Shown here piece by piece: positions 1 to 53,070 of a DNA stretch of 53,070 bases (the stretch's first letter is position 1; each line of letters begins with the position of its first letter). Below the pieces are notes generated by a model. It was not told the DNA's origin. It did no database searches and saw only the letters and a list, made by a program, of their open reading frames with translations. Where the stretch lies: positions 2,804-55,873 of the forward strand of contig NZ_PMZU01000021.1 in assembly GCF_003170075.1 (NCBI RefSeq), in the 5' to 3' direction. A program made the position numbers and the translations under genes. This DNA is from Methanoregula sp. (lineage in GTDB: Archaea; Halobacteriota; Methanomicrobia; Methanomicrobiales; Methanospirillaceae).

Positions 1-264
1 CCCGCCGATATTCCCGAGGCCAAGGACTGCCGAGCCGTCGGTCACGATCGCAATGGTATTCGCCTTGAGGGTGTAGCGGTACGCTAGGTTTCGGTCCTTG
101 ACAATCCTTCGACAGACTTCGGCTACGCCTGGGGTGTAGGCCCGGGACAGGTCGTACCGGTTCCTGAGCGGGACTTTGGAACGGATCTCCAGTTTCCCGT
201 GATGTAGTGCATGGAGTGCGAGGGAATCCCGGTAGATCTCATCGCTGCCGGCAGTAACCTTCAA
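1..264 (-). CDS. NAD(P)-dependent malic enzyme, N-terminal part (runs off the window)
   Basis: The minus strand of the first 264 bases encodes the N-terminus of a malic enzyme, which oxidatively decarboxylates malate to pyruvate. The translation contains EIYRDSLALHALHHGKLEIR, the family stretch LSRAYTPGVAEVC, and TIAIVTDGSAVLGLGNIGG, the typical start of the malic enzyme core. The remainder, including the NAD domain, lies before base 1. The start is uncertain: TTG at 264 or GTG at 273, with the purine-rich GGTGAGG overlapping this area. It is divergent from the ECF transporter operon, with about 245 bases between them. Confidence 0.85.
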   Translation of the reverse strand, partial: MKVTAGSDEIYRDSLALHALHHGKLEIRSKVPLRNRYDLSRAYTPGVAEVCRRIVKDRNLAYRYTLKANTIAIVTDGSAVLGLGNIGG

Positions 265-390
265 ATCCCTCACCTTGTACGAGAAGAGCGCAGTAAAAGG
301 TAATGAACCTTGCCCCGGTAAGACTTGTTTTTCTCCAAGGAACGGGATGGCAATAATAACGACTGCACATATGCCGGTAAAGTTACATTT

Positions 391-420
391 TAATACATTA
401 ATGAACAGAATTATACATTA
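391..420. promoter_or_regulatory. Pair of 10-base direct repeats in the malic enzyme/ECF intergenic region
   Basis: TAATACATTA at 391-400 and TTATACATTA at 411-420 start exactly 20 bases apart, about two helical turns. The AT-rich repeats lie between two divergent genes, where promoters are expected. A dimeric regulator site or paired TATA-like elements are both possible. The regulator is unknown. Confidence 0.35.
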
Positions 421-432
421 AGGTATAACCAA

Positions 433-447
433 TCGCCTCAAAGGCGA
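433..447. repeat. Small perfect hairpin upstream of the ECF operon
   Basis: TCGCCT-CAA-AGGCGA forms a 6-bp stem with a 3-base loop. It lies just downstream of the paired direct repeats and about 64 bases before the preferred start of the S-component gene, so it would fall in the 5' leader of the ECF transcript. Confidence 0.35.
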
Positions 448-510
448 GGTTGACAGCACGATTATGTGCTCTTCCGGATACCTGATACAGATTACTGGTG
501 TGATATTGTC

Positions 511-1038
511 ATGAAGTCAAAAGATATTGCCATAGTTGGAATTCTTCTTGCTGTCGGTGCGATCCTGCGGTATTTCCTTGCGATGCTCCATACGCCGCTC
601 ACGCCCAACATGATCATTGCGTTCTACTGCCTTGCGATCATCCTGATCCATCCCAAAGTCTACGAGGCACTTGGGATCGGTATCGTTGCCGGTCTCCTGT
701 CGATGCTGATATCGAGTTCGATGTTTCCTCCGGCAAACCTTATCAGCGAACCGCTGGGTGCTCTGGTCTGCTTTGGGCTCTATGCGCTTCTCGCATCCCG
801 GACAAAACTTGCTCCTACTGTCACAACGTTTATTGCAACACTGGTGAGCGGATTCTCGTTTGCCGCGATCGCGATTCTCTGTGTTGGTGCGACCATCCTT
901 GCCAAATACAACGGCAACCTCGGGAACTTTGTGATTGTCTTTGTCCCAATCGTGGTCATAACTGCCGTATTTAATGCAATCATTGTTCAGATCCTCTACC
1001 TCCCCTCAAGCAGGGTGCTCGTGAGAGGACAGGAATGA
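511..1038 (+). CDS. ECF transporter S component, TrpP (tryptophan transporter)-like
   Basis: This is the small integral membrane substrate-binding subunit of an energy-coupling factor importer. From ATG 511 it has 175 residues and about five to six hydrophobic helices. The arrangement (TPNMIIAFYCLAIIL, then GIGIVAGLLSMLISS, then ANLISEPLGALVCFGL) follows the pattern of the TrpP/YhaG family, so tryptophan or a related compound is the likely cargo; this is inferred from family resemblance only. An upstream in-frame ATG at 466 adds 15 hydrophilic residues, but 511 has GGTGTGAT six bases upstream and the helix begins straight after it, so 511 is preferred. The gene overlaps the ATPase gene by four bases (ATGA), so this S subunit appears dedicated to its own module. 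Confidence 0.85.
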   Translation: MKSKDIAIVGILLAVGAILRYFLAMLHTPLTPNMIIAFYCLAIILIHPKVYEALGIGIVAGLLSMLISSSMFPPANLISEPLGALVCFGLYALLASRTKLAPTVTTFIATLVSGFSFAAIAILCVGATILAKYNGNLGNFVIVFVPIVVITAVFNAIIVQILYLPSSRVLVRGQE

Positions 1039-2471
1039 TCAAGCTCAAAGACGTAAGTTATACATATCCTCATACGGTGCAGGAAGCGTTGCACCGTCTC
1101 TCTCTCGTGCTGGAACCGGGCCGCTGTATCATGGTGACCGGCCCTTCCGGTGCCGGGAAGACCACACTCTGCCTTGCCGCGTGCGGTATTCTTTTCCACG
1201 AGTATGGCGGAAAAAAAGCGGGATTCGTGACCATCAACGGCCGGGACGTTTCCGCATATACCGGGCTTTCCGAGATTGCCAAAAATATCGGGATTGTCTT
1301 TGACGATGCCGAGGCACAGATGATCTTTACCACTGTTGAGGAAGAGATCCTTTCCGCACTTGAGTACCGTGGCCTTGCTCCTGAAGAGATTGAGCGGCGC
1401 CTCGCCTCGATCATGGAAGTCACGTATCTTTCAGCGATAAAAGACCGTTCCCCCCATAATCTATCCGGGGGCCAGAAACAGCGTGTCGCCCTCGCCGCAA
1501 CGCTCGCACTCGGCAACGATATCCTGATTCTTGACGAGCCAACCTCCGAATTGGACGAACACGCAACCCGGCGGATCGTGGAGATTTTGTCCAATCTCAA
1601 GCGGCAGGGTAAGACAATCCTCCTTGTCGAGCACAAGTACGCGCATTTCCGGGACATGGTCGATACTCTTGTCGTGATGGAACACGGCGCGATCTCGGCT
1701 ATCGGCGCACCGGGAGAAATTCTCGATGACGAGCGGATCAAAAGGATTGTCATCCCGGATTTCACCGGCATCAGGACCGGGGCTGCCCCGGCTCTTCCCA
1801 CATCTACCCCGGCCATTGCAGTCAGGAACCTTTCTTATTCCTACGATGAAGTCCCGGCCCTGCATAATGTCAGCATTGGGATCAATGCCGGCGAATTTGT
1901 CGCAATTGTCGGAGAAAACGGTTCCGGCAAGACAACGCTTGTCAAGCAGTTTAACCGGCTCCTCACCCCTACTGCAGGAGATGTCGAAATACGGGGCAAA
2001 AACACCCGGGACTGCACAATTGCAGAACTGGCCCGTCACGTAGGTCTCGTCTTCCAGAACCCGGATCACATGTTCTTTGCCGACACGGTAAAAGACGAGA
2101 TCGCATTCGGGCTTGAGAATCTCGGGATCAAGAATAAAGATGTCGTGATCGATGCGGCGCTGGGTGAAGTCGGGCTCCTGCACACAAAGACACTCTACCC
2201 CCGCTGGTTATCCCGGGGCGAACGCCAGAGGCTTGCTATCGCCTGTGTGGTCGCCATGCAGCCGGCAATCATTGTCCTTGATGAGCCTACGACCGGTCTT
2301 GACGGTGACGAGGCGCGCCTTGTCATGGAGATCCTAAAGAAACTCCAGCAGAACGGGCACACGGTTATCGTCATCACCCATAACCGGGATATCGCACAGT
2401 ACTGCGCAGACCGCATGATCACTATGGACCAGGGCCGGGTCAGCTCGGATACACGGGTGCCGGTGGAATAA
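1035..2471 (+). CDS. Fused double ATPase of an ECF transporter (EcfA-EcfA')
   Basis: A 478-residue protein with two complete ABC ATPase domains powers the importer. Domain 1 (about 1-235) has Walker A GPSGAGKTT, the signature LSGGQKQR and Walker B ILILDEPTSE. Domain 2 (about 260-478) has Walker A GENGSGKTT, Walker B IIVLDEPTTG and a D-loop GLDGDEA. The second signature is LSRGERQR instead of the canonical LSGGQ. Most ECF systems use two separate EcfA proteins, so this is the fused form. It sits between the S and T component genes, overlapping the first by 4 bases and the second by 1 base, so the three should be made from one transcript. Confidence 0.92.
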   Translation: MIKLKDVSYTYPHTVQEALHRLSLVLEPGRCIMVTGPSGAGKTTLCLAACGILFHEYGGKKAGFVTINGRDVSAYTGLSEIAKNIGIVFDDAEAQMIFTTVEEEILSALEYRGLAPEEIERRLASIMEVTYLSAIKDRSPHNLSGGQKQRVALAATLALGNDILILDEPTSELDEHATRRIVEILSNLKRQGKTILLVEHKYAHFRDMVDTLVVMEHGAISAIGAPGEILDDERIKRIVIPDFTGIRTGAAPALPTSTPAIAVRNLSYSYDEVPALHNVSIGINAGEFVAIVGENGSGKTTLVKQFNRLLTPTAGDVEIRGKNTRDCTIAELARHVGLVFQNPDHMFFADTVKDEIAFGLENLGIKNKDVVIDAALGEVGLLHTKTLYPRWLSRGERQRLAIACVVAMQPAIIVLDEPTTGLDGDEARLVMEILKKLQQNGHTVIVITHNRDIAQYCADRMITMDQGRVSSDTRVPVE

Positions 2472-3274
2472 TGTCCGAGATCCTGCAATATGTTCACAAG
2501 GACGGCTTCTTCCATCGGCTCCACCCATTTTCGAAGATCCTCTTTATTATTGTCATAAGCGTTATGTGCGTTTTTATAACGAGCATCCCGTTCCTCATCC
2601 TCATGGTTGTCGCCCTTCTCTCCCTTGCGTACATCAGCCACCTCCACCGTGAGGTGATCCAGCAGCTCAAACTGGTCCTTATAATGAGCGTCGTTTTTAT
2701 CATCATCACGGTGCTCACGATGCCAAACGGCGCCACGCTCGGTTACCTGATCCCGCAGGGGGTGCCGGTGATCGGCGGTTCCATTGCCATAACCGACGGG
2801 GCAATCGGGATCGGTCTCGTCCTTGCGCTCCGGTTCATGGTGCTGATCTTCGCGTTCCAGCTCTTCCTTATCTCAACCCAGCCCCGTGATCTTGTTCACG
2901 CGATGGAAAAACTGCACATGCCCATCGATTATATCCTGATGTTTATCATCGCACTCCGGTTCATCCCGACCCTCCAGATCGAGGGCCAGCGGATCCATGA
3001 AGCGCAGCTTGCCCGGGGCTACAACCCGGGGACCGGGATGCTCGGGAAAATCCGGGGTGTTGCACCCATCGTCGTTCCGCTTGTCTCAAACGCGCTCCTG
3101 CGCTCAAACGTTCTCGGCCTCACCATCGATATGCGGGGATACCGCACGGGAATAAGGACTCATGTGCGCGAGCGAAAGTTCTGCACCGGGGATTACGCGA
3201 TGATGGGCAGCCTTGTCGTCACGGTCTCGGTATTTTTTGTCGTTGCGATCTTCGCATCGGGACTGATCTTTTAA
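2471..3274 (+). CDS. ECF transporter transmembrane component EcfT
   Basis: The 267-residue membrane protein is the scaffold that couples the ATPases to the S component. It has about five hydrophobic helices, beginning with KILFIIVISVMCVFITSIPF, and a cytoplasmic coupling region RFIPTLQIEGQRIHEAQLA followed by ARGY and, near the C-terminus, MRGY. These two small-residue/Arg-Gly motifs are the conserved EcfT contacts with the ATPases. Its ATG overlaps the TAA of the ATPase gene. It completes a self-contained three-gene module in the order S-AA-T. Confidence 0.92.
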   Translation: MSEILQYVHKDGFFHRLHPFSKILFIIVISVMCVFITSIPFLILMVVALLSLAYISHLHREVIQQLKLVLIMSVVFIIITVLTMPNGATLGYLIPQGVPVIGGSIAITDGAIGIGLVLALRFMVLIFAFQLFLISTQPRDLVHAMEKLHMPIDYILMFIIALRFIPTLQIEGQRIHEAQLARGYNPGTGMLGKIRGVAPIVVPLVSNALLRSNVLGLTIDMRGYRTGIRTHVRERKFCTGDYAMMGSLVVTVSVFFVVAIFASGLIF

Positions 3275-3371
3275 AACATCCCTTTTTTGGCGTGTGCGAT
3301 ACCTATGGAACCCTGACATCCCGGATGATCATCCGCGTTGCTGTCAGGAAAACAAAATCAGAAAAACGGAG

Positions 3372-3443
3372 CGCCTCGGCCGGGATTTGAACCCGGGTCA
3401 AAAGCTCCGGAGGCTTCTAGGATGTCCACTACCCTACCGAGGC
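3372..3443 (-). tRNA. tRNA-Arg (anticodon CCG)
   Basis: The minus strand folds as a tRNA with 7-bp acceptor stem GCCTCGG/CCGAGGC, T arm CCGGGTTCAAATCCCGG and an anticodon stem GAAGC/GCTTT around the loop CTCCGGA. The anticodon CCG reads the arginine codon CGG. CCA is not encoded; the discriminator base is G. Its D and anticodon arms are nearly identical to the tRNA-Arg at 11932-12003. Confidence 0.95.
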
Positions 3444-3503
3444 AGATTTTACCTTACTTAATCTTGTGTGTATCCATATAAAAGAGAAGGATAGCCGAAG
3501 GGC

Positions 3504-4532
3504 TTACAGGTTTTTTACGTGATACAGATGCCAGATCTTGCAGGCCCCTTCGTGGCTGACCATGCAGGGCCCGACAGGAGTCCGGGGCGTGCAGACTTTT
3601 CCGAAAAGCTTGCAGTCTGTCGGCTGGGCAATCCCGCGCAGCACCTTGTCGCAGATGCATGCCGAGTGCTTGCTCACCTTCTTATAGACAAGGCCGAACT
3701 TCTTCTGGGCGTCGTACTGCTCGAATTCCTTTTTCAGCCGGAGGCCTGACTGCGGGATGACCGGGAAGCCCCGCCATTCCACATCGCAGGGCTCGAAGAC
3801 CTCGTACATGATCTTCTTTGCCTTGACGTTTCCTTCCCGGGTTACTACTCGTGGATAGGCATTATCCACGCGGTGCTTTCCTTCTCGGATCTGTTCAACA
3901 AGCATCACAAGGGCAAGCAGAATATCCTCGGCCTCAAAGCCGGCGACAACCTGCGGCACGGCAAACTGCTCGTACTCTTCATATCCCATAATTGCACAGA
4001 CATGTCCGGGAAGAACAAACCCGTCAAGGTTCGCCTCGCCCTGCTCAAGCAGCCACTTCATTGCGGGGGGGACGACGCGGTGGCAGGAGAGGATGGAGAA
4101 GTTCCTAGGCGGATGTGAGAGGATTGCTGCTGCAACGGTCGGAGCGGTGGTCTCAAAACCGACTGATATAAAGACGACTTCCTTGTCGGTCTTCTCTGCG
4201 ATCTCGACTGCCTTGTGGACGCCCTGAACGATCCGCACGTCACCGCCGCAAGACTCTAATGAGCCTTTCGAGCCAGGCACCCGCAGGAGGTCGCCGTATG
4301 TTGCGATGATGCAGTCCTTTTCAACAAGTTCGAGTGCCGCATCGATCTCGCCCTGCGGTGTGATGCAGACCGGGCAGCCGGGGCCCATGACGATTTTGAG
4401 CTGTGGGGGCAGGATGCTCCGCAGGCCCGTGCGGGCAATTGCCGCTTCATGAGTCCCGCAGATGTGCATAAAAGTCATATCCCGGTCCACCAGCCCACGA
4501 AGTGTCTCTGCAATCTCGTTTCCCGTTGCCAT
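3504..4532 (-). CDS. hypD: [NiFe]-hydrogenase maturation protein HypD
   Basis: HypD is the iron-sulfur scaffold that, with HypC, assembles the Fe(CN)2CO part of the [NiFe] hydrogenase active site in the cytoplasm. The 342-residue length is normal. Diagnostic motifs are FMHICGTHE near residue 22, MGPGCPVCITP near 50, ESCGGDVR near 93, and a C-terminal cysteine cluster (ACICDKVLRG, KLFGKVC, CMVSHEGACKIW) that carries the 4Fe-4S cluster. No other hyp gene is adjacent. It is divergent from the MscS gene with 45 bases between starts, so the promoters are packed together. Confidence 0.95.
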   Translation of the reverse strand: MATGNEIAETLRGLVDRDMTFMHICGTHEAAIARTGLRSILPPQLKIVMGPGCPVCITPQGEIDAALELVEKDCIIATYGDLLRVPGSKGSLESCGGDVRIVQGVHKAVEIAEKTDKEVVFISVGFETTAPTVAAAILSHPPRNFSILSCHRVVPPAMKWLLEQGEANLDGFVLPGHVCAIMGYEEYEQFAVPQVVAGFEAEDILLALVMLVEQIREGKHRVDNAYPRVVTREGNVKAKKIMYEVFEPCDVEWRGFPVIPQSGLRLKKEFEQYDAQKKFGLVYKKVSKHSACICDKVLRGIAQPTDCKLFGKVCTPRTPVGPCMVSHEGACKIWHLYHVKNL

Positions 4533-4577
4533 GGTATCTTACATTTATTTACTGCCCTGTGACATAAGGGTACGTAT

Positions 4578-5609
4578 ATGGATGATAACCTGCTCTTTGC
4601 CATTCTGACCATCGTTGCCGGTCTCGTCGTGGCGGGAATTGCACGTTTCATTGTACGGTGGCTGCAGAAATATGCTGAAACCACCGAGACACAATGGGAT
4701 GATATCATTGTCGCCGCGATCGGTACGCCGGTTCAGGTTGGTATTATCGCGATCTCGGTCTATATCGCCCTTAAATACTTTGACATAATCCCGGAACAGT
4801 ATGCGTGGCTTCTCTCGGATAAGGTGCTCAACTCGATCTATATCCTAATTGGGACGTGGATTATATCGTCGCTCCTCCACGATATTATCCATATTTACGG
4901 TCATGCCCTTGCCGCGAAGACGGAAGGCGACACGGACGACCGTATCGTCGATCTTCTCGAACTGGCGGTACGCTATGTAGTCTGGTTTGCCGGGATCATG
5001 TTGATCCTTGTCAACCTTGAGATCAATATCACACCATTTCTTGCCGGCGCGGGTATCGCGGGTTTGGCCTTTGCGCTCGCTGCCCAGGATTTGATCTCAA
5101 ACTTTTTTGGCGGCGCGATCATAACGGTCGACAAACCCTTTAAGATCGGAGATCGTATCCAGTTTGACACTTTTTATGGTGATGTGCTGGTTATCGGCAC
5201 GCGGAGTACACGGATCAAGACTGTCGACGGGAGGATTGTCACCATCCCCAACAATAAGATCACCTCCAACAGTGTCGTCAATTTTTCCGCTCCCGACCCG
5301 AAAATACGGTATACAATTCCGATCACCGCCGCGTACGGGAGCGATATTGTCCGGGTAAAAGAGATACTATTCGAAGTTGCAGAGGATGCGATTAAGAACA
5401 CAGAGTATTTTGCTGATGATCTGGCACCCAAGGTTTTCTTTCAGGAATTTGGGGATTCGAGCCTGAAGTTTGTCATCTATATCTGGGCGAGAGCCTATAA
5501 TGTCCCGGACGAGGTAAAGGATGCCATTAATGTCCGGATCGCTGCACGGTTCGCGGCGGAAGGTATCGATATCCCGTTCCCGCAGCTCGAAGTCCGGATA
5601 AAACAATAA
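4578..5609 (+). CDS. Small-conductance mechanosensitive channel (MscS family)
   Basis: The 343-residue membrane channel should open under membrane tension to release solutes. Three or more hydrophobic helices occupy the first about 170 residues. The pore helix GIAGLAFALAAQDLISNFFG is typical MscS TM3, followed by the beta domain FKIGDRIQF and the conserved IPNNKITSNSVVNFS stretch. The C-terminal cytoplasmic vestibule domain ends at IPFPQLEVRIKQ, the usual family ending. It stands alone and is divergent from hypD. Confidence 0.93.
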   Translation: MDDNLLFAILTIVAGLVVAGIARFIVRWLQKYAETTETQWDDIIVAAIGTPVQVGIIAISVYIALKYFDIIPEQYAWLLSDKVLNSIYILIGTWIISSLLHDIIHIYGHALAAKTEGDTDDRIVDLLELAVRYVVWFAGIMLILVNLEINITPFLAGAGIAGLAFALAAQDLISNFFGGAIITVDKPFKIGDRIQFDTFYGDVLVIGTRSTRIKTVDGRIVTIPNNKITSNSVVNFSAPDPKIRYTIPITAAYGSDIVRVKEILFEVAEDAIKNTEYFADDLAPKVFFQEFGDSSLKFVIYIWARAYNVPDEVKDAINVRIAARFAAEGIDIPFPQLEVRIKQ

Positions 5610-5654
5610 GATTAAATCTCTTTCTTTTTCTACGGACCGAATATATCCTTACCA

Positions 5655-5970
5655 ATGAGGAGGTCTGTTTCCGGCAACCCAACGCAGCACTACCACCTGC
5701 ACGACAACAACACGAGCGAGGACTCCCATTTGGCGGTAGGAAAGGGCACGATCGATTTTGGGCCGGTGATGGAAACGGTCAGGAAAAGCGGCGGCTTCCC
5801 ATGATTGAGGTGGCAGAGTTCGACGAGGCGGTTGAGGCGTGCATACACCTGAGAAACTGTTGTAACCGGCGCCATGCTCTTGCCAGTGAACCGGAACGGG
5901 CGGCGCTTTGGAGGGAAAAACCGAAGATTTCCGCAATATTTTATAAGGTAAACCTACAATGTATCTAGGC
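5655..5970 (+). pseudogene. Relic of a xylose-isomerase-like TIM-barrel (sugar phosphate isomerase/epimerase)
   Basis: In one frame, from ATG 5655, the translation reads HYHLHDNNTSEDSHLAVGKG and then TIDFGPVME before a TGA at 5802-5804. The next frame, from ATG 5801, continues MIEVAEFDEAVEACIHLRN. Together they match the C-terminal metal-binding end of AP endonuclease 2/xylose-isomerase-like TIM barrels (H-x-H-D-N...EDSH.P.G.G.IDF). One base is therefore missing near 5798, and the N-terminal two thirds of the protein is absent. What is seen is the motif match and the frame break; loss of function is inferred. Confidence 0.65.
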
Positions 5971-5975
5971 AATCT

Positions 5976-6021
5976 GCCTGTGTGGCTCAGCCGGTAGTGT
6001 ACTTCCTTGATAAGGATAAAC
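5976..6021 (+). pseudogene. 5' half of a tRNA (remnant resembling tRNA-Thr)
   Basis: GCCTGTGTGGCTCAGCC, the D-loop GGTAGTGTA and an anticodon-like arm TTCC-TTGATAA-GGAT align with about 80% identity to the first 46 bases of the intact tRNA-Thr 98 bases downstream. No T arm or 3' acceptor strand follows. The loop would present GAT. It looks like a degraded partial copy, not an active tRNA. Confidence 0.6.
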
Positions 6022-6073
6022 GCAAACCGACCGCTTCTTCACATGTGTAGATCTGTATGCAAGAACAACAAGT

Positions 6074-6147
6074 GCCTAAGTGACTCAGCCCGGTAGAGTA
6101 CCTCCTTGGTAAGGAGGAAGTCGCGAGTTCGAATCTCGCCTTAGGCT
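6074..6147 (+). tRNA. tRNA-Thr (anticodon GGT)
   Basis: The acceptor stem GCCTAAG/CTTAGGC, the anticodon stem CCTCC/GGAGG around the loop TTGGTAA, and the T arm GCGAGTTCGAATCTCGC are all intact. The anticodon GGT reads ACC. CCA is not encoded. A run of ten T residues follows at 6167-6176. Confidence 0.95.
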
Positions 6148-6166
6148 CTCTTTTAATACGTTCAGA

Positions 6167-6176
6167 TTTTTTTTTT
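6167..6176 (+). terminator. Oligo-T terminator after tRNA-Thr
   Basis: Ten consecutive T residues begin 19 bases after the tRNA-Thr 3' end. Archaeal RNA polymerase terminates at such T tracts without needing a hairpin. Confidence 0.6.
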
Positions 6177-6243
6177 CAGTTCTTTTAGTAAAGGAAGGGG
6201 GTACTCCCCATGTGCCCGGCCTTTTTCCAGTTCCCGATTGGAT

Positions 6244-6390
6244 TTAGATCTCCTTAACCGGCCCCGGATCCGGCCCGGTCCCGCTCTTGCCAAACAATTT
6301 CCCGACCCCCATGCAAATGATAATAATTACCACAAGAGCAAGGCAAAACAGGATACGCTCGGTCCGAGGCAGGGTCGTGGGAAACGTCAT
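6244..6390 (-). CDS. Hypothetical small single-pass membrane protein (48 aa)
   Basis: A 48-residue reading frame on the minus strand starts MTFPTTLPRTERILF and carries one strongly hydrophobic segment, ILFCLALVVIIIICMGVG, followed by basic residues and a short Pro/Gly-rich tail. It lies 79 bases beyond the stop of the ABC-2 permease, in the same direction, so it may be the last gene of that operon. There is no clear ribosome-binding site. No family is recognised. Confidence 0.4.
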   Translation of the reverse strand: MTFPTTLPRTERILFCLALVVIIIICMGVGKLFGKSGTGPDPGPVKEI

Positions 6391-6469
6391 TATACTGGTG
6401 TCTATCGACAGATGATACTAAGATTCCCCTTCACCTGCGAAAACATTTCTGCTGCCGGCAAAAGAGGTA

Positions 6470-7876
6470 TCAGAATCCCGGCTGCTCGCGGGCCTCCCAC
6501 TTTGCAAAGCCGAGCCGGGCAAAAAACACAGCAGGAATAAGGAGGAGGACGGCCCCGAGGGCAGCAAACGGTACGGCAAACGCGACCGCGGAGAGGACGA
6601 GGAGGGCGGCCCCGGTCAGGGCAAGGTACGTGACCATCACTTTGACATCATAGACAAGCACGCTCGGCGAAAGGCCGGTCAGCCAGACCGTGATCCCGAG
6701 GCTGTAGAACGAGAGCGAGAGGCAGAGCACGACCGCCGGGACCAGGTAGAGCGCCTGGCCGGAGAGGATGGAAACCGCCGCGATGAAGAGCGCAGGAATA
6801 ATCTGGAGGACAGAAAACGTGGTGATCTTGCTTTTGATGAGCGTCCTGACACTGACCGGGAGGCACGCGTAGGCCCCGAACGTGTCAAACATCGTAATCC
6901 ACGTGTACATGGTCGAGGCAATGACGCCGGTCACGAGCGCAAATTCGATGAGTACCCCGTAGGCGGGCAGGTAGCCCGAGAGGAGGGAGAGGAAGAACCA
7001 GATCACGACAAGCGGGATCAGAAACGAGAAGAGGGTCTGGCCGACCATGCCCCCGCTCCGGTACATATCGATGAGATCCTTTGCCGCAAGGGGCGGGTAA
7101 GGAAAGACGGAAAGTTTTCCGGTGAGCGGCACGAGCATGCTTTTGTGATGTTTTGCCACGCCGACCGTCTCGGGAGAGAAGAGCCAGATCGAGACAACAA
7201 AGAGGCAAACGATCGCGGCAAGGGAGATGAGAAGGCCGGTCCACGAGAACGCCAGAAAGAGGTTCAGCGGGGGATAGTAGACCGCCGGATTCTGCCCGGT
7301 GACAAGGTAGAGCGCTCCCGCGGCTACGGCAAGTATGGCGAGAATTGCCGCGAGCGCCGGCTTTGAGCGCGAGTAGACCGAGGAGAGGAAAAAGACGGCG
7401 CAGAGCCCGGACATAAACGAGAGCGTGAGGGTGAGGGCGAGGAGCAGCGGCAGGGTAACCGGGACGCCGATAAAGGGTGAGGCAAGCAGGAACCCGAGCG
7501 CTAAGGGGAGGACCCAGAGGACAAAGTAGTAGAGCGTGTCCTTGACGACAAAGTTTGCAAAGATGAACCGTTCGGAGAGCGGCAGGCTCCGTGCGGAATA
7601 GGAGAGCAGGCTTGCCTGCCCGAACCGCCGGTTCATCACCTCGCTCCCCAAGAGGCCGAACGCCCCGACCATAAAGCCGAGCATCAGGTAGTTTGCGTGG
7701 AGGATGAGCGAGAGTTCGCCGGCCGGCAGCGCCTGGCGCATGAGGGGCAGAAGAAACGAGCCCATGAACGCGATCCAGAAGATGAGGATCGGAAAAAGCG
7801 CAAAGGAGAGGCTCCCGAACATCGTCGAATGGACCCGCCACTCCTCCTTTACCATCGCAACAAAGAGTTCAGGCAT
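6470..7876 (-). CDS. ABC-2 type transporter permease
   Basis: About 468 residues with some twelve hydrophobic helices, such as LFPILIFWIAFMGSFLLPLM and LTLSFMSGLCAVFFLSSVY, form the membrane part of an exporter. The start is placed at ATG 7876 (MPELFVAMVKEEWRVHS); the frame remains open upstream to 7915 but would run deeper into the ATPase gene. From 7876 it overlaps the ATPase stop by 8 bases. With the ATPase it forms a two-gene exporter in the TetR-controlled operon. The substrate cannot be told; antimicrobial or metabolite export is common for such pairs. Confidence 0.8.
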   Translation of the reverse strand: MPELFVAMVKEEWRVHSTMFGSLSFALFPILIFWIAFMGSFLLPLMRQALPAGELSLILHANYLMLGFMVGAFGLLGSEVMNRRFGQASLLSYSARSLPLSERFIFANFVVKDTLYYFVLWVLPLALGFLLASPFIGVPVTLPLLLALTLTLSFMSGLCAVFFLSSVYSRSKPALAAILAILAVAAGALYLVTGQNPAVYYPPLNLFLAFSWTGLLISLAAIVCLFVVSIWLFSPETVGVAKHHKSMLVPLTGKLSVFPYPPLAAKDLIDMYRSGGMVGQTLFSFLIPLVVIWFFLSLLSGYLPAYGVLIEFALVTGVIASTMYTWITMFDTFGAYACLPVSVRTLIKSKITTFSVLQIIPALFIAAVSILSGQALYLVPAVVLCLSLSFYSLGITVWLTGLSPSVLVYDVKVMVTYLALTGAALLVLSAVAFAVPFAALGAVLLLIPAVFFARLGFAKWEAREQPGF

Positions 7877-8597
7877 GGGGGACCCTCTGCACGAGCGAGA
7901 GGAAAAATTCGTCAAGGTGCCGGTGGTCTGCCGTCAGGTCGGCCACGGTCCCGGTGTGGAGGAGGTTTCCCTTGTGCAGGATCGCAAATCCCGAACAGAT
8001 CTCCTCGGCGATTTCGAGGATATGGGTCGAGATGAAGATCGTGTTGCCGGCTTTCACATAGTCCCGGAGGTAGTCCTTGACGACATGCTGCATGATCGGG
8101 TCGAAATTGATGAGCGGTTCGTCGATCAGGGCAAGTCCGGGCTTGTGGATGAATGCCTGCACAAACATCAGTTTCTGGCGGGTCCCCCGGGAGAGGTCCT
8201 TGCAGAGCACGTCTTTCTTGTCCGAAAAGTCAAGGAAGTCAAACCACCATACGGCCTTTTCATCGATATCGGGGACCTTCCGTATTGCACCCACGAACTG
8301 CAGGTACTCGGTCGCCGTTAGAAAACTCGGGGGCGTCTCCTGCTCGGGGATGATCCCGACACGCTCCCGGACACCGACCGGATCGCTCTGGGTATCGATC
8401 CCCAGCACCGTTGCCGAGCCGGCAGTCGGCCGGATCTGGCCGGTCAGCATCTTTATCATCGTTGACTTGCCGGAGCCGTTCGGGCCTAAAAGGCCGTAGA
8501 GTGCCCCTTTTTCCACCGACAGGCTCACGTGGTTGACAGCCGTCAGATCCCCATACACTTTTGTGAGGGCTTCAGCCTCAATGACGTTTTTTGTCAT
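7869..8597 (-). CDS. ABC transporter ATP-binding protein (exporter type)
   Basis: The 242-residue ATPase has Walker A GPNGSGKST, the Q-loop GIIPEQETPP, a variant signature LSRGTRQKLM, Walker B LALIDEPLINFD and the switch histidine in FISTHILEIAEE. The layout is that of ABC-2 exporter ATPases. GGGGGAAACAG immediately precedes ATG 8597. It follows the TetR gene after 31 bases and precedes the permease with overlap, so it belongs to the same operon. Confidence 0.9.
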   Translation of the reverse strand: MTKNVIEAEALTKVYGDLTAVNHVSLSVEKGALYGLLGPNGSGKSTMIKMLTGQIRPTAGSATVLGIDTQSDPVGVRERVGIIPEQETPPSFLTATEYLQFVGAIRKVPDIDEKAVWWFDFLDFSDKKDVLCKDLSRGTRQKLMFVQAFIHKPGLALIDEPLINFDPIMQHVVKDYLRDYVKAGNTIFISTHILEIAEEICSGFAILHKGNLLHTGTVADLTADHRHLDEFFLSLVQRVPHA

Positions 8598-8628
8598 CTG
8601 TTTCCCCCGGATACTTCCTGTTCCATAT

Positions 8629-9270
8629 TCATCTGCTCCTTTTTTTTGTCGTCGTTATTTTGTGTGTTCCTCCGCAGGATTCCCCGTCCGGGTGCGCTGC
8701 GATGCCGTTCCAGATAAATGACAGTCCCTGCCGGGCAAGGAGTGCCCGCTGCCCGGGATCCGGGGATTCCATGATCCGGGCCGTAAGCCCGGAGAGCGAC
8801 GAGGCGAGCACCGAACAGAGAAGCCCGGTATCGCACTCCCTGAGGGTTCCTTCCCGCACCCCGTCTCTTACCAGTTCTTCTAAAAAGAGGAAGTGCGACA
8901 TCCCCTCCTCATGGGCGGTCGTGGAGACAAAGGGAGAATGGGCAAACTGTTCCATAAACCGGAACTCGTCCGGGCGGGTGGTCGCCCAAGCGAGCGCATT
9001 TTCCCCGACTTTACGGATCTTTACCTGCACAGTTGGTTCCCGGTCGACCCCTTCGCGGAGCGCGGCGGCAGCCTGGCTCTTGATCTGCCGGTAGAGGGTG
9101 TCAATCAGATCCTCTTTTGTTTTGAAATAAAAAAAGAGCGTACCGGTCGCGACCCCCGCCTCCCGGGAGATCATCGCCGTCGGAGTACCATAGAACCCCC
9201 GCTCGGTAAAGAGTGCAAGTGCGGTTTTGAGGATCGCGTCCCGCTTGTCGGTTGCCTCCACGCTGCTCAC
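8629..9270 (-). CDS. TetR/AcrR family transcriptional regulator
   Basis: The 213-residue protein begins with a TetR helix-turn-helix: RDAILKTALALFTERGFYGT, then MISREAGVATGTLFFYFKTKEDL. The remaining part is the variable ligand-binding domain. The start is GTG 9270, with GGAGG seven bases upstream, overlapping the TGA of the MBL gene (GTGA). It is the third gene of the operon starting at 11184, whose promoter carries an 18-base palindrome of TetR-operator type (11205-11222), so it probably represses its own operon until a ligand binds. Confidence 0.9.
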   Translation of the reverse strand: MSSVEATDKRDAILKTALALFTERGFYGTPTAMISREAGVATGTLFFYFKTKEDLIDTLYRQIKSQAAAALREGVDREPTVQVKIRKVGENALAWATTRPDEFRFMEQFAHSPFVSTTAHEEGMSHFLFLEELVRDGVREGTLRECDTGLLCSVLASSLSGLTARIMESPDPGQRALLARQGLSFIWNGIAAHPDGESCGGTHKITTTKKRSR

Positions 9271-9953
9271 AGCAGGGCCTCCAGTTGATCGCAGGTAAAC
9301 GGCCCGCCGTGACCGGTGTAGATGACTGTCGGGCGGGCGTCAAGGATCGTGCGAAGGCTCTTTTTTGCCGCGTCCATATCCTCAGCAAAGAGGGGAAGCC
9401 GGGGTTTGTGTGCCGGGAACATCCCCATCACAAGGTCGCCGATGATAACCTCGCCGGTTGCCAGCTGTACCGAGAGCGATCCCCGGGTATGGCCCGGGGT
9501 CGGAATCACGATGCCATCGATCCCGAACGCATCAAGCCGGTACGGGGCATCGACCCGGATCACCGGTTTTATCGCGAGCCCCGGGGCCGGGGCGTGCTTC
9601 CCGATCATGAGGGCGAGCATGCGGCCAAGAAGCGACGCGGGCACTGCCGGAAGAGTCGCACCCGTGGTAAGGGCATCAGCTTCGCTGCTATGGACGAGCA
9701 CCGGTGCGCCGGTCGCCCCGGCCAGGGCGGCAGCGCTCCCGAAATGATCGGTGTGAACGTGCGTGATGATGATGAGCGCAAGGTCCCAGGGCTTGTACCC
9801 CTCTGCCTGCAGGGCGGCAAGGATCTTCGGGGCGTTCCCTGGCAGGCCCGTGTCGACAAGGATCGGCCGGCTGCCCCGGATAAGAAACGCATTCGCGTGG
9901 CCGAGCGGGATCGGGCGGACGAGCGCATTTTGGGGAGAAGCCGCGTCAGTCAT
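9267..9953 (-). CDS. MBL-fold metallo-hydrolase
   Basis: The 228-residue cytoplasmic hydrolase has the metal-binding motif HVHTDHFG near residue 86, TPGHTRGS near 157 and a final TGHGG. These are the glyoxalase II/beta-lactamase-fold ligands, normally for zinc. The substrate is unknown. Start ATG 9953 overlaps the end of the aldo/keto reductase gene by eight bases and has AAGGGGGAAG upstream. Its place between a reductase and a TetR regulator suggests a role in handling the same compound. Confidence 0.88.
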   Translation of the reverse strand: MTDAASPQNALVRPIPLGHANAFLIRGSRPILVDTGLPGNAPKILAALQAEGYKPWDLALIIITHVHTDHFGSAAALAGATGAPVLVHSSEADALTTGATLPAVPASLLGRMLALMIGKHAPAPGLAIKPVIRVDAPYRLDAFGIDGIVIPTPGHTRGSLSVQLATGEVIIGDLVMGMFPAHKPRLPLFAEDMDAAKKSLRTILDARPTVIYTGHGGPFTCDQLEALL

Positions 9954-11184
9954 GGGACTTCCCCCTTGAAAAGGAGGCGCGGATTTTTGATGCCTTGTTC
10001 ATGCACCACAGGCCTCCTTTGAGCGCCGGCACGGCGACACGCATCCCGCCCTCCATATCGGCTTTCACATCCTTCATGAGCTGCGGGATCGGCAGGTGCT
10101 GGGGACAGGCCTTCGCGCACTTCCCACACTGCCGGCAGAGCCCGGCATACGAAACATCGCCAATGAGGCCCCCGTGCCGCCCGAAATAGTGGAACTTTGC
10201 GCTCCGGTCCTTCGGGAAGAGGTGGTGGGCGTTGTAGAGCGAGAAGCAGCCGGGGATATCGACGCCGGCCGGGCAGGGCATGCAGTACCCGCAGCCGGTG
10301 CAGCCGACTTTCATGAGCCGCCGGTAGGTCTCTTTGACCCGGCCGATTCGGGCAAGGTCGTCGGGAGTAAGCGACTGCGGGAGTGCAGAGCCGGCGACCC
10401 GGATGTTCTCATCGATGTGGGCCTCGTCATTCATGCCCGAGAGGACGACGGTCACCTCCGGGTGGTCCCAGACCCAGCAAAGCCCCCATTCGGCCGCTGA
10501 CCGTTTCTCCGGTGCCTCATCCCAGATTTTCTGTACCTCATCCGGCACCGGCCCGGCAAGGTTCCCGCCGCGTAGCGGTTCCATAATAATCACGGCGAGA
10601 TTTTTTCCTGCCGCATACCGGAGCCCCTCGGTCCCGGCCTGGTTGTTTTCGTCAAGGAAATTGTACTGGATCTGGCAGAACTGCCAGTCGTACGCATCGA
10701 CAATCACCTTGAACGCCGTGATGGTGCCATGGAACGAGAACCCGGCGTTTGTGATCTTCCCCTCGCTTTTTGCGCGGTCGAGAAACGCGAGCACGCCGAG
10801 TTTTGCCATCTTCTCCCAGCTCTCCTTGCTCATGCTGTGGAGCAGGTAGTAGTCGATATGATCGGTCTGTAAGGTCACGAGCTGCCGGGAGAGGATCCGG
10901 TCCATGTCACTCGCGGTGCGGACTTCCCAGTGCGGGAGCTTGGTTGCGATCCGCACTTTTTCCCGGTAACCGTCGAGAAGGGCACGTCCGAGGATCTGTT
11001 CGCTTTTGCCGAAATGGTAGGCCGGGGCCGTGTCGAAATAATTGACACCGGAATCGATCGCGTGCCGGATCTGCCGGATGGCGCGTTCCTCGTCAATCTT
11101 ACCGGATTTTTCCGGGAGCCGCATGCAGCCGAAGCCGAGGATGGAGAGCCGGTCTCCGGTTTTTGGGATGGTACGGTAGAGCAT
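9946..11184 (-). CDS. Aldo/keto reductase with C-terminal 4Fe-4S domain
   Basis: About 412 residues. Residues 1-275 are an aldo/keto reductase barrel (ILGFGCMRLPE; YFDTAPAYHFGKSE with the catalytic Tyr; the Lys in RIATKLPHW; YYLLHSMSKE). The C-terminal part carries cysteines of a ferredoxin-like domain: VGCTGCGYCMPCPAGVDIP and later LCRQCGKCAKACPQHLP. This is the oxidoreductase type found in many anaerobes. Start ATG 11184 is chosen because AGGTG lies five bases upstream. It is the first gene of the TetR-controlled operon; a TATA box lies near 11240-11247. Confidence 0.9.
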   Translation of the reverse strand: MLYRTIPKTGDRLSILGFGCMRLPEKSGKIDEERAIRQIRHAIDSGVNYFDTAPAYHFGKSEQILGRALLDGYREKVRIATKLPHWEVRTASDMDRILSRQLVTLQTDHIDYYLLHSMSKESWEKMAKLGVLAFLDRAKSEGKITNAGFSFHGTITAFKVIVDAYDWQFCQIQYNFLDENNQAGTEGLRYAAGKNLAVIIMEPLRGGNLAGPVPDEVQKIWDEAPEKRSAAEWGLCWVWDHPEVTVVLSGMNDEAHIDENIRVAGSALPQSLTPDDLARIGRVKETYRRLMKVGCTGCGYCMPCPAGVDIPGCFSLYNAHHLFPKDRSAKFHYFGRHGGLIGDVSYAGLCRQCGKCAKACPQHLPIPQLMKDVKADMEGGMRVAVPALKGGLWCMNKASKIRASFSRGKSHD

Positions 11185-11204
11185 GAGCACACCTGTTTGT
11201 ATAA

Positions 11205-11222
11205 ATTGACTGGTCAGTCAAT
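11205..11222. promoter_or_regulatory. Palindromic operator, probably for the operon's TetR regulator
   Basis: ATTGACTG-GT-CAGTCAAT is a perfect 8+2+8 inverted repeat starting 21 bases upstream of the aldo/keto reductase start codon. A TATA-like CCTATATAACAC at 11239-11250 would place transcription start inside it, so a bound dimer would block initiation. The TTGACTG half-site is typical of TetR operators (family knowledge). Binding by the 8629-9270 product is inferred. Confidence 0.7.
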
Positions 11223-11451
11223 ATGTCTGCATGCCATCCTATATAACACAAACGTGTTTATGCGCTCTATACCACAAAGATGAAATTAAATGTAACAAGA
11301 GTGACGACAAGCAGGACGCAGGAATGTTTCACCCCCTGCGGAAATTGATGATTCCCCCATCTGCCCGGCAATGAATCAATAGTATGGCGGATCGGTGCGC
11401 CCGGTCGAGAACACATGGCAAATCGTAAATACCACACTTAAGACATTAATC

Positions 11452-11519
11452 GGGAGGACTAACTCTCCGTTAGAACCAGAAGAACTCTGCATGCCAGAAC
11501 ACCTGGGGCCGGTCCTCCC
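11452..11519 (+). ncRNA. Candidate structured RNA with three-way junction
   Basis: GGGAGGA (11452-11458) pairs perfectly with TCCTCCC (11513-11519). Inside are two arms: CTAAC/GTTAG (11459-11463 with 11469-11473, loop TCTCC), and CCAG/CTGG (11476-11479 with 11503-11506) enclosing TCTG/CAGA (11486-11489 with 11495-11498) around the loop CATGC. A run of seven T residues follows at 11540-11546, so the plus strand is likely. It is not a tRNA (no T arm) and shows no H/ACA or C/D boxes. The structure is read by eye. Confidence 0.5.
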
Positions 11520-11539
11520 CTAATCCTGATCGATATTCA

Positions 11540-11546
11540 TTTTTTT
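11540..11546 (+). terminator. Oligo-T tract after the candidate RNA
   Basis: Seven T residues lie 21 bases after the closing stem of the 11452-11519 RNA candidate, which fits archaeal termination on the plus strand. Confidence 0.4.
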
Positions 11547-11931
11547 ACCACTATCATACACACAAGCCGGATATGTGTTGTTTTAATATCACCCACGAAG
11601 AAAAATCCTATGTGGATTACAGTTCTGCCATGATGTGTATATTTACCGGAATAGTGTTGGTAGAGAACACCGGAGTAATTTTATTTATCCTCCATCTCAA
11701 TCGGTTCAAGTAGGACGGCAACCACTCTTTTCCCGATGCGTCCTGGGTTATGACGCCTTCCGAAAGCCCCCGCTCTATCGAATGTTCGGAATATTCCACC
11801 TTGTTGAGATGGAATGGTCGGTCAAGACGCATAGGCGCTTTTCTGTCACTCATAGGCTGCGAGACTGTTGTCTGTGCGCCCAAACACATAAAACTAACAG
11901 ATGTTTTAGGGACTGTAATCCCAACACGAGA

Positions 11932-12003
11932 CGCCCCGGCCGGGACTCGAACCCGGGTCAAAAGCTCCGCAGGCTTCTAGGATGTCCACTACCCCACCGG
12001 GAC
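11932..12003 (-). tRNA. tRNA-Arg (anticodon GCG)
   Basis: The minus strand folds with acceptor stem GTCCCGG/CCGGGGC, T arm CCGGGTTCGAGTCCCGG and anticodon loop CTGCGGA within GAAGC/GCTTT. The anticodon GCG reads CGC and, by wobble, CGT. CCA is not encoded. The D and anticodon arms match the tRNA-Arg(CCG) at 3372-3443 except for one anticodon-loop base, so the two are paralogues. Confidence 0.95.
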
Positions 12004-12140
12004 TTGCGTTTGGTTTGCGCCTGCCCTATTTACATCGTTTTCATCGCTTAAATATCTCACCGTAAAAAAAAAGATCGGCATTTTGTGGCAGAATTGCAGT
12101 ATATCTGCAACCAGTAAAAAAAAGATTCCCCCCTTAATGT

Positions 12141-12932
12141 TTATTCCGTCACCTGGTTTTCCGGAGTCCACGTAGTTGTTGTAGTTGCCGTCACAACCGG
12201 CAGGGAATTCTGTATTTGTCCCCAGTATTTACATTCGGCAAATGATTTATTCTGTGGATCTTCGAAATTGCCCACCGGTTTTACCCAGATACCAGTCGTT
12301 GCGGTGATATTGTTTCCGCGCATTTCAATCTGGAGATCATCGGTTTTAAGAATGGGTTTCAGGGTTGCATTCGTATAGATCCCGTATCCCTTGGCTTGCC
12401 CGAATCCATCCTGAAGATAGATCTCACCAGTACTCTTGTCCCTTACCGTGATGTCAAACCACGAGTATGGTGCGTAGTCGGAAAACGTGATGGTCTGCAC
12501 ATCTCCCAATTGATGATTTGCAGCTTTCGAAGAAACAACTTTGTTTACGGTGATGTTGAATGGCTTGACCGTGTAATTGATATACATCGGAGGATTCTTG
12601 AGATCAAAGGTGACCGCGGTGGTATTATAAGAATAATACTGCGTGTTGGTGTAGATAAGGCAGGACAAATCCTGAGGAAACGGTGTGGGTGTTGCATACA
12701 TATTAATGTCTGAAGTATGGGTTTGATTATCTTGACTGCTTTTCGTGTAAGGAGTGACTTCAGTCACATAGGCTGGGGGCGCAGTTGTTTCTGATGCGTG
12801 CGTCCCGGTGGCATAGTAACCACTTGAGGTTGAAGAGGTCGTCGTTCCCTTGGGGGGCGTCACACACCCCGTCACGAGGAGCATCAGTATTGTGATGACC
12901 ACGAGAATTATCAAACATATCTGCTTTGTCAT
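12141..12932 (-). CDS. Hypothetical surface lipoprotein
   Basis: The 263-residue protein starts with a hydrophobic signal ICLIILVVITILMLLVTGC, whose lipobox cysteine lies at about residue 22. A Thr/Ser/Pro-rich linker follows, then a beta-rich domain with many Asn and Tyr residues. It is probably anchored to the outside of the membrane by a lipid. No known domain is recognised. The design resembles the other lipoproteins of this window (31437, 35405). It is monocistronic, with AT-rich sequence on both sides. Confidence 0.75.
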   Translation of the reverse strand: MTKQICLIILVVITILMLLVTGCVTPPKGTTTSSTSSGYYATGTHASETTAPPAYVTEVTPYTKSSQDNQTHTSDINMYATPTPFPQDLSCLIYTNTQYYSYNTTAVTFDLKNPPMYINYTVKPFNITVNKVVSSKAANHQLGDVQTITFSDYAPYSWFDITVRDKSTGEIYLQDGFGQAKGYGIYTNATLKPILKTDDLQIEMRGNNITATTGIWVKPVGNFEDPQNKSFAECKYWGQIQNSLPVVTATTTTTWTPENQVTE

Positions 12933-13194
12933 TATTGAGGTGTACAGTTTTTTTTTTATTTATGTATGAGCATAGCGAAAAACTCCACTTAAATTTTTAT
13001 TTTAGCTAAATGAATTAAAGGATATGACCACATTTCAGGATTGTTTTTTTCCCAGCATCAGTATACAACGATGGCAGAATAAGGGAACAAATGGGGCGAG
13101 ATCAAAGGCCCGATAGACTGGGAAAATTCCGGCCGATCTTAGCCGATATGTGTCATGAAAATAATACCGGTTCGGGATCTGCGGACAGTTCGTG

Positions 13195-14301
13195 TCACGC
13201 GATCTTCCGGGACGGGTCCATCTGGACCTCGTGCGGGAGCCGGGCCAGTGCAACAGCGCCAAGCGCCCCGATAACCCCGTTTCCCCCATACAGGGAGGTG
13301 CCAGACTGCCGGGCTGCCACTTCAGCTGCGGCACGGTCGACTACCTCTTCCCGCACCAGCCTGCCGTACTCCCGCAGGTCCGCAGGGATCGTCATCCCTT
13401 TCCGGAATGCAAGGCCCCATTCCGGGGAAAGAGCTTCACTTTCAACAAACTCGCGGCTTATGGCCATCACCCGGTCAATCCGGTTCGGGAGGACGGCCAC
13501 CTCGATGTAACTTGCCGAGTTCCCGGCAGTCTTGTTCTGCAGGGTTTCGTTGAGCATCACGACATGGTGGCTGACAGGGAGCACAACCCGGCCCGCCGTA
13601 AGCCTTGTGAGCAGCGCAAGGGCAAGGGCAAAGGTCGCCCCCCCATCTTTTGAATCGGTATCGTCAACGCCAATTGTGAAATGAGAATACGCCTGTGTCC
13701 AGACGTTCCCCTCAACAATACCGTCTTTCTGGACCAGTTCGACGCGGGTGACACCCTCCGCCCGCGACATCATATCCGTAAGCGAGTATGCCGGGCCCCC
13801 GATGCAGCGGATCCGCTGGACGATATGATCGCCAGAGTGCCCGACACCGCAGATCCCGACCGCAGACAACGGAGGAAGCCCGATGGAAACCGTGGCATCA
13901 CCGATACGGGCACACTCGCGCAGGAGCGTCCCGTCACGTTTTACATCGGTGAGCACGCCCCCTGCCCGGGCATGGTGGTAGCCGCAGAACGCCGCACAGG
14001 CGCCGCTCATGCAGTCATGGAAGATCTCGACATGCTCGCCGTCCGTTGTGGTAAAGATCCTCCGGCAGGTGCTCTCGGGGATCGCGGAAATAGCCGCGTA
14101 CCGGGCGGCCGTTCTCCCGGATTTCTCTTTTTTTACAAGAACGCAGCCTTCCCGCACAAGACGGGTTACCCAGTCCTGCGCTGTGCTCCTCGGAATGCCG
14201 GCCGCCTTCTGGATATCGGTCACGGTAAAAAAACCGGCATCCTGCGTGAACTGGCGTATCAGGTGCAGGTATTCCCGCCGGTGTTCAAGCACGCTTGCCA
14301 T
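13195..14301 (-). CDS. HTH plus TiaS-like domain protein (candidate methanogenesis marker 11)
   Basis: From ATG 14301 the protein has 368 residues. Residues 1-75 look like a winged helix (FTVTDIQKAAGIPRSTAQDW, then VTRLVREGCVLV). Next comes EIFHDCMSGACAAFCGYHHA, which is Cys/His-rich. The C-terminal half has FTIGVDDTDSKDGGATFALA, close to the nucleotide-binding motif of TiaS, the tRNA-Ile2 agmatidine synthase, but it lacks the full TiaS architecture. The DDTD-containing family restricted to methanogens, 'methanogenesis marker protein 11', is the best guess. It overlaps the homoserine dehydrogenase end by 17 bases and is last in a five-gene operon. Its function is unknown. Confidence 0.7.
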   Translation of the reverse strand: MASVLEHRREYLHLIRQFTQDAGFFTVTDIQKAAGIPRSTAQDWVTRLVREGCVLVKKEKSGRTAARYAAISAIPESTCRRIFTTTDGEHVEIFHDCMSGACAAFCGYHHARAGGVLTDVKRDGTLLRECARIGDATVSIGLPPLSAVGICGVGHSGDHIVQRIRCIGGPAYSLTDMMSRAEGVTRVELVQKDGIVEGNVWTQAYSHFTIGVDDTDSKDGGATFALALALLTRLTAGRVVLPVSHHVVMLNETLQNKTAGNSASYIEVAVLPNRIDRVMAISREFVESEALSPEWGLAFRKGMTIPADLREYGRLVREEVVDRAAAEVAARQSGTSLYGGNGVIGALGAVALARLPHEVQMDPSRKIA

Positions 14302-15271
14302 AGTGGTCGCGGATATACAGGATATCGCCGATGATGGCGCTCGCCGTCTCGATCGAGCCTGCACCCCGCCCTGTAAGCGTAATTTCCTTTGCCATATCGG
14401 TCTCGATGGTCAGGGCGTTGAGCGTGCCTTCGACTACAAGCGGGTGGCTCTTCTCGATGAGCCGGGGTGAAACCCGCAGGATTTTTTTCTTTGGGATTGC
14501 CTCTGCGATCAGCCGGATGGTACAGTCCCCCTCCTCGGCAAGACGCAGGGCATCGGGCGTGAGCAGATCGATGCCGGTTAAATCAACATCGGCAAGTTTT
14601 GTCCCGTTGCCCCAAATCGTGTTCGCGAGGATCACCAGTTTGATCGCCGCATCAATCCCCTTGACATCGTAGGTCGGATCCGCCTCGGCATAGCCCATCT
14701 CCCGCGCCTCCATGAGTGCCTGCTCATAGGTCAGCCCTTCAGCAGCCATCCGGGTGAGGATATAGTTGCAGGTCCCATTGAGGACACCGTAGATTGCGAT
14801 GATCTCATTCCCGTTAAGACCGTCTTCGAGCGTGTGCATAATCGGGATGGCACCGCCGACCGTGGCCTCATACCGGAGCGCCACGCCCTTCTTTTTCGCA
14901 AGGGCTGACAACTCCTTGTACGCAAGGGCGATCGGCCCCTTGTTGGACGTGACAATGTGCTTCTTTTTTGCAAGTGCCGCCCTGATATACCCGAGTGCCG
15001 GTTCGCCGGTGAGCGCGTTTGTCGGTGTTACCTCGATAAGGACATCGTAATCCGCTTTTTTGATCACGTCCATCGCGGAGATCGCCGGGTCGCCGCACGC
15101 CCCGGTCCTGCGCTTGTGTTCGAGCACTGCCGCAATGTCGATGCCCTCATTACAGATGCACCCGCTCTTTGAATCCGCAATACCCGTGATAGTAATACCG
15201 GGATTCTTTGTTGCGATCATCTCAGCGACGCCGCGTCCCACCGACCCGAGGCCGATAAGTACAGCCTTCAT
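14285..15271 (-). CDS. hom: Homoserine dehydrogenase
   Basis: This 328-residue enzyme reduces aspartate semialdehyde to homoserine, the branch point to threonine and methionine. The Rossmann motif AVLIGLGSVGRGVAEMI is at the N-terminus; catalytic-region signatures are NGTCNYILTRMAAEGLTYEQ and MGYAEADPTYDVKGIDAAIK. It lacks a C-terminal ACT regulatory domain, but the gene immediately upstream encodes a free ACT-domain protein that overlaps it by four bases, so regulation may act in trans. NADP(H) would be the usual cofactor, and an NAD kinase gene lies in the same operon. Confidence 0.95.
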   Translation of the reverse strand: MKAVLIGLGSVGRGVAEMIATKNPGITITGIADSKSGCICNEGIDIAAVLEHKRRTGACGDPAISAMDVIKKADYDVLIEVTPTNALTGEPALGYIRAALAKKKHIVTSNKGPIALAYKELSALAKKKGVALRYEATVGGAIPIMHTLEDGLNGNEIIAIYGVLNGTCNYILTRMAAEGLTYEQALMEAREMGYAEADPTYDVKGIDAAIKLVILANTIWGNGTKLADVDLTGIDLLTPDALRLAEEGDCTIRLIAEAIPKKKILRVSPRLIEKSHPLVVEGTLNALTIETDMAKEITLTGRGAGSIETASAIIGDILYIRDHYGKRA

Positions 15272-15810
15272 GCAATCTCCTCCAGCGGCTCGATCAAAAG
15301 CAGCGATTTCTGCTGCGCGACCCGGCGCAGGACGGCAACCGCCGCATCCATGTCCACCCGGTTGGTCGCCTTGATCGTGACCCGGGAGGTCGAGCGCTCG
15401 TTTATCGCCGGCATGCTCATCGAGATCTCGCAGACCTCGGCAAACCCTGTGGAATCAATCTGGTCGACCGTGTCGGACAGGTCGGTGTGCATGAGGTGGC
15501 CGATCAGGATAACCGTCCTTTTATAGAGCAGGCGCTCCTTCCCGATCCGCTGGATGTGGACACCCTGCTCCTTTAAGAGCGCCACAAGTCTGTCGAGACG
15601 CCCTTCGGGAAGCGCGAGCACGATCTGCACGTTCAACGTGTGGTGGGTGGTATCCGGATCACGGTGGTGGAGGACCGCAATGATATTTCCCCCGACTTCA
15701 GAGATCGGTTTGAGGGCCGCAACCAGTTGTCCGGGAGAATCCTTCATCTCAAGTTTCATGGAGACCTGCACGTGTACCACCTTATCAACAAGAATAGAGC
15801 CTCCCATCAA
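15268..15810 (-). CDS. ACT-domain regulatory protein of the homoserine dehydrogenase operon
   Basis: About 170-180 residues. The first part is an ACT fold, beginning MKLEMKDSPGQLVAALKPIS and then EVGGNIIAVLHHRDPD. The second half (TVILIGHLMHTDLSDTVDQI onward) resembles a second ACT-like unit. Such proteins sit beside hom in many archaea and probably bind an amino acid to control the pathway. The start is uncertain: ATG 15810 or 15807 is followed, not preceded, by GGGAGG, and later in-frame GTG or ATG codons (ATG 15759, preceded by GCAGGT) could be used. Confidence 0.82.
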   Translation of the reverse strand: MMGGSILVDKVVHVQVSMKLEMKDSPGQLVAALKPISEVGGNIIAVLHHRDPDTTHHTLNVQIVLALPEGRLDRLVALLKEQGVHIQRIGKERLLYKRTVILIGHLMHTDLSDTVDQIDSTGFAEVCEISMSMPAINERSTSRVTIKATNRVDMDAAVAVLRRVAQQKSLLLIEPLEEIA

Positions 15811-15849
15811 GAAAAGCTTGTTCTTTTCTGCTGTGCAATGGGAGGCGGG

Positions 15850-16662
15850 CTAGAGTTTCCGAAGCTTGTCATCCACTTTTTCAAAGAAATTCCGCTGCGC
15901 GTCGATAAAGAGCGCCGGCTGCTCTGCCTTCTGCACTACGAGGGAAGCCGAGCTCCCCAGCTCCACGGTCTTCTGCCCGTCGATCACCAGTTTCGCAGGC
16001 TTTGAGCACTCCAGCCGGATCTCAAGCCGGCGGTTGCTGCTGATGAGGTGGGGGCGGGACGAGAGCATATACGGCGCAAGCGGGACAACAAGGAAACCCT
16101 GTATCCGGGGGTCTACAATCGGGCCCCCGGCGCTCATCGCATACGCGGTCGACCCGGTCGGCGTGCTGACCAGCAGGCCATCGGAGCGGAACTGCTCCGT
16201 GACCCTCCCGTCGATGACAATCGAGAACCGCAGCATCTTTGCCGGGCGGGTGGTGACGATGAGCGCCTCGTTCAATGCATCGCCAAGAGGCTTGTTATCC
16301 CGCAGGAGAGAAAGCCGCATCCGCTCCTCGACAGCAAATCCCGGGGACAATGTTTTAATAAAATCCCAGGCTTCATCGGGTTCGAGATCCGCAAGGAACC
16401 CCACCTCCCCATGGTTGATCCCGATGATCGGGATCTGGCGCTGCATCTGCTGGACGGTGCGTAGGATCGTGCCGTCCCCTCCGATCACCACCGCCATATC
16501 CGCATCCGTTTTCCCGCACGGAGAGCCGGGTTCGCCAAGGCAGGTGGCGGTATCCTTCTCAAGGAGAACGGTTACCCCTTTCTTTTCCAGCGCGTTCTTC
16601 ATCTGCCGCGCACAGGTAAGGGCACCGGGCAGGTCAATACGGGAAACAAGCAGGCACTTCAT
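15850..16662 (-). CDS. nadK: NAD kinase
   Basis: The 270-residue enzyme phosphorylates NAD(H) to NADP(H). It shows the family motifs [16 protein letters not shown] near residue 80, [12 protein letters not shown] near 104, and [20 protein letters not shown] near 165. It lies six bases after the IMPase-like phosphatase gene. In Methanocaldococcus the two activities are fused in one polypeptide (MJ0917); here they are neighbouring separate genes. The operon continues into the ACT and homoserine dehydrogenase genes. Confidence 0.95.
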
Positions 16663-16668
16663 GTAAAA

Positions 16669-17445
16669 TCACCGTAGATACTCGATCACCTTGTGGTGCA
16701 GCACACCATTCGTGGCAATAATGCACCGGCCGACCGTCACTTCCTCGGGAAAGTCAAGAGGATCGCCGTTTAAGTCGGAGACCGTCCCTCCTGCTTCAGT
16801 ACAGATGAGCATCCCTGCCGCAGCATCTGTGACCCGCAGGGTACCCCGCAGGTCGACAAACCCATCGATCCTCCCGGCCCCGATATAACTGAGCTCAAGT
16901 GCGGATGCACCGAGGAGCCGCCACCGCCGGATCTTGTGGCCGAGCTGCATCATCCGGGTGGGATCGAATTTCCGGCCGTACACGCTCATGGCAGAGGTGT
17001 CCAGCCTTGATGTGGATGAAACATGGATCGGCTTCCCGTTGCAGTGCGCAAATTTACCCTGGACCGCCGTGAACGTCTCCTTTGTCGCCAGGTCCTGCAC
17101 GAATGCCTGCTGCACGACCCCGTCTGTTGCCCACGCAAGGGAGAGGGCATAGAAGGGTATACCCGCAACAGCGTTGTACGTGCCGTCAATCGGGTCGAGA
17201 AATATCGTCCCTTTCCCGCCATCCACGGGAACCTTACCGGCTTCCTCGCTGATCAGAAGGGCGCACAGATCATGCTCCTGGACATACTTGATCACGCAGT
17301 CTTCCGCGACCTGATCGATCTTCTCGGTGGGGGTTCGATCGGCGCCCATGCGGATAACCTGCCCACCTTCCGGTGATCCAACCAGTGGGCGGATACTCTC
17401 ACGAACGAGAGCGGCCATCTCATTGCAGGAACGAAGGAAGTCCAT
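16669..17445 (-). CDS. Inositol monophosphatase/fructose-1,6-bisphosphatase family protein
   Basis: The 258-residue Mg-dependent phosphatase has the two metal motifs FLDPIDGTYNAVAGIPFYAL near residue 82 and RVTDAAAGMLICTEAGGTVS near 205, and the upstream glutamate in LLISEEAG. Archaeal members act on inositol-1-phosphate, fructose-1,6-bisphosphate or NADP. Adjacency to NAD kinase favours an NADP phosphatase or a dual-function enzyme (inference). It is the first gene of the operon and is divergent from eIF5A with about 106 bases between starts. Confidence 0.9.
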   Translation of the reverse strand: MDFLRSCNEMAALVRESIRPLVGSPEGGQVIRMGADRTPTEKIDQVAEDCVIKYVQEHDLCALLISEEAGKVPVDGGKGTIFLDPIDGTYNAVAGIPFYALSLAWATDGVVQQAFVQDLATKETFTAVQGKFAHCNGKPIHVSSTSRLDTSAMSVYGRKFDPTRMMQLGHKIRRWRLLGASALELSYIGAGRIDGFVDLRGTLRVTDAAAGMLICTEAGGTVSDLNGDPLDFPEEVTVGRCIIATNGVLHHKVIEYLR

Positions 17446-17551
17446 AGCGATAAAAACCTCTAAATGCGGTCAGCGTTGTATTTATGTACGGCAATAAAGA
17501 TAAATTACTTCTGCGCTTAAGATATGGTTACGTTTTAGGTTGTGAATCACA

Positions 17552-17929
17552 ATGAAGGAACAAACAGAAATCGGAAAGATAAAAGAAGGACGCTATATTG
17601 TTGTGGAAGATGAGCCATGCAAAGTTGTCGGCCTTGCCACTTCAAAGCCCGGGAAACACGGTGCAGCAAAGGCACGGATTGATGCGGTCGGTATTTTTGA
17701 CGGTGTCAAGCGCTCGATCGTCCAGCCCGTATCCGCGAAGGCATACATTCCTGTGGTCGAGCGCAAGAGCGGGCAGGTTATCTCCATTGCCGGCGATATG
17801 GCACAGCTCATGGACATGAAGGATTATTCCAACTTCGAGATCACCATCCCTGCAGATAAAAAGGGCCAGCTCGAGATCGGAAAAGAGATCATGTACATCG
17901 AGTCCATGGGAAAGAGAAAACTCGACTAA
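17552..17929 (+). CDS. eif5A: Translation factor IF-5A
   Basis: The 125-residue protein is archaeal/eukaryotic initiation/elongation factor 5A, which relieves ribosome stalling at proline-rich and other difficult sequences. The modification loop LATSKPGKHGAAKARI places the lysine that carries (deoxy)hypusine at residue 35. The N-terminal SH3-like and C-terminal OB domains are of normal length. It is monocistronic, with its promoter in the 106-base gap shared with the IMPase operon. Confidence 0.96.
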   Translation: MKEQTEIGKIKEGRYIVVEDEPCKVVGLATSKPGKHGAAKARIDAVGIFDGVKRSIVQPVSAKAYIPVVERKSGQVISIAGDMAQLMDMKDYSNFEITIPADKKGQLEIGKEIMYIESMGKRKLD

Positions 17930-18120
17930 TTGTATCGGATAATTATAGAATTACTTTTTGCCGGTTTTTCCCTATAACACAGGATTCTTTTAGATTTGTC
18001 ATATTAGTGCGGCAAGGTATCCGTACGCTTTTGGCAGTCATGCTAAAACCGTACACATGATTCATCAACCGTGCCGATGTTCCCGCCCCGGTTTATCTCA
18101 CCAGCTCCCGAAAAACGAGA

Positions 18121-18987
18121 TCAGTACTTCCCGATATACCGTGTAGGGATAAGGATCCTAATCGTATAGGAATTAAGGTACTGGGAATTGATGATAAAAT
18201 AATATCCCCGCTGGCCTTCAAAGAATTTTTCCGTCCACGGGCGGGGGTCGGTATTGCTGAGCGTGGCCGTAGGTACCACTTCTGCGTATTTGGGGGCTGT
18301 CGTCACCGCAGGTGTTGCCCGGGTAATGCCTGCCCAGAGGTCGGGATCGATCCCCCCGGGGGGTGAAATGCTTCGGACGATACGGTTGGGATCGGATGCA
18401 TCCATGACCTGAATGGAAAATTCCGAACTCACGCTGCCATATGATCCCTGTACTCCGCTATACGAGGTTCCCTGCCCCAAGGTGGGGGTTATTGCGATGG
18501 ATACTATTGTAGGTCCGGATTTAGGGCCGATCATGGGGTCGATGGTATAGGATAATTCCCAATAGGGGAAGGGGATATTTATTACCTGAGTGGTTCCGCT
18601 GTATTTTCCCGATATCGTTGCATATACTGTCAGGCTGGTGTCCGGCTTGGTCACATTGATCCGTGTACCCTGAGGCAGAGACTGGTTGGATGAGATGCCA
18701 TAGGTATCGGGATTGACAAAGGAGACGGTCTGGGTTTTTCCGTTCCATGTCGGCACCGGTGTAGGTGGGGTTGTGGGAGGGGTTGTAGGTGGAGGCGGGG
18801 ATGTGGTAATGATGGAAGTGATATTTGCGTATACAACAAGGGGAGGAGCGGTTATGGATGGAGTGGGTGTTACAAATGATAGACCGGTATTAACCGGCTG
18901 GCCGGTTGTTATCGGTTTGATGACAAACGCAATAACAAGAATGATGCAGAACGCCGCAATAGTGTACGTGATATCTTTTTTGTCCAT
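18121..18987 (-). CDS. Hypothetical membrane-anchored surface protein
   Basis: 288 residues with a single N-terminal hydrophobic helix, ITYTIAAFCIILVIAFVIKP, and no lipobox cysteine. A Thr/Pro linker (TTSPPPPTTPPTTPPTPVPT) follows, then a beta-rich extracellular domain ending in IRILIPTRYIGKY. The N-terminal anchor plus external domain could suggest a pilin-like or stalk protein, but no class III signal is clear. No family is recognised. It lies upstream of, and opposite to, the archaellum cluster. Confidence 0.72.
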   Translation of the reverse strand: MDKKDITYTIAAFCIILVIAFVIKPITTGQPVNTGLSFVTPTPSITAPPLVVYANITSIITTSPPPPTTPPTTPPTPVPTWNGKTQTVSFVNPDTYGISSNQSLPQGTRINVTKPDTSLTVYATISGKYSGTTQVINIPFPYWELSYTIDPMIGPKSGPTIVSIAITPTLGQGTSYSGVQGSYGSVSSEFSIQVMDASDPNRIVRSISPPGGIDPDLWAGITRATPAVTTAPKYAEVVPTATLSNTDPRPWTEKFFEGQRGYYFIINSQYLNSYTIRILIPTRYIGKY

Positions 18988-19207
18988 GACTGCCGCAGTT
19001 TTCTATTGTGGCGTTCATAAATAAAAAAGGATGACGTCTGGAGATTATGACCCGGATAGTACAAAAACCCGGTGCCCGTACGAGATTGCGAGGAAAAGCA
19101 CCATCCGGTCATAAAAATTTAAAACCCACCTGCTGCCCGGCAGAAAAACCGGGTCCTGCCCTCCAAAACAGAAAAAATCCCTGCCAGTCCCCGTGTTCCC
19201 GGGGGAA

Positions 19208-19240
19208 AGTATATTAACGAAAAACGGAATAATATAAAAT
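19208..19240 (+). promoter_or_regulatory. Promoter of the archaellum cluster
   Basis: AGTATATTAAC at 19209-19219 and AATATAAAAT at 19231-19240 are TATA-like. The first lies about 30 bases before ATG 19244, the spacing expected for a leaderless or nearly leaderless transcript. Confidence 0.5.
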
Positions 19241-19243
19241 GTT

Positions 19244-20122
19244 ATGGCGGTAAATCCGGATCAGGTCGACCACATCGTCGCAGTGGCTTCTGATGATGAT
19301 CCCGAGGTCAAGCTCCAGAACCTCGAACGGGAAGTTGACCTTATAAAAACCTCCATCAAGCGCCTGTTAATGGATATCAGGGAACGGATGAACGAACTGG
19401 AGAACCCGTTTACCCTGGAAGCCTCTGTCTCAGGAGTACCCGCTGATGCCGCCCATGATACCAAAAAAACTACACTGGAGGTCAGGGAAGCGGCTCTTAA
19501 TGCACGGGAATCAACACTTGATGCCGCTGCAACGGCCGAACTTGAGAGGAAAAGTAAAAGAGCAGTGCCGAAAATAAAAGAAGAGGCACTTCCCCCGGCA
19601 ATCTCTGATGAGAAACGGATTCCGGACGAGCAGATGCTCTCTCTCTTAAGGGGCCAGTTACCCATAAACGGCCATAAAACCGGCCAGAACACGCTTGCCA
19701 GCGAAAAACTCCGGCTCCAGAAAGTGTACAAACTGTTTAAGTGGACGAATGGGGCCATTAGCAAATTCGGGCACGACCGGCTTGATATTATCCTCGGATC
19801 GTACCGGATCATGGGATATATCTCACGGGAATCCTGTGATGAGATCAAGGAGATCTCCCGCCTGATGCCGGCAAACCTGGGAGACGAGCATGAGATCGAA
19901 CCGGATGAGTTTGTATCCGAACTGTATGCACTCAACCGGATACTCTCGCCCAACGATTCCTCCCTCGACCGGGATATGATTGAGGTCATGATGGAACAGC
20001 GCCAGCTGGTACTGCCGGCAAAAGAAAGATCGGAGGCACCGGAATTATCGGTTAAAGAACGGGGTCCTTCACGGAATGCGAGGAAAGACGAAGAGTGGAT
20101 GAACCTGCCGGACAGGATATAA
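19244..20122 (+). CDS. Archaellum-cluster protein of unknown family (arlC/D/E position)
   Basis: The 292-residue soluble protein has an N-terminal coiled-coil-like part (LQNLEREVDLIKTSIKRLLM), an Ala/Glu/Lys-rich middle, a compact domain at about 160-235 (VYKLFKWTNGAISKFGHDRL and DIILGSYRIMGYISRESCDE) and a charged tail. ArlC, D and E are coiled-coil cytosolic adaptors linking the motor to chemotaxis in Euryarchaeota, and this gene occupies the same place before arlH. The standard ArlD/E sequence signature is not seen, so assignment rests on position and coiled-coil character. Confidence 0.55.
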   Translation: MAVNPDQVDHIVAVASDDDPEVKLQNLEREVDLIKTSIKRLLMDIRERMNELENPFTLEASVSGVPADAAHDTKKTTLEVREAALNARESTLDAAATAELERKSKRAVPKIKEEALPPAISDEKRIPDEQMLSLLRGQLPINGHKTGQNTLASEKLRLQKVYKLFKWTNGAISKFGHDRLDIILGSYRIMGYISRESCDEIKEISRLMPANLGDEHEIEPDEFVSELYALNRILSPNDSSLDRDMIEVMMEQRQLVLPAKERSEAPELSVKERGPSRNARKDEEWMNLPDRI

Positions 20123-20125
20123 TCG

Positions 20126-20215
20126 ATGTCCGCCGAAGCGATTACGAATGCCCTGCTCCTGATTACTGCAGTACTAGCAACCACCGGTAATGGGGTTATA
20201 TATATCAACATATAA
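20126..20215 (+). pseudogene. Truncated ArlF/ArlG-type archaellum stator gene
   Basis: Four bases after the preceding stop, ATG 20126 opens a 29-codon frame MSAEAITNALLLITAVLA ending in TAA. This matches the conserved N-terminal helix of ArlF/ArlG proteins (typically MSAEAITTA.FLITA). The family continues with a beta-sandwich domain of over 100 residues, which is absent: only 34 bases separate the stop from arlH. What remains is the membrane helix alone, so it is a truncated relic or, less likely, a working microprotein. Confidence 0.65.
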
Positions 20216-20246
20216 TATCTCCAATCTCTCGTAGGATGGAGGGTGA
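20194..20246 (+). promoter_or_regulatory. Internal promoter and strong ribosome site before arlH
   Basis: GGTTATATATATC at 20194-20206 is a strong TATA box about 50 bases before the arlH start, and GGAGGGTGA at 20238-20246 is a near-perfect ribosome site. The latter decides the TTG start of arlH. The TATA overlaps the tail of the arlF/G relic. Confidence 0.55.
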
Positions 20247-20249
20247 ACA

Positions 20250-20984
20250 TTGGCCGCGGATCTTTCCGATTCAAGGGGGGGCGAGGAACGGAAGATCATC
20301 TTGACCGGTAACAGCGAACTGGATAAGAAGATCGCCGATGGCCTTCCGGTGAGATCTCTCACCCTTATCGAAGGCGAGAATGACACCGGCAAAAGTGTTC
20401 TTACCCAGCAGATTATCTGGGGCGCCATGAAACAGGGTATGTCTGTTGACCTGTTTACTACGGAAAACACCAGCAAGAGCTTTATCAAACAGATGGAATC
20501 GATGAGCCTTGACATCTCCGAATATTTTGCATGGGGATATCTCAAGATCTTCCCGCTTCATATCGCAGGTTGCGAATGGAAAACAGAGGAGATGGATGGC
20601 GTCATGTCACGGCTGATTACCCATATCCGGAACAGCAAATCGCAGGTTGTTATTATTGATTCACTGACGCTCTTCACTGAATACGCCGAAACCGATACCA
20701 TCCTCACCTTCTTTACCAATTGCAAGTCACTCGTGGATCATGGCAAGACCATCCTTATCACGCTTCATACCTACGCATTTGAGGAAGATACCCTTGTGCG
20801 GATCCGTTCCATCTGTGATGCTCACCTCAATATGAAAAAAGCCCTCATCGGGGAAAAGTACCTCATGGTCATGGAAGTTGTAAAAGTCCGCGGTGCACAT
20901 AAGACAACCGGAAACCTTGTCAGCTTTGAAGTTCATCCGGGCTATGGTATAAAAGTCATCCCGTTGAGTTTTGCGAGGATCTGA
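20250..20984 (+). CDS. arlH: Archaellum motor regulator ArlH (KaiC-like ATPase)
   Basis: ArlH is a RecA/KaiC-fold ATP-binding protein that docks on ArlI and ArlJ beneath the membrane and controls archaellum assembly. The 244-residue sequence has a Walker A region LIEGENDTGKSVLTQQIIWG with GENDTGKS near residue 44, and Walker B QVVIIDSLTLF near residue 132. The start is TTG 20250, supported by GGAGGGTGA four bases upstream; no ATG is better placed. It is followed by arlI one base after its stop, so translation is probably coupled. Confidence 0.9.
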   Translation: MAADLSDSRGGEERKIILTGNSELDKKIADGLPVRSLTLIEGENDTGKSVLTQQIIWGAMKQGMSVDLFTTENTSKSFIKQMESMSLDISEYFAWGYLKIFPLHIAGCEWKTEEMDGVMSRLITHIRNSKSQVVIIDSLTLFTEYAETDTILTFFTNCKSLVDHGKTILITLHTYAFEEDTLVRIRSICDAHLNMKKALIGEKYLMVMEVVKVRGAHKTTGNLVSFEVHPGYGIKVIPLSFARI

Positions 20985-20985
20985 T

Positions 20986-22848
20986 ATGAGTGACCTGTCT
21001 GTCGCGGTAAACCTTCCGTTCAAACCCGAACCGGTCGATGCCGATCTCGACCTGTATGCGGATCTCGAATCGGACGCGTTGTTCAAGATGCTCCCGGCAA
21101 ATGCCAAAGAGTATGTTCAGAACAGCCCGCATCTCTTCGAATATCTCCACACTTTCCCGGTGAATACCTATGGCATCCCGCTCTTTTTATCGGAATTAAA
21201 AAAGGATCTCCTCGGCATGAAGGCCCCCAACATTATCTACCCGGTCAATGATACCACTTTTGTCCACATCCTGCCGGATCCGGATGACGTCAGGAACTTT
21301 TACATCCCTATCGAGCCCTCATTCCTGCACAGCGTCAGCGAGCTCCTGCCGGTCATCGAGACCAAACTCATTGATCTTATCGATAGCCTTGAGACAGATC
21401 CGACCACGGAGAAGGAACGAACAGAAGTCTTAAAAAAGATGCTGGCCTCAGTTGCGGTGATCAAGCCGCCCGGTGTTGATATAGCAAGCCTGACCCGGAA
21501 AGAAAACCATGGTGCAAAATCCAAACTGGTCACCTTCCTCAACACGGATTTTACTGCACAGAAAAAGATGAAGTCCGGAAAGAAGAGCAAGAATTTTCCC
21601 ATCACTCAGGATGGCAGGATCATCCTCACCAATATAGAGTACCAGGCAATCGAGTATCTCCTTGTCCGGGATAAAATCGATATGGGGGTCCTCAAGCCAT
21701 TCCTTTCCGACCCCTATATCGAAGATATTTCCTGTGACGGAGTAGGGCCGATCTTCGTCGAGCACAAGATCTTCAAGGGCCTTAAATCCGTTATCGAGTT
21801 CAAGGTATCAAGCGAACTGGATGATTTCGTGGTCAAGGTGGCGGAACGGATAAAAAGGCCCATCACGTACCGGAGCCCGATAGTCGATTCAACCCTCCCG
21901 GATGGTTCCCGTATCAACATCGTCTACGGCACCGCGATCAGCAAGCACGGGAGCAACTTCTCCATCCGTAAGGTGAACGAGGTGCCGCTCTCCATCCTCA
22001 ATATCATCGAAAATAACGGCCTCGATTATTTATCAGCTGCCTACCTCTGGATCTGTATCGAATACGGCATGTCTCTGTTTGTGAGCGGCGAAACGGCAAG
22101 CGGCAAGACCACGCTCCTCAATGCCATCACCACCTTCATCCCCCCTGAAAACAAGATTGTCACCATTGAGGACACTCCCGAGCTTAACCTCCCGCACCGG
22201 AACTGGGTACGCGAGGTGGCACTGGCAAAAGGCAAAGGGGAAGCGACCGGTTCTGGTGGGGAGGTCACCATGTTCGATCTCCTTAAGACCGCTCTGCATC
22301 AGCGTCCCAACCAGATCATTGTCGGTGAGATCCGTGGCGTTGAAGGAAACGTTGCATTTAGTGCGATGCAGACCGGCCACCCCGTGATGAGTACCTTCCA
22401 TGCGGCATCCGTGGAGAAACTGATCCAGCGTCTCTGCGGGGAACCCATCAATATCCCCAAGACGTACGTGGACAACCTCAACCTGGTCATCATCCAGAGC
22501 GCGGTAAAACGGCCTGACGGACAGGTCGTGCGCCGGATGATCAGCTGCAACGAAATGGTGGGATACGATGCAGAGACCGGGGGATTCACGTTTGTCCAGA
22601 TGTTTTCCTGGGAACCGGTTTCCGATACCTTTGTCTGGTCCGGGAAAGGCAGTTCATTTCTTCTCGAGAACAAGATCGCAACCATGCTCGGAATCCCGGA
22701 CAGCAGGAAATCTGAGATTTACCTTGAAGTGGAGAAACGCGCAAAGATCCTTGAACGTCTGCACAAGGCGGGGTACGTGAAATTCTGGGATCTCTTCCAC
22801 ATGATCACCAAGATCAAGAAACAGGGTCTCCTTACCATCGGTTCATAA
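20986..22848 (+). CDS. arlI: Archaellum motor ATPase ArlI
   Basis: The 620-residue type II/IV secretion-type hexameric ATPase drives both archaellum assembly and rotation. The N-terminal domain (1-240) precedes the core with FVSGETASGKTTLLNAITTF (Walker A), the Asp box IEDTPELNLPHRNW, Walker B IIVGEIRGVEGNVAF and the His box GHPVMSTFHA. The start is placed at ATG 20986 (MSDLSVAVNLPF), just after the arlH stop, rather than the in-frame ATG 20971 inside arlH. The next gene, arlJ, starts two bases after its stop. Confidence 0.95.
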   Translation: MSDLSVAVNLPFKPEPVDADLDLYADLESDALFKMLPANAKEYVQNSPHLFEYLHTFPVNTYGIPLFLSELKKDLLGMKAPNIIYPVNDTTFVHILPDPDDVRNFYIPIEPSFLHSVSELLPVIETKLIDLIDSLETDPTTEKERTEVLKKMLASVAVIKPPGVDIASLTRKENHGAKSKLVTFLNTDFTAQKKMKSGKKSKNFPITQDGRIILTNIEYQAIEYLLVRDKIDMGVLKPFLSDPYIEDISCDGVGPIFVEHKIFKGLKSVIEFKVSSELDDFVVKVAERIKRPITYRSPIVDSTLPDGSRINIVYGTAISKHGSNFSIRKVNEVPLSILNIIENNGLDYLSAAYLWICIEYGMSLFVSGETASGKTTLLNAITTFIPPENKIVTIEDTPELNLPHRNWVREVALAKGKGEATGSGGEVTMFDLLKTALHQRPNQIIVGEIRGVEGNVAFSAMQTGHPVMSTFHAASVEKLIQRLCGEPINIPKTYVDNLNLVIIQSAVKRPDGQVVRRMISCNEMVGYDAETGGFTFVQMFSWEPVSDTFVWSGKGSSFLLENKIATMLGIPDSRKSEIYLEVEKRAKILERLHKAGYVKFWDLFHMITKIKKQGLLTIGS

Positions 22849-22849
22849 C

Positions 22850-24487
22850 ATGCCTGAAGAGATTGCTCCCGCTGAAACACAGAAAGCGCCACCGGCCAGA
22901 TCGCTGCCGTTTGCCTCGCAGATCGCGGGACTCAAAGAGAAACTTGCCGGTATCCGGGAAAACAAGAAGATGGGTGCAGATCTTCTTTTCATGACCACAT
23001 ATATGGCATCGCTTGCGATTGCCAATGCAACCCGTCCAGAAATTTTCTCTTATGCGTCAAACCGCCACGAGTACATCTCGGCAAAATACATCGCCAAAGT
23101 CGATACGTTTGTAAAAAAATGGAACTATAGTTACGCGGAAGCCCTCTCCATCATTGCAGAGCGGACGCAGAACGATATTCTCAGGAGCATGCTGAACCGG
23201 TATGCCAGTTCCATCGATTCGGGAGTCCCGGATGAAGATTTCATGATCAATGAACTCTCGACTGTCCGCAGTGTCTACCGGAACCAGCTGGAGCAGGGAA
23301 TGTCCATGCTGCAGAAATGGGGAGATGCATATGTCGCCATGCTCCTCTCGGGGACCGTCATCGCCATCATCATCATGGTATCGGTGGTGATCTATACCCC
23401 CGGGGATATCCAGTCGACATTTGACATGTCGTATGCGATCATCCTTGCCATCTCAGTATTTGGTATCGTCCTTATGTATACGTCAGTCCCTGACGATCCC
23501 AAAACCCACGGGCTCCCTGGGCAAACATCAAAGGAGCAGAAGACTATTCACGCCATGGAAAGGATCATCGTCCCGCTCACGCTTGCTCTCGTTGTTATCC
23601 TTGCGATTCTTGGTGTCTCAGCAGGCCTGATTTTTATTCTCGTGGGTATCCTGATGGCCCCACTCGGTGTTGTCGGTTTTATTGATGACCACAATATTAC
23701 CCTGCGTGACAATGATTTTTCCGTATTTATAAGGAATTTCGGTGCGGTTATGGGTGGACAGGGAACAACCGCCGTGTACGCGCTGGGCAGCATAGACAGG
23801 AAATCACTCACCGCTCTCGAACCCCTGGTAAATTCCGTGTATTCAAAACTCAACCTGGGGCTCGATGAAAAACAGTGCTGGGACAAGTTTATCGGGGAGT
23901 CCGGAAGCAACCTCATCTACAAGTACCTTAACATTTACCGGGACACCGTAGCGCTCGGAGGGCCCCCGGAACCTATCGGCACTGTCGTGGGCTCATCGAT
24001 GTTCGAACAGACCCTGCTCCGGGAGAAGAAGGATATGCTGGCAAAAAGCTTTGTCGTGCTCCTTGTACCGATGCATATCGCCATGACCGGTATCTTTGTT
24101 GCGCTGTACCAGATCCTTCTGGTGCTCACCGGATCGATATCGAGCATGATGACCCAGTTTCAGAATACGCCGGCAACATCGGGCGGTCAGAGCGCCGGGG
24201 TCTCCATGGGGAACGTATTTAGCGGCGGGATGAATCTCTTTACCAAATTCCCGGCTGAAGCGATGCAGACCTATGTTGTCATCACGCTTGTCATCCTCAC
24301 CGCATCAAACATTATCGCCGCACGTATCGTAGGTGGGGGGGATCGATACATGTATTATTTCTACGCGGCAATATTCTGCACATTGACCGGACTTGTTTTT
24401 CTGGTGACTCCAATGGGGGTTGGTCTCTTCTTCAGTGCGGAAGCGCTGACGAATATGGGAGGCGGGGTATCCGGGACTGGTGTATGA
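22850..24487 (+). CDS. arlJ: Archaellum platform membrane protein ArlJ
   Basis: The 545-residue TadC/GspF-like membrane protein is the platform on which ArlI acts. Hydrophobic helices include VAMLLSGTVIAIIIMVSVVI, IILAISVFGIVLMYTSV and a block of helices in the C-terminal third; the cytoplasmic N-terminal region (20-160) has the helical bundle typical of the family. It completes the H-I-J motor core. Archaellin genes and an intact arlF/G are not in this window. Confidence 0.93.
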   Translation: MPEEIAPAETQKAPPARSLPFASQIAGLKEKLAGIRENKKMGADLLFMTTYMASLAIANATRPEIFSYASNRHEYISAKYIAKVDTFVKKWNYSYAEALSIIAERTQNDILRSMLNRYASSIDSGVPDEDFMINELSTVRSVYRNQLEQGMSMLQKWGDAYVAMLLSGTVIAIIIMVSVVIYTPGDIQSTFDMSYAIILAISVFGIVLMYTSVPDDPKTHGLPGQTSKEQKTIHAMERIIVPLTLALVVILAILGVSAGLIFILVGILMAPLGVVGFIDDHNITLRDNDFSVFIRNFGAVMGGQGTTAVYALGSIDRKSLTALEPLVNSVYSKLNLGLDEKQCWDKFIGESGSNLIYKYLNIYRDTVALGGPPEPIGTVVGSSMFEQTLLREKKDMLAKSFVVLLVPMHIAMTGIFVALYQILLVLTGSISSMMTQFQNTPATSGGQSAGVSMGNVFSGGMNLFTKFPAEAMQTYVVITLVILTASNIIAARIVGGGDRYMYYFYAAIFCTLTGLVFLVTPMGVGLFFSAEALTNMGGGVSGTGV

Positions 24488-24488
24488 C

Positions 24489-25751
24489 ATGAAGGAAAAT
24501 ATCCGCAGGCTGGTTCTTTTTGCAGTGATCGTGGGAACCGGTTCTGTAATGATCTTTGTGAATGTCCCGCTTATCGTGCTGCTACCCCTGATCATTGCGA
24601 TAGGTTTTCTCCTGCTGGTACTCCTCGGCTCGATCACGATTATAGAGATTAAAAATGCAGTTTCGAAACTGGCCTTGAAGAACCTGCGTCAGCAGCCATT
24701 CCTCAAAAAACTCGATTCCATAAAATTTTTCGAAAAGAAGACCACCCAAAAAAAAGATATCGGGGAGAAAAAGGGAGAGAAAAAAGCCCCGGCAAAACCG
24801 GCAGAGAAAACCAACGGGATCCGGTATCATCTCTCGTTACTGGGATCATCGGTCACCTCTTTTGGGAAGATCCTCACAGAGCGCAAAAAACCCGCCAAAA
24901 AACCCGACGAGATCAACAAACTGCTGGAACATACGATAACAGAAAAAGTCAGCAGGGTATCCGCACTTGACAGGGCCGCAGCAGCACCCTCAGCGTCCGG
25001 ATCAAAGCAGAGTGGTGCCAGCGGAGCAAGACCAGCGGAGAACAGGATGGAATCCGACCCGTTCCTGAAACTCTCGGGAGAGGAACTGGAAACCGGCCTG
25101 CTGGATGAGCTGCTGGATGAACAGGAACCGGCAGCAGAACCACACCCGGTGGGTCAAGCACATGCCGGGACAGACCCCGCCCTTTCCATGACGGCCCTGG
25201 AAATGCCAGTTCTGCCGGACGAGACTGCCGTTGATGCCGAAGCGATTCTCATAGCGAATGCAGATACCGGGTTCGAAGAACTTACAGATCTTGACGGTGT
25301 GGACGCGGTCGATGAAACACTGGGATATCTGGACAGCATAGACCTGGACGATATCAATCTGCTGGATGACAGAGGTATGCTGGAACCGACACCGCAGGCC
25401 CCTGTGTCGCAGGCTGGCGATCCGATGCAGGTATCAGATGGTTTTATTCCGGCGACCCCCTTCACTCCTGCCGGGGGATCAGGAAGCAATAGAGGTGACA
25501 ATCAGGGAGATCTATCTTTATTTGTTGCAGGCGGCGCCGCCCCGGGCGTTGATGATGATATGCTCAGCTCGCTTGCCACCGAGATCAAACATGTGAAAAA
25601 AGAGAAGGATGTCAGCCTGCTCCGTGAATTAAAAGATTTCAAGGCACCTGCGACAGATATCGAAAAGGAGCTTTCAGAAGTGTCGGAGCAGCTCTCCGCT
25701 GCAGGCAAAGGGGCAAAGAAGAAAATCCCGTCCCCACAGGGAATAAAATAA
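24489..25751 (+). CDS. Hypothetical membrane protein following arlJ
   Basis: About 420 residues. Two adjacent helices at the N-terminus (LVLFAVIVGTGSVMIFVNVP and LIVLLPLIIAIGFLLLVLLG) are followed by a strongly basic region rich in Lys (60-150), then an acidic, probably disordered part with Asp-rich stretches such as ETLGYLDSIDLDDINLLDD, and a final helix with heptad-like spacing. The gene overlaps arlJ, so it should be co-expressed with the motor. It matches no archaellum protein I know. The start is GTG 24480 or ATG 24489. Confidence 0.7.
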   Translation: MKENIRRLVLFAVIVGTGSVMIFVNVPLIVLLPLIIAIGFLLLVLLGSITIIEIKNAVSKLALKNLRQQPFLKKLDSIKFFEKKTTQKKDIGEKKGEKKAPAKPAEKTNGIRYHLSLLGSSVTSFGKILTERKKPAKKPDEINKLLEHTITEKVSRVSALDRAAAAPSASGSKQSGASGARPAENRMESDPFLKLSGEELETGLLDELLDEQEPAAEPHPVGQAHAGTDPALSMTALEMPVLPDETAVDAEAILIANADTGFEELTDLDGVDAVDETLGYLDSIDLDDINLLDDRGMLEPTPQAPVSQAGDPMQVSDGFIPATPFTPAGGSGSNRGDNQGDLSLFVAGGAAPGVDDDMLSSLATEIKHVKKEKDVSLLRELKDFKAPATDIEKELSEVSEQLSAAGKGAKKKIPSPQGIK

Positions 25752-25804
25752 ACCTGTGCAGCAGCATGGCAATCCGAAAACGTTGTTATATGAGAACCCG
25801 GGAA

Positions 25805-27577
25805 TTATTCGTCATCTGCGGCGTAGTAGTAATATTCGCCACGGCTCTTCTGTTCCCGGTCAAGGAATGAGTCAGGTTTGTTGATCCGGGGCCGGCCCGT
25901 CTGGTCGCGACGGAATGTAACGTCAAGCGTCTTTAAAAACCGGTTCATGCCGTCCCGCATGGCAAAGGGACCGGCCGCAGTTCCCTCAACACCAGGCTCG
26001 CCTTCAAAGACGAGGATCCGTTCGCTGATCATATCGATGAGATAGATATCATGATCGATGACGAGGATCGCTACCGCTTTTCCTTCTGCATGGTGCTTGA
26101 TGAGCCGGGTCACCTTCACGCGCTGCTCGACGTCAAGATGGGCGCTTGGCTCGTCGAGGATATAGAGATCCGCATCGCGTGAGAGGCAGGCGGCGATCGC
26201 CACACGCTGTAACTCTCCCCCGCTTAAGGTATCGACCGGTGACTGGAGAAGGGTCTGGAGTGAGAGGGGGTCGAGGATTTCATGCTGGTAGTACGAGGTG
26301 TCAAATTTGCTGGTGCACTTACGGAGGTACAGCTCGACAGAATCCGACGTATCCGACTTGATGTACTGCGGCTTGTAGGAGATCCGGAGCTTGACATCCA
26401 GGCTGCCGGTATCGGGTTTCTCAACACCTGCAAGCAGCTTCGCAAAGGTACTCTTCCCCATGCCGTTTGCCCCGATAACGCCAAGTACTTCCCCGGCTTT
26501 TATTGTTCCTCCCGAGATCGTGAGCCGGAAGGTATCGTACTTCTTGGTGAGAGCAGGAATCTCCACCAGATCCTCCCTTTTCGAGCCCTTCTCGTGCGCC
26601 CGCTTCTCAAAGACTACTTGTGAGTCCCGGAACCGTACGTTCTCTTCAGCGAGATATCCTTCAAGATACTGGTTGATACCAACCCGGACGCCTTTTGGCC
26701 GGGTGACGACACCAAAGACCGCAGGCTTGCCATACCCTACGTGCACCGTATCGGCAAGCATGTCGAGGATGGCAAGATCGTGTTCGACAATCACGACCGG
26801 GTGTTCCTTCGCCAGTTCGCGGATCAGTTTGGCCGCCGAAATGCGCTGGTAGATGTCCAGAAACGGCGTGATCTCATCCAAGAAATAGAGGTCGGCGTTA
26901 CGGGCGAGACAGGCGGCAATTGCCACACGCTGCAGTTCTCCCCCGCTCAGCGTGCTGACATGGTGGTCGAGGATTGCGTCAAGTTTGAGCACGGGGATGA
27001 GTTCTGCAAGTTTGCCCCGCTCGTCCGTGGTCTTAAGCAGCTCGCGGATCGTCCCGGTATAAACTTTTGGGATGAAGTCGATATACTGCGGCTTGACTGC
27101 GATCTTCTTACTCTTTTTTGAAACGGTCTGGAGGTAGTCGAAAAGCTCGGTCCCGGCGTAGCGTTTCAGGATCTCTTCCCACGCAACTTCGTTATCGAAA
27201 TTCCCGAGATTCGGGCGGAGTTGCCCGGAGAGGATCTTTACCGCAGTGCTTTTCCCGATACCGTTTGCGCCGAGGATACCGGTAACTTTTCCCTGTACCG
27301 GGATGGGAAGCCCATAGAGTGCAAAACCGTTCTTCCCGTACCGGTGGGTGGGGTGCTCGAGTTCTTCAGGCAGGCTTACGATATCGATGGCGTCGAACGG
27401 GCATTTCTTGATACAGATGCCGCACCCGACACAGAGTTCCTCTGATATGACAGCCTTGCCATCCTCACCAATGACAACGGTCTCGTCACCGGTCCGTACC
27501 CGGGGGCAGTAGAGGATACACTCGGTTCCGCACTTCTTCGCGTGGCAGCGATCCTTATGGACAATGGCGATTCTCAT
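25805..27577 (-). CDS. ABCE1/Rli1 ribosome recycling factor
   Basis: ABCE1 splits ribosomes after termination and after rescue by pelota. The 590-residue protein has two N-terminal 4Fe-4S clusters (KDRCHAKKCGTECILYCPR and LCVGCGICIKKCPFDAIDI). Two ATPase domains follow: GANGIGKST and LSGGELQRVAIAACL in the first, GANGMGKST and LSGGELQRVAIAACL in the second, with Walker B YFLDEITPFLD and YILDEPSAHLD. Architecture and length are standard. It lies on the opposite strand from RqcH and pelota, with the EMC6-like gene 21 bases upstream in the same direction. Confidence 0.96.
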   Translation of the reverse strand: MRIAIVHKDRCHAKKCGTECILYCPRVRTGDETVVIGEDGKAVISEELCVGCGICIKKCPFDAIDIVSLPEELEHPTHRYGKNGFALYGLPIPVQGKVTGILGANGIGKSTAVKILSGQLRPNLGNFDNEVAWEEILKRYAGTELFDYLQTVSKKSKKIAVKPQYIDFIPKVYTGTIRELLKTTDERGKLAELIPVLKLDAILDHHVSTLSGGELQRVAIAACLARNADLYFLDEITPFLDIYQRISAAKLIRELAKEHPVVIVEHDLAILDMLADTVHVGYGKPAVFGVVTRPKGVRVGINQYLEGYLAEENVRFRDSQVVFEKRAHEKGSKREDLVEIPALTKKYDTFRLTISGGTIKAGEVLGVIGANGMGKSTFAKLLAGVEKPDTGSLDVKLRISYKPQYIKSDTSDSVELYLRKCTSKFDTSYYQHEILDPLSLQTLLQSPVDTLSGGELQRVAIAACLSRDADLYILDEPSAHLDVEQRVKVTRLIKHHAEGKAVAILVIDHDIYLIDMISERILVFEGEPGVEGTAAGPFAMRDGMNRFLKTLDVTFRRDQTGRPRINKPDSFLDREQKSRGEYYYYAADDE

Positions 27578-27598
27578 GGCGATCAGAAAGAGATGGGA

Positions 27599-28201
27599 TC
27601 AGAACGGGATAGCCGAAAAGACGGTGATATAATCGTTCTTCGTTATCGTATTGGTTCCCTCGGCATTTGCGGTCGTGAGGTTCACCGTGAAGTTTCCCGC
27701 AGATGCGTATGTCTTTTCCGGGTCCTTTACCGTTGAAAACGTGCCGTCGCCAAAACTCCAGTTCCACGAAGTCGGGGTGTTTGTGCTGGTGTCGCTGAAA
27801 GCAACTGTGAGCGGGGTAGTGCCGGAACTAACGTTTGAGGAGAAACCGGCGACCGGTACCGTGGTTGAAAGCAGGATAGTCCATGTCATGAACCAGAATG
27901 CAAACGTCATGAAACCCTGGTAGAACCAGTCCTTTGCACCCAGTTTCGAGGATTGATGCATGAGTATGAAAATATGCCGCTGGACAACTACCCCGGCAAG
28001 CATCAGCATGAAGGCAAGAAGCCCGATATCGCTTTTTACCGTAATCTGCAGGTAATACGACAGGATCCCGACAAAGATACCCATCAAGCAGGCAGTAACC
28101 GTCCGCTTGATCCTCTCGATGTGTTCAGCCTGCTTTTCCAGTTTGGTCTTCTGTTTCCGGGAAAGGGCTGGCTGCTCTTCCACATGTACGTCTTCGGTCA
28201 T
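27599..28201 (-). CDS. EMC6-like membrane protein fused to a PKD domain
   Basis: 200 residues. The N-terminal 115 have a basic cytosolic segment EHIERIKRTVTACLMGIFVG and three hydrophobic helices including LLAFMLMLAGVVVQRHIFIL, the pattern of archaeal EMC6 homologues, which belong to the membrane-protein insertase complex family. Residues 118-200 form a PKD domain with WNWSFGDGTFSTVKDPEKTY and FTVNLTTANAEG. The PKD part would lie outside the cell. It is directly upstream of ABCE1 and divergent from RqcH, so it may be a co-translational membrane factor (inference). Confidence 0.72.
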   Translation of the reverse strand: MTEDVHVEEQPALSRKQKTKLEKQAEHIERIKRTVTACLMGIFVGILSYYLQITVKSDIGLLAFMLMLAGVVVQRHIFILMHQSSKLGAKDWFYQGFMTFAFWFMTWTILLSTTVPVAGFSSNVSSGTTPLTVAFSDTSTNTPTSWNWSFGDGTFSTVKDPEKTYASAGNFTVNLTTANAEGTNTITKNDYITVFSAIPF

Positions 28202-28262
28202 CCGTCACCACCCAGTAGTCTTATTTTTTAGTGCGCAAGCCATATGTAAGTTGGTATAATCC

Positions 28263-30167
28263 ATGGCGACTGCACAGGGTATGAGCGGGATCGATGTGAG
28301 GGCAGTGACACATGAGCTCTGCGCCAGGCTGCCGCTCTGGATCGACAAGATCTACCAGTTCGAAACCCGCACTCTCGGAATCCGTTTAAACGGCGAGAAC
28401 CATGCGAAGTACCAGCTACTTATCGAGGCCGGCCGGCGGGTGCACCTGGTGAAAAATTTTCCTGCCCCTCCCAAAAACCCGCCGCAGTTTGCCATGCTCC
28501 TGCGTAAATATCTCTCCGGTGGCAAGGTACTTGCGATCCGGCAGCACGGGTTAGAGCGGATACTTATTTTCGATATCGGGAAAGGGCCTCTAACCTACCG
28601 GCTCATCATCGAACTTTTCGATGAGGGAAACGTGATCCTCACTGACGAATCCTACCGGATCATAAAACCGCTCCGCCACCACCGGTTCAAGGACCGGGAC
28701 GTCGTACCCGATGCCATCTACACGATGAGCGGCACTGATCCGACCGGTTCTTTAGAAAACCTTGCGGCCACTCTAGCCGGTGATGGCCGGGATCTCGTGC
28801 GTGCCCTTGCAATTGCCGGGATGCTCGGGGGTACGTACGCGGAGTACGTATGCAGGACTGCCGGTATCGATAAATCCACACCTGCCTCAAACGCCGATCC
28901 CAAGGCTGTGTATGCCGCAATCCGGGCACTCTTCGATCTGGTGCAGCACACTGGCCGACCGGTGGTTTCTGCCACAAGCTGCGAGCCGGTCGTACTTGCC
29001 ACAGGAGCCGAAAGCATACCGGACGACAAAAACCAGTTTGCCGGTTTTTCCGAGGCGCTTGAAGCATTCTACCCGATGACAAAGGCCGAGAAAGTCCGGG
29101 TCGCTTCAAAACCAAAACTTTCACAGGAGGAACGGATTCATAAGTACCAGGAAACAGCAATAAAAAAATTCGACGAAAAGATCAAAAAGACCCAGGAGAT
29201 TGTGGCCGCGATTTACGAGAACTACCAGTTCGTTGCGCAGGTCATTTCCTCGCTTGATGCCGCAAGCAAGCGCCTCTCGTGGCAGGAGATCGAGCACCAC
29301 CTCTGCGATACTTCCACGGCAGACGCAAAACGGATCGTGGCTTTCTATCCTGATGAGGCGGCAGTCGAGATCGATATTGGAAAGAAGATGAAGATCTTCG
29401 TCCATGACAGTGTCGAGCAGAATGCGGGCCGGTACTACGATGTCATAAAAAAATTCAGGAAGAAAAAAGAAGGCGCTCTTGCGGCAATGAAAACCGTCAA
29501 GCCGAAGAAAAAAATTATCCGGCATGATATTATACCCATGAAAAAACTCTGGTACCACCGGTTCCGGTGGTTTGTAACCAGTGACGGTATTGTCGTCCTG
29601 GGCGGCCGGGACGCATCGCAGAACGAGGAACTGGTCAAAAAGTACATGACCGGGGGCGATCTCTTCGTGCATGCGGATGTGCACGGGGCAAGTGTCGTGA
29701 TCGTAAAGGGCAAAACGGAGAAGATGGATGAGGTGGCACAGTTTGCCGCATCGTACTCCGGCGCATGGAGGAGCGGGCATTTTTCCGCCGATGTGTACAG
29801 CGCACAGCCAAACCAGGTCAGCAAGACCCCGCAGGCCGGTGAGTTTATCACCCGGGGCTCGTTTATCGTCCGGGGTGAGCGCACCTATTACCGCAACGTA
29901 TCTCTCGCGGTGGGTATCGGCCTTGTGCTGGAACCGCAGGCAGCCGTGATCGGCGGCCCCCCAGCAGTGATCCGGTCGCGGACAAAGGCATTCGCCGAGT
30001 TAAAACCCGGCCAGTACGAGCCGAACGATGTGGCAAAAAAGGTGTTGCGCCTCCTGAAGCAGAGTATTAGCCCCGATGAGGAAAAACTGCTCAAGGGAAT
30101 CTTAAACACCGAAACCGTGGCGGCTTTTGTTCCGCCCGGTGGTTCTGATATTTCGGGGACGCCATGA
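28263..30167 (+). CDS. rqcH: Ribosome quality control protein RqcH (NEMF/Rqc2/FbpA family)
   Basis: The 634-residue protein binds obstructed large ribosomal subunits and, in bacteria, recruits tRNA-Ala to add alanine tails to stalled chains. It has the NFACT-N domain from residue 10 (LPLWIDKIYQFETRTLGIRL), a central coiled-coil region (about 275-370), and the NFACT-R domain (WFVTSDGIVVLGGRDASQNE onward). The ending is charged. It overlaps pelota by four bases (ATGA), so stall rescue and quality control are made together. Confidence 0.94.
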   Translation: MATAQGMSGIDVRAVTHELCARLPLWIDKIYQFETRTLGIRLNGENHAKYQLLIEAGRRVHLVKNFPAPPKNPPQFAMLLRKYLSGGKVLAIRQHGLERILIFDIGKGPLTYRLIIELFDEGNVILTDESYRIIKPLRHHRFKDRDVVPDAIYTMSGTDPTGSLENLAATLAGDGRDLVRALAIAGMLGGTYAEYVCRTAGIDKSTPASNADPKAVYAAIRALFDLVQHTGRPVVSATSCEPVVLATGAESIPDDKNQFAGFSEALEAFYPMTKAEKVRVASKPKLSQEERIHKYQETAIKKFDEKIKKTQEIVAAIYENYQFVAQVISSLDAASKRLSWQEIEHHLCDTSTADAKRIVAFYPDEAAVEIDIGKKMKIFVHDSVEQNAGRYYDVIKKFRKKKEGALAAMKTVKPKKKIIRHDIIPMKKLWYHRFRWFVTSDGIVVLGGRDASQNEELVKKYMTGGDLFVHADVHGASVVIVKGKTEKMDEVAQFAASYSGAWRSGHFSADVYSAQPNQVSKTPQAGEFITRGSFIVRGERTYYRNVSLAVGIGLVLEPQAAVIGGPPAVIRSRTKAFAELKPGQYEPNDVAKKVLRLLKQSISPDEEKLLKGILNTETVAAFVPPGGSDISGTP

Positions 30168-31192
30168 AAGCGGAGTACTGTGAACTCAGGGATAATGCAG
30201 GCGAAATACGACTCCTCCCGGAGAGTATTGACGATCTCTGGCACCTCCAGCACCTGGTAGCTCCCGGGGATCTGGTATTTGCAACGACGTTTCGGAGCGT
30301 CGAATCCGCGACCGACAAGATCCGGCCGGAGAAAGTCGAGAAACGGCCGGTCCGGCTGGGGGTCCGTGCGGAAAAAGTGGAATTCTCCGAGCATGGGGTA
30401 CGTCTTCGGATCACGGGGATCATCGAGTACGGCGTTGACACCGGTGCATACCACACGATCAATGTCGAGACCGGCTACGAGATTTCCGTTATCCGCCAGT
30501 GGCGGCCGATGGATTTCGAACGGATTTCCCGGGCAGTAAAAGCCTCGGTCTTTGGCGTAATCCACATTTTGACGATCGAGGAGGGAGAGGCTGAACTCTT
30601 CCGGCTCCGGCAGTACGGCCCCGAGAGCGCTATCACCATCACGGCAGGAAGCGGTAAGGGAGGGGAGACTGATACGCGGACCGGTTTTTTTGACGCCGTG
30701 CTCAAAACCATCGCGGAGATATCCGGGCCGCTCATCATTGCGGGACCCGGTTTTATCAAGGATGATTTTGTTAAATACGCCAAGAACAAAAACAGCCCTC
30801 CTGCCGAACGGGCGATTGTAGTGGAAACCCGTAGGATCGGGCGCGGCGCGGTGCAGGACGTGATCGGTGCGGGAACACTCGATAAACTGATCGGCGACAT
30901 CCAGCTCTCGCGCGAGGTAAAACTGATGGACGAGGTCCTTCTCCGTATCTCCCGGAACGGGGCGGTTGCCTATGGGAAAAAAGAGGTAGAGATCGCGATC
31001 GAGTACGGCGCAGTTGATGAAGTACTGCTTGCCGATACCCTGCTCAGGGACCGGACGATAGTTCCCTTAATCGAGAATGCCGAGCGGATGCAGGCCACAA
31101 TCGTGGTGCTCTCAACGGAATTTGAACCCGGGGAGCGTCTAAATGCGCTCGGCGGCATCGCGGCGCTGCTCAGGTATAAACTAGCCTCATGA
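30164..31192 (+). CDS. pelA: Pelota (Dom34-like) ribosome rescue factor
   Basis: The 342-residue archaeal pelota enters the empty A site of stalled ribosomes and, with aEF1A and ABCE1, releases them. The N-terminal Lsm-like domain ends near 130 (EKVEFSEHGVRLRITGIIEY), the central eRF1-like domain covers about 131-260 (PLIIAGPGFIKDDFVKYAKN), and the C-terminal domain has GGIAALLRYKL. It lacks the eRF1 GGQ and NIKS motifs, as expected. It is the second gene of an rqcH-pelA operon. Confidence 0.96.
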   Translation: MKAEYCELRDNAGEIRLLPESIDDLWHLQHLVAPGDLVFATTFRSVESATDKIRPEKVEKRPVRLGVRAEKVEFSEHGVRLRITGIIEYGVDTGAYHTINVETGYEISVIRQWRPMDFERISRAVKASVFGVIHILTIEEGEAELFRLRQYGPESAITITAGSGKGGETDTRTGFFDAVLKTIAEISGPLIIAGPGFIKDDFVKYAKNKNSPPAERAIVVETRRIGRGAVQDVIGAGTLDKLIGDIQLSREVKLMDEVLLRISRNGAVAYGKKEVEIAIEYGAVDEVLLADTLLRDRTIVPLIENAERMQATIVVLSTEFEPGERLNALGGIAALLRYKLAS

Positions 31193-31329
31193 CGTGCACG
31201 GAAGATGGAAGCGCACAATCTGCCCGTGCCGAAATAGAGTGCGAAAATGATCCCCGGATGGATGTATGCATAAATCAAAGAGCAATTGCCTAAAAAAATT
31301 AAATATACTGTTCTGCAGCTTTTTCCTTA

Positions 31330-31365
31330 ACTGATGGTGGATGCAGGAGATACTGTACCATCAGT
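31330..31365. repeat. Bulged hairpin between convergent genes
   Basis: ACTGATGGT (31330-31338) and ACCATCAGT (31357-31365) form a perfect 9-bp stem. GCAG/CTGT can pair within it, leaving a one-sided bulge GGAT and the loop GAGATA. It sits between the 3' ends of pelota and the TIG lipoprotein and may protect or terminate one or both transcripts. Confidence 0.45.
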
Positions 31366-31436
31366 ATCCCATTGCAATATGACCTTTTGCTTCTTCCCAA
31401 AGGGAATATTGATCGTTCATGCTCTCCTGTGGTTAT

Positions 31437-32192
31437 TCAGCTGTCCGTCGTCTTTTCATGTACCGTAAATTCATTTGCGTAACTTACTGACTGGTTATTC
31501 GGGTTCGTGATTACGATAGTCCATGGTAACCCGGCCGATGTCGTGTTGGGGATTGAAAATGTGGCTTCGATCTGGGTTGCCGTGTCCCACGTGACTGATG
31601 TTGCCACAATACTTGCCGAACCTGTTTGCGTCAACTTGACAGTTGGAGTGGAGACAAAACCCGCCCCGGTAATGATCGTGGTAAATGTATCCCCACTGTA
31701 CGCTGAATCGGGGCTCATATCCTTGAAGATGGGTGGGAAGGCGGCAGTCGTTGTCGTTGTCGCGACAGTGATGGTGGTCTGCGTGGTAACAACCGTGGTT
31801 GGCACCGGGGTTGGTGCCGCTGTGGGTATCGATGAAACGGTCACATGAGTGACTTTTACCGGGTACACTTTTTCCATAGTCGAGCGCGGTGACGATTCCG
31901 TGGCCGAGTCTGTACGGTATCCCCACGTTCCGTCAGTGTTTTTGTGGATATATGCCCGGGTGTACGATTCTGTCGAAGGATCGTAACTAATAATCAGCCA
32001 GGCGACGGTAGTGCTCGCGGATGAGCTCCATACAATATCCCCGGCCGTGTACAGCGGCGCAATCGTTGTCACGGTAGTGACCGTACCTGTGGTTGTTGCA
32101 GTCGAACCTGAACTGCTGGAACAGCCCATAATAGTCACGCACAGGACAAGAAAAATACTCAGGGTAATGAAAATTCTGGCGGAATTTTTCAT
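31437..32192 (-). CDS. Surface lipoprotein with IPT/TIG domain
   Basis: 251 residues. The signal ends at the lipobox VTIMGC, with the cysteine near residue 24, and is followed by a Thr-rich linker. A first beta-rich domain contains AGDIVWSSSASTTVAWLIIS and ESYTRAYIHKNTDGTWGYRT. After a second Thr linker, residues about 155-245 form an IPT/TIG immunoglobulin-like domain (MSPDSAYSGDTFTTIITGAG; GLPWTIVITNPNNQSVSYA). It is probably lipid-anchored on the cell surface and involved in binding or envelope structure. The partner is unknown. Confidence 0.75.
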   Translation of the reverse strand: MKNSARIFITLSIFLVLCVTIMGCSSSSGSTATTTGTVTTVTTIAPLYTAGDIVWSSSASTTVAWLIISYDPSTESYTRAYIHKNTDGTWGYRTDSATESSPRSTMEKVYPVKVTHVTVSSIPTAAPTPVPTTVVTTQTTITVATTTTTAAFPPIFKDMSPDSAYSGDTFTTIITGAGFVSTPTVKLTQTGSASIVATSVTWDTATQIEATFSIPNTTSAGLPWTIVITNPNNQSVSYANEFTVHEKTTDS

Positions 32193-32343
32193 ATACTACA
32201 GTTATGCTGCAGGATATTAAAAATTGTTTAACCGGCGATATAAATATCCGGGTCAGCCCGGTTCATCCTTAACAGCAACAGGATCCGGTGATCCGGCTTC
32301 CCTAAAAAATGTAAAAAAAGGATAATTTTTCTGATTTGTCGGA

Positions 32344-33021
32344 TTACGCTTCCTTCTTCTCCGGTTTCTTGTAGGTCTCGACAAGCGTGATCTCGGAGAT
32401 GCCGCTTACGAGCTCGAAACCTTCATGGATGATCCTTCCCCGCCACAGGAGCCAGCGCCGGTCATAGTTGATTCCGGGCGGGAGGGTGACCGTTGCCTTA
32501 CTGTCATCAAGGGCAACTTCCATATCCTTCCCGGCATAGAGCCGGATAAGTCCCTTGAGCTGTTCAAGCGGATCGGTTACAATCTCCTCGATCTTGTAAT
32601 GGTAGGTCAGCGTCTGGCCGGCGAGCGGTGCATTAAAATCGACGATCACCTTGGAGCCGATCACATCAACAACCACACCTTCTCCATGTTCCTCGACGTT
32701 AATCCGCATCCCGCGGGTCGGTTTGTCCTTGAACTTGTTCTTGGGGTATGACTGGACTTTTTTTAAGTCGCGCTCGCCAAATGCCTTCTCCGGCAGGACG
32801 GTCACATCGGCTTCGGTGCCGACATCCTTTCCGGCAAGTTCCTCGTCAAGGCCGATGATTACATGCTTCTGGCCGACACAGATGGTGACCGACCCGTAGA
32901 TGGCGGTCGTGCTGTGGATATCCGCGGCCTTTGCCGCATCTTCATCGGTGGTATCAAAGACCATGCCATTTGCGCTGCCGGTATAACTGAGTTTAACAAA
33001 ATCTCCTTCTTTTATTGCCAT
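32344..33021 (-). CDS. FKBP-type peptidyl-prolyl cis-trans isomerase (cytoplasmic, archaeal long type)
   Basis: The 225-residue protein has an N-terminal SlyD/FKBP domain with an inserted flap domain (EGDFVKLSYTGSANGMVFDT; ICVGQKHVIIGLDEELAGKD; the insert with VLPEKAFGERD and GMRINVEEHGEGVVVDVIGS; FNAPLAGQTLTYHYKIEEI) and a C-terminal alpha/beta extension (150-225) typical of archaeal long FKBPs. It catalyses proline isomerisation and acts as a folding helper. It has no signal peptide. It is divergent from the CYTH gene. Confidence 0.93.
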   Translation of the reverse strand: MAIKEGDFVKLSYTGSANGMVFDTTDEDAAKAADIHSTTAIYGSVTICVGQKHVIIGLDEELAGKDVGTEADVTVLPEKAFGERDLKKVQSYPKNKFKDKPTRGMRINVEEHGEGVVVDVIGSKVIVDFNAPLAGQTLTYHYKIEEIVTDPLEQLKGLIRLYAGKDMEVALDDSKATVTLPPGINYDRRWLLWRGRIIHEGFELVSGISEITLVETYKKPEKKEA

Positions 33022-33076
33022 ACATCACCTGACTATATTAAATCGCAACAGGGACAGATAAAAGTGTGGCACGACA

Positions 33077-33604
33077 ATGCTCGAAATAGAACTCAAAGTA
33101 CGGGTAGATTCCCTCGATCCCATACGGCAGAACCTTAAGGACCGGCACGCGGAGTTCAAGGGAAAACAGCACGAACACGATATCTACTACAACGCCCCGC
33201 ACCGTGACTTCGGTTCTACCGACGAGGCCCTGAGGGTACGGTACACGGATGGTCCTGCACTTGTTACCTACAAGGGAAAGAAACTCCGCGAGTACGGGCT
33301 CAAGGCACGCGAAGAGCTCAACACGGCCGTTGAATCCGGCGAAGTTTTCGAACAGATCCTCGACAGACTAGGGTTTACCAGAACCGCTGAAGTGAACAAG
33401 TGGCGGGAGAACTACCGGCTCGGCAATGCCTCGTTTGCGCTGGATCAGGTTGACGGTCTCGGGACCTTTGTCGAGATCGAGATCATGGCCGAAACCAACG
33501 GCGCAGATGCGACCGGACAAATCCAGAAGTTTGCAAAAGAGATGGGAATTTCCGGCGAGCCGATCCTCGCCTCCTATCTCGAACTGCTCCTTTCTACACG
33601 GTGA
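33077..33604 (+). CDS. CYTH-domain protein (class IV adenylate cyclase/CyaB family)
   Basis: The 175-residue protein starts with the family-defining motif MLEIELKVRV (E-x-E-x-K) and continues with Arg/Lys/Glu strands (DEALRVRY; LVTYKGKKL; EVNKWRENYRL; ALDQVDGLGTFVEIEIM) that line the triphosphate tunnel. Archaeal members resemble thiamine triphosphatase and AC-IV enzymes. Which triphosphate is used is unclear, and cAMP production is unproven in such archaea. It is convergent with the phosphoesterase gene, the two overlapping by 11 bases. Confidence 0.9.
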   Translation: MLEIELKVRVDSLDPIRQNLKDRHAEFKGKQHEHDIYYNAPHRDFGSTDEALRVRYTDGPALVTYKGKKLREYGLKAREELNTAVESGEVFEQILDRLGFTRTAEVNKWRENYRLGNASFALDQVDGLGTFVEIEIMAETNGADATGQIQKFAKEMGISGEPILASYLELLLSTR

Positions 33605-34235
33605 GCAATTCAACTTTGATGTCTTTTGCCTCGTTCCCGAAGTGGAGCATGGCACAGTAGCCATCCATCGCGGGGCCGGGGTTCACAATTTTTACGCCGT
33701 CAACATCCTTGACGCCACGCTGCTCGTGGATATGGGCGCAGCAGACAAGATCGAAGTCCTTCATGTGGCGGCGGATGCTCTGGCTGCCTACGTGCTCGCT
33801 CTTGATAAGGTCGAGCGTATCGTAGGGCGGTGCATGGGAGATGAGGACGTTGTGAACCGTCTTTTCCATTTTTGCTGTCGCAGCATTGAGCAGATCATCG
33901 ATCTGCTTGTCGGTCAGCTCAAATGGCGTGTTGAACGGCGTTGGGTTCGAACCGCCGACGCCCACAAGCGTCATTTTCCCCAGGTTCATCTGGGCGCCGT
34001 GAAGGCAGATTGCATCCGAGTGTTCGAGCGTATCGAGGATCTCTTTTGGGTCACAGTTGCCCGGTACCGCAAAACAGGGTACATCGATACGTGATAGCAC
34101 GTCGTCAACAATGTCCACAGGACCCATATTGGTAATATCGCCTGCAATAAATACAGCTTCCGGATTCAATTCCAGAAATGAATCAATTTTACCGAATTGA
34201 CCATGGAGATCTGCTATCAAAAGCACATCTTTCAT
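33594..34235 (-). CDS. Metallophosphoesterase (YfcE/MJ0936-like)
   Basis: The 213-residue calcineurin-like phosphoesterase has the metal ligands in LLIADLHGQFGKID, VFIAGDITNMGP, VPGNCDP, LISHAPPYDTLD and CCAHIHEQRG. The five motifs are complete, so it should be active with two metal ions. The substrate is unknown (cyclic nucleotide or phosphodiester). Its 3' end overlaps that of the CYTH gene on the other strand. It lies six bases downstream of the radical SAM gene, so the two are probably co-transcribed. Confidence 0.9.
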   Translation of the reverse strand: MKDVLLIADLHGQFGKIDSFLELNPEAVFIAGDITNMGPVDIVDDVLSRIDVPCFAVPGNCDPKEILDTLEHSDAICLHGAQMNLGKMTLVGVGGSNPTPFNTPFELTDKQIDDLLNAATAKMEKTVHNVLISHAPPYDTLDLIKSEHVGSQSIRRHMKDFDLVCCAHIHEQRGVKDVDGVKIVNPGPAMDGYCAMLHFGNEAKDIKVELLTV

Positions 34236-34241
34236 GGTATA

Positions 34242-35351
34242 TCATTTCAAATAGCGTCTAAAAAACCTTATCTCAGGCTCATTCCACGAACCGGTCAGTT
34301 TCCCTCCGAGAGCGAGATCGCCGCAGACCTTTTCTGTTTCCGAAAGTAGCGACCGCGCACGGGTTCCGGCAAGCGGCGTACCGGGAAGCGGGATAAACCG
34401 GTGGACATGGATCTTTCCCATCCGGGCAACCTCCTGTATGGCGGCAACGGTCTCCCGCTGTTCCTCATCAGTTTCATACGGGAACCCGACAATGAAATCA
34501 ACAATCGGGGTGATCCCGGTATCCAAACAGAGTTCCGCTGCCCGGATCGCCTCCGCGATCGTGTGCCCCCGGTGCAACCGTGAGAGGATCGCATCGCTTC
34601 CTGACTGGGCGCCAAAGTGCAGTTTTGTGTTGGTGCAGTAATCCGTGATAAGGGCAAGCGACTCTTCGCAGATAAACTCCGGCCTGACCTCGCTTGGGAA
34701 CGTCCCAAAAAAGATCTCGTGGTCGAGTTTTCTTAAGAGGTGTCCGATCTTGTCGAACCGGGGATGGAGCCCGTCCGAGCCATAGGCAAAGGCATTTGGG
34801 GTGACAAAGCGAGCCTGCCCGTACCGGTTTGCATACCGGGCGATCTCGTCGATCGACCGGTGCCGCATGCAGTGCCCGAATATCTGCGGGGTCTGGCAGT
34901 AGCCGCAGGCAAACGGGCACCCACGGGAGATCTCCACGTACCCTTTTACGAGAGAGAACGCGGGATATGCATCGAGCCGGACGCTGCTTTTTGCCGGCTC
35001 ATACCAGTCACGGGTTACAACGCCGGGAATATGCCCGTCCCTTCCGGCCTCGATCTCTGAAAGCAGCCGGGGAAGCGTATATTCCCCCTCCCCCACGACA
35101 ACGTAATCCGCATATACAGCCACCTCCGGCCAGCAGGCCGTTGCATGCGGCCCTCCCACGATAGTTATGCAGTCCGCATCCGCGATCTCATCGCGGTACA
35201 AACGTTCATTGATCGAATTGAGGGAGTAGCATGTAATATCCGGTGCCGGCCGGGCGACCGGGTACAGGTGCCAGCCGGTCTTTTCGCATGCGGCACCAAG
35301 AACGGCAAAGGAATTCCGTGCCGCGGGGATCTCCCGCCAGTTCACCTGCAT
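34242..35351 (-). CDS. B12-binding-type/radical SAM protein (MJ1487-like family)
   Basis: 369 residues. The N-terminal about 130 residues form an open alpha/beta domain like B12-binding radical SAM proteins (CITIVGGPHATACWPEVAVY), though no DxHxxG cobalamin motif is obvious. The radical SAM motif is SRGCPFACGYCQTPQ (C-x3-C-x2-C), followed by the barrel with HFGAQSGSDAILSRLHRGHT and VDFIVGFPYETDEEQRE. Members are widespread in methanogens (TIGR04013-type) with no firm function. Roles in tRNA or cofactor methylthiolation are only guesses. Confidence 0.85.
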   Translation of the reverse strand: MQVNWREIPAARNSFAVLGAACEKTGWHLYPVARPAPDITCYSLNSINERLYRDEIADADCITIVGGPHATACWPEVAVYADYVVVGEGEYTLPRLLSEIEAGRDGHIPGVVTRDWYEPAKSSVRLDAYPAFSLVKGYVEISRGCPFACGYCQTPQIFGHCMRHRSIDEIARYANRYGQARFVTPNAFAYGSDGLHPRFDKIGHLLRKLDHEIFFGTFPSEVRPEFICEESLALITDYCTNTKLHFGAQSGSDAILSRLHRGHTIAEAIRAAELCLDTGITPIVDFIVGFPYETDEEQRETVAAIQEVARMGKIHVHRFIPLPGTPLAGTRARSLLSETEKVCGDLALGGKLTGSWNEPEIRFFRRYLK

Positions 35352-35404
35352 ATCTTGTATCCGCCTTTACATACTGCTAAAAATAGAGAACGATAGACTC
35401 GCTT

Positions 35405-35878
35405 TTAGCCCCGCGTGCGGTACTCGCGGAGGACATCGACAATCTTGTAGGTCTGGCCGTTGTTCATCGTAACCGAAACCTGCACGCGGTCGGCCTGACC
35501 GGTCAGGGATCCACTGCCCCGTGTCCCGTCAAGATTGAATATGTCCCCTTTATTGGAGCCGAGCGTTGCGGTCTGGGTCGATCCGTCGGCCCGCGTCAGG
35601 GTGATATCGATCTTCTTGACATTGACCTGCCCCTGGCCCCCTTCAAATGTCACAGGTATTTTGCCGAGGTAATCTTTTTCCCCGACCGTGACCGTCACCG
35701 CGATGTTATCGGGCATCACATCGGTGGGACTTGTGGTGAGGCTGGAAGAAGAGGGCGTACCGGATGAACCTGCTGTACTTCCGGACGTGGTAACCGTGGA
35801 CTGCGAACTGGTGCAGCCGGCAAGAGCAACCGCAACACAGATGAGGAAAATAATCGCAATAAACGCACTGGCTTTCAT
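35405..35878 (-). CDS. Hypothetical surface lipoprotein
   Basis: 157 residues with signal IAIIFLICVAVALAGC and a lipobox cysteine near residue 21, then a Ser/Thr-rich linker and a beta-rich domain beginning VTVGEKDYLGKIPVTFEGGQ and ending in VDVLREYRTRG. The domain resembles the beta-sandwich of archaeal pilin-like or type IV pilus accessory proteins, but this is only an impression. It is probably lipid-anchored and external, and likely monocistronic. Confidence 0.7.
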   Translation of the reverse strand: MKASAFIAIIFLICVAVALAGCTSSQSTVTTSGSTAGSSGTPSSSSLTTSPTDVMPDNIAVTVTVGEKDYLGKIPVTFEGGQGQVNVKKIDITLTRADGSTQTATLGSNKGDIFNLDGTRGSGSLTGQADRVQVSVTMNNGQTYKIVDVLREYRTRG

Positions 35879-36069
35879 ATCAGATGATAAGGGGATTGTT
35901 TTATTTGTTCATTACGATCTCCTGGCACTCTGTTGAGATGGGCATGAACACAGATATTCACATTCAATCCAAAAAAACCGGTAAAAAATGTGTGAGGGAT
36001 CCCCGCCTCATGGTCTCTTGAGAGTCACGACAGGTCAGGGAAGGATTCTGATATTGTTTAGCTGCCAAT

Positions 36070-36102
36070 CCGCCACAAGGGGCGTCCCTTCGGGGGTGGC
36101 GG
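36070..36102. repeat. Strong GC-rich hairpin
   Basis: CCGCCAC (36070-36076) pairs with GTGGCGG (36096-36102), and AAGGG (36077-36081) pairs with CCCTT (36086-36090) around the loop GCGT, leaving a one-sided bulge CGGGG. It lies 39 bases beyond the stop of the AcnX small subunit gene and may end or stabilise that transcript. Confidence 0.45.
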
Positions 36103-36140
36103 CATTCATCGTACATGAAACGGGTAATGCTCTTCTCACC

Positions 36141-36554
36141 TTACTGTAGAGTTCCCTCGTACTTCATCATCCCGCGATCTCCGTCCACGGCAACACATGT
36201 CCCGTTCCTGAGCCGGTTGAGCGGGATATCCGGTCGGTCGATCATCGGGATATTCCCGATAATCGCCCCGGTTGCGATAATGGGTTCCGCCTCGGTATTC
36301 ACGATGGCCACAGGAGCATGACCGTTCCGGGCGAGGGCATACAGCACGTACGAGCCGACAGTCGATCCCTTGCCGTACGGGAACGCGAGCACGGTACCGG
36401 CAACCGAAGTACCCTCAAGCGGGTGGCCCTTCTCCACAATAACCCCCGTCTCGGGATCAACCCCGGAAAGAAACGATATCGGGGCAGGACTCACGAGCAG
36501 CCTGCCCGATCCTCTGCCCCTTGAAATGCTGCGACCGGTAATTATCAAAATCAC
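36141..36554 (-). CDS. Phosphomevalonate dehydratase small subunit (AcnX swivel, DUF126)
   Basis: The small subunit of the aconitase-X enzyme of the archaeal mevalonate pathway, which dehydrates 5-phosphomevalonate on the way to isoprenoid lipids. About 137 residues, with FLSGVDPETGVIVEKGHPLE, AFPYGKGSTVGSYVLYAL and ATGAIIGNIPMIDRP, the DUF126 hallmarks. The large subunit is not in this window. The frame is open further upstream, but the DUF126 fold begins at ITGRSISRGRGSG, so GTG 36554 or TTG 36548 is the likely start. It is divergent from PAN1, with only about 30 bases between starts. Confidence 0.85.
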   Translation of the reverse strand: MILIITGRSISRGRGSGRLLVSPAPISFLSGVDPETGVIVEKGHPLEGTSVAGTVLAFPYGKGSTVGSYVLYALARNGHAPVAIVNTEAEPIIATGAIIGNIPMIDRPDIPLNRLRNGTCVAVDGDRGMMKYEGTLQ

Positions 36555-36558
36555 ACCA

Positions 36559-36584
36559 CATAAATGGTTGAAGATGCAGATATA
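36559..36584. promoter_or_regulatory. Interlocked divergent promoters of PAN1 and the AcnX small subunit
   Basis: CATAAAT at 36559-36565 lies about 22 bases before the PAN1 ATG (36584). On the other strand, CATATATC at 36577-36584 lies about 25 bases before GTG 36554. Each TATA box sits at the start of the opposite gene, which fits two leaderless transcripts that compete for the same 30 bases. Confidence 0.45.
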
Positions 36585-37759
36585 TGAGTAATATGGAAGA
36601 GACCTCGGTCGATAACGCGGCACCTCAGAGTCAGAGCGAACTCAAATACCAGATCCAGCTTAACGAACTTGAGGCGGCGCTCCTTGAACAGAAGGTCAGA
36701 GCCGAAGATCTCCAGAAAGAAAATGCACAGCTGAAAAGGGAGAACAACCAGCTCAAGCGCATGCCGCTCTTTGTGGCAGTTGTTGTAGATATTCTGGAGA
36801 ACAACGAGATCTATCTCCGCCAGCAGGGAAACAACCAGGAGTACCTCACCCATGCATCCGATGAGATCCGTCCGCTGATAAAACCCGGCACGAAAGTTGC
36901 CGTCAATAACGCGCTCTCGATCGTCAAGGTGATCGGAAACGTGTACGATTCCCGTGTCCGGGTGATGGAACTGGAGGAGTCCCCCGACATCTCCTATTCG
37001 CAGATCGGTGGCCTCACCGATGAGATCAAGGAAGTGCGGGAAGCCGTGGAGTACCCGCTCACAAAACCCGAGATCTTCAAGCGCATCGGCGTCGAGCCTC
37101 CGAAGGGCATCCTTCTCTATGGCTCGCCCGGTACCGGAAAAACCCTGATCGCAAAGGCGGTCGCCCACGAGGCCAAGGCTACCTTTATCCGCATGTCAGG
37201 CAGCGAGCTTGTGCACAAGTTCATCGGCGAAGGGGCGGGGCTTGTCCGGGAGCTCTTCACACTCGCCCGGGAACGGGCGCCGGCGATCGTCTTTATCGAC
37301 GAGATCGATGCGGTCGGCAGTATGAGGACAAACGACGGGACGAGCGGCAGTGCCGAGGTCCAGCGCACGCTCATGCAGCTCCTCGCTGAGATGGACGGCT
37401 TTGACAACCGGGGGGATATCCGGATCATGGCAGCGACGAACCGGGTGGACATGCTCGACCCGGCTCTTCTGAGGCCCGGCCGGTTCGACCGGTTGATCAA
37501 GATCCCGCTGCCCGATCAGGCAGCAAGGCTGGAGATCCTAAAGATTCACACCAAAAAAATGCATCTCGCTAATGTGAGCCTCGATGTTATCGCGACCATG
37601 ACCGAAGCCACTACCGGGGCAGAACTCCAGGCAATCTGCCGCGAGGCGGGGATGATGGCCGTGCGCCGGGACGCACCATCTGTAGAGATGCTGGATTTCA
37701 TCAGTGCCGTGCGCAAGGTCAAGACCGACATGATGACCGATACCCGGATGTATACCTGA
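36584..37759 (+). CDS. Proteasome-activating nucleotidase PAN (copy 1)
   Basis: The 391-residue AAA+ ATPase unfolds proteins and feeds them to the 20S proteasome. An N-terminal coiled coil (about 10-60; LNELEAALLEQKVRAEDLQK) precedes the OB domain (LFVAVVVDILENNEI). The AAA module has Walker A GSPGTGKT (the usual PAN form is GPPGTGKT), pore loop KFIGEGA, Walker [13 protein letters not shown] and arginine-finger region [11 protein letters not shown]. It ends in MYT, a proper HbYX gate-opening motif. Start ATG 36584 or 36593. A second PAN gene lies 1.6 kb downstream in convergent orientation. Confidence 0.94.
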   Translation: MSNMEETSVDNAAPQSQSELKYQIQLNELEAALLEQKVRAEDLQKENAQLKRENNQLKRMPLFVAVVVDILENNEIYLRQQGNNQEYLTHASDEIRPLIKPGTKVAVNNALSIVKVIGNVYDSRVRVMELEESPDISYSQIGGLTDEIKEVREAVEYPLTKPEIFKRIGVEPPKGILLYGSPGTGKTLIAKAVAHEAKATFIRMSGSELVHKFIGEGAGLVRELFTLARERAPAIVFIDEIDAVGSMRTNDGTSGSAEVQRTLMQLLAEMDGFDNRGDIRIMAATNRVDMLDPALLRPGRFDRLIKIPLPDQAARLEILKIHTKKMHLANVSLDVIATMTEATTGAELQAICREAGMMAVRRDAPSVEMLDFISAVRKVKTDMMTDTRMYT

Positions 37760-37797
37760 TCCAAGGGGGCGATCAGCAGGAATACCGGAGCGCCCAG

Positions 37798-38307
37798 ATG
37801 AATATTCTGTTGATCCAGCGGGAAGGCATCGATCTCCACCACACCCTTTTTGCATCCGAGACCAGCCGTCTCGCACTCCGTTTTTACCACCCGAAAAAGA
37901 TCCCCTCCGGCGTGTATATTTCGGTCGCCATGCTCGGAAGCGCCCTCTCGCTTGTGTCTGAACTGCGCTGGTACATCCGGCGCTATGTGAGAGAGACCCT
38001 TTTTGAAGTTGAAAACGGGATCTTCTGCACGCAGACCCTCGCGCAGGATGTCTACTATGAGCGCACGGCGATACTCGAAAAACCGTGGGCGTTCCGCCGG
38101 CTCTATGGTTTTTCCCGTGGAAGACTAACACGCCGGATCGTGATGTCCCCGGGGTCAACCGCACAGGACTATTCACAGGATCTCCCCGGCACCGACACTA
38201 CAATCGAAGTCTGGTGCACGGAAGACGAGGTAGAGGATATCGGGGAGCCGATTCCGTTAGAGGACGCGGGGGAGATACCCGATGCCGGGACCGATGGGGA
38301 TCAATAA
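37798..38307 (+). CDS. Conserved hypothetical protein after PAN1
   Basis: 169 residues with no signal or membrane segment. The N-terminal 130 residues look like a compact alpha/beta fold (LLIQREGIDLHHTLFASETS; HPKKIPSGVYISVAMLGSA; SELRWYIRRYVRETLFEVEN), followed by an acidic tail rich in Asp/Glu. It starts 38 bases after PAN1 in the same direction and is probably co-transcribed, so a link to proteolysis is possible. No family is assigned with confidence. Confidence 0.65.
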   Translation: MNILLIQREGIDLHHTLFASETSRLALRFYHPKKIPSGVYISVAMLGSALSLVSELRWYIRRYVRETLFEVENGIFCTQTLAQDVYYERTAILEKPWAFRRLYGFSRGRLTRRIVMSPGSTAQDYSQDLPGTDTTIEVWCTEDEVEDIGEPIPLEDAGEIPDAGTDGDQ

Positions 38308-38433
38308 CCCACGATTCAGGCATTTACCCGACAGATTCCAGTTGAGTAAACATCCGGAACAGGTTTACTGTCCCTTTTTCGTGTGAACAAGAAAACACAA
38401 TCGTAATTAAAAAAAGTGATGCCGGGATACCGG

Positions 38434-39117
38434 TTACTGCTTTTTGGTGAGGTTATCCAGTTTTATCGTGAATGTAAGGTTCTCACCGGCCATGCGGTTG
38501 TTAGCGTCAAAGGTAACGGTCTTCGGCGTGACATTGAGGATTTTTATGGTGCTATAGGTATTTGCTGTTTTGTAGTGGACGGTGTAAAGCTGTCCTACAA
38601 CGAAGGTGGTGTTTTCAATTGGGCCGGTACGATTGATAGTCTGGACGAGTCCCGGGTCATATGCACCATAGGCCTTGGTGTAGGGGATAGTCACCGTTTT
38701 TATCTGGTTTACCGACATTCCGGTCACCGCTTCATCAAAACCGGGTATGACACTTGAATTACCCAAGGTAAACGTAATGGGCTGCGTGCTGTTCATGTTT
38801 GAGTCAAACACGGTGCCGTTATCAAACGCCCCGGTGTAATACACAGATACCGTATCCCCTTTTGTCGCAACCGACGCGGTGAGATAGACAAATGCACACG
38901 CCGCAGCAACGATTATGACAACCGCCACACCGATGGTGATTAGGAGGTTCCGCTGTTTCTCCCGCTTCCCGTTATCTGGGATGGCATCCTTCAATTTTAA
39001 GGTTTTTCCTTTCTCATCCCCCGGGGTGTTTTCCGGCGTGTCCTTTTTCTCCACCACAGACCCGGTGTTTTCTTCCGTGGTTTTTGGAGAGTCTTCTGGT
39101 GTCTTTGGATCACTCAT
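38434..39117 (-). CDS. Membrane-anchored FKBP-type peptidyl-prolyl isomerase
   Basis: 227 residues. A 60-residue charged, disordered cytosolic N-terminus (Pro/Glu/Lys/Thr-rich) precedes one helix, LLITIGVAVVIIVAAACAFV, then an FKBP domain outside the cell (DTVSVYYTGAFDNGTVFDSN; FTLGNSSVIPGFDEAVTGMS; TIPYTKAYGAYD) with an extended flap. It should help fold exported proteins. It is the second FKBP of the window and differs from the cytosolic one at 32344 in topology. It is flanked by the two PAN loci. Confidence 0.9.
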   Translation of the reverse strand: MSDPKTPEDSPKTTEENTGSVVEKKDTPENTPGDEKGKTLKLKDAIPDNGKREKQRNLLITIGVAVVIIVAAACAFVYLTASVATKGDTVSVYYTGAFDNGTVFDSNMNSTQPITFTLGNSSVIPGFDEAVTGMSVNQIKTVTIPYTKAYGAYDPGLVQTINRTGPIENTTFVVGQLYTVHYKTANTYSTIKILNVTPKTVTFDANNRMAGENLTFTIKLDNLTKKQ

Positions 39118-39338
39118 AATGTTCCACTTCGATTACATCCTGATTCCGTATATTTTCGCGTTGTATGGGAAAAAGTTCGCGGTCACTGGGATGTGTATCC
39201 CACTTTGACAGACAACACGCCAACGATATCGGTCTAAAAAAACATGCACCTGATCTGCCTAAAAATTGTTAAAAAAATACAGAGGATATTATCGTTGATC
39301 GTAACGATCCCGCCGGTCGCATGGACTGTATGTGGATC

Positions 39339-40649
39339 TTACGCAAACATCCTGCCTTCCACATCGGGAACACCACGGTTGAAATCGAGACGGATTTTAT
39401 CGATCGCAGCAAGAAAGTCCTCGCGGGTGATCGCGGATCTCTCGTTCCTGATGGCAAACATCCCGGCCTCCATGCAGATCGCCCGGAGATCGGCGCCGTT
39501 CTTCCCGTCGGTCAAGCCCGCAATTTCTGAAAGAATTACCGATTCGTCCATCGTGAGGGCCCGGGTGTGGACCTTTAAGATGGACAGCCGGCCCTCTTCA
39601 TCCGGCAACGGGATCTCGATGATCCGGTCGAACCTGCCGGGCCGGAGCAGCGCCTTATCAAGAATATCGATCCGGTTTGTAGCCCCGATGATCTTCACAT
39701 CGCCCCGGTTCTCAAAGCCATCCATGCCGGCCAGGAGCTGCATGAGGGTACGCTGCACCTCGCGATCGCCGGAGGTATTTGCCTCGGTCCGTGAGGCGCC
39801 CACCGCATCGATCTCATCGATAAAGATGATGGTCGGCGACTTCTTCTTTGCGAGGTCAAAAAGCTCGCGGACAAGGCGTGCACCCTCGCCGATATATTTC
39901 TGGACAAGCTCGCTTCCGACCACCCGCATAAAATGGGCATTTGTTTCGTGGGCGACCGCTTTTGCAAGCAGGGTCTTGCCTGTCCCGGGCGGCCCGTGGA
40001 GCAGCACACCCTTGGGGGGTTCGATCCCGATACGGGTGAAAAGTTCCGGGCGTTTGAGCGGGAGTTCGACGGCCTCGCGGATCTCGTTTATCTGCTCTTT
40101 TAAGCCCCCGATGTCTGAATAACTCTCCTGGGGTGAGTCCACGAGTTCCATGCCATAAACCTGGGCGTCAAAAGAACTTGGCAGCAGTTCGACAATCGCA
40201 AGCGACTGCTGGTTGAGCGTGCAGCGTGCCCCGGCCTTTAAGTCCTCGGGATTAATACTCGGTGAAGTTCTCACCAGAAACCTCGGCCCGGCGCTGCTCC
40301 TGACAATGACCCGGGATGAATCGATCACGTCAACGACGGTCCCGATGATCAACGGCGGACTCCGGAGCTGTTCACTCTCGCTCTTGAGCTTCCTGACCTC
40401 CCGTTCGTACCGGATCTTCTGGGTCTCGATATAACGCTTATCCGCTTCGATCTGCCGGAGCTGCTCGCGGAGTTCGAGATTGCGTGACTCGAGATTGCTC
40501 ACCCGATCGAGCATCTGGGTCTCGATCTCGTGCTTGTCGTTCTCAATCTGCTGGAGCTGGTCACGCAGCTGCTCACTGAGCGTGCGATACAGTCTGCATA
40601 ACTCTTCCGGGCTCTGCGGTTCGGCTGTATCGCGGAGAATATCGCCCAT
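39339..40649 (-). CDS. Proteasome-activating nucleotidase paralogue PAN2
   Basis: A 436-residue AAA+ ATPase. It starts at ATG 40649 (MGDILRD), with TTGAGG upstream; the frame stays open to 41261 but there it lies antisense to MBF1. A long coiled coil covers about 15-95 and holds an internal near-repeat ([18 protein letters not shown] at 28-45 and [18 protein letters not shown] at 60-77). The AAA part has GPPGTGKT, pore loop KYIGEGA, Walker [13 protein letters not shown] and [11 protein letters not shown]. It ends MFA, an HbFX variant of the HbYX motif. It probably forms an alternative or mixed proteasome cap. Confidence 0.92.
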
Positions 40650-40703
40650 ACGTTCCTCAAATAGGTATATAGGGAAATCTGCATATAAAGTGTTTGTGAG
40701 ATT

Positions 40704-41213
40704 ATGCAGTGCGAAATGTGTGGAGAAACGATTCGCGGTACCCCGAAGCTGATCCGTGTGGAGGGTGCGGAGCTTCAGGTCTGCAGCCGGTGCGGGAAGT
40801 TCGGCACTGAGGTGCAGCAGCCCCGGCGTACTGACGTGCAGCGGCCGGCTGCCCGGCCCGCTCAGGGGGCCCGGGCCCCGCCTATGACGGTTCCCGCACA
40901 GCGGAAACGGGATATGTTCGATTATATGGAGGGCGATATCGTAGAGGATTATGCGGAGCGGATCAGGAACGCCCGCATGGAAAAGGGACTCTCCCAGAAA
41001 GACCTCGCCCTGCAGATGATGGAGCGGGAGCTGCTCATAAAAAAGATCGAAAAAGGAGAGCTGATTCCGGAAGAGGATGTCAGGAAAAAGCTCGAAAAGC
41101 TGCTCGGTATCAAGCTCGTCGACATCCTGACAAGCGATGAGGAAAAGAAGACTCAGGCCAAGATCACCCAGACGCTGGGAGACCTGACCGTAATCCGCAA
41201 AGCAAAGAAATAA
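40704..41213 (+). CDS. Multiprotein bridging factor 1 homologue (MBF1)
   Basis: 169 residues. An N-terminal zinc ribbon has Cys 3, 6, 27 and 30 ([10 protein letters not shown] ... VCSRCGKFG). A Pro/Arg-rich linker and then a Cro-type helix-turn-helix follow ([40 protein letters not shown]). Archaeal MBF1 binds the 30S ribosomal subunit and is linked to stress responses, unlike the eukaryotic coactivator role. It is divergent from PAN2 with 54 bases between starts, so the two may share control. Confidence 0.94.
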
Positions 41214-41445
41214 CGGCAGGTTTTTTACCGCACCCTTTTTTTCAAGAGACACTACTATCACTGCAGTGTGGGGGATATTTCCCGGATGGCAGGCACTCTT
41301 CTGAACGGTGGACGCACATTCCCCCGGAACCGCTTTTCCACTTATTTCCTGAAATACGGCCCGAAGGTATCTTCGCCCCAGACACTGTTTTTATATTCTC
41401 TACCACATACACCTTCCTTGGTATCAACAAAATACCAGGAAACCT

Positions 41446-41886
41446 ATGATGTCAACGGTTGAAGAGAACATGCGTCTCATGCAGACGCTGGACGATGCCT
41501 GGAATGCACAGGACTGGGTAACGTTTGATAAACGCCATGCAGCAGAGGTCGATGTATTCTGGCCCGGGCAGCCGCAGCCAACGCACAGCCGCCATTCTCA
41601 CCGGGAAGAGGCGATTGCCTTCTTCAAGATATTCCCGGACAACAGGGTCGGGAACCGGCCGTACAAGATCTTCTTCGGCCAAGGTGACTATACGTGTTCG
41701 GTTGCCGAATTCACCGGCACTTTCAAGGGCCCGATGACAACTCCTGACGGAAAAGTCATCCCGCCCAATGGGAAGAAGTTCAACGTCGAGTTCTGTACCG
41801 TCGCCCACTGGAAGAAGGGGGAGATCGTCGAGGAGAAACTTTTCTACGATAAGATCTCCCTGATGCAGCAGATTGGCCTGATGTGA
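41446..41886 (+). CDS. SnoaL-like polyketide cyclase family protein
   Basis: 146 residues with a cone-shaped SnoaL/NTF2-like fold: NMRLMQTLDDAWNAQDWVTF, then HREEAIAFFKIFPDNRVGN, GDYTCSVAEFTGTFKGPM and FCTVAHWKKGEIVEEKLFY. This group has no defined substrate and is often seen near redox or detoxification genes. It is the first of several accessory redox genes in the same direction. Starts ATG 41446 and 41449 are both possible. Confidence 0.82.
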   Translation: MMSTVEENMRLMQTLDDAWNAQDWVTFDKRHAAEVDVFWPGQPQPTHSRHSHREEAIAFFKIFPDNRVGNRPYKIFFGQGDYTCSVAEFTGTFKGPMTTPDGKVIPPNGKKFNVEFCTVAHWKKGEIVEEKLFYDKISLMQQIGLM

Positions 41887-41958
41887 GAACAACGGTAGTT
41901 CAAGAGCGGACCGGTTTCACGCTGGTTTCATGCCGTAAATCAAGGACGTTATCTGACC

Positions 41959-42660
41959 ATGACAGAACAAACACAAAAATCCCAGAAACCAAAGAACGAT
42001 CCCATGAAGATCACCGTCACTAAAAACGGCCCCTATATTGTGACCGGGGGTGTCCCGCTCATACAGGAGGAGATCTGCAACGATGACGAGGGTTACTGCC
42101 GGACCTGGCGGAAAGTAAAGGGGTTTCCCGTCCAGGAGACCTATGCCCTCTGCCGGTGCGGCCACTCGCAGAACAAGCCGTTCTGTGACGGGACGCATGC
42201 GAAGATTGTTTTCAACGGTACCGAGACTGCCGGAAACGAACCATACCTCCGGCACCCAAGGATCATCCGGGGCCCGGAACTGGAACTGCTTGATTACGAA
42301 AATCTCTGCGTCCATGCCCGGTTCTGCATGCGGGCCGGCGGGATCTGGAACCTTACAAAACAGTCGGATATCCCGGAAGCCCGTGACACGGCAATAGAGG
42401 AGGCCTGCAACTGCCCGTCCGGCCGGCTCGTCATCAAGGATCAGGAGACCGGCAAAGCTATCGAACCGGCACTGGAGAAATCCATTGTCATCATCGAGTA
42501 TCCCGCAAAAGGCGAGCACGGGCCGCTCTGGGTACGCGGAGGAATACCGGTCGTGTCCGCTGACGGCAAACCGTATACGGTCAGGAACCGGCTCACCCTC
42601 TGCCGGTGCGGGAAGTCGGGCAACAAGCCGTTCTGCGACGGGAGCCATGTACAGCGTTAA
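41959..42660 (+). CDS. Double CDGSH iron-sulfur protein with a central Fe-S-like domain
   Basis: 233 residues. Two CDGSH 2Fe-2S motifs flank the protein: CRCGHSQNKPFCDGTH near residues 63-78 and CRCGKSGNKPFCDGSH near the C-terminus. Between them lies a divergent ferredoxin-like region with NLCVHARFC and EACNCPSGRLVI. This layout, CDGSH with a Fer4-like unit, occurs in anaerobe and archaeal proteins thought to transfer electrons or Fe-S clusters. It is followed after 32 bases by a Rieske gene, which suggests a small electron transfer pair. Confidence 0.9.
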   Translation: MTEQTQKSQKPKNDPMKITVTKNGPYIVTGGVPLIQEEICNDDEGYCRTWRKVKGFPVQETYALCRCGHSQNKPFCDGTHAKIVFNGTETAGNEPYLRHPRIIRGPELELLDYENLCVHARFCMRAGGIWNLTKQSDIPEARDTAIEEACNCPSGRLVIKDQETGKAIEPALEKSIVIIEYPAKGEHGPLWVRGGIPVVSADGKPYTVRNRLTLCRCGKSGNKPFCDGSHVQR

Positions 42661-42692
42661 TGCGGCAATGACCGGAGGAGTTTAGTAAGACT

Positions 42693-43085
42693 ATGAAATT
42701 CGTTGATGTAGCAGGAGTTGACGACATACCGCCCGGGAAGACCCGGCATGTCGAGGCTGAGGGCATCGAGATCGTTCTCGCTAACGTGGCCGGTAAGATC
42801 TACGCGGTGAGCGAGCGGTGCGGCCACATGAACGCCCCGCTTTCGAAAGGAACGCTCTATGACCACATCATCACCTGCCCACTCCACCACGCAACGTTCG
42901 ATGTCCGGACGGGAAAGATGATCACCGGCATGGTCGAGCACTCTCTGCCGGATCTGGACAAAGCCCCGAAGGAGACACAAGAAGAGTACAAAGCCATCGG
43001 GATGCTGGCGAAAGGGATCAGAATCCATGACCTGCAGTCGTTCCCGGTGAAGGTCGGGGGAAAACGCATTTATGTAAAGGTGTAA
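42693..43085 (+). CDS. Rieske [2Fe-2S] protein
   Basis: The 130-residue soluble ferredoxin-type Rieske protein has the ligand motifs RCGHMNAPLSKG (Cys and His) and CPLHHATFDVRTG (Cys and His) near residues 48-75. There is no signal or oxygenase domain. It is probably a redox carrier for an unknown partner, encoded next to the CDGSH protein. Start ATG 42693 has GGAGG about 13 bases upstream. Confidence 0.93.
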   Translation: MKFVDVAGVDDIPPGKTRHVEAEGIEIVLANVAGKIYAVSERCGHMNAPLSKGTLYDHIITCPLHHATFDVRTGKMITGMVEHSLPDLDKAPKETQEEYKAIGMLAKGIRIHDLQSFPVKVGGKRIYVKV

Positions 43086-43202
43086 TGGATCACCGTGGGG
43101 GAACTGTTGCAGCACCGGGCAGGGACGCGAGGAGAGAGGGATGAATCCACAAAAAACGCAACGGGACCATCCGGATAATTCAGGAATATGGAGGAATGAG
43201 AA

Positions 43203-43820
43203 ATGACAATTATAAAAGACGGTAAACTGGAACTGCTCACCGACAAAAACAGCGCACTCGTGCTCGTGGACTACCAGCCCGCGATGTTTGCCGGTGTCGC
43301 ATCGGGGGACAAAGCGCTTATCCGGACAGCGGTGACCTGTGCGGCAAAAGCGGCACGGATCCTCGGTGTCCCGGTCGTGCTCTCGGCCATCGGCCCTCAG
43401 AGGAACGGAGAGTTTATAGCGGATATTGCGAGCATATTCCCCGGCCAGGAGGTGTTTGCCCGGGCGACGCCAAGCTTCGATGCATTTGAAGACGGGCCGA
43501 CCTATGCGGCATTCAAAAAGACCGGCCGGAAAAAAGTGGTCGTCTCGGGGCTCTGGACGAGCATGTGCTTTGCCTACACCGCACTCCATGCGATCCGGGA
43601 CGGTTACGAGGTGTACGGGCTGATGGACGCTGGAGGAGACTCGACAACTGCCGCCCACAAGTTCGGCATAAAACGGATGCTCCAGGCTGGAGTTATCCCC
43701 ATCACGGTTGAGTCGCTCGTGTCGGAATGGATGCACGACTGGGGCAACCCGAAATCCGGGGAACTCGTAAAGGAAGTGTACTCGAAATACGGCGCACAGA
43801 TCGGGCTTGGGATGCCGTAA
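43203..43820 (+). CDS. Isochorismatase-family cysteine hydrolase
   Basis: 205 residues with the family catalytic set: Asp in LVLVDYQPAMF near residue 20, Lys in FKKTGRKKVVVSG, and Cys in SGLWTSMCFAYTALHAI near residue 120. Members hydrolyse amides or act on small aromatic compounds; the substrate is not predictable here. Start ATG 43203 has ATGGAGGAATGAGAA upstream, a good ribosome site. It follows the Rieske gene by 117 bases and is the last gene of this accessory set on the plus strand. Confidence 0.9.
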   Translation: MTIIKDGKLELLTDKNSALVLVDYQPAMFAGVASGDKALIRTAVTCAAKAARILGVPVVLSAIGPQRNGEFIADIASIFPGQEVFARATPSFDAFEDGPTYAAFKKTGRKKVVVSGLWTSMCFAYTALHAIRDGYEVYGLMDAGGDSTTAAHKFGIKRMLQAGVIPITVESLVSEWMHDWGNPKSGELVKEVYSKYGAQIGLGMP

Positions 43821-44027
43821 AGCAGAGCTACGGATCAGGCAGTTGCGGGTAGAATCGCACCTTTGAGAGTGTGTAAAAAAAACTTTCTGTCACAAACGCA
43901 TGAGTATAGAGGTGGACGGGCATTTTTTAATGGTCATACGAGGTCTCCCGTTGATCCCTACTCCCCGTTAAGGCTGATCTACGAGGACCACCTCCGCTCC
44001 CCGGGAACCGGAAAATTATAAAGGGTT

Positions 44028-44387
44028 TTATTTCTTCACGACAAGCGTATGCGCATCCTTATCGATTTTGTAGGATTTCGGGCGTTCGAGCAGGTCGAGC
44101 GCATTGATCTTCATGTCGATGAGTTCGGAGTAATTGAACGATTCATATGTCTTTTCGCCTTTCTCTTCCCAGAAAACGACAATCCCGTTCTCCATCTTCC
44201 TGCTGCTGACAACATCGTGCATATAATCCGATCCGGAATGGGAGATAATGAAGGTTCCTGCATGTCGGAACTTGGGAAATTTGATGTCTTCCCACATGTG
44301 CGTGAGGGCCCGTACTTTTTCCGCGATCTTTACCAATGTTGCCGGACGTGCTTTGGAGTAAAACGGCTTTATCACCCATAACAACAA
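44028..44387 (-). CDS. Hypothetical small protein
   Basis: 119 residues, soluble, with KIAEKVRALTHMWEDIKFPK, SHSGSDYMHDVVSSRKMENG and a C-terminal LLERPKSYKIDKDAHTLVVK. No known family is recognised. The start is uncertain: TTG 44387, GTG 44375 or a later ATG. It is divergent from the PEGA protein with about 50 bases between. Confidence 0.5.
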   Translation of the reverse strand: MLLWVIKPFYSKARPATLVKIAEKVRALTHMWEDIKFPKFRHAGTFIISHSGSDYMHDVVSSRKMENGIVVFWEEKGEKTYESFNYSELIDMKINALDLLERPKSYKIDKDAHTLVVKK

Positions 44388-44438
44388 TGTAAAGTCTACA
44401 AGAAATCACCGGTAAATCCAGCCGTCAGGATTTTATCA

Positions 44439-45050
44439 ATGTCACGTGGAAGCGGATCATCTGTTATACCAATCGCAGTATTCCTCGCAATACTTCTCAT
44501 TGTACTACCGGTCAGTGCCGACCATATCACAAGATATCAGACAACCGTTACCACTACACAGACCCACGTTACCACATCACCGACAGCCGTTGTTACTACG
44601 ATACAACCGACCGTATCCGCCACGGAGACCATAACAACCGGCAGCGTGAATGTGTACTCTTCCCCGACCGGCGCCAGTATCCTTATCGATGGCCTCTATA
44701 GCGGGACAACCCCAAAAACCGTAAACGCAGTGGCAGCGGGAAACCATATTCTACGGCTGGAGTTGAGCGGGTACTATGATTACGAGGGCTCGATCTATGT
44801 CGTGGCAGGACAGACGGCAGAGGGATACGGCACGCTCCAGCCCATGAATCAGGTCACGTCTGCGATGCCGATACCGACCGTGACCATTCCGGTGATCGCC
44901 CTTGTTGTCACGGCCACCCCCCAACCCACGCAGGATACGGGCCTTCTCGGAAACACGAGTGTTCTCGTTGCCATAATTGGTTCTATTACCGTCCTGATCG
45001 TATCAGGGGTTTCGCTTTTTATCCACCTCACGCCTCCCAAGAAAGAGTAA
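44439..45050 (+). CDS. PEGA-domain surface protein
   Basis: 203 residues. A signal peptide (VIPIAVFLAILLIVLPVSAD), a Thr-rich linker, a PEGA domain at about 68-125 (VNVYSSPTGASILIDGLYSG; GNHILRLELSGYYDYEGSIY) and a C-terminal membrane helix (VLVAIIGSITVLIVSGVSLF) show a surface protein held by its C-terminus. PEGA domains are frequent in methanogen cell-surface proteins; the binding partner is unknown. Confidence 0.88.
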   Translation: MSRGSGSSVIPIAVFLAILLIVLPVSADHITRYQTTVTTTQTHVTTSPTAVVTTIQPTVSATETITTGSVNVYSSPTGASILIDGLYSGTTPKTVNAVAAGNHILRLELSGYYDYEGSIYVVAGQTAEGYGTLQPMNQVTSAMPIPTVTIPVIALVVTATPQPTQDTGLLGNTSVLVAIIGSITVLIVSGVSLFIHLTPPKKE

Positions 45051-45222
45051 CGGGTTTCGCGTGTCGGGGCCATAATGACCATGCGACCTTGAGGCAGGGC
45101 ATCGGTTCCCGGTCCGGATATTTTCCGGAATCCTCAGCTCGCGACCCGGTCTTTTTTTGAGAATGTTCAGCTGCCAGGCCGCTCTTTTTCCGGGTGAGAG
45201 GTACCTTCTGCTGGACCGGCAC

Positions 45223-45245
45223 ATGGGGGGAGGGTGACCCCCTCT
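45223..45245. repeat. Copy 1 of a 23-base intergenic repeat
   Basis: This stretch (ATGGG-GGG-AGGGTGACC then CCCTCT) matches 53048-53070 at 21 of 23 positions and is identical over the last 14 bases, GGGTGACCCCCTCT. Both lie between genes. The core is partly self-complementary. Confidence 0.65.
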
Positions 45246-45259
45246 TAAAAAAAAGAGGG
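45240..45259. terminator. Perfect hairpin with A-loop, possible terminator
   Basis: CCCTCTT-AAAAAA-AAGAGGG is a perfect 7-bp stem with a loop of six A. It follows directly on the 23-base repeat. It may end the PEGA transcript, although it lies 190 bases beyond its stop. Confidence 0.45.
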
Positions 45260-45371
45260 AGGGCACCGCTACGGGAAATTTCTCTCAAAAATCTAGCGAT
45301 GCCGGATGGGCGGATGCCTGTTTAAAGAGGCAGGGAAATACAGATACCTTACCCCACCGAAGGTAAGATGT

Positions 45372-45923
45372 ATGAGCCAGTACCAGATTGCCGTTATCGT
45401 CGGAAGCCTCCGGAAGGATTCGCTCAATCGGAAACTTGCCGATGCCATCGTGAAGCTTGCGCCGCCGGAATTTTCCTTCCGCCGTGTGGAGATCGGCGAC
45501 CTGCCGCTGTATAACCAGGACGATGATGAGCACCCGGCTTCGGCGGTCGTAAGGATGAAAAACGAGATCAGGGCAGCCAATGGCCTCCTGTTCGTATCCC
45601 CGGAATACAACCGTTCGATCCCGGGTTTACTCAAGAACGCCCTCGACCACGGCTCCCGCCCGACCGGCCAGAGCGTGTGGGCGGGAAAATCGGCAGGGAT
45701 CATCGGGGTCTCCACCGGTGCCATTGGCACGGCCATGGCCCAGCAGCACTTACGAAACGTTCTCTCCTACCTGGATGTCGCCGTGCTCCGCCAGCCCGAG
45801 GCATACCTCCAGATGAGGGAGGGCATGTTTGACGACGCAGGAAACATCGGGGCCGGGAGCAGGGCCCACCTGCAGAACTGGATGGACCACTACGGTGCAT
45901 GGATAAAAAAGAACGTGGGGTGA
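45372..45923 (+). CDS. NADPH-dependent FMN reductase family protein
   Basis: 183 residues with a flavodoxin-like fold: IAVIVGSLRKDSLNRKLADA (FMN phosphate loop), LLFVSPEYNRSIPGLLKNAL (the active-site SPEYN motif) and AGIIGVSTGAIGTAMAQQHL. It reduces quinones, azo dyes, chromate or flavins in relatives. The start is placed at ATG 45372 (MSQYQIAV), with AAGGT upstream; the longer frame from 45306 adds a cysteine-containing leader unlike the family. Confidence 0.92.
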   Translation: MSQYQIAVIVGSLRKDSLNRKLADAIVKLAPPEFSFRRVEIGDLPLYNQDDDEHPASAVVRMKNEIRAANGLLFVSPEYNRSIPGLLKNALDHGSRPTGQSVWAGKSAGIIGVSTGAIGTAMAQQHLRNVLSYLDVAVLRQPEAYLQMREGMFDDAGNIGAGSRAHLQNWMDHYGAWIKKNVG

Positions 45924-45983
45924 GGGAACGGCTGCAGGAAAAAGAGACTGAGATCCCATATCAGGAATCTCCTAAAATATCGC

Positions 45984-46361
45984 TTACTTTTTTGGCCCGA
46001 CGGGATTGTTCGTTTCGGCTTTTGCCTTTTTTTCTTCAGGTTTTGCCTTGCTCATGTCGGCCTTTGCCTTTTCCATATCTGCCTTCGCTTTCTCCACTTC
46101 GACTTTCGCCCGGGCGAGTATGTCGTCAAAGGACTTCTGGACCTGAACCGTCGTCTCTTTCACGGTCTTCTCGATATGCTTCTTGCCCTCGTCCGTTGCC
46201 ACGAGATCGTGGGTGACCTTTGCAAGATCGTCCATCGCAGAGAGAACCGATTTGGTTGCGGCGGCAAGGCGGATATCGATTGAAATCTCTTCTTTTGCGG
46301 GGGCTGCAACGGGTTCGTCCACCCAGAGCCCCTTCTCGTAGTGTCCTTTCTTTTCGGTCAT
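45984..46361 (-). CDS. Hypothetical coiled-coil/Lys-Ala-rich protein
   Basis: About 125 residues from ATG 46361 (MTEKKGHYEKGLW). The middle is helical (IDIRLAAATKSVLSAMDDLA), and the C-terminal half consists of an Ala/Lys/Glu repeat with five or more units of the form EKAKADM. It is soluble with no known domain. It lies 85 bases downstream of ahbC in the same direction, so it could be a distal gene of the haem operon or independent. Confidence 0.6.
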   Translation of the reverse strand: MTEKKGHYEKGLWVDEPVAAPAKEEISIDIRLAAATKSVLSAMDDLAKVTHDLVATDEGKKHIEKTVKETTVQVQKSFDDILARAKVEVEKAKADMEKAKADMSKAKPEEKKAKAETNNPVGPKK

Positions 46362-46446
46362 AATCAATCACCGTATATCTGGCTGATCACGTTTTCACGA
46401 TGATACTAGAAAAGGTTTCACACGGTGGGAAGGCATCTTCCCGGGT

Positions 46447-47637
46447 TCAGCTTTCTTTATCTTCAGGCCCGTTCACGTAGCAGAACGGGTCCTCAGCAGT
46501 GACGTCCCCGCTCGTGGCCCAGGCCCGCACCCGGCACCCCCCACCGCAGAGGGAAAGGTACGTGCAGGAGCCGCACTTCCCGCCAACTGTGGCAGGCCGG
46601 GTACGGAACCGCGAGAGCACCGGGTTGTCCGCATCGTTCCAGAGAAGAGAGAACGGCCGGTCCCGGATGTTTCCCACGAGAAACTCCGGCGCCCGGGCAA
46701 ACTGGCAGGGGTACACGTTCCCACGTGGATCCACGTTTGCCACACGGTCGCCGGCGCTGCACCCCCCGTTAAACGAAGAAAGGAGCTCCCGGGCCTCGGC
46801 AAGGTCCGGTGAGCGGTCGCGCTCCATGGAGCGGATCAGGTGGATGCAGTCCTGCGGTGCATCGACGGTTAAAAATTCCATTTGGTCCGGCGGGATCTTC
46901 TGCGCAGCCCGGTACAGGAGCGAAAGGGCCTGCGTAACATCCCCGGCGCCCAGCTGGAGCCGGGAATAAGCATCGCTCCCCCGCCCGCAGGGCACCAGCC
47001 AGTACAGGCAGAACCGCGACGCTCCGAGTTCCCGGGAGAGCTGCACAAGTGACCCGAGTTCCTCCAGGTTCTCTTTTGTCAGCGTTACCCGCACGCCGCA
47101 CCGGACCCCGGCCTTTCTGCACCGGGAAAAGGCGGTAGTTGCCCGGGCAAATGCTCCCGTCGTGTTCCGGAACCGGTCATGGGTTTGTGCGGTTGCCCCG
47201 TCAAGCGAGATCCCTGCGTACTCGATCCCGCAGGCCTTGATCTTTCCTGCAACCTCATCGGTGATGAGCGTACCGTTCGTGCTGAGCGCGGTCTTGATCC
47301 CCGCCTCCCGGCAGTGGTCCGCAAGCTGCCAGATATCGGGGCGGACAAGCGGCTCCCCGCCGGTGAAGATGACAAGCGGGATGCCGGCTGCGGCAAGAGC
47401 GTCGATAAACGCGAGCGCTTCAGTGGTGGAAAGTTCTCCTTGTGTCGGGCTGTCCGGGGCCGAGCGGCTGTAGCAGTGGGTGCAGGAAAGGTTGCAGCGG
47501 TCGGTGAGGTTCCAGAAGACAACCGGCCTTCTCATCCCGGAAAACGCGAGGTACCGGGCCGGCATATCGCCGTGCCGGTGCTTCATCACGGCGCTGACGG
47601 TTCCCTTCCCGTGCAGGCACTGGGTGATACGGTTCAT
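46447..47637 (-). CDS. ahbC: AhbC, Fe-coproporphyrin III synthase (radical SAM)
   Basis: AhbC removes the acetate side chains of 12,18-didecarboxysiroheme, giving Fe-coproporphyrin III in the siroheme-dependent haem pathway. The 396-residue enzyme has radical SAM motif NLTDRCNLSCTHCYSRSA (C-x3-C-x2-C), FTGGEPLVRPDI, and C-terminal auxiliary cluster cysteines GGKCGSCTYLSLCGGGCRVR and AEDPFCYV. The Cys at GGCSAGDRV and the segment NVYPCQF fit AhbC. It overlaps ahbB by four bases, with GGGAGGGG before its ATG. It is the last haem gene of the series. Confidence 0.85.
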   Translation of the reverse strand: MNRITQCLHGKGTVSAVMKHRHGDMPARYLAFSGMRRPVVFWNLTDRCNLSCTHCYSRSAPDSPTQGELSTTEALAFIDALAAAGIPLVIFTGGEPLVRPDIWQLADHCREAGIKTALSTNGTLITDEVAGKIKACGIEYAGISLDGATAQTHDRFRNTTGAFARATTAFSRCRKAGVRCGVRVTLTKENLEELGSLVQLSRELGASRFCLYWLVPCGRGSDAYSRLQLGAGDVTQALSLLYRAAQKIPPDQMEFLTVDAPQDCIHLIRSMERDRSPDLAEARELLSSFNGGCSAGDRVANVDPRGNVYPCQFARAPEFLVGNIRDRPFSLLWNDADNPVLSRFRTRPATVGGKCGSCTYLSLCGGGCRVRAWATSGDVTAEDPFCYVNGPEDKES

Positions 47638-48119
47638 GATCCCCTCCCGTTCTCTTTGATCCGGACATGGGGGACCCTTTTAAATTCCTCGGTGCTGAAA
47701 AGGACAAGATAGTCCGAAAGGCCGGCCGCCTCTGCTATTTTATTGACTTCCCCCCCAACCGCTTCACGGGAGCGCCCGTGGTGGACAGTATAGAGGGAAT
47801 ACTCCCACCGGCCTGGCACGGGACGGCGCTCGTAGCAATGGGTAACAGACGTAAACGAGGCAAGGACAGCCCCGGTCTTTTCGGCCGGCTTCCCGTTGCA
47901 GCGCCAGGCCACAAGGGCATTTGCGGAGATGCCCACCTGCCGCTGGTTGATCCGGGCACGGAACCGCCGGATCACGCCGGCCTCCTGAAGTTTTTGTGCC
48001 CGCACCAGCACCTCGTCACCGGTAAGGCCGAGACTTTTCCCGATCTCCGTAAACGGTTCGGGGAGAAGCGGGAGCCCCTCTTCAAGGGCGGCAAGGATCC
48101 TAACGTCAGTCTGGTCCAT
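47634..48119 (-). CDS. ahbB: AhbB, siroheme decarboxylase subunit
   Basis: 161 residues of the Lrp/AsnC fold, which in this family is an enzyme rather than a regulator: with AhbA it decarboxylates siroheme to 12,18-didecarboxysiroheme. The N-terminal HTH (MDQTDVRILAALEEGLPLL) is followed by the catalytic region SVTHCYERRPVPGRWEYSLY, whose HCYxR and YSLYTVHHGRS pattern is that of AhbB. It starts at 48119, sharing one base with the ahbA stop, and overlaps ahbC. Confidence 0.85.
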   Translation of the reverse strand: MDQTDVRILAALEEGLPLLPEPFTEIGKSLGLTGDEVLVRAQKLQEAGVIRRFRARINQRQVGISANALVAWRCNGKPAEKTGAVLASFTSVTHCYERRPVPGRWEYSLYTVHHGRSREAVGGEVNKIAEAAGLSDYLVLFSTEEFKRVPHVRIKENGRGS

Positions 48120-48616
48120 TATGGGGTCTCCTTTGTACCCGGCAGGAGCGGGAACCGAACATCGATCTTGATCTTTTTTACCGTGGGCAGGTCGAGGGAT
48201 TCGTCCCGGGAAAAACCGGTCCGAGCAAGGATCTCCGAAAGGATCTTTTCAAGGGTTTCCTCGCTCTCTGCCGAGAGCGTAAACCAGAGCGAGTAATGGT
48301 GGTCCCGCCGGAAATTATGCGATACCTCCGGGTACCGGCTGATCAGGTCCGCCACCCCGCGGATCCTTTCCGCTGGGACCGGGAGGGCAACGAGCGTTGC
48401 TGCGGTAATACCGAGCGCCCGGGACTCGATAATGGGTGAGATCCCGCGGATCACACTCTTCTCATACAGGTGCCTGAGCCGTTCAAGCAGGAGCGGTTCC
48501 GGGATTCCGAGGCGGGCGGCTATTGCTTCCCATGGCCGGGCCACGAGGGGGATGTCCTGCTGGAGAGCGTCAAGGATCCGGAGATCGAGCGTGTCTGTTG
48601 CGGTGTTGTCGTTCAT
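48119..48616 (-). CDS. ahbA: AhbA, siroheme decarboxylase subunit
   Basis: 165 residues from ATG 48616 (MNDNTATDTLDLRILDALQQ). The Lrp-like fold has an N-terminal HTH and the AhbA pattern VSHNFRRDHHYSLWFTLSAE, the substrate-binding strand that pairs with AhbB. The longer frame upstream to 48787 lies inside ahbD and is Arg/Pro-rich shadow sequence, so the inner start, overlapping the ahbD stop by four bases (ATGA), is chosen. Confidence 0.85.
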   Translation of the reverse strand: MNDNTATDTLDLRILDALQQDIPLVARPWEAIAARLGIPEPLLLERLRHLYEKSVIRGISPIIESRALGITAATLVALPVPAERIRGVADLISRYPEVSHNFRRDHHYSLWFTLSAESEETLEKILSEILARTGFSRDESLDLPTVKKIKIDVRFPLLPGTKETP

Positions 48617-49686
48617 GCGCTGCCTCCCGGTTCGTACGGGCACCACGGGTCTTCTGCGCAGAGCTCGCCCGCGATTGTTGTGGGTTTTTCGAGGCCGTCG
48701 CACCAGCGGGACGAGAATGCCTCCACCCCCCGGTAGGCCCGGGCCCGGCACCCGCCGCAGATGGATTTGTACTCGCACCGCCCGCATTTCCCGGTGAGCC
48801 GGCCCGGGTCGCGCAGTGCCTTGAAGATCAACGATTCGTTCCAGATCCGGTCAAAGGGAATTTCCCTGACATTGCCTGCGCTGACCGGCAGGTACGGGCA
48901 GGGGGTCACGTCGCCGTTTGCATAGATGCGGCAGTACCTTGTCCCGGCAATGCAGCCCCGGCCCCAGCCTTGTTTTTCTATCCCAAGATCTGCGGCTATC
49001 CTCCGGAACTGCGGGGCGCAGGTGGGGCGGAGGTTTATATCGCTCTCGTGGTACTTCAGGAGCACCTGCCGGATCACGTCCTCGTACTCGCGGGGATTTT
49101 CCGGGCCGGTCCCTTCGGCCCTCCCGGTTGGGATGGGAAAAAAGACCTGGTAGTCATGCACGCCGAGACTCTTCCCAAGTGCCACCACGGATTCAATCTC
49201 TCCTGCCGATGGGCGCATCGCGGTCATGTTGACCTGGACGCCGATCCCTTCCTCCATGCAGTTTTTGATTGCCGCAACCGCCCGCTCCCATGCGCCGCTC
49301 ACGCCCCGAAACAAGTCATGCACGGCCGGGTTGGCTGAGTCAAGGCTGATAGCCGCTGCCCGGATCCCTGCCTCTTTGAGCCGGGCTGCCATGGGACGGT
49401 CGAGGAAGTACCCGCTTGTCCCCATCACCATCCGCAGGCCCCTGTCGGTTCCGTACCGGGCAATCGTGCAGAGATCATCACGCATCAGGGGCTCACCTCC
49501 CGATAGCACGACCACCGGTGTCCCAGTTGCCCGGATCCGGTCGATGACTGCGAGCGCCTCATCTGTGGAGAGCACTCCTGCGGCCTCCTCAGTACCAGCA
49601 TCCACGTAACAGTGGGCACACGCGAGAGGACACATGAGCGTGAGGTTCCACGAGATAATACGCGGTGCTTCTCTTGTTGTATTCAC
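48613..49686 (-). CDS. ahbD: AhbD, haem b synthase (radical SAM)
   Basis: AhbD oxidatively decarboxylates two propionates of Fe-coproporphyrin III, completing haem. 357 residues with NLTLMCPLACAHCYVDAGTE (C-x3-C-x2-C), VVLSGGEPLMRDDL, substrate-pocket region RPTCAPQFRRIAADLG, GCIAGTRYCRI and auxiliary cluster cysteines KCGRCEYKSICGGCRARAY, ending AEDPWCPYEPGG, all in AhbD-like positions. The start is GTG 49686. The gene follows katG by 60 bases with no oligo-T tract in its direction, so read-through is likely. Confidence 0.85.
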   Translation of the reverse strand: MNTTREAPRIISWNLTLMCPLACAHCYVDAGTEEAAGVLSTDEALAVIDRIRATGTPVVVLSGGEPLMRDDLCTIARYGTDRGLRMVMGTSGYFLDRPMAARLKEAGIRAAAISLDSANPAVHDLFRGVSGAWERAVAAIKNCMEEGIGVQVNMTAMRPSAGEIESVVALGKSLGVHDYQVFFPIPTGRAEGTGPENPREYEDVIRQVLLKYHESDINLRPTCAPQFRRIAADLGIEKQGWGRGCIAGTRYCRIYANGDVTPCPYLPVSAGNVREIPFDRIWNESLIFKALRDPGRLTGKCGRCEYKSICGGCRARAYRGVEAFSSRWCDGLEKPTTIAGELCAEDPWCPYEPGGSA

Positions 49687-49746
49687 TGCTTCAACCCTTT
49701 TGCCACACCCTGCCCCCGTTGCCTGTTACCTTTTTTTAGCGTGCAC

Positions 49747-52367
<2,621 letters not shown>

Positions 52368-53018
52368 TCACACGCCTTTCCGAACCAGCCGGATCCCGAG
52401 CGCGTACGCTTTTTTGCAGTCCTTCGGGAACTGCTCGTCCCGGTGTTTTTTCTTCTCTTCCGGGTCAAAGCGCGTGGAGACATATTTAGAGTAATCATCG
52501 AACTGGAGCGTGTCGGTGACAAACATCGACTCGCACGACCCGAAGATCCGTGCCATCGCCATCTCGGTCAGTTGGGCATTCCGGTCAAAGCCCATCTCAC
52601 GGACCATCTCCTCATTTGCCCCGGCCGTGTAGATGAACCCGGTCCGGATCTTCTTTTTAAAGAGCGTAGACCGCTCTTTGTCGTACACCGAATACGGGTA
52701 CATCAGCCGTTCGAGGAAGCACCGGGTCTCGCCGGTTGTGATCGCGTAGTAGATGGGCGAGCCGATGAGGATTGCATCCGCTGCCTCGACTTTTTTTAAG
52801 ACCGGCCGAAGATCGTCTTTCATGGCACAGTGCCCGTAACTCTTGCTCCCGATTCTCTTGCAGGCAAAGCAGCTGGTGCAGCCCTTGTAGTCCAGGTCGT
52901 AGAGATGGATGAGTTCGGTCTTTGCCCCATTGCCTTTGGCGCCTTTGAGCGCATGTTCAAGAAGTGTCGCGGTGTTCCACTTTTTTCTCGGGCTCCCGTT
53001 GAACGCGATGAGTTTCAT
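52368..53018 (-). CDS. NADPH-dependent FMN reductase/iron-sulfur flavoprotein-like
   Basis: 216 residues. Flavodoxin-like fold with MKLIAFNGSPRKKWNTATLL (FMN loop) and DAILIGSPIYYAITTGETRC. A cysteine set GCTSCFACKRIG followed by GHCAMKDDL recalls the iron-sulfur flavoproteins of methanogens (C-x2-C-x2-C ... C), but the last gap is longer (ten residues), so a cluster is uncertain. A role in reducing oxygen or peroxide would fit the katG neighbourhood (inference). Start ATG 53018. Confidence 0.88.
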   Translation of the reverse strand: MKLIAFNGSPRKKWNTATLLEHALKGAKGNGAKTELIHLYDLDYKGCTSCFACKRIGSKSYGHCAMKDDLRPVLKKVEAADAILIGSPIYYAITTGETRCFLERLMYPYSVYDKERSTLFKKKIRTGFIYTAGANEEMVREMGFDRNAQLTEMAMARIFGSCESMFVTDTLQFDDYSKYVSTRFDPEEKKKHRDEQFPKDCKKAYALGIRLVRKGV

Positions 53019-53047
53019 ATGTGTGTGTCAGTGGTTTTGGGATAAAA

Positions 53048-53070
53048 ATGGGTGGGGGGTGACCCCCTCT
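53048..53070. repeat. Copy 2 of the 23-base intergenic repeat (cut by window end)
   Basis: It matches 45223-45245 at 21 of 23 bases and ends in the identical GGGTGACCCCCTCT. The window stops exactly where the hairpin part would begin in copy 1. Confidence 0.6.

Follow-up and report, generated by a model that had tools for sequence, protein, structure and literature searches.

The nearest described counterparts of the short open frame considered here are the archaellum stator proteins ArlF and ArlG (FlaF and FlaG); a filament of ArlG is described in PMC8667602. The frame shares the N-terminal 18 residues of ArlF and the C-terminal 11 residues of ArlG, and it lies at the same site before arlH. 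It differs from the pair in lacking both beta-sandwich domains (~290-315 residues together), and with them the regions responsible for S-layer binding or for building the ArlG filament (PMC8667602). Motility genes have likewise been lost by Methanococcus maripaludis in syntrophic culture, where swimming was without benefit and frameshifts arose in an archaellum regulator (PMC8319347). Those were laboratory point mutations in a regulator, whereas the genome described here shows natural gene deletions.

The window (the whole stretch of 53,070 bases that was analysed; G000:C57:2804-55873) belongs to a draft genome of 1,921,434 bases in 77 contigs, 96.81% complete by the value supplied. It was compared with 38 other Methanoregula genomes, 39 in all with that of the window (G000). 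Among these are G034 and G035, which we take to be Methanoregula boonei and M. formicica.

The archaellum locus and its three gaps

In M. boonei the gene order is NAD kinase, inositol phosphatase, eIF5A, g18121, two archaellins, arlD/E, arlF, arlG, arlH, arlI, arlJ, a gene X, then cheF, cheY, cheB, cheA and further genes of the che operon, with ABCE1 beyond it. The same order is found in the window, except that the archaellin block, the stator block and the che operon, three blocks in all, are missing. The genes g18121, arlD/E, arlH, arlI, arlJ and the one that follows stand in the window's order in the clusters of both M. boonei and M. formicica, and ABCE1 flanks the window locus as well; unlike those clusters, the window is without archaellins, arlF, arlG and the che operon. 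In a tree of ABCE1 the window groups with the intact M. boonei, apart from the other genomes that have lost parts of the locus, and its species is the sister of M. boonei among the genomes compared. Since this sister carries all three blocks in the same gene order, the window can be taken to have lost them. The features of the locus are as follows.

18988-19243, no strand: first gap, the archaellin site, 256 bases; relatives have 1-3 archaellin genes here, ~2.1 kb in M. boonei
19244-20122, plus strand: arlD/E-like gene, first in the remaining operon; weak PF04659 match below the cut-off, syntenic homologue in relatives
20126-20215, plus strand: fusion frame arlF::arlG, 29 codons, ATG to TAA
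20126-20179, plus strand: 5' remnant of arlF, codons 1-18 (MSAEAITNALLLITAVLA), matching the ArlF starts of relatives at the syntenic position
20180-20215, plus strand: 3' remnant of arlG, last 11 codons (TTGNGVIYINI) and stop, matching how ArlG ends in relatives, at the protein and the DNA level
20250-20984, plus strand: arlH, full length, TTG start; NCBIfam ArlH 267 bits, cut-off 215
20986-22848, plus strand: arlI, motor ATPase, full length; NCBIfam archaellum motor ATPase 718 bits, cut-off 550
22850-24487, plus strand: arlJ, membrane platform, full length; NCBIfam ArlJ 748 bits, cut-off 570
24480-25751, plus strand: gene X after arlJ, full length, assigned by synteny; 36-55% identical between species, no family match over the cut-off
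25752-25804, no strand: third gap, the che operon site before ABCE1, 53 bases; relatives have cheF-cheY-cheB-cheA and more here, ~6.7 kb in M. boonei
25805-27577, minus strand: ABCE1-type ABC ATPase gene, a flank marker of the locus in relatives

The second gap, between arlD/E and arlH, measures 127 bases in the window against ~1.04 kb in M. boonei. The remaining operon has kept its own promoter region: about 75 bases 5' of arlD/E, including a TATA-like stretch, align with M. boonei. In the relatives displayed, arlH has an ATG at the position of the window's TTG start or beside it.

Two genes of the locus are of less familiar kinds. The product of g18121 (18121-18987, minus strand), a neighbour of the archaellins in relatives and 48-66% identical to its counterparts there, begins MDKKD, has a hydrophobic N-terminus and matches no family. 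Gene X (24480-25751, plus strand) encodes a protein that has a hydrophobic region near the N-terminus and is acidic and variable in the middle; the gene follows arlJ in the Methanoregula loci read. In M. boonei it is apparently shortened to 276 codons by a frame change or an early stop (14290-15120 of the G034 excerpt, reverse complement), and the sequence 3' of the shortened frame still resembles the remainder of the protein.

The 29-codon frame before arlH

In Methanoregula loci that can be read through the interval, two full genes, arlF and then arlG, are found 5' of arlH. The ArlF proteins of relatives have ~155-178 residues and start MSAETITTALFLITAVVAAGVL..., a few bases 3' of arlD/E. 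Their ArlG proteins have ~156-177 residues, start MAVAEIIGAA... and end TTGNGVYAAAYL or similar. Both proteins are full length in 30 other Methanoregula genomes, as judged by profile searches.

In the window this interval holds the frame at 20126-20215, which translates as MSAEAITNALLLITAVLATTGNGVIYINI and then stops, with 34 bases between its stop and arlH at 20250; a reading of the sequence without databases (hereafter the sequence-only reading) had described it at these coordinates. Its ATG lies 3 bases 3' of the arlD/E stop, the same as in intact arlF. The first 18 residues match the ArlF start MSAETITTALFLITAVVA..., which is conserved at the same place in related genomes, and a profile built from the ArlF proteins of relatives picks up the stub over positions 1-19 (14.5 bits, E = 0.04), its single match in the genome. 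The ArlF-type helix recognised from the sequence is supported by these first 18 residues, and its motif is present in homologues at this position. The last 11 residues agree, in the arlG frame, with the ArlG C-termini of relatives (TTGNGVYAAAYL, TTSNGVYSSAYL and similar). The motif T[TSA][GSNA]NG[VIA], which covers the start of this tail, has a single occurrence when all six frames of the 53 kb window are searched, the one in the stub.

Comparison at the DNA level gives the same picture. A stretch of 97 bases from window position 20083 matches intact loci at up to 85%, and the DNA matches listed all end at or before ~20181, with the exception of one short match inside arlH. From 20180 onward the sequence matches the ends of arlG. 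Codon 18 of arlF is therefore followed directly by the codon that stands eleventh from the end in arlG, with the reading frames of both genes preserved, and the deletion has a size of ~0.87-0.95 kb (869-947 bases missing, as estimated from 14 relatives). Because both gene ends are recognisable and in frame and the bases between them are missing, the frame is best read as a scar, left when a single deletion fused the start of arlF to the end of arlG, rather than as the truncation of one gene. The earlier description as a truncated arlF/arlG-type gene holds for the ArlF start; the tail after it is the C-terminus of ArlG and not random read-through. Likewise, the loss of a stator gene proposed from the sequence stands as a loss, but one that would have taken arlF and arlG together.

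The beta-sandwich, correctly noted as missing, is gone twice over, that of ArlF and that of ArlG. Of a full-length ArlG, with its N-terminal helix and beta-sandwich, the last 11 codons alone are left. The frame has the marks of a deletion pseudogene: intact orthologues stand in place in relatives, both ends can be recognised at the junction, and there is no full-length copy elsewhere in the 96.8% complete draft. It most likely exemplifies the evolutionary loss of motility and not a new kind of gene.

The sequence-only reading had also raised the possibility that the helix is kept as a microprotein. The 29 residues, as a membrane helix, would then serve some function of their own. The frame is open, it starts 3 bases after arlD/E as intact arlF does, and a hydrophobic core is present. 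This core is cut short, however: the first 18 residues of the N-terminal helix are ArlF-like, and the best 19-residue hydropathy of the stub is 1.83 against 2.31-2.57 in intact ArlF. Two residues that are otherwise invariant in 15 relatives are changed (T5A and F11L). The partners it would have had in the archaellum, among them archaellins and ArlG, are all gone, as is chemotaxis, and no comparable short frame is found in the loci of relatives. With the helix both cut and mutated and its partners absent, a microprotein kept for its own sake is very improbable.

Missing families and remaining genes

The losses seen in the locus extend to the genome as a whole. Archaellin family PF01917, which also catches ArlF and ArlG, has no match in the window genome and is present in 36 of the 39 genomes of the genus. 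The ArlF profile matches nothing in that genome beyond the stub and the ArlG profile has 0 matches, which speaks against the idea that a stator copy lies elsewhere. CheF (26 of 39 genomes), the CheA dimerisation domain (27 of 39) and the chemoreceptor signalling domain (32 of 39, mostly in several copies) are absent as well. Of the parts expected in a functional archaellum, the motor core ArlH, ArlI and ArlJ is present, and the archaellins and the stator of ArlF and ArlG are missing. A prepilin peptidase is found, as are two further matches to the secretion ATPase family besides ArlI, which makes it probable that other type IV pilus-like systems are still present.

These absences are consistent with a recent, secondary loss of swimming, of which the stub would be a non-functional scar; a probability of roughly 0.78 is given to this explanation. 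In its favor, two recognised gene ends are fused in frame, the gene order is conserved in relatives, and most of the other genomes in the genus do have archaellin, ArlF, ArlG, CheF, CheA and chemoreceptors. Three deletions would have struck the archaellum-chemotaxis locus, removing the archaellins, arlF with arlG, and the che operon, and the second of these would have brought codon 18 of arlF into one frame with the tail of arlG, leaving the 29-codon scar. The scar may still be translated, coupled to upstream arlD/E, and would have no function of its own. The genes arlD/E, arlH, arlI, arlJ and X would be leftovers that are beginning to gather amino acid changes. The timing of the deletions, like their order, is presumptive: the leftover genes would still be open because the loss was recent.

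Since the genome is a draft of 77 contigs and the species is represented by this single assembly, the losses might be apparent only, with true arlF and arlG genes collapsed in assembly and the other missing genes left in unbinned contigs. The junction has been seen in that assembly alone, and this also counts against the loss of swimming; a DNA search for it in other genomes of the genus or in a second assembly found none. The junction lies inside a contig of 55.9 kb, though, and joins non-homologous positions of arlF and arlG in frame. The other two gaps also join genes within the same contig, and six families are absent at 96.8% completeness, among them the chemoreceptors, of which most relatives have several copies. 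An artefact of assembly or binning is improbable because losses at three separate points and the unlinked chemoreceptors agree.

The genes that remain bear on the loss of swimming in both directions. The arl genes left, ~5 kb, contain 0 stops and 0 frameshifts. In a codon model of six genomes, omega for arlD/E, arlH, arlI and arlJ together was 0.085 on the window branch and 0.035 elsewhere (p = 9e-5), with synonymous sites near saturation and single-gene values unstable for arlD/E and arlJ. A four-taxon model was set aside in favor of this six-taxon run, as its synonymous sites were saturated and its values unstable. The dN/dS of these genes is thus about 2.4 times that of the other branches, and constraint persists. 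Omega for the same genes is not raised on the M. boonei branch (p = 0.5). On the window branch, the rise is not significant for the control ABCE1 (p = 0.11) or for inositol phosphatase, eIF5A and g18121 taken together (0.085 against 0.042, p = 0.21). As a rough guide, a value of 0.085 would correspond to ~5% of the branch without constraint, provided that the rest of it was under the same constraint as the other branches. With no stop or frameshift in ~5 kb and omega far below 1, the remaining genes were under constraint along most of the branch, which weighs against the loss of swimming; so does the higher value of the second control set, though its rise is not significant.

The rise in omega on the window branch, in contrast, counts in favor of the loss of swimming, and counts of private amino acid changes point the same way. 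For the window against its sister M. boonei, with G068 as the outgroup, changes found only in the window and only in M. boonei number 25 and 12 in arlD/E, 21 and 7 in arlH, 34 and 22 in arlI, 26 and 36 in arlJ, and 26 and 8 in X. Summed, the arl genes have 132 and 85 such changes and the controls 65 and 75 (Fisher p = 0.009), a modestly raised rate. Sites invariant in relatives are changed 10 times in ArlI and 5 times in ArlH; most of these changes are mild, and they do not exceed those of the most diverged relatives. One of them, R443H in ArlI (numbered from a TTG at 20971), stands out and also speaks for the loss. It falls in the LRQRP motif, which immediately precedes Walker B and reads ALHQRPN in the window; arginine is found at this position in the 19 other aligned ArlI proteins and in Sulfolobus FlaI.

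The same genes can be viewed as a core of ArlD/E, ArlH, ArlI, ArlJ and X that has been selected, without filament or stator, for another task in a methanogen that does not swim, such as assembling another pilin, secretion or surface sensing. The in-frame scar would then preserve translational coupling to arlH. All five genes are full length and, for arlD/E, arlH, arlI and arlJ, mostly constrained (omega ~0.085); whole modules were deleted and the core was left, and deletions that end between genes or in frame would be expected of a selected core too, a further point against the loss of swimming. The prepilin peptidase implies that some type IV pilin system exists. Such a core would hardly be expected to show an amino acid rate raised on the window branch and not on that of M. 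boonei, a substitution in a conserved motif of its ATPase (R443H), or a TTG start in arlH, and the two further secretion ATPases mean that other pili need not borrow ArlI. A new task for the core is accordingly considered unlikely, though it is the leading alternative to the loss of swimming.

If swimming was lost, the window would show stepwise loss of the archaellum caught part-way, with filament, stator and chemotaxis gone and the motor genes still readable.

Other losses in the genus

In other members of Methanoregula (G067, G045, G065 and G047) the locus has undergone separate losses, partial or complete, and these are counted in favor of a loss of swimming in the window. With several independent and different losses, the window's included, the genus could help to show which parts of a rotary machine go first, and if its ATPase core is ever put to another use. 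Two further candidates, G015 and G087, have an arlI match without a PF01917 match, but were set aside as their contigs end just 5' of arlH.

The archaellum cluster is absent from G065 and G047. The former is taken to be Candidatus Methanoregula pelomyxae, an endosymbiont of an amoeba with a chromosome of 1,949,073 bp (PMC10579272). Like the window genome it is reduced to 1.9 Mb and lacks ArlF, ArlG, CheF and CheA (G065:C1:1910000-1929500). Unlike it, the endosymbiont has no arl-type ArlI match and retains one match to the chemoreceptor domain (1818170-1818622). Its loss would be independent of that in the window, because it sits on a separate branch of the ABCE1 tree. Loss of the motility locus is not described in the main text of PMC10579272, where 'archaell' has 0 occurrences and 'motil' 1.

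In G067 (G067:C16:84000-102000, 7432-11363) arlD/E and a complete arlF are followed directly by a cheB without its first 37 residues. The genes arlG, arlH, arlI, arlJ, X, cheF and cheY are missing from this locus, and an arl-type ArlI is absent from the genome. Archaellin-family matches occur elsewhere in that genome. The partial loss in G067 is thus complementary to that of the window. In G045 (G045:C53:14000-32000), archaellin and arl genes are present, and CheF, CheA and chemoreceptors are absent from the genome. Gene X and ABCE1 lie ~1.4 kb apart there.
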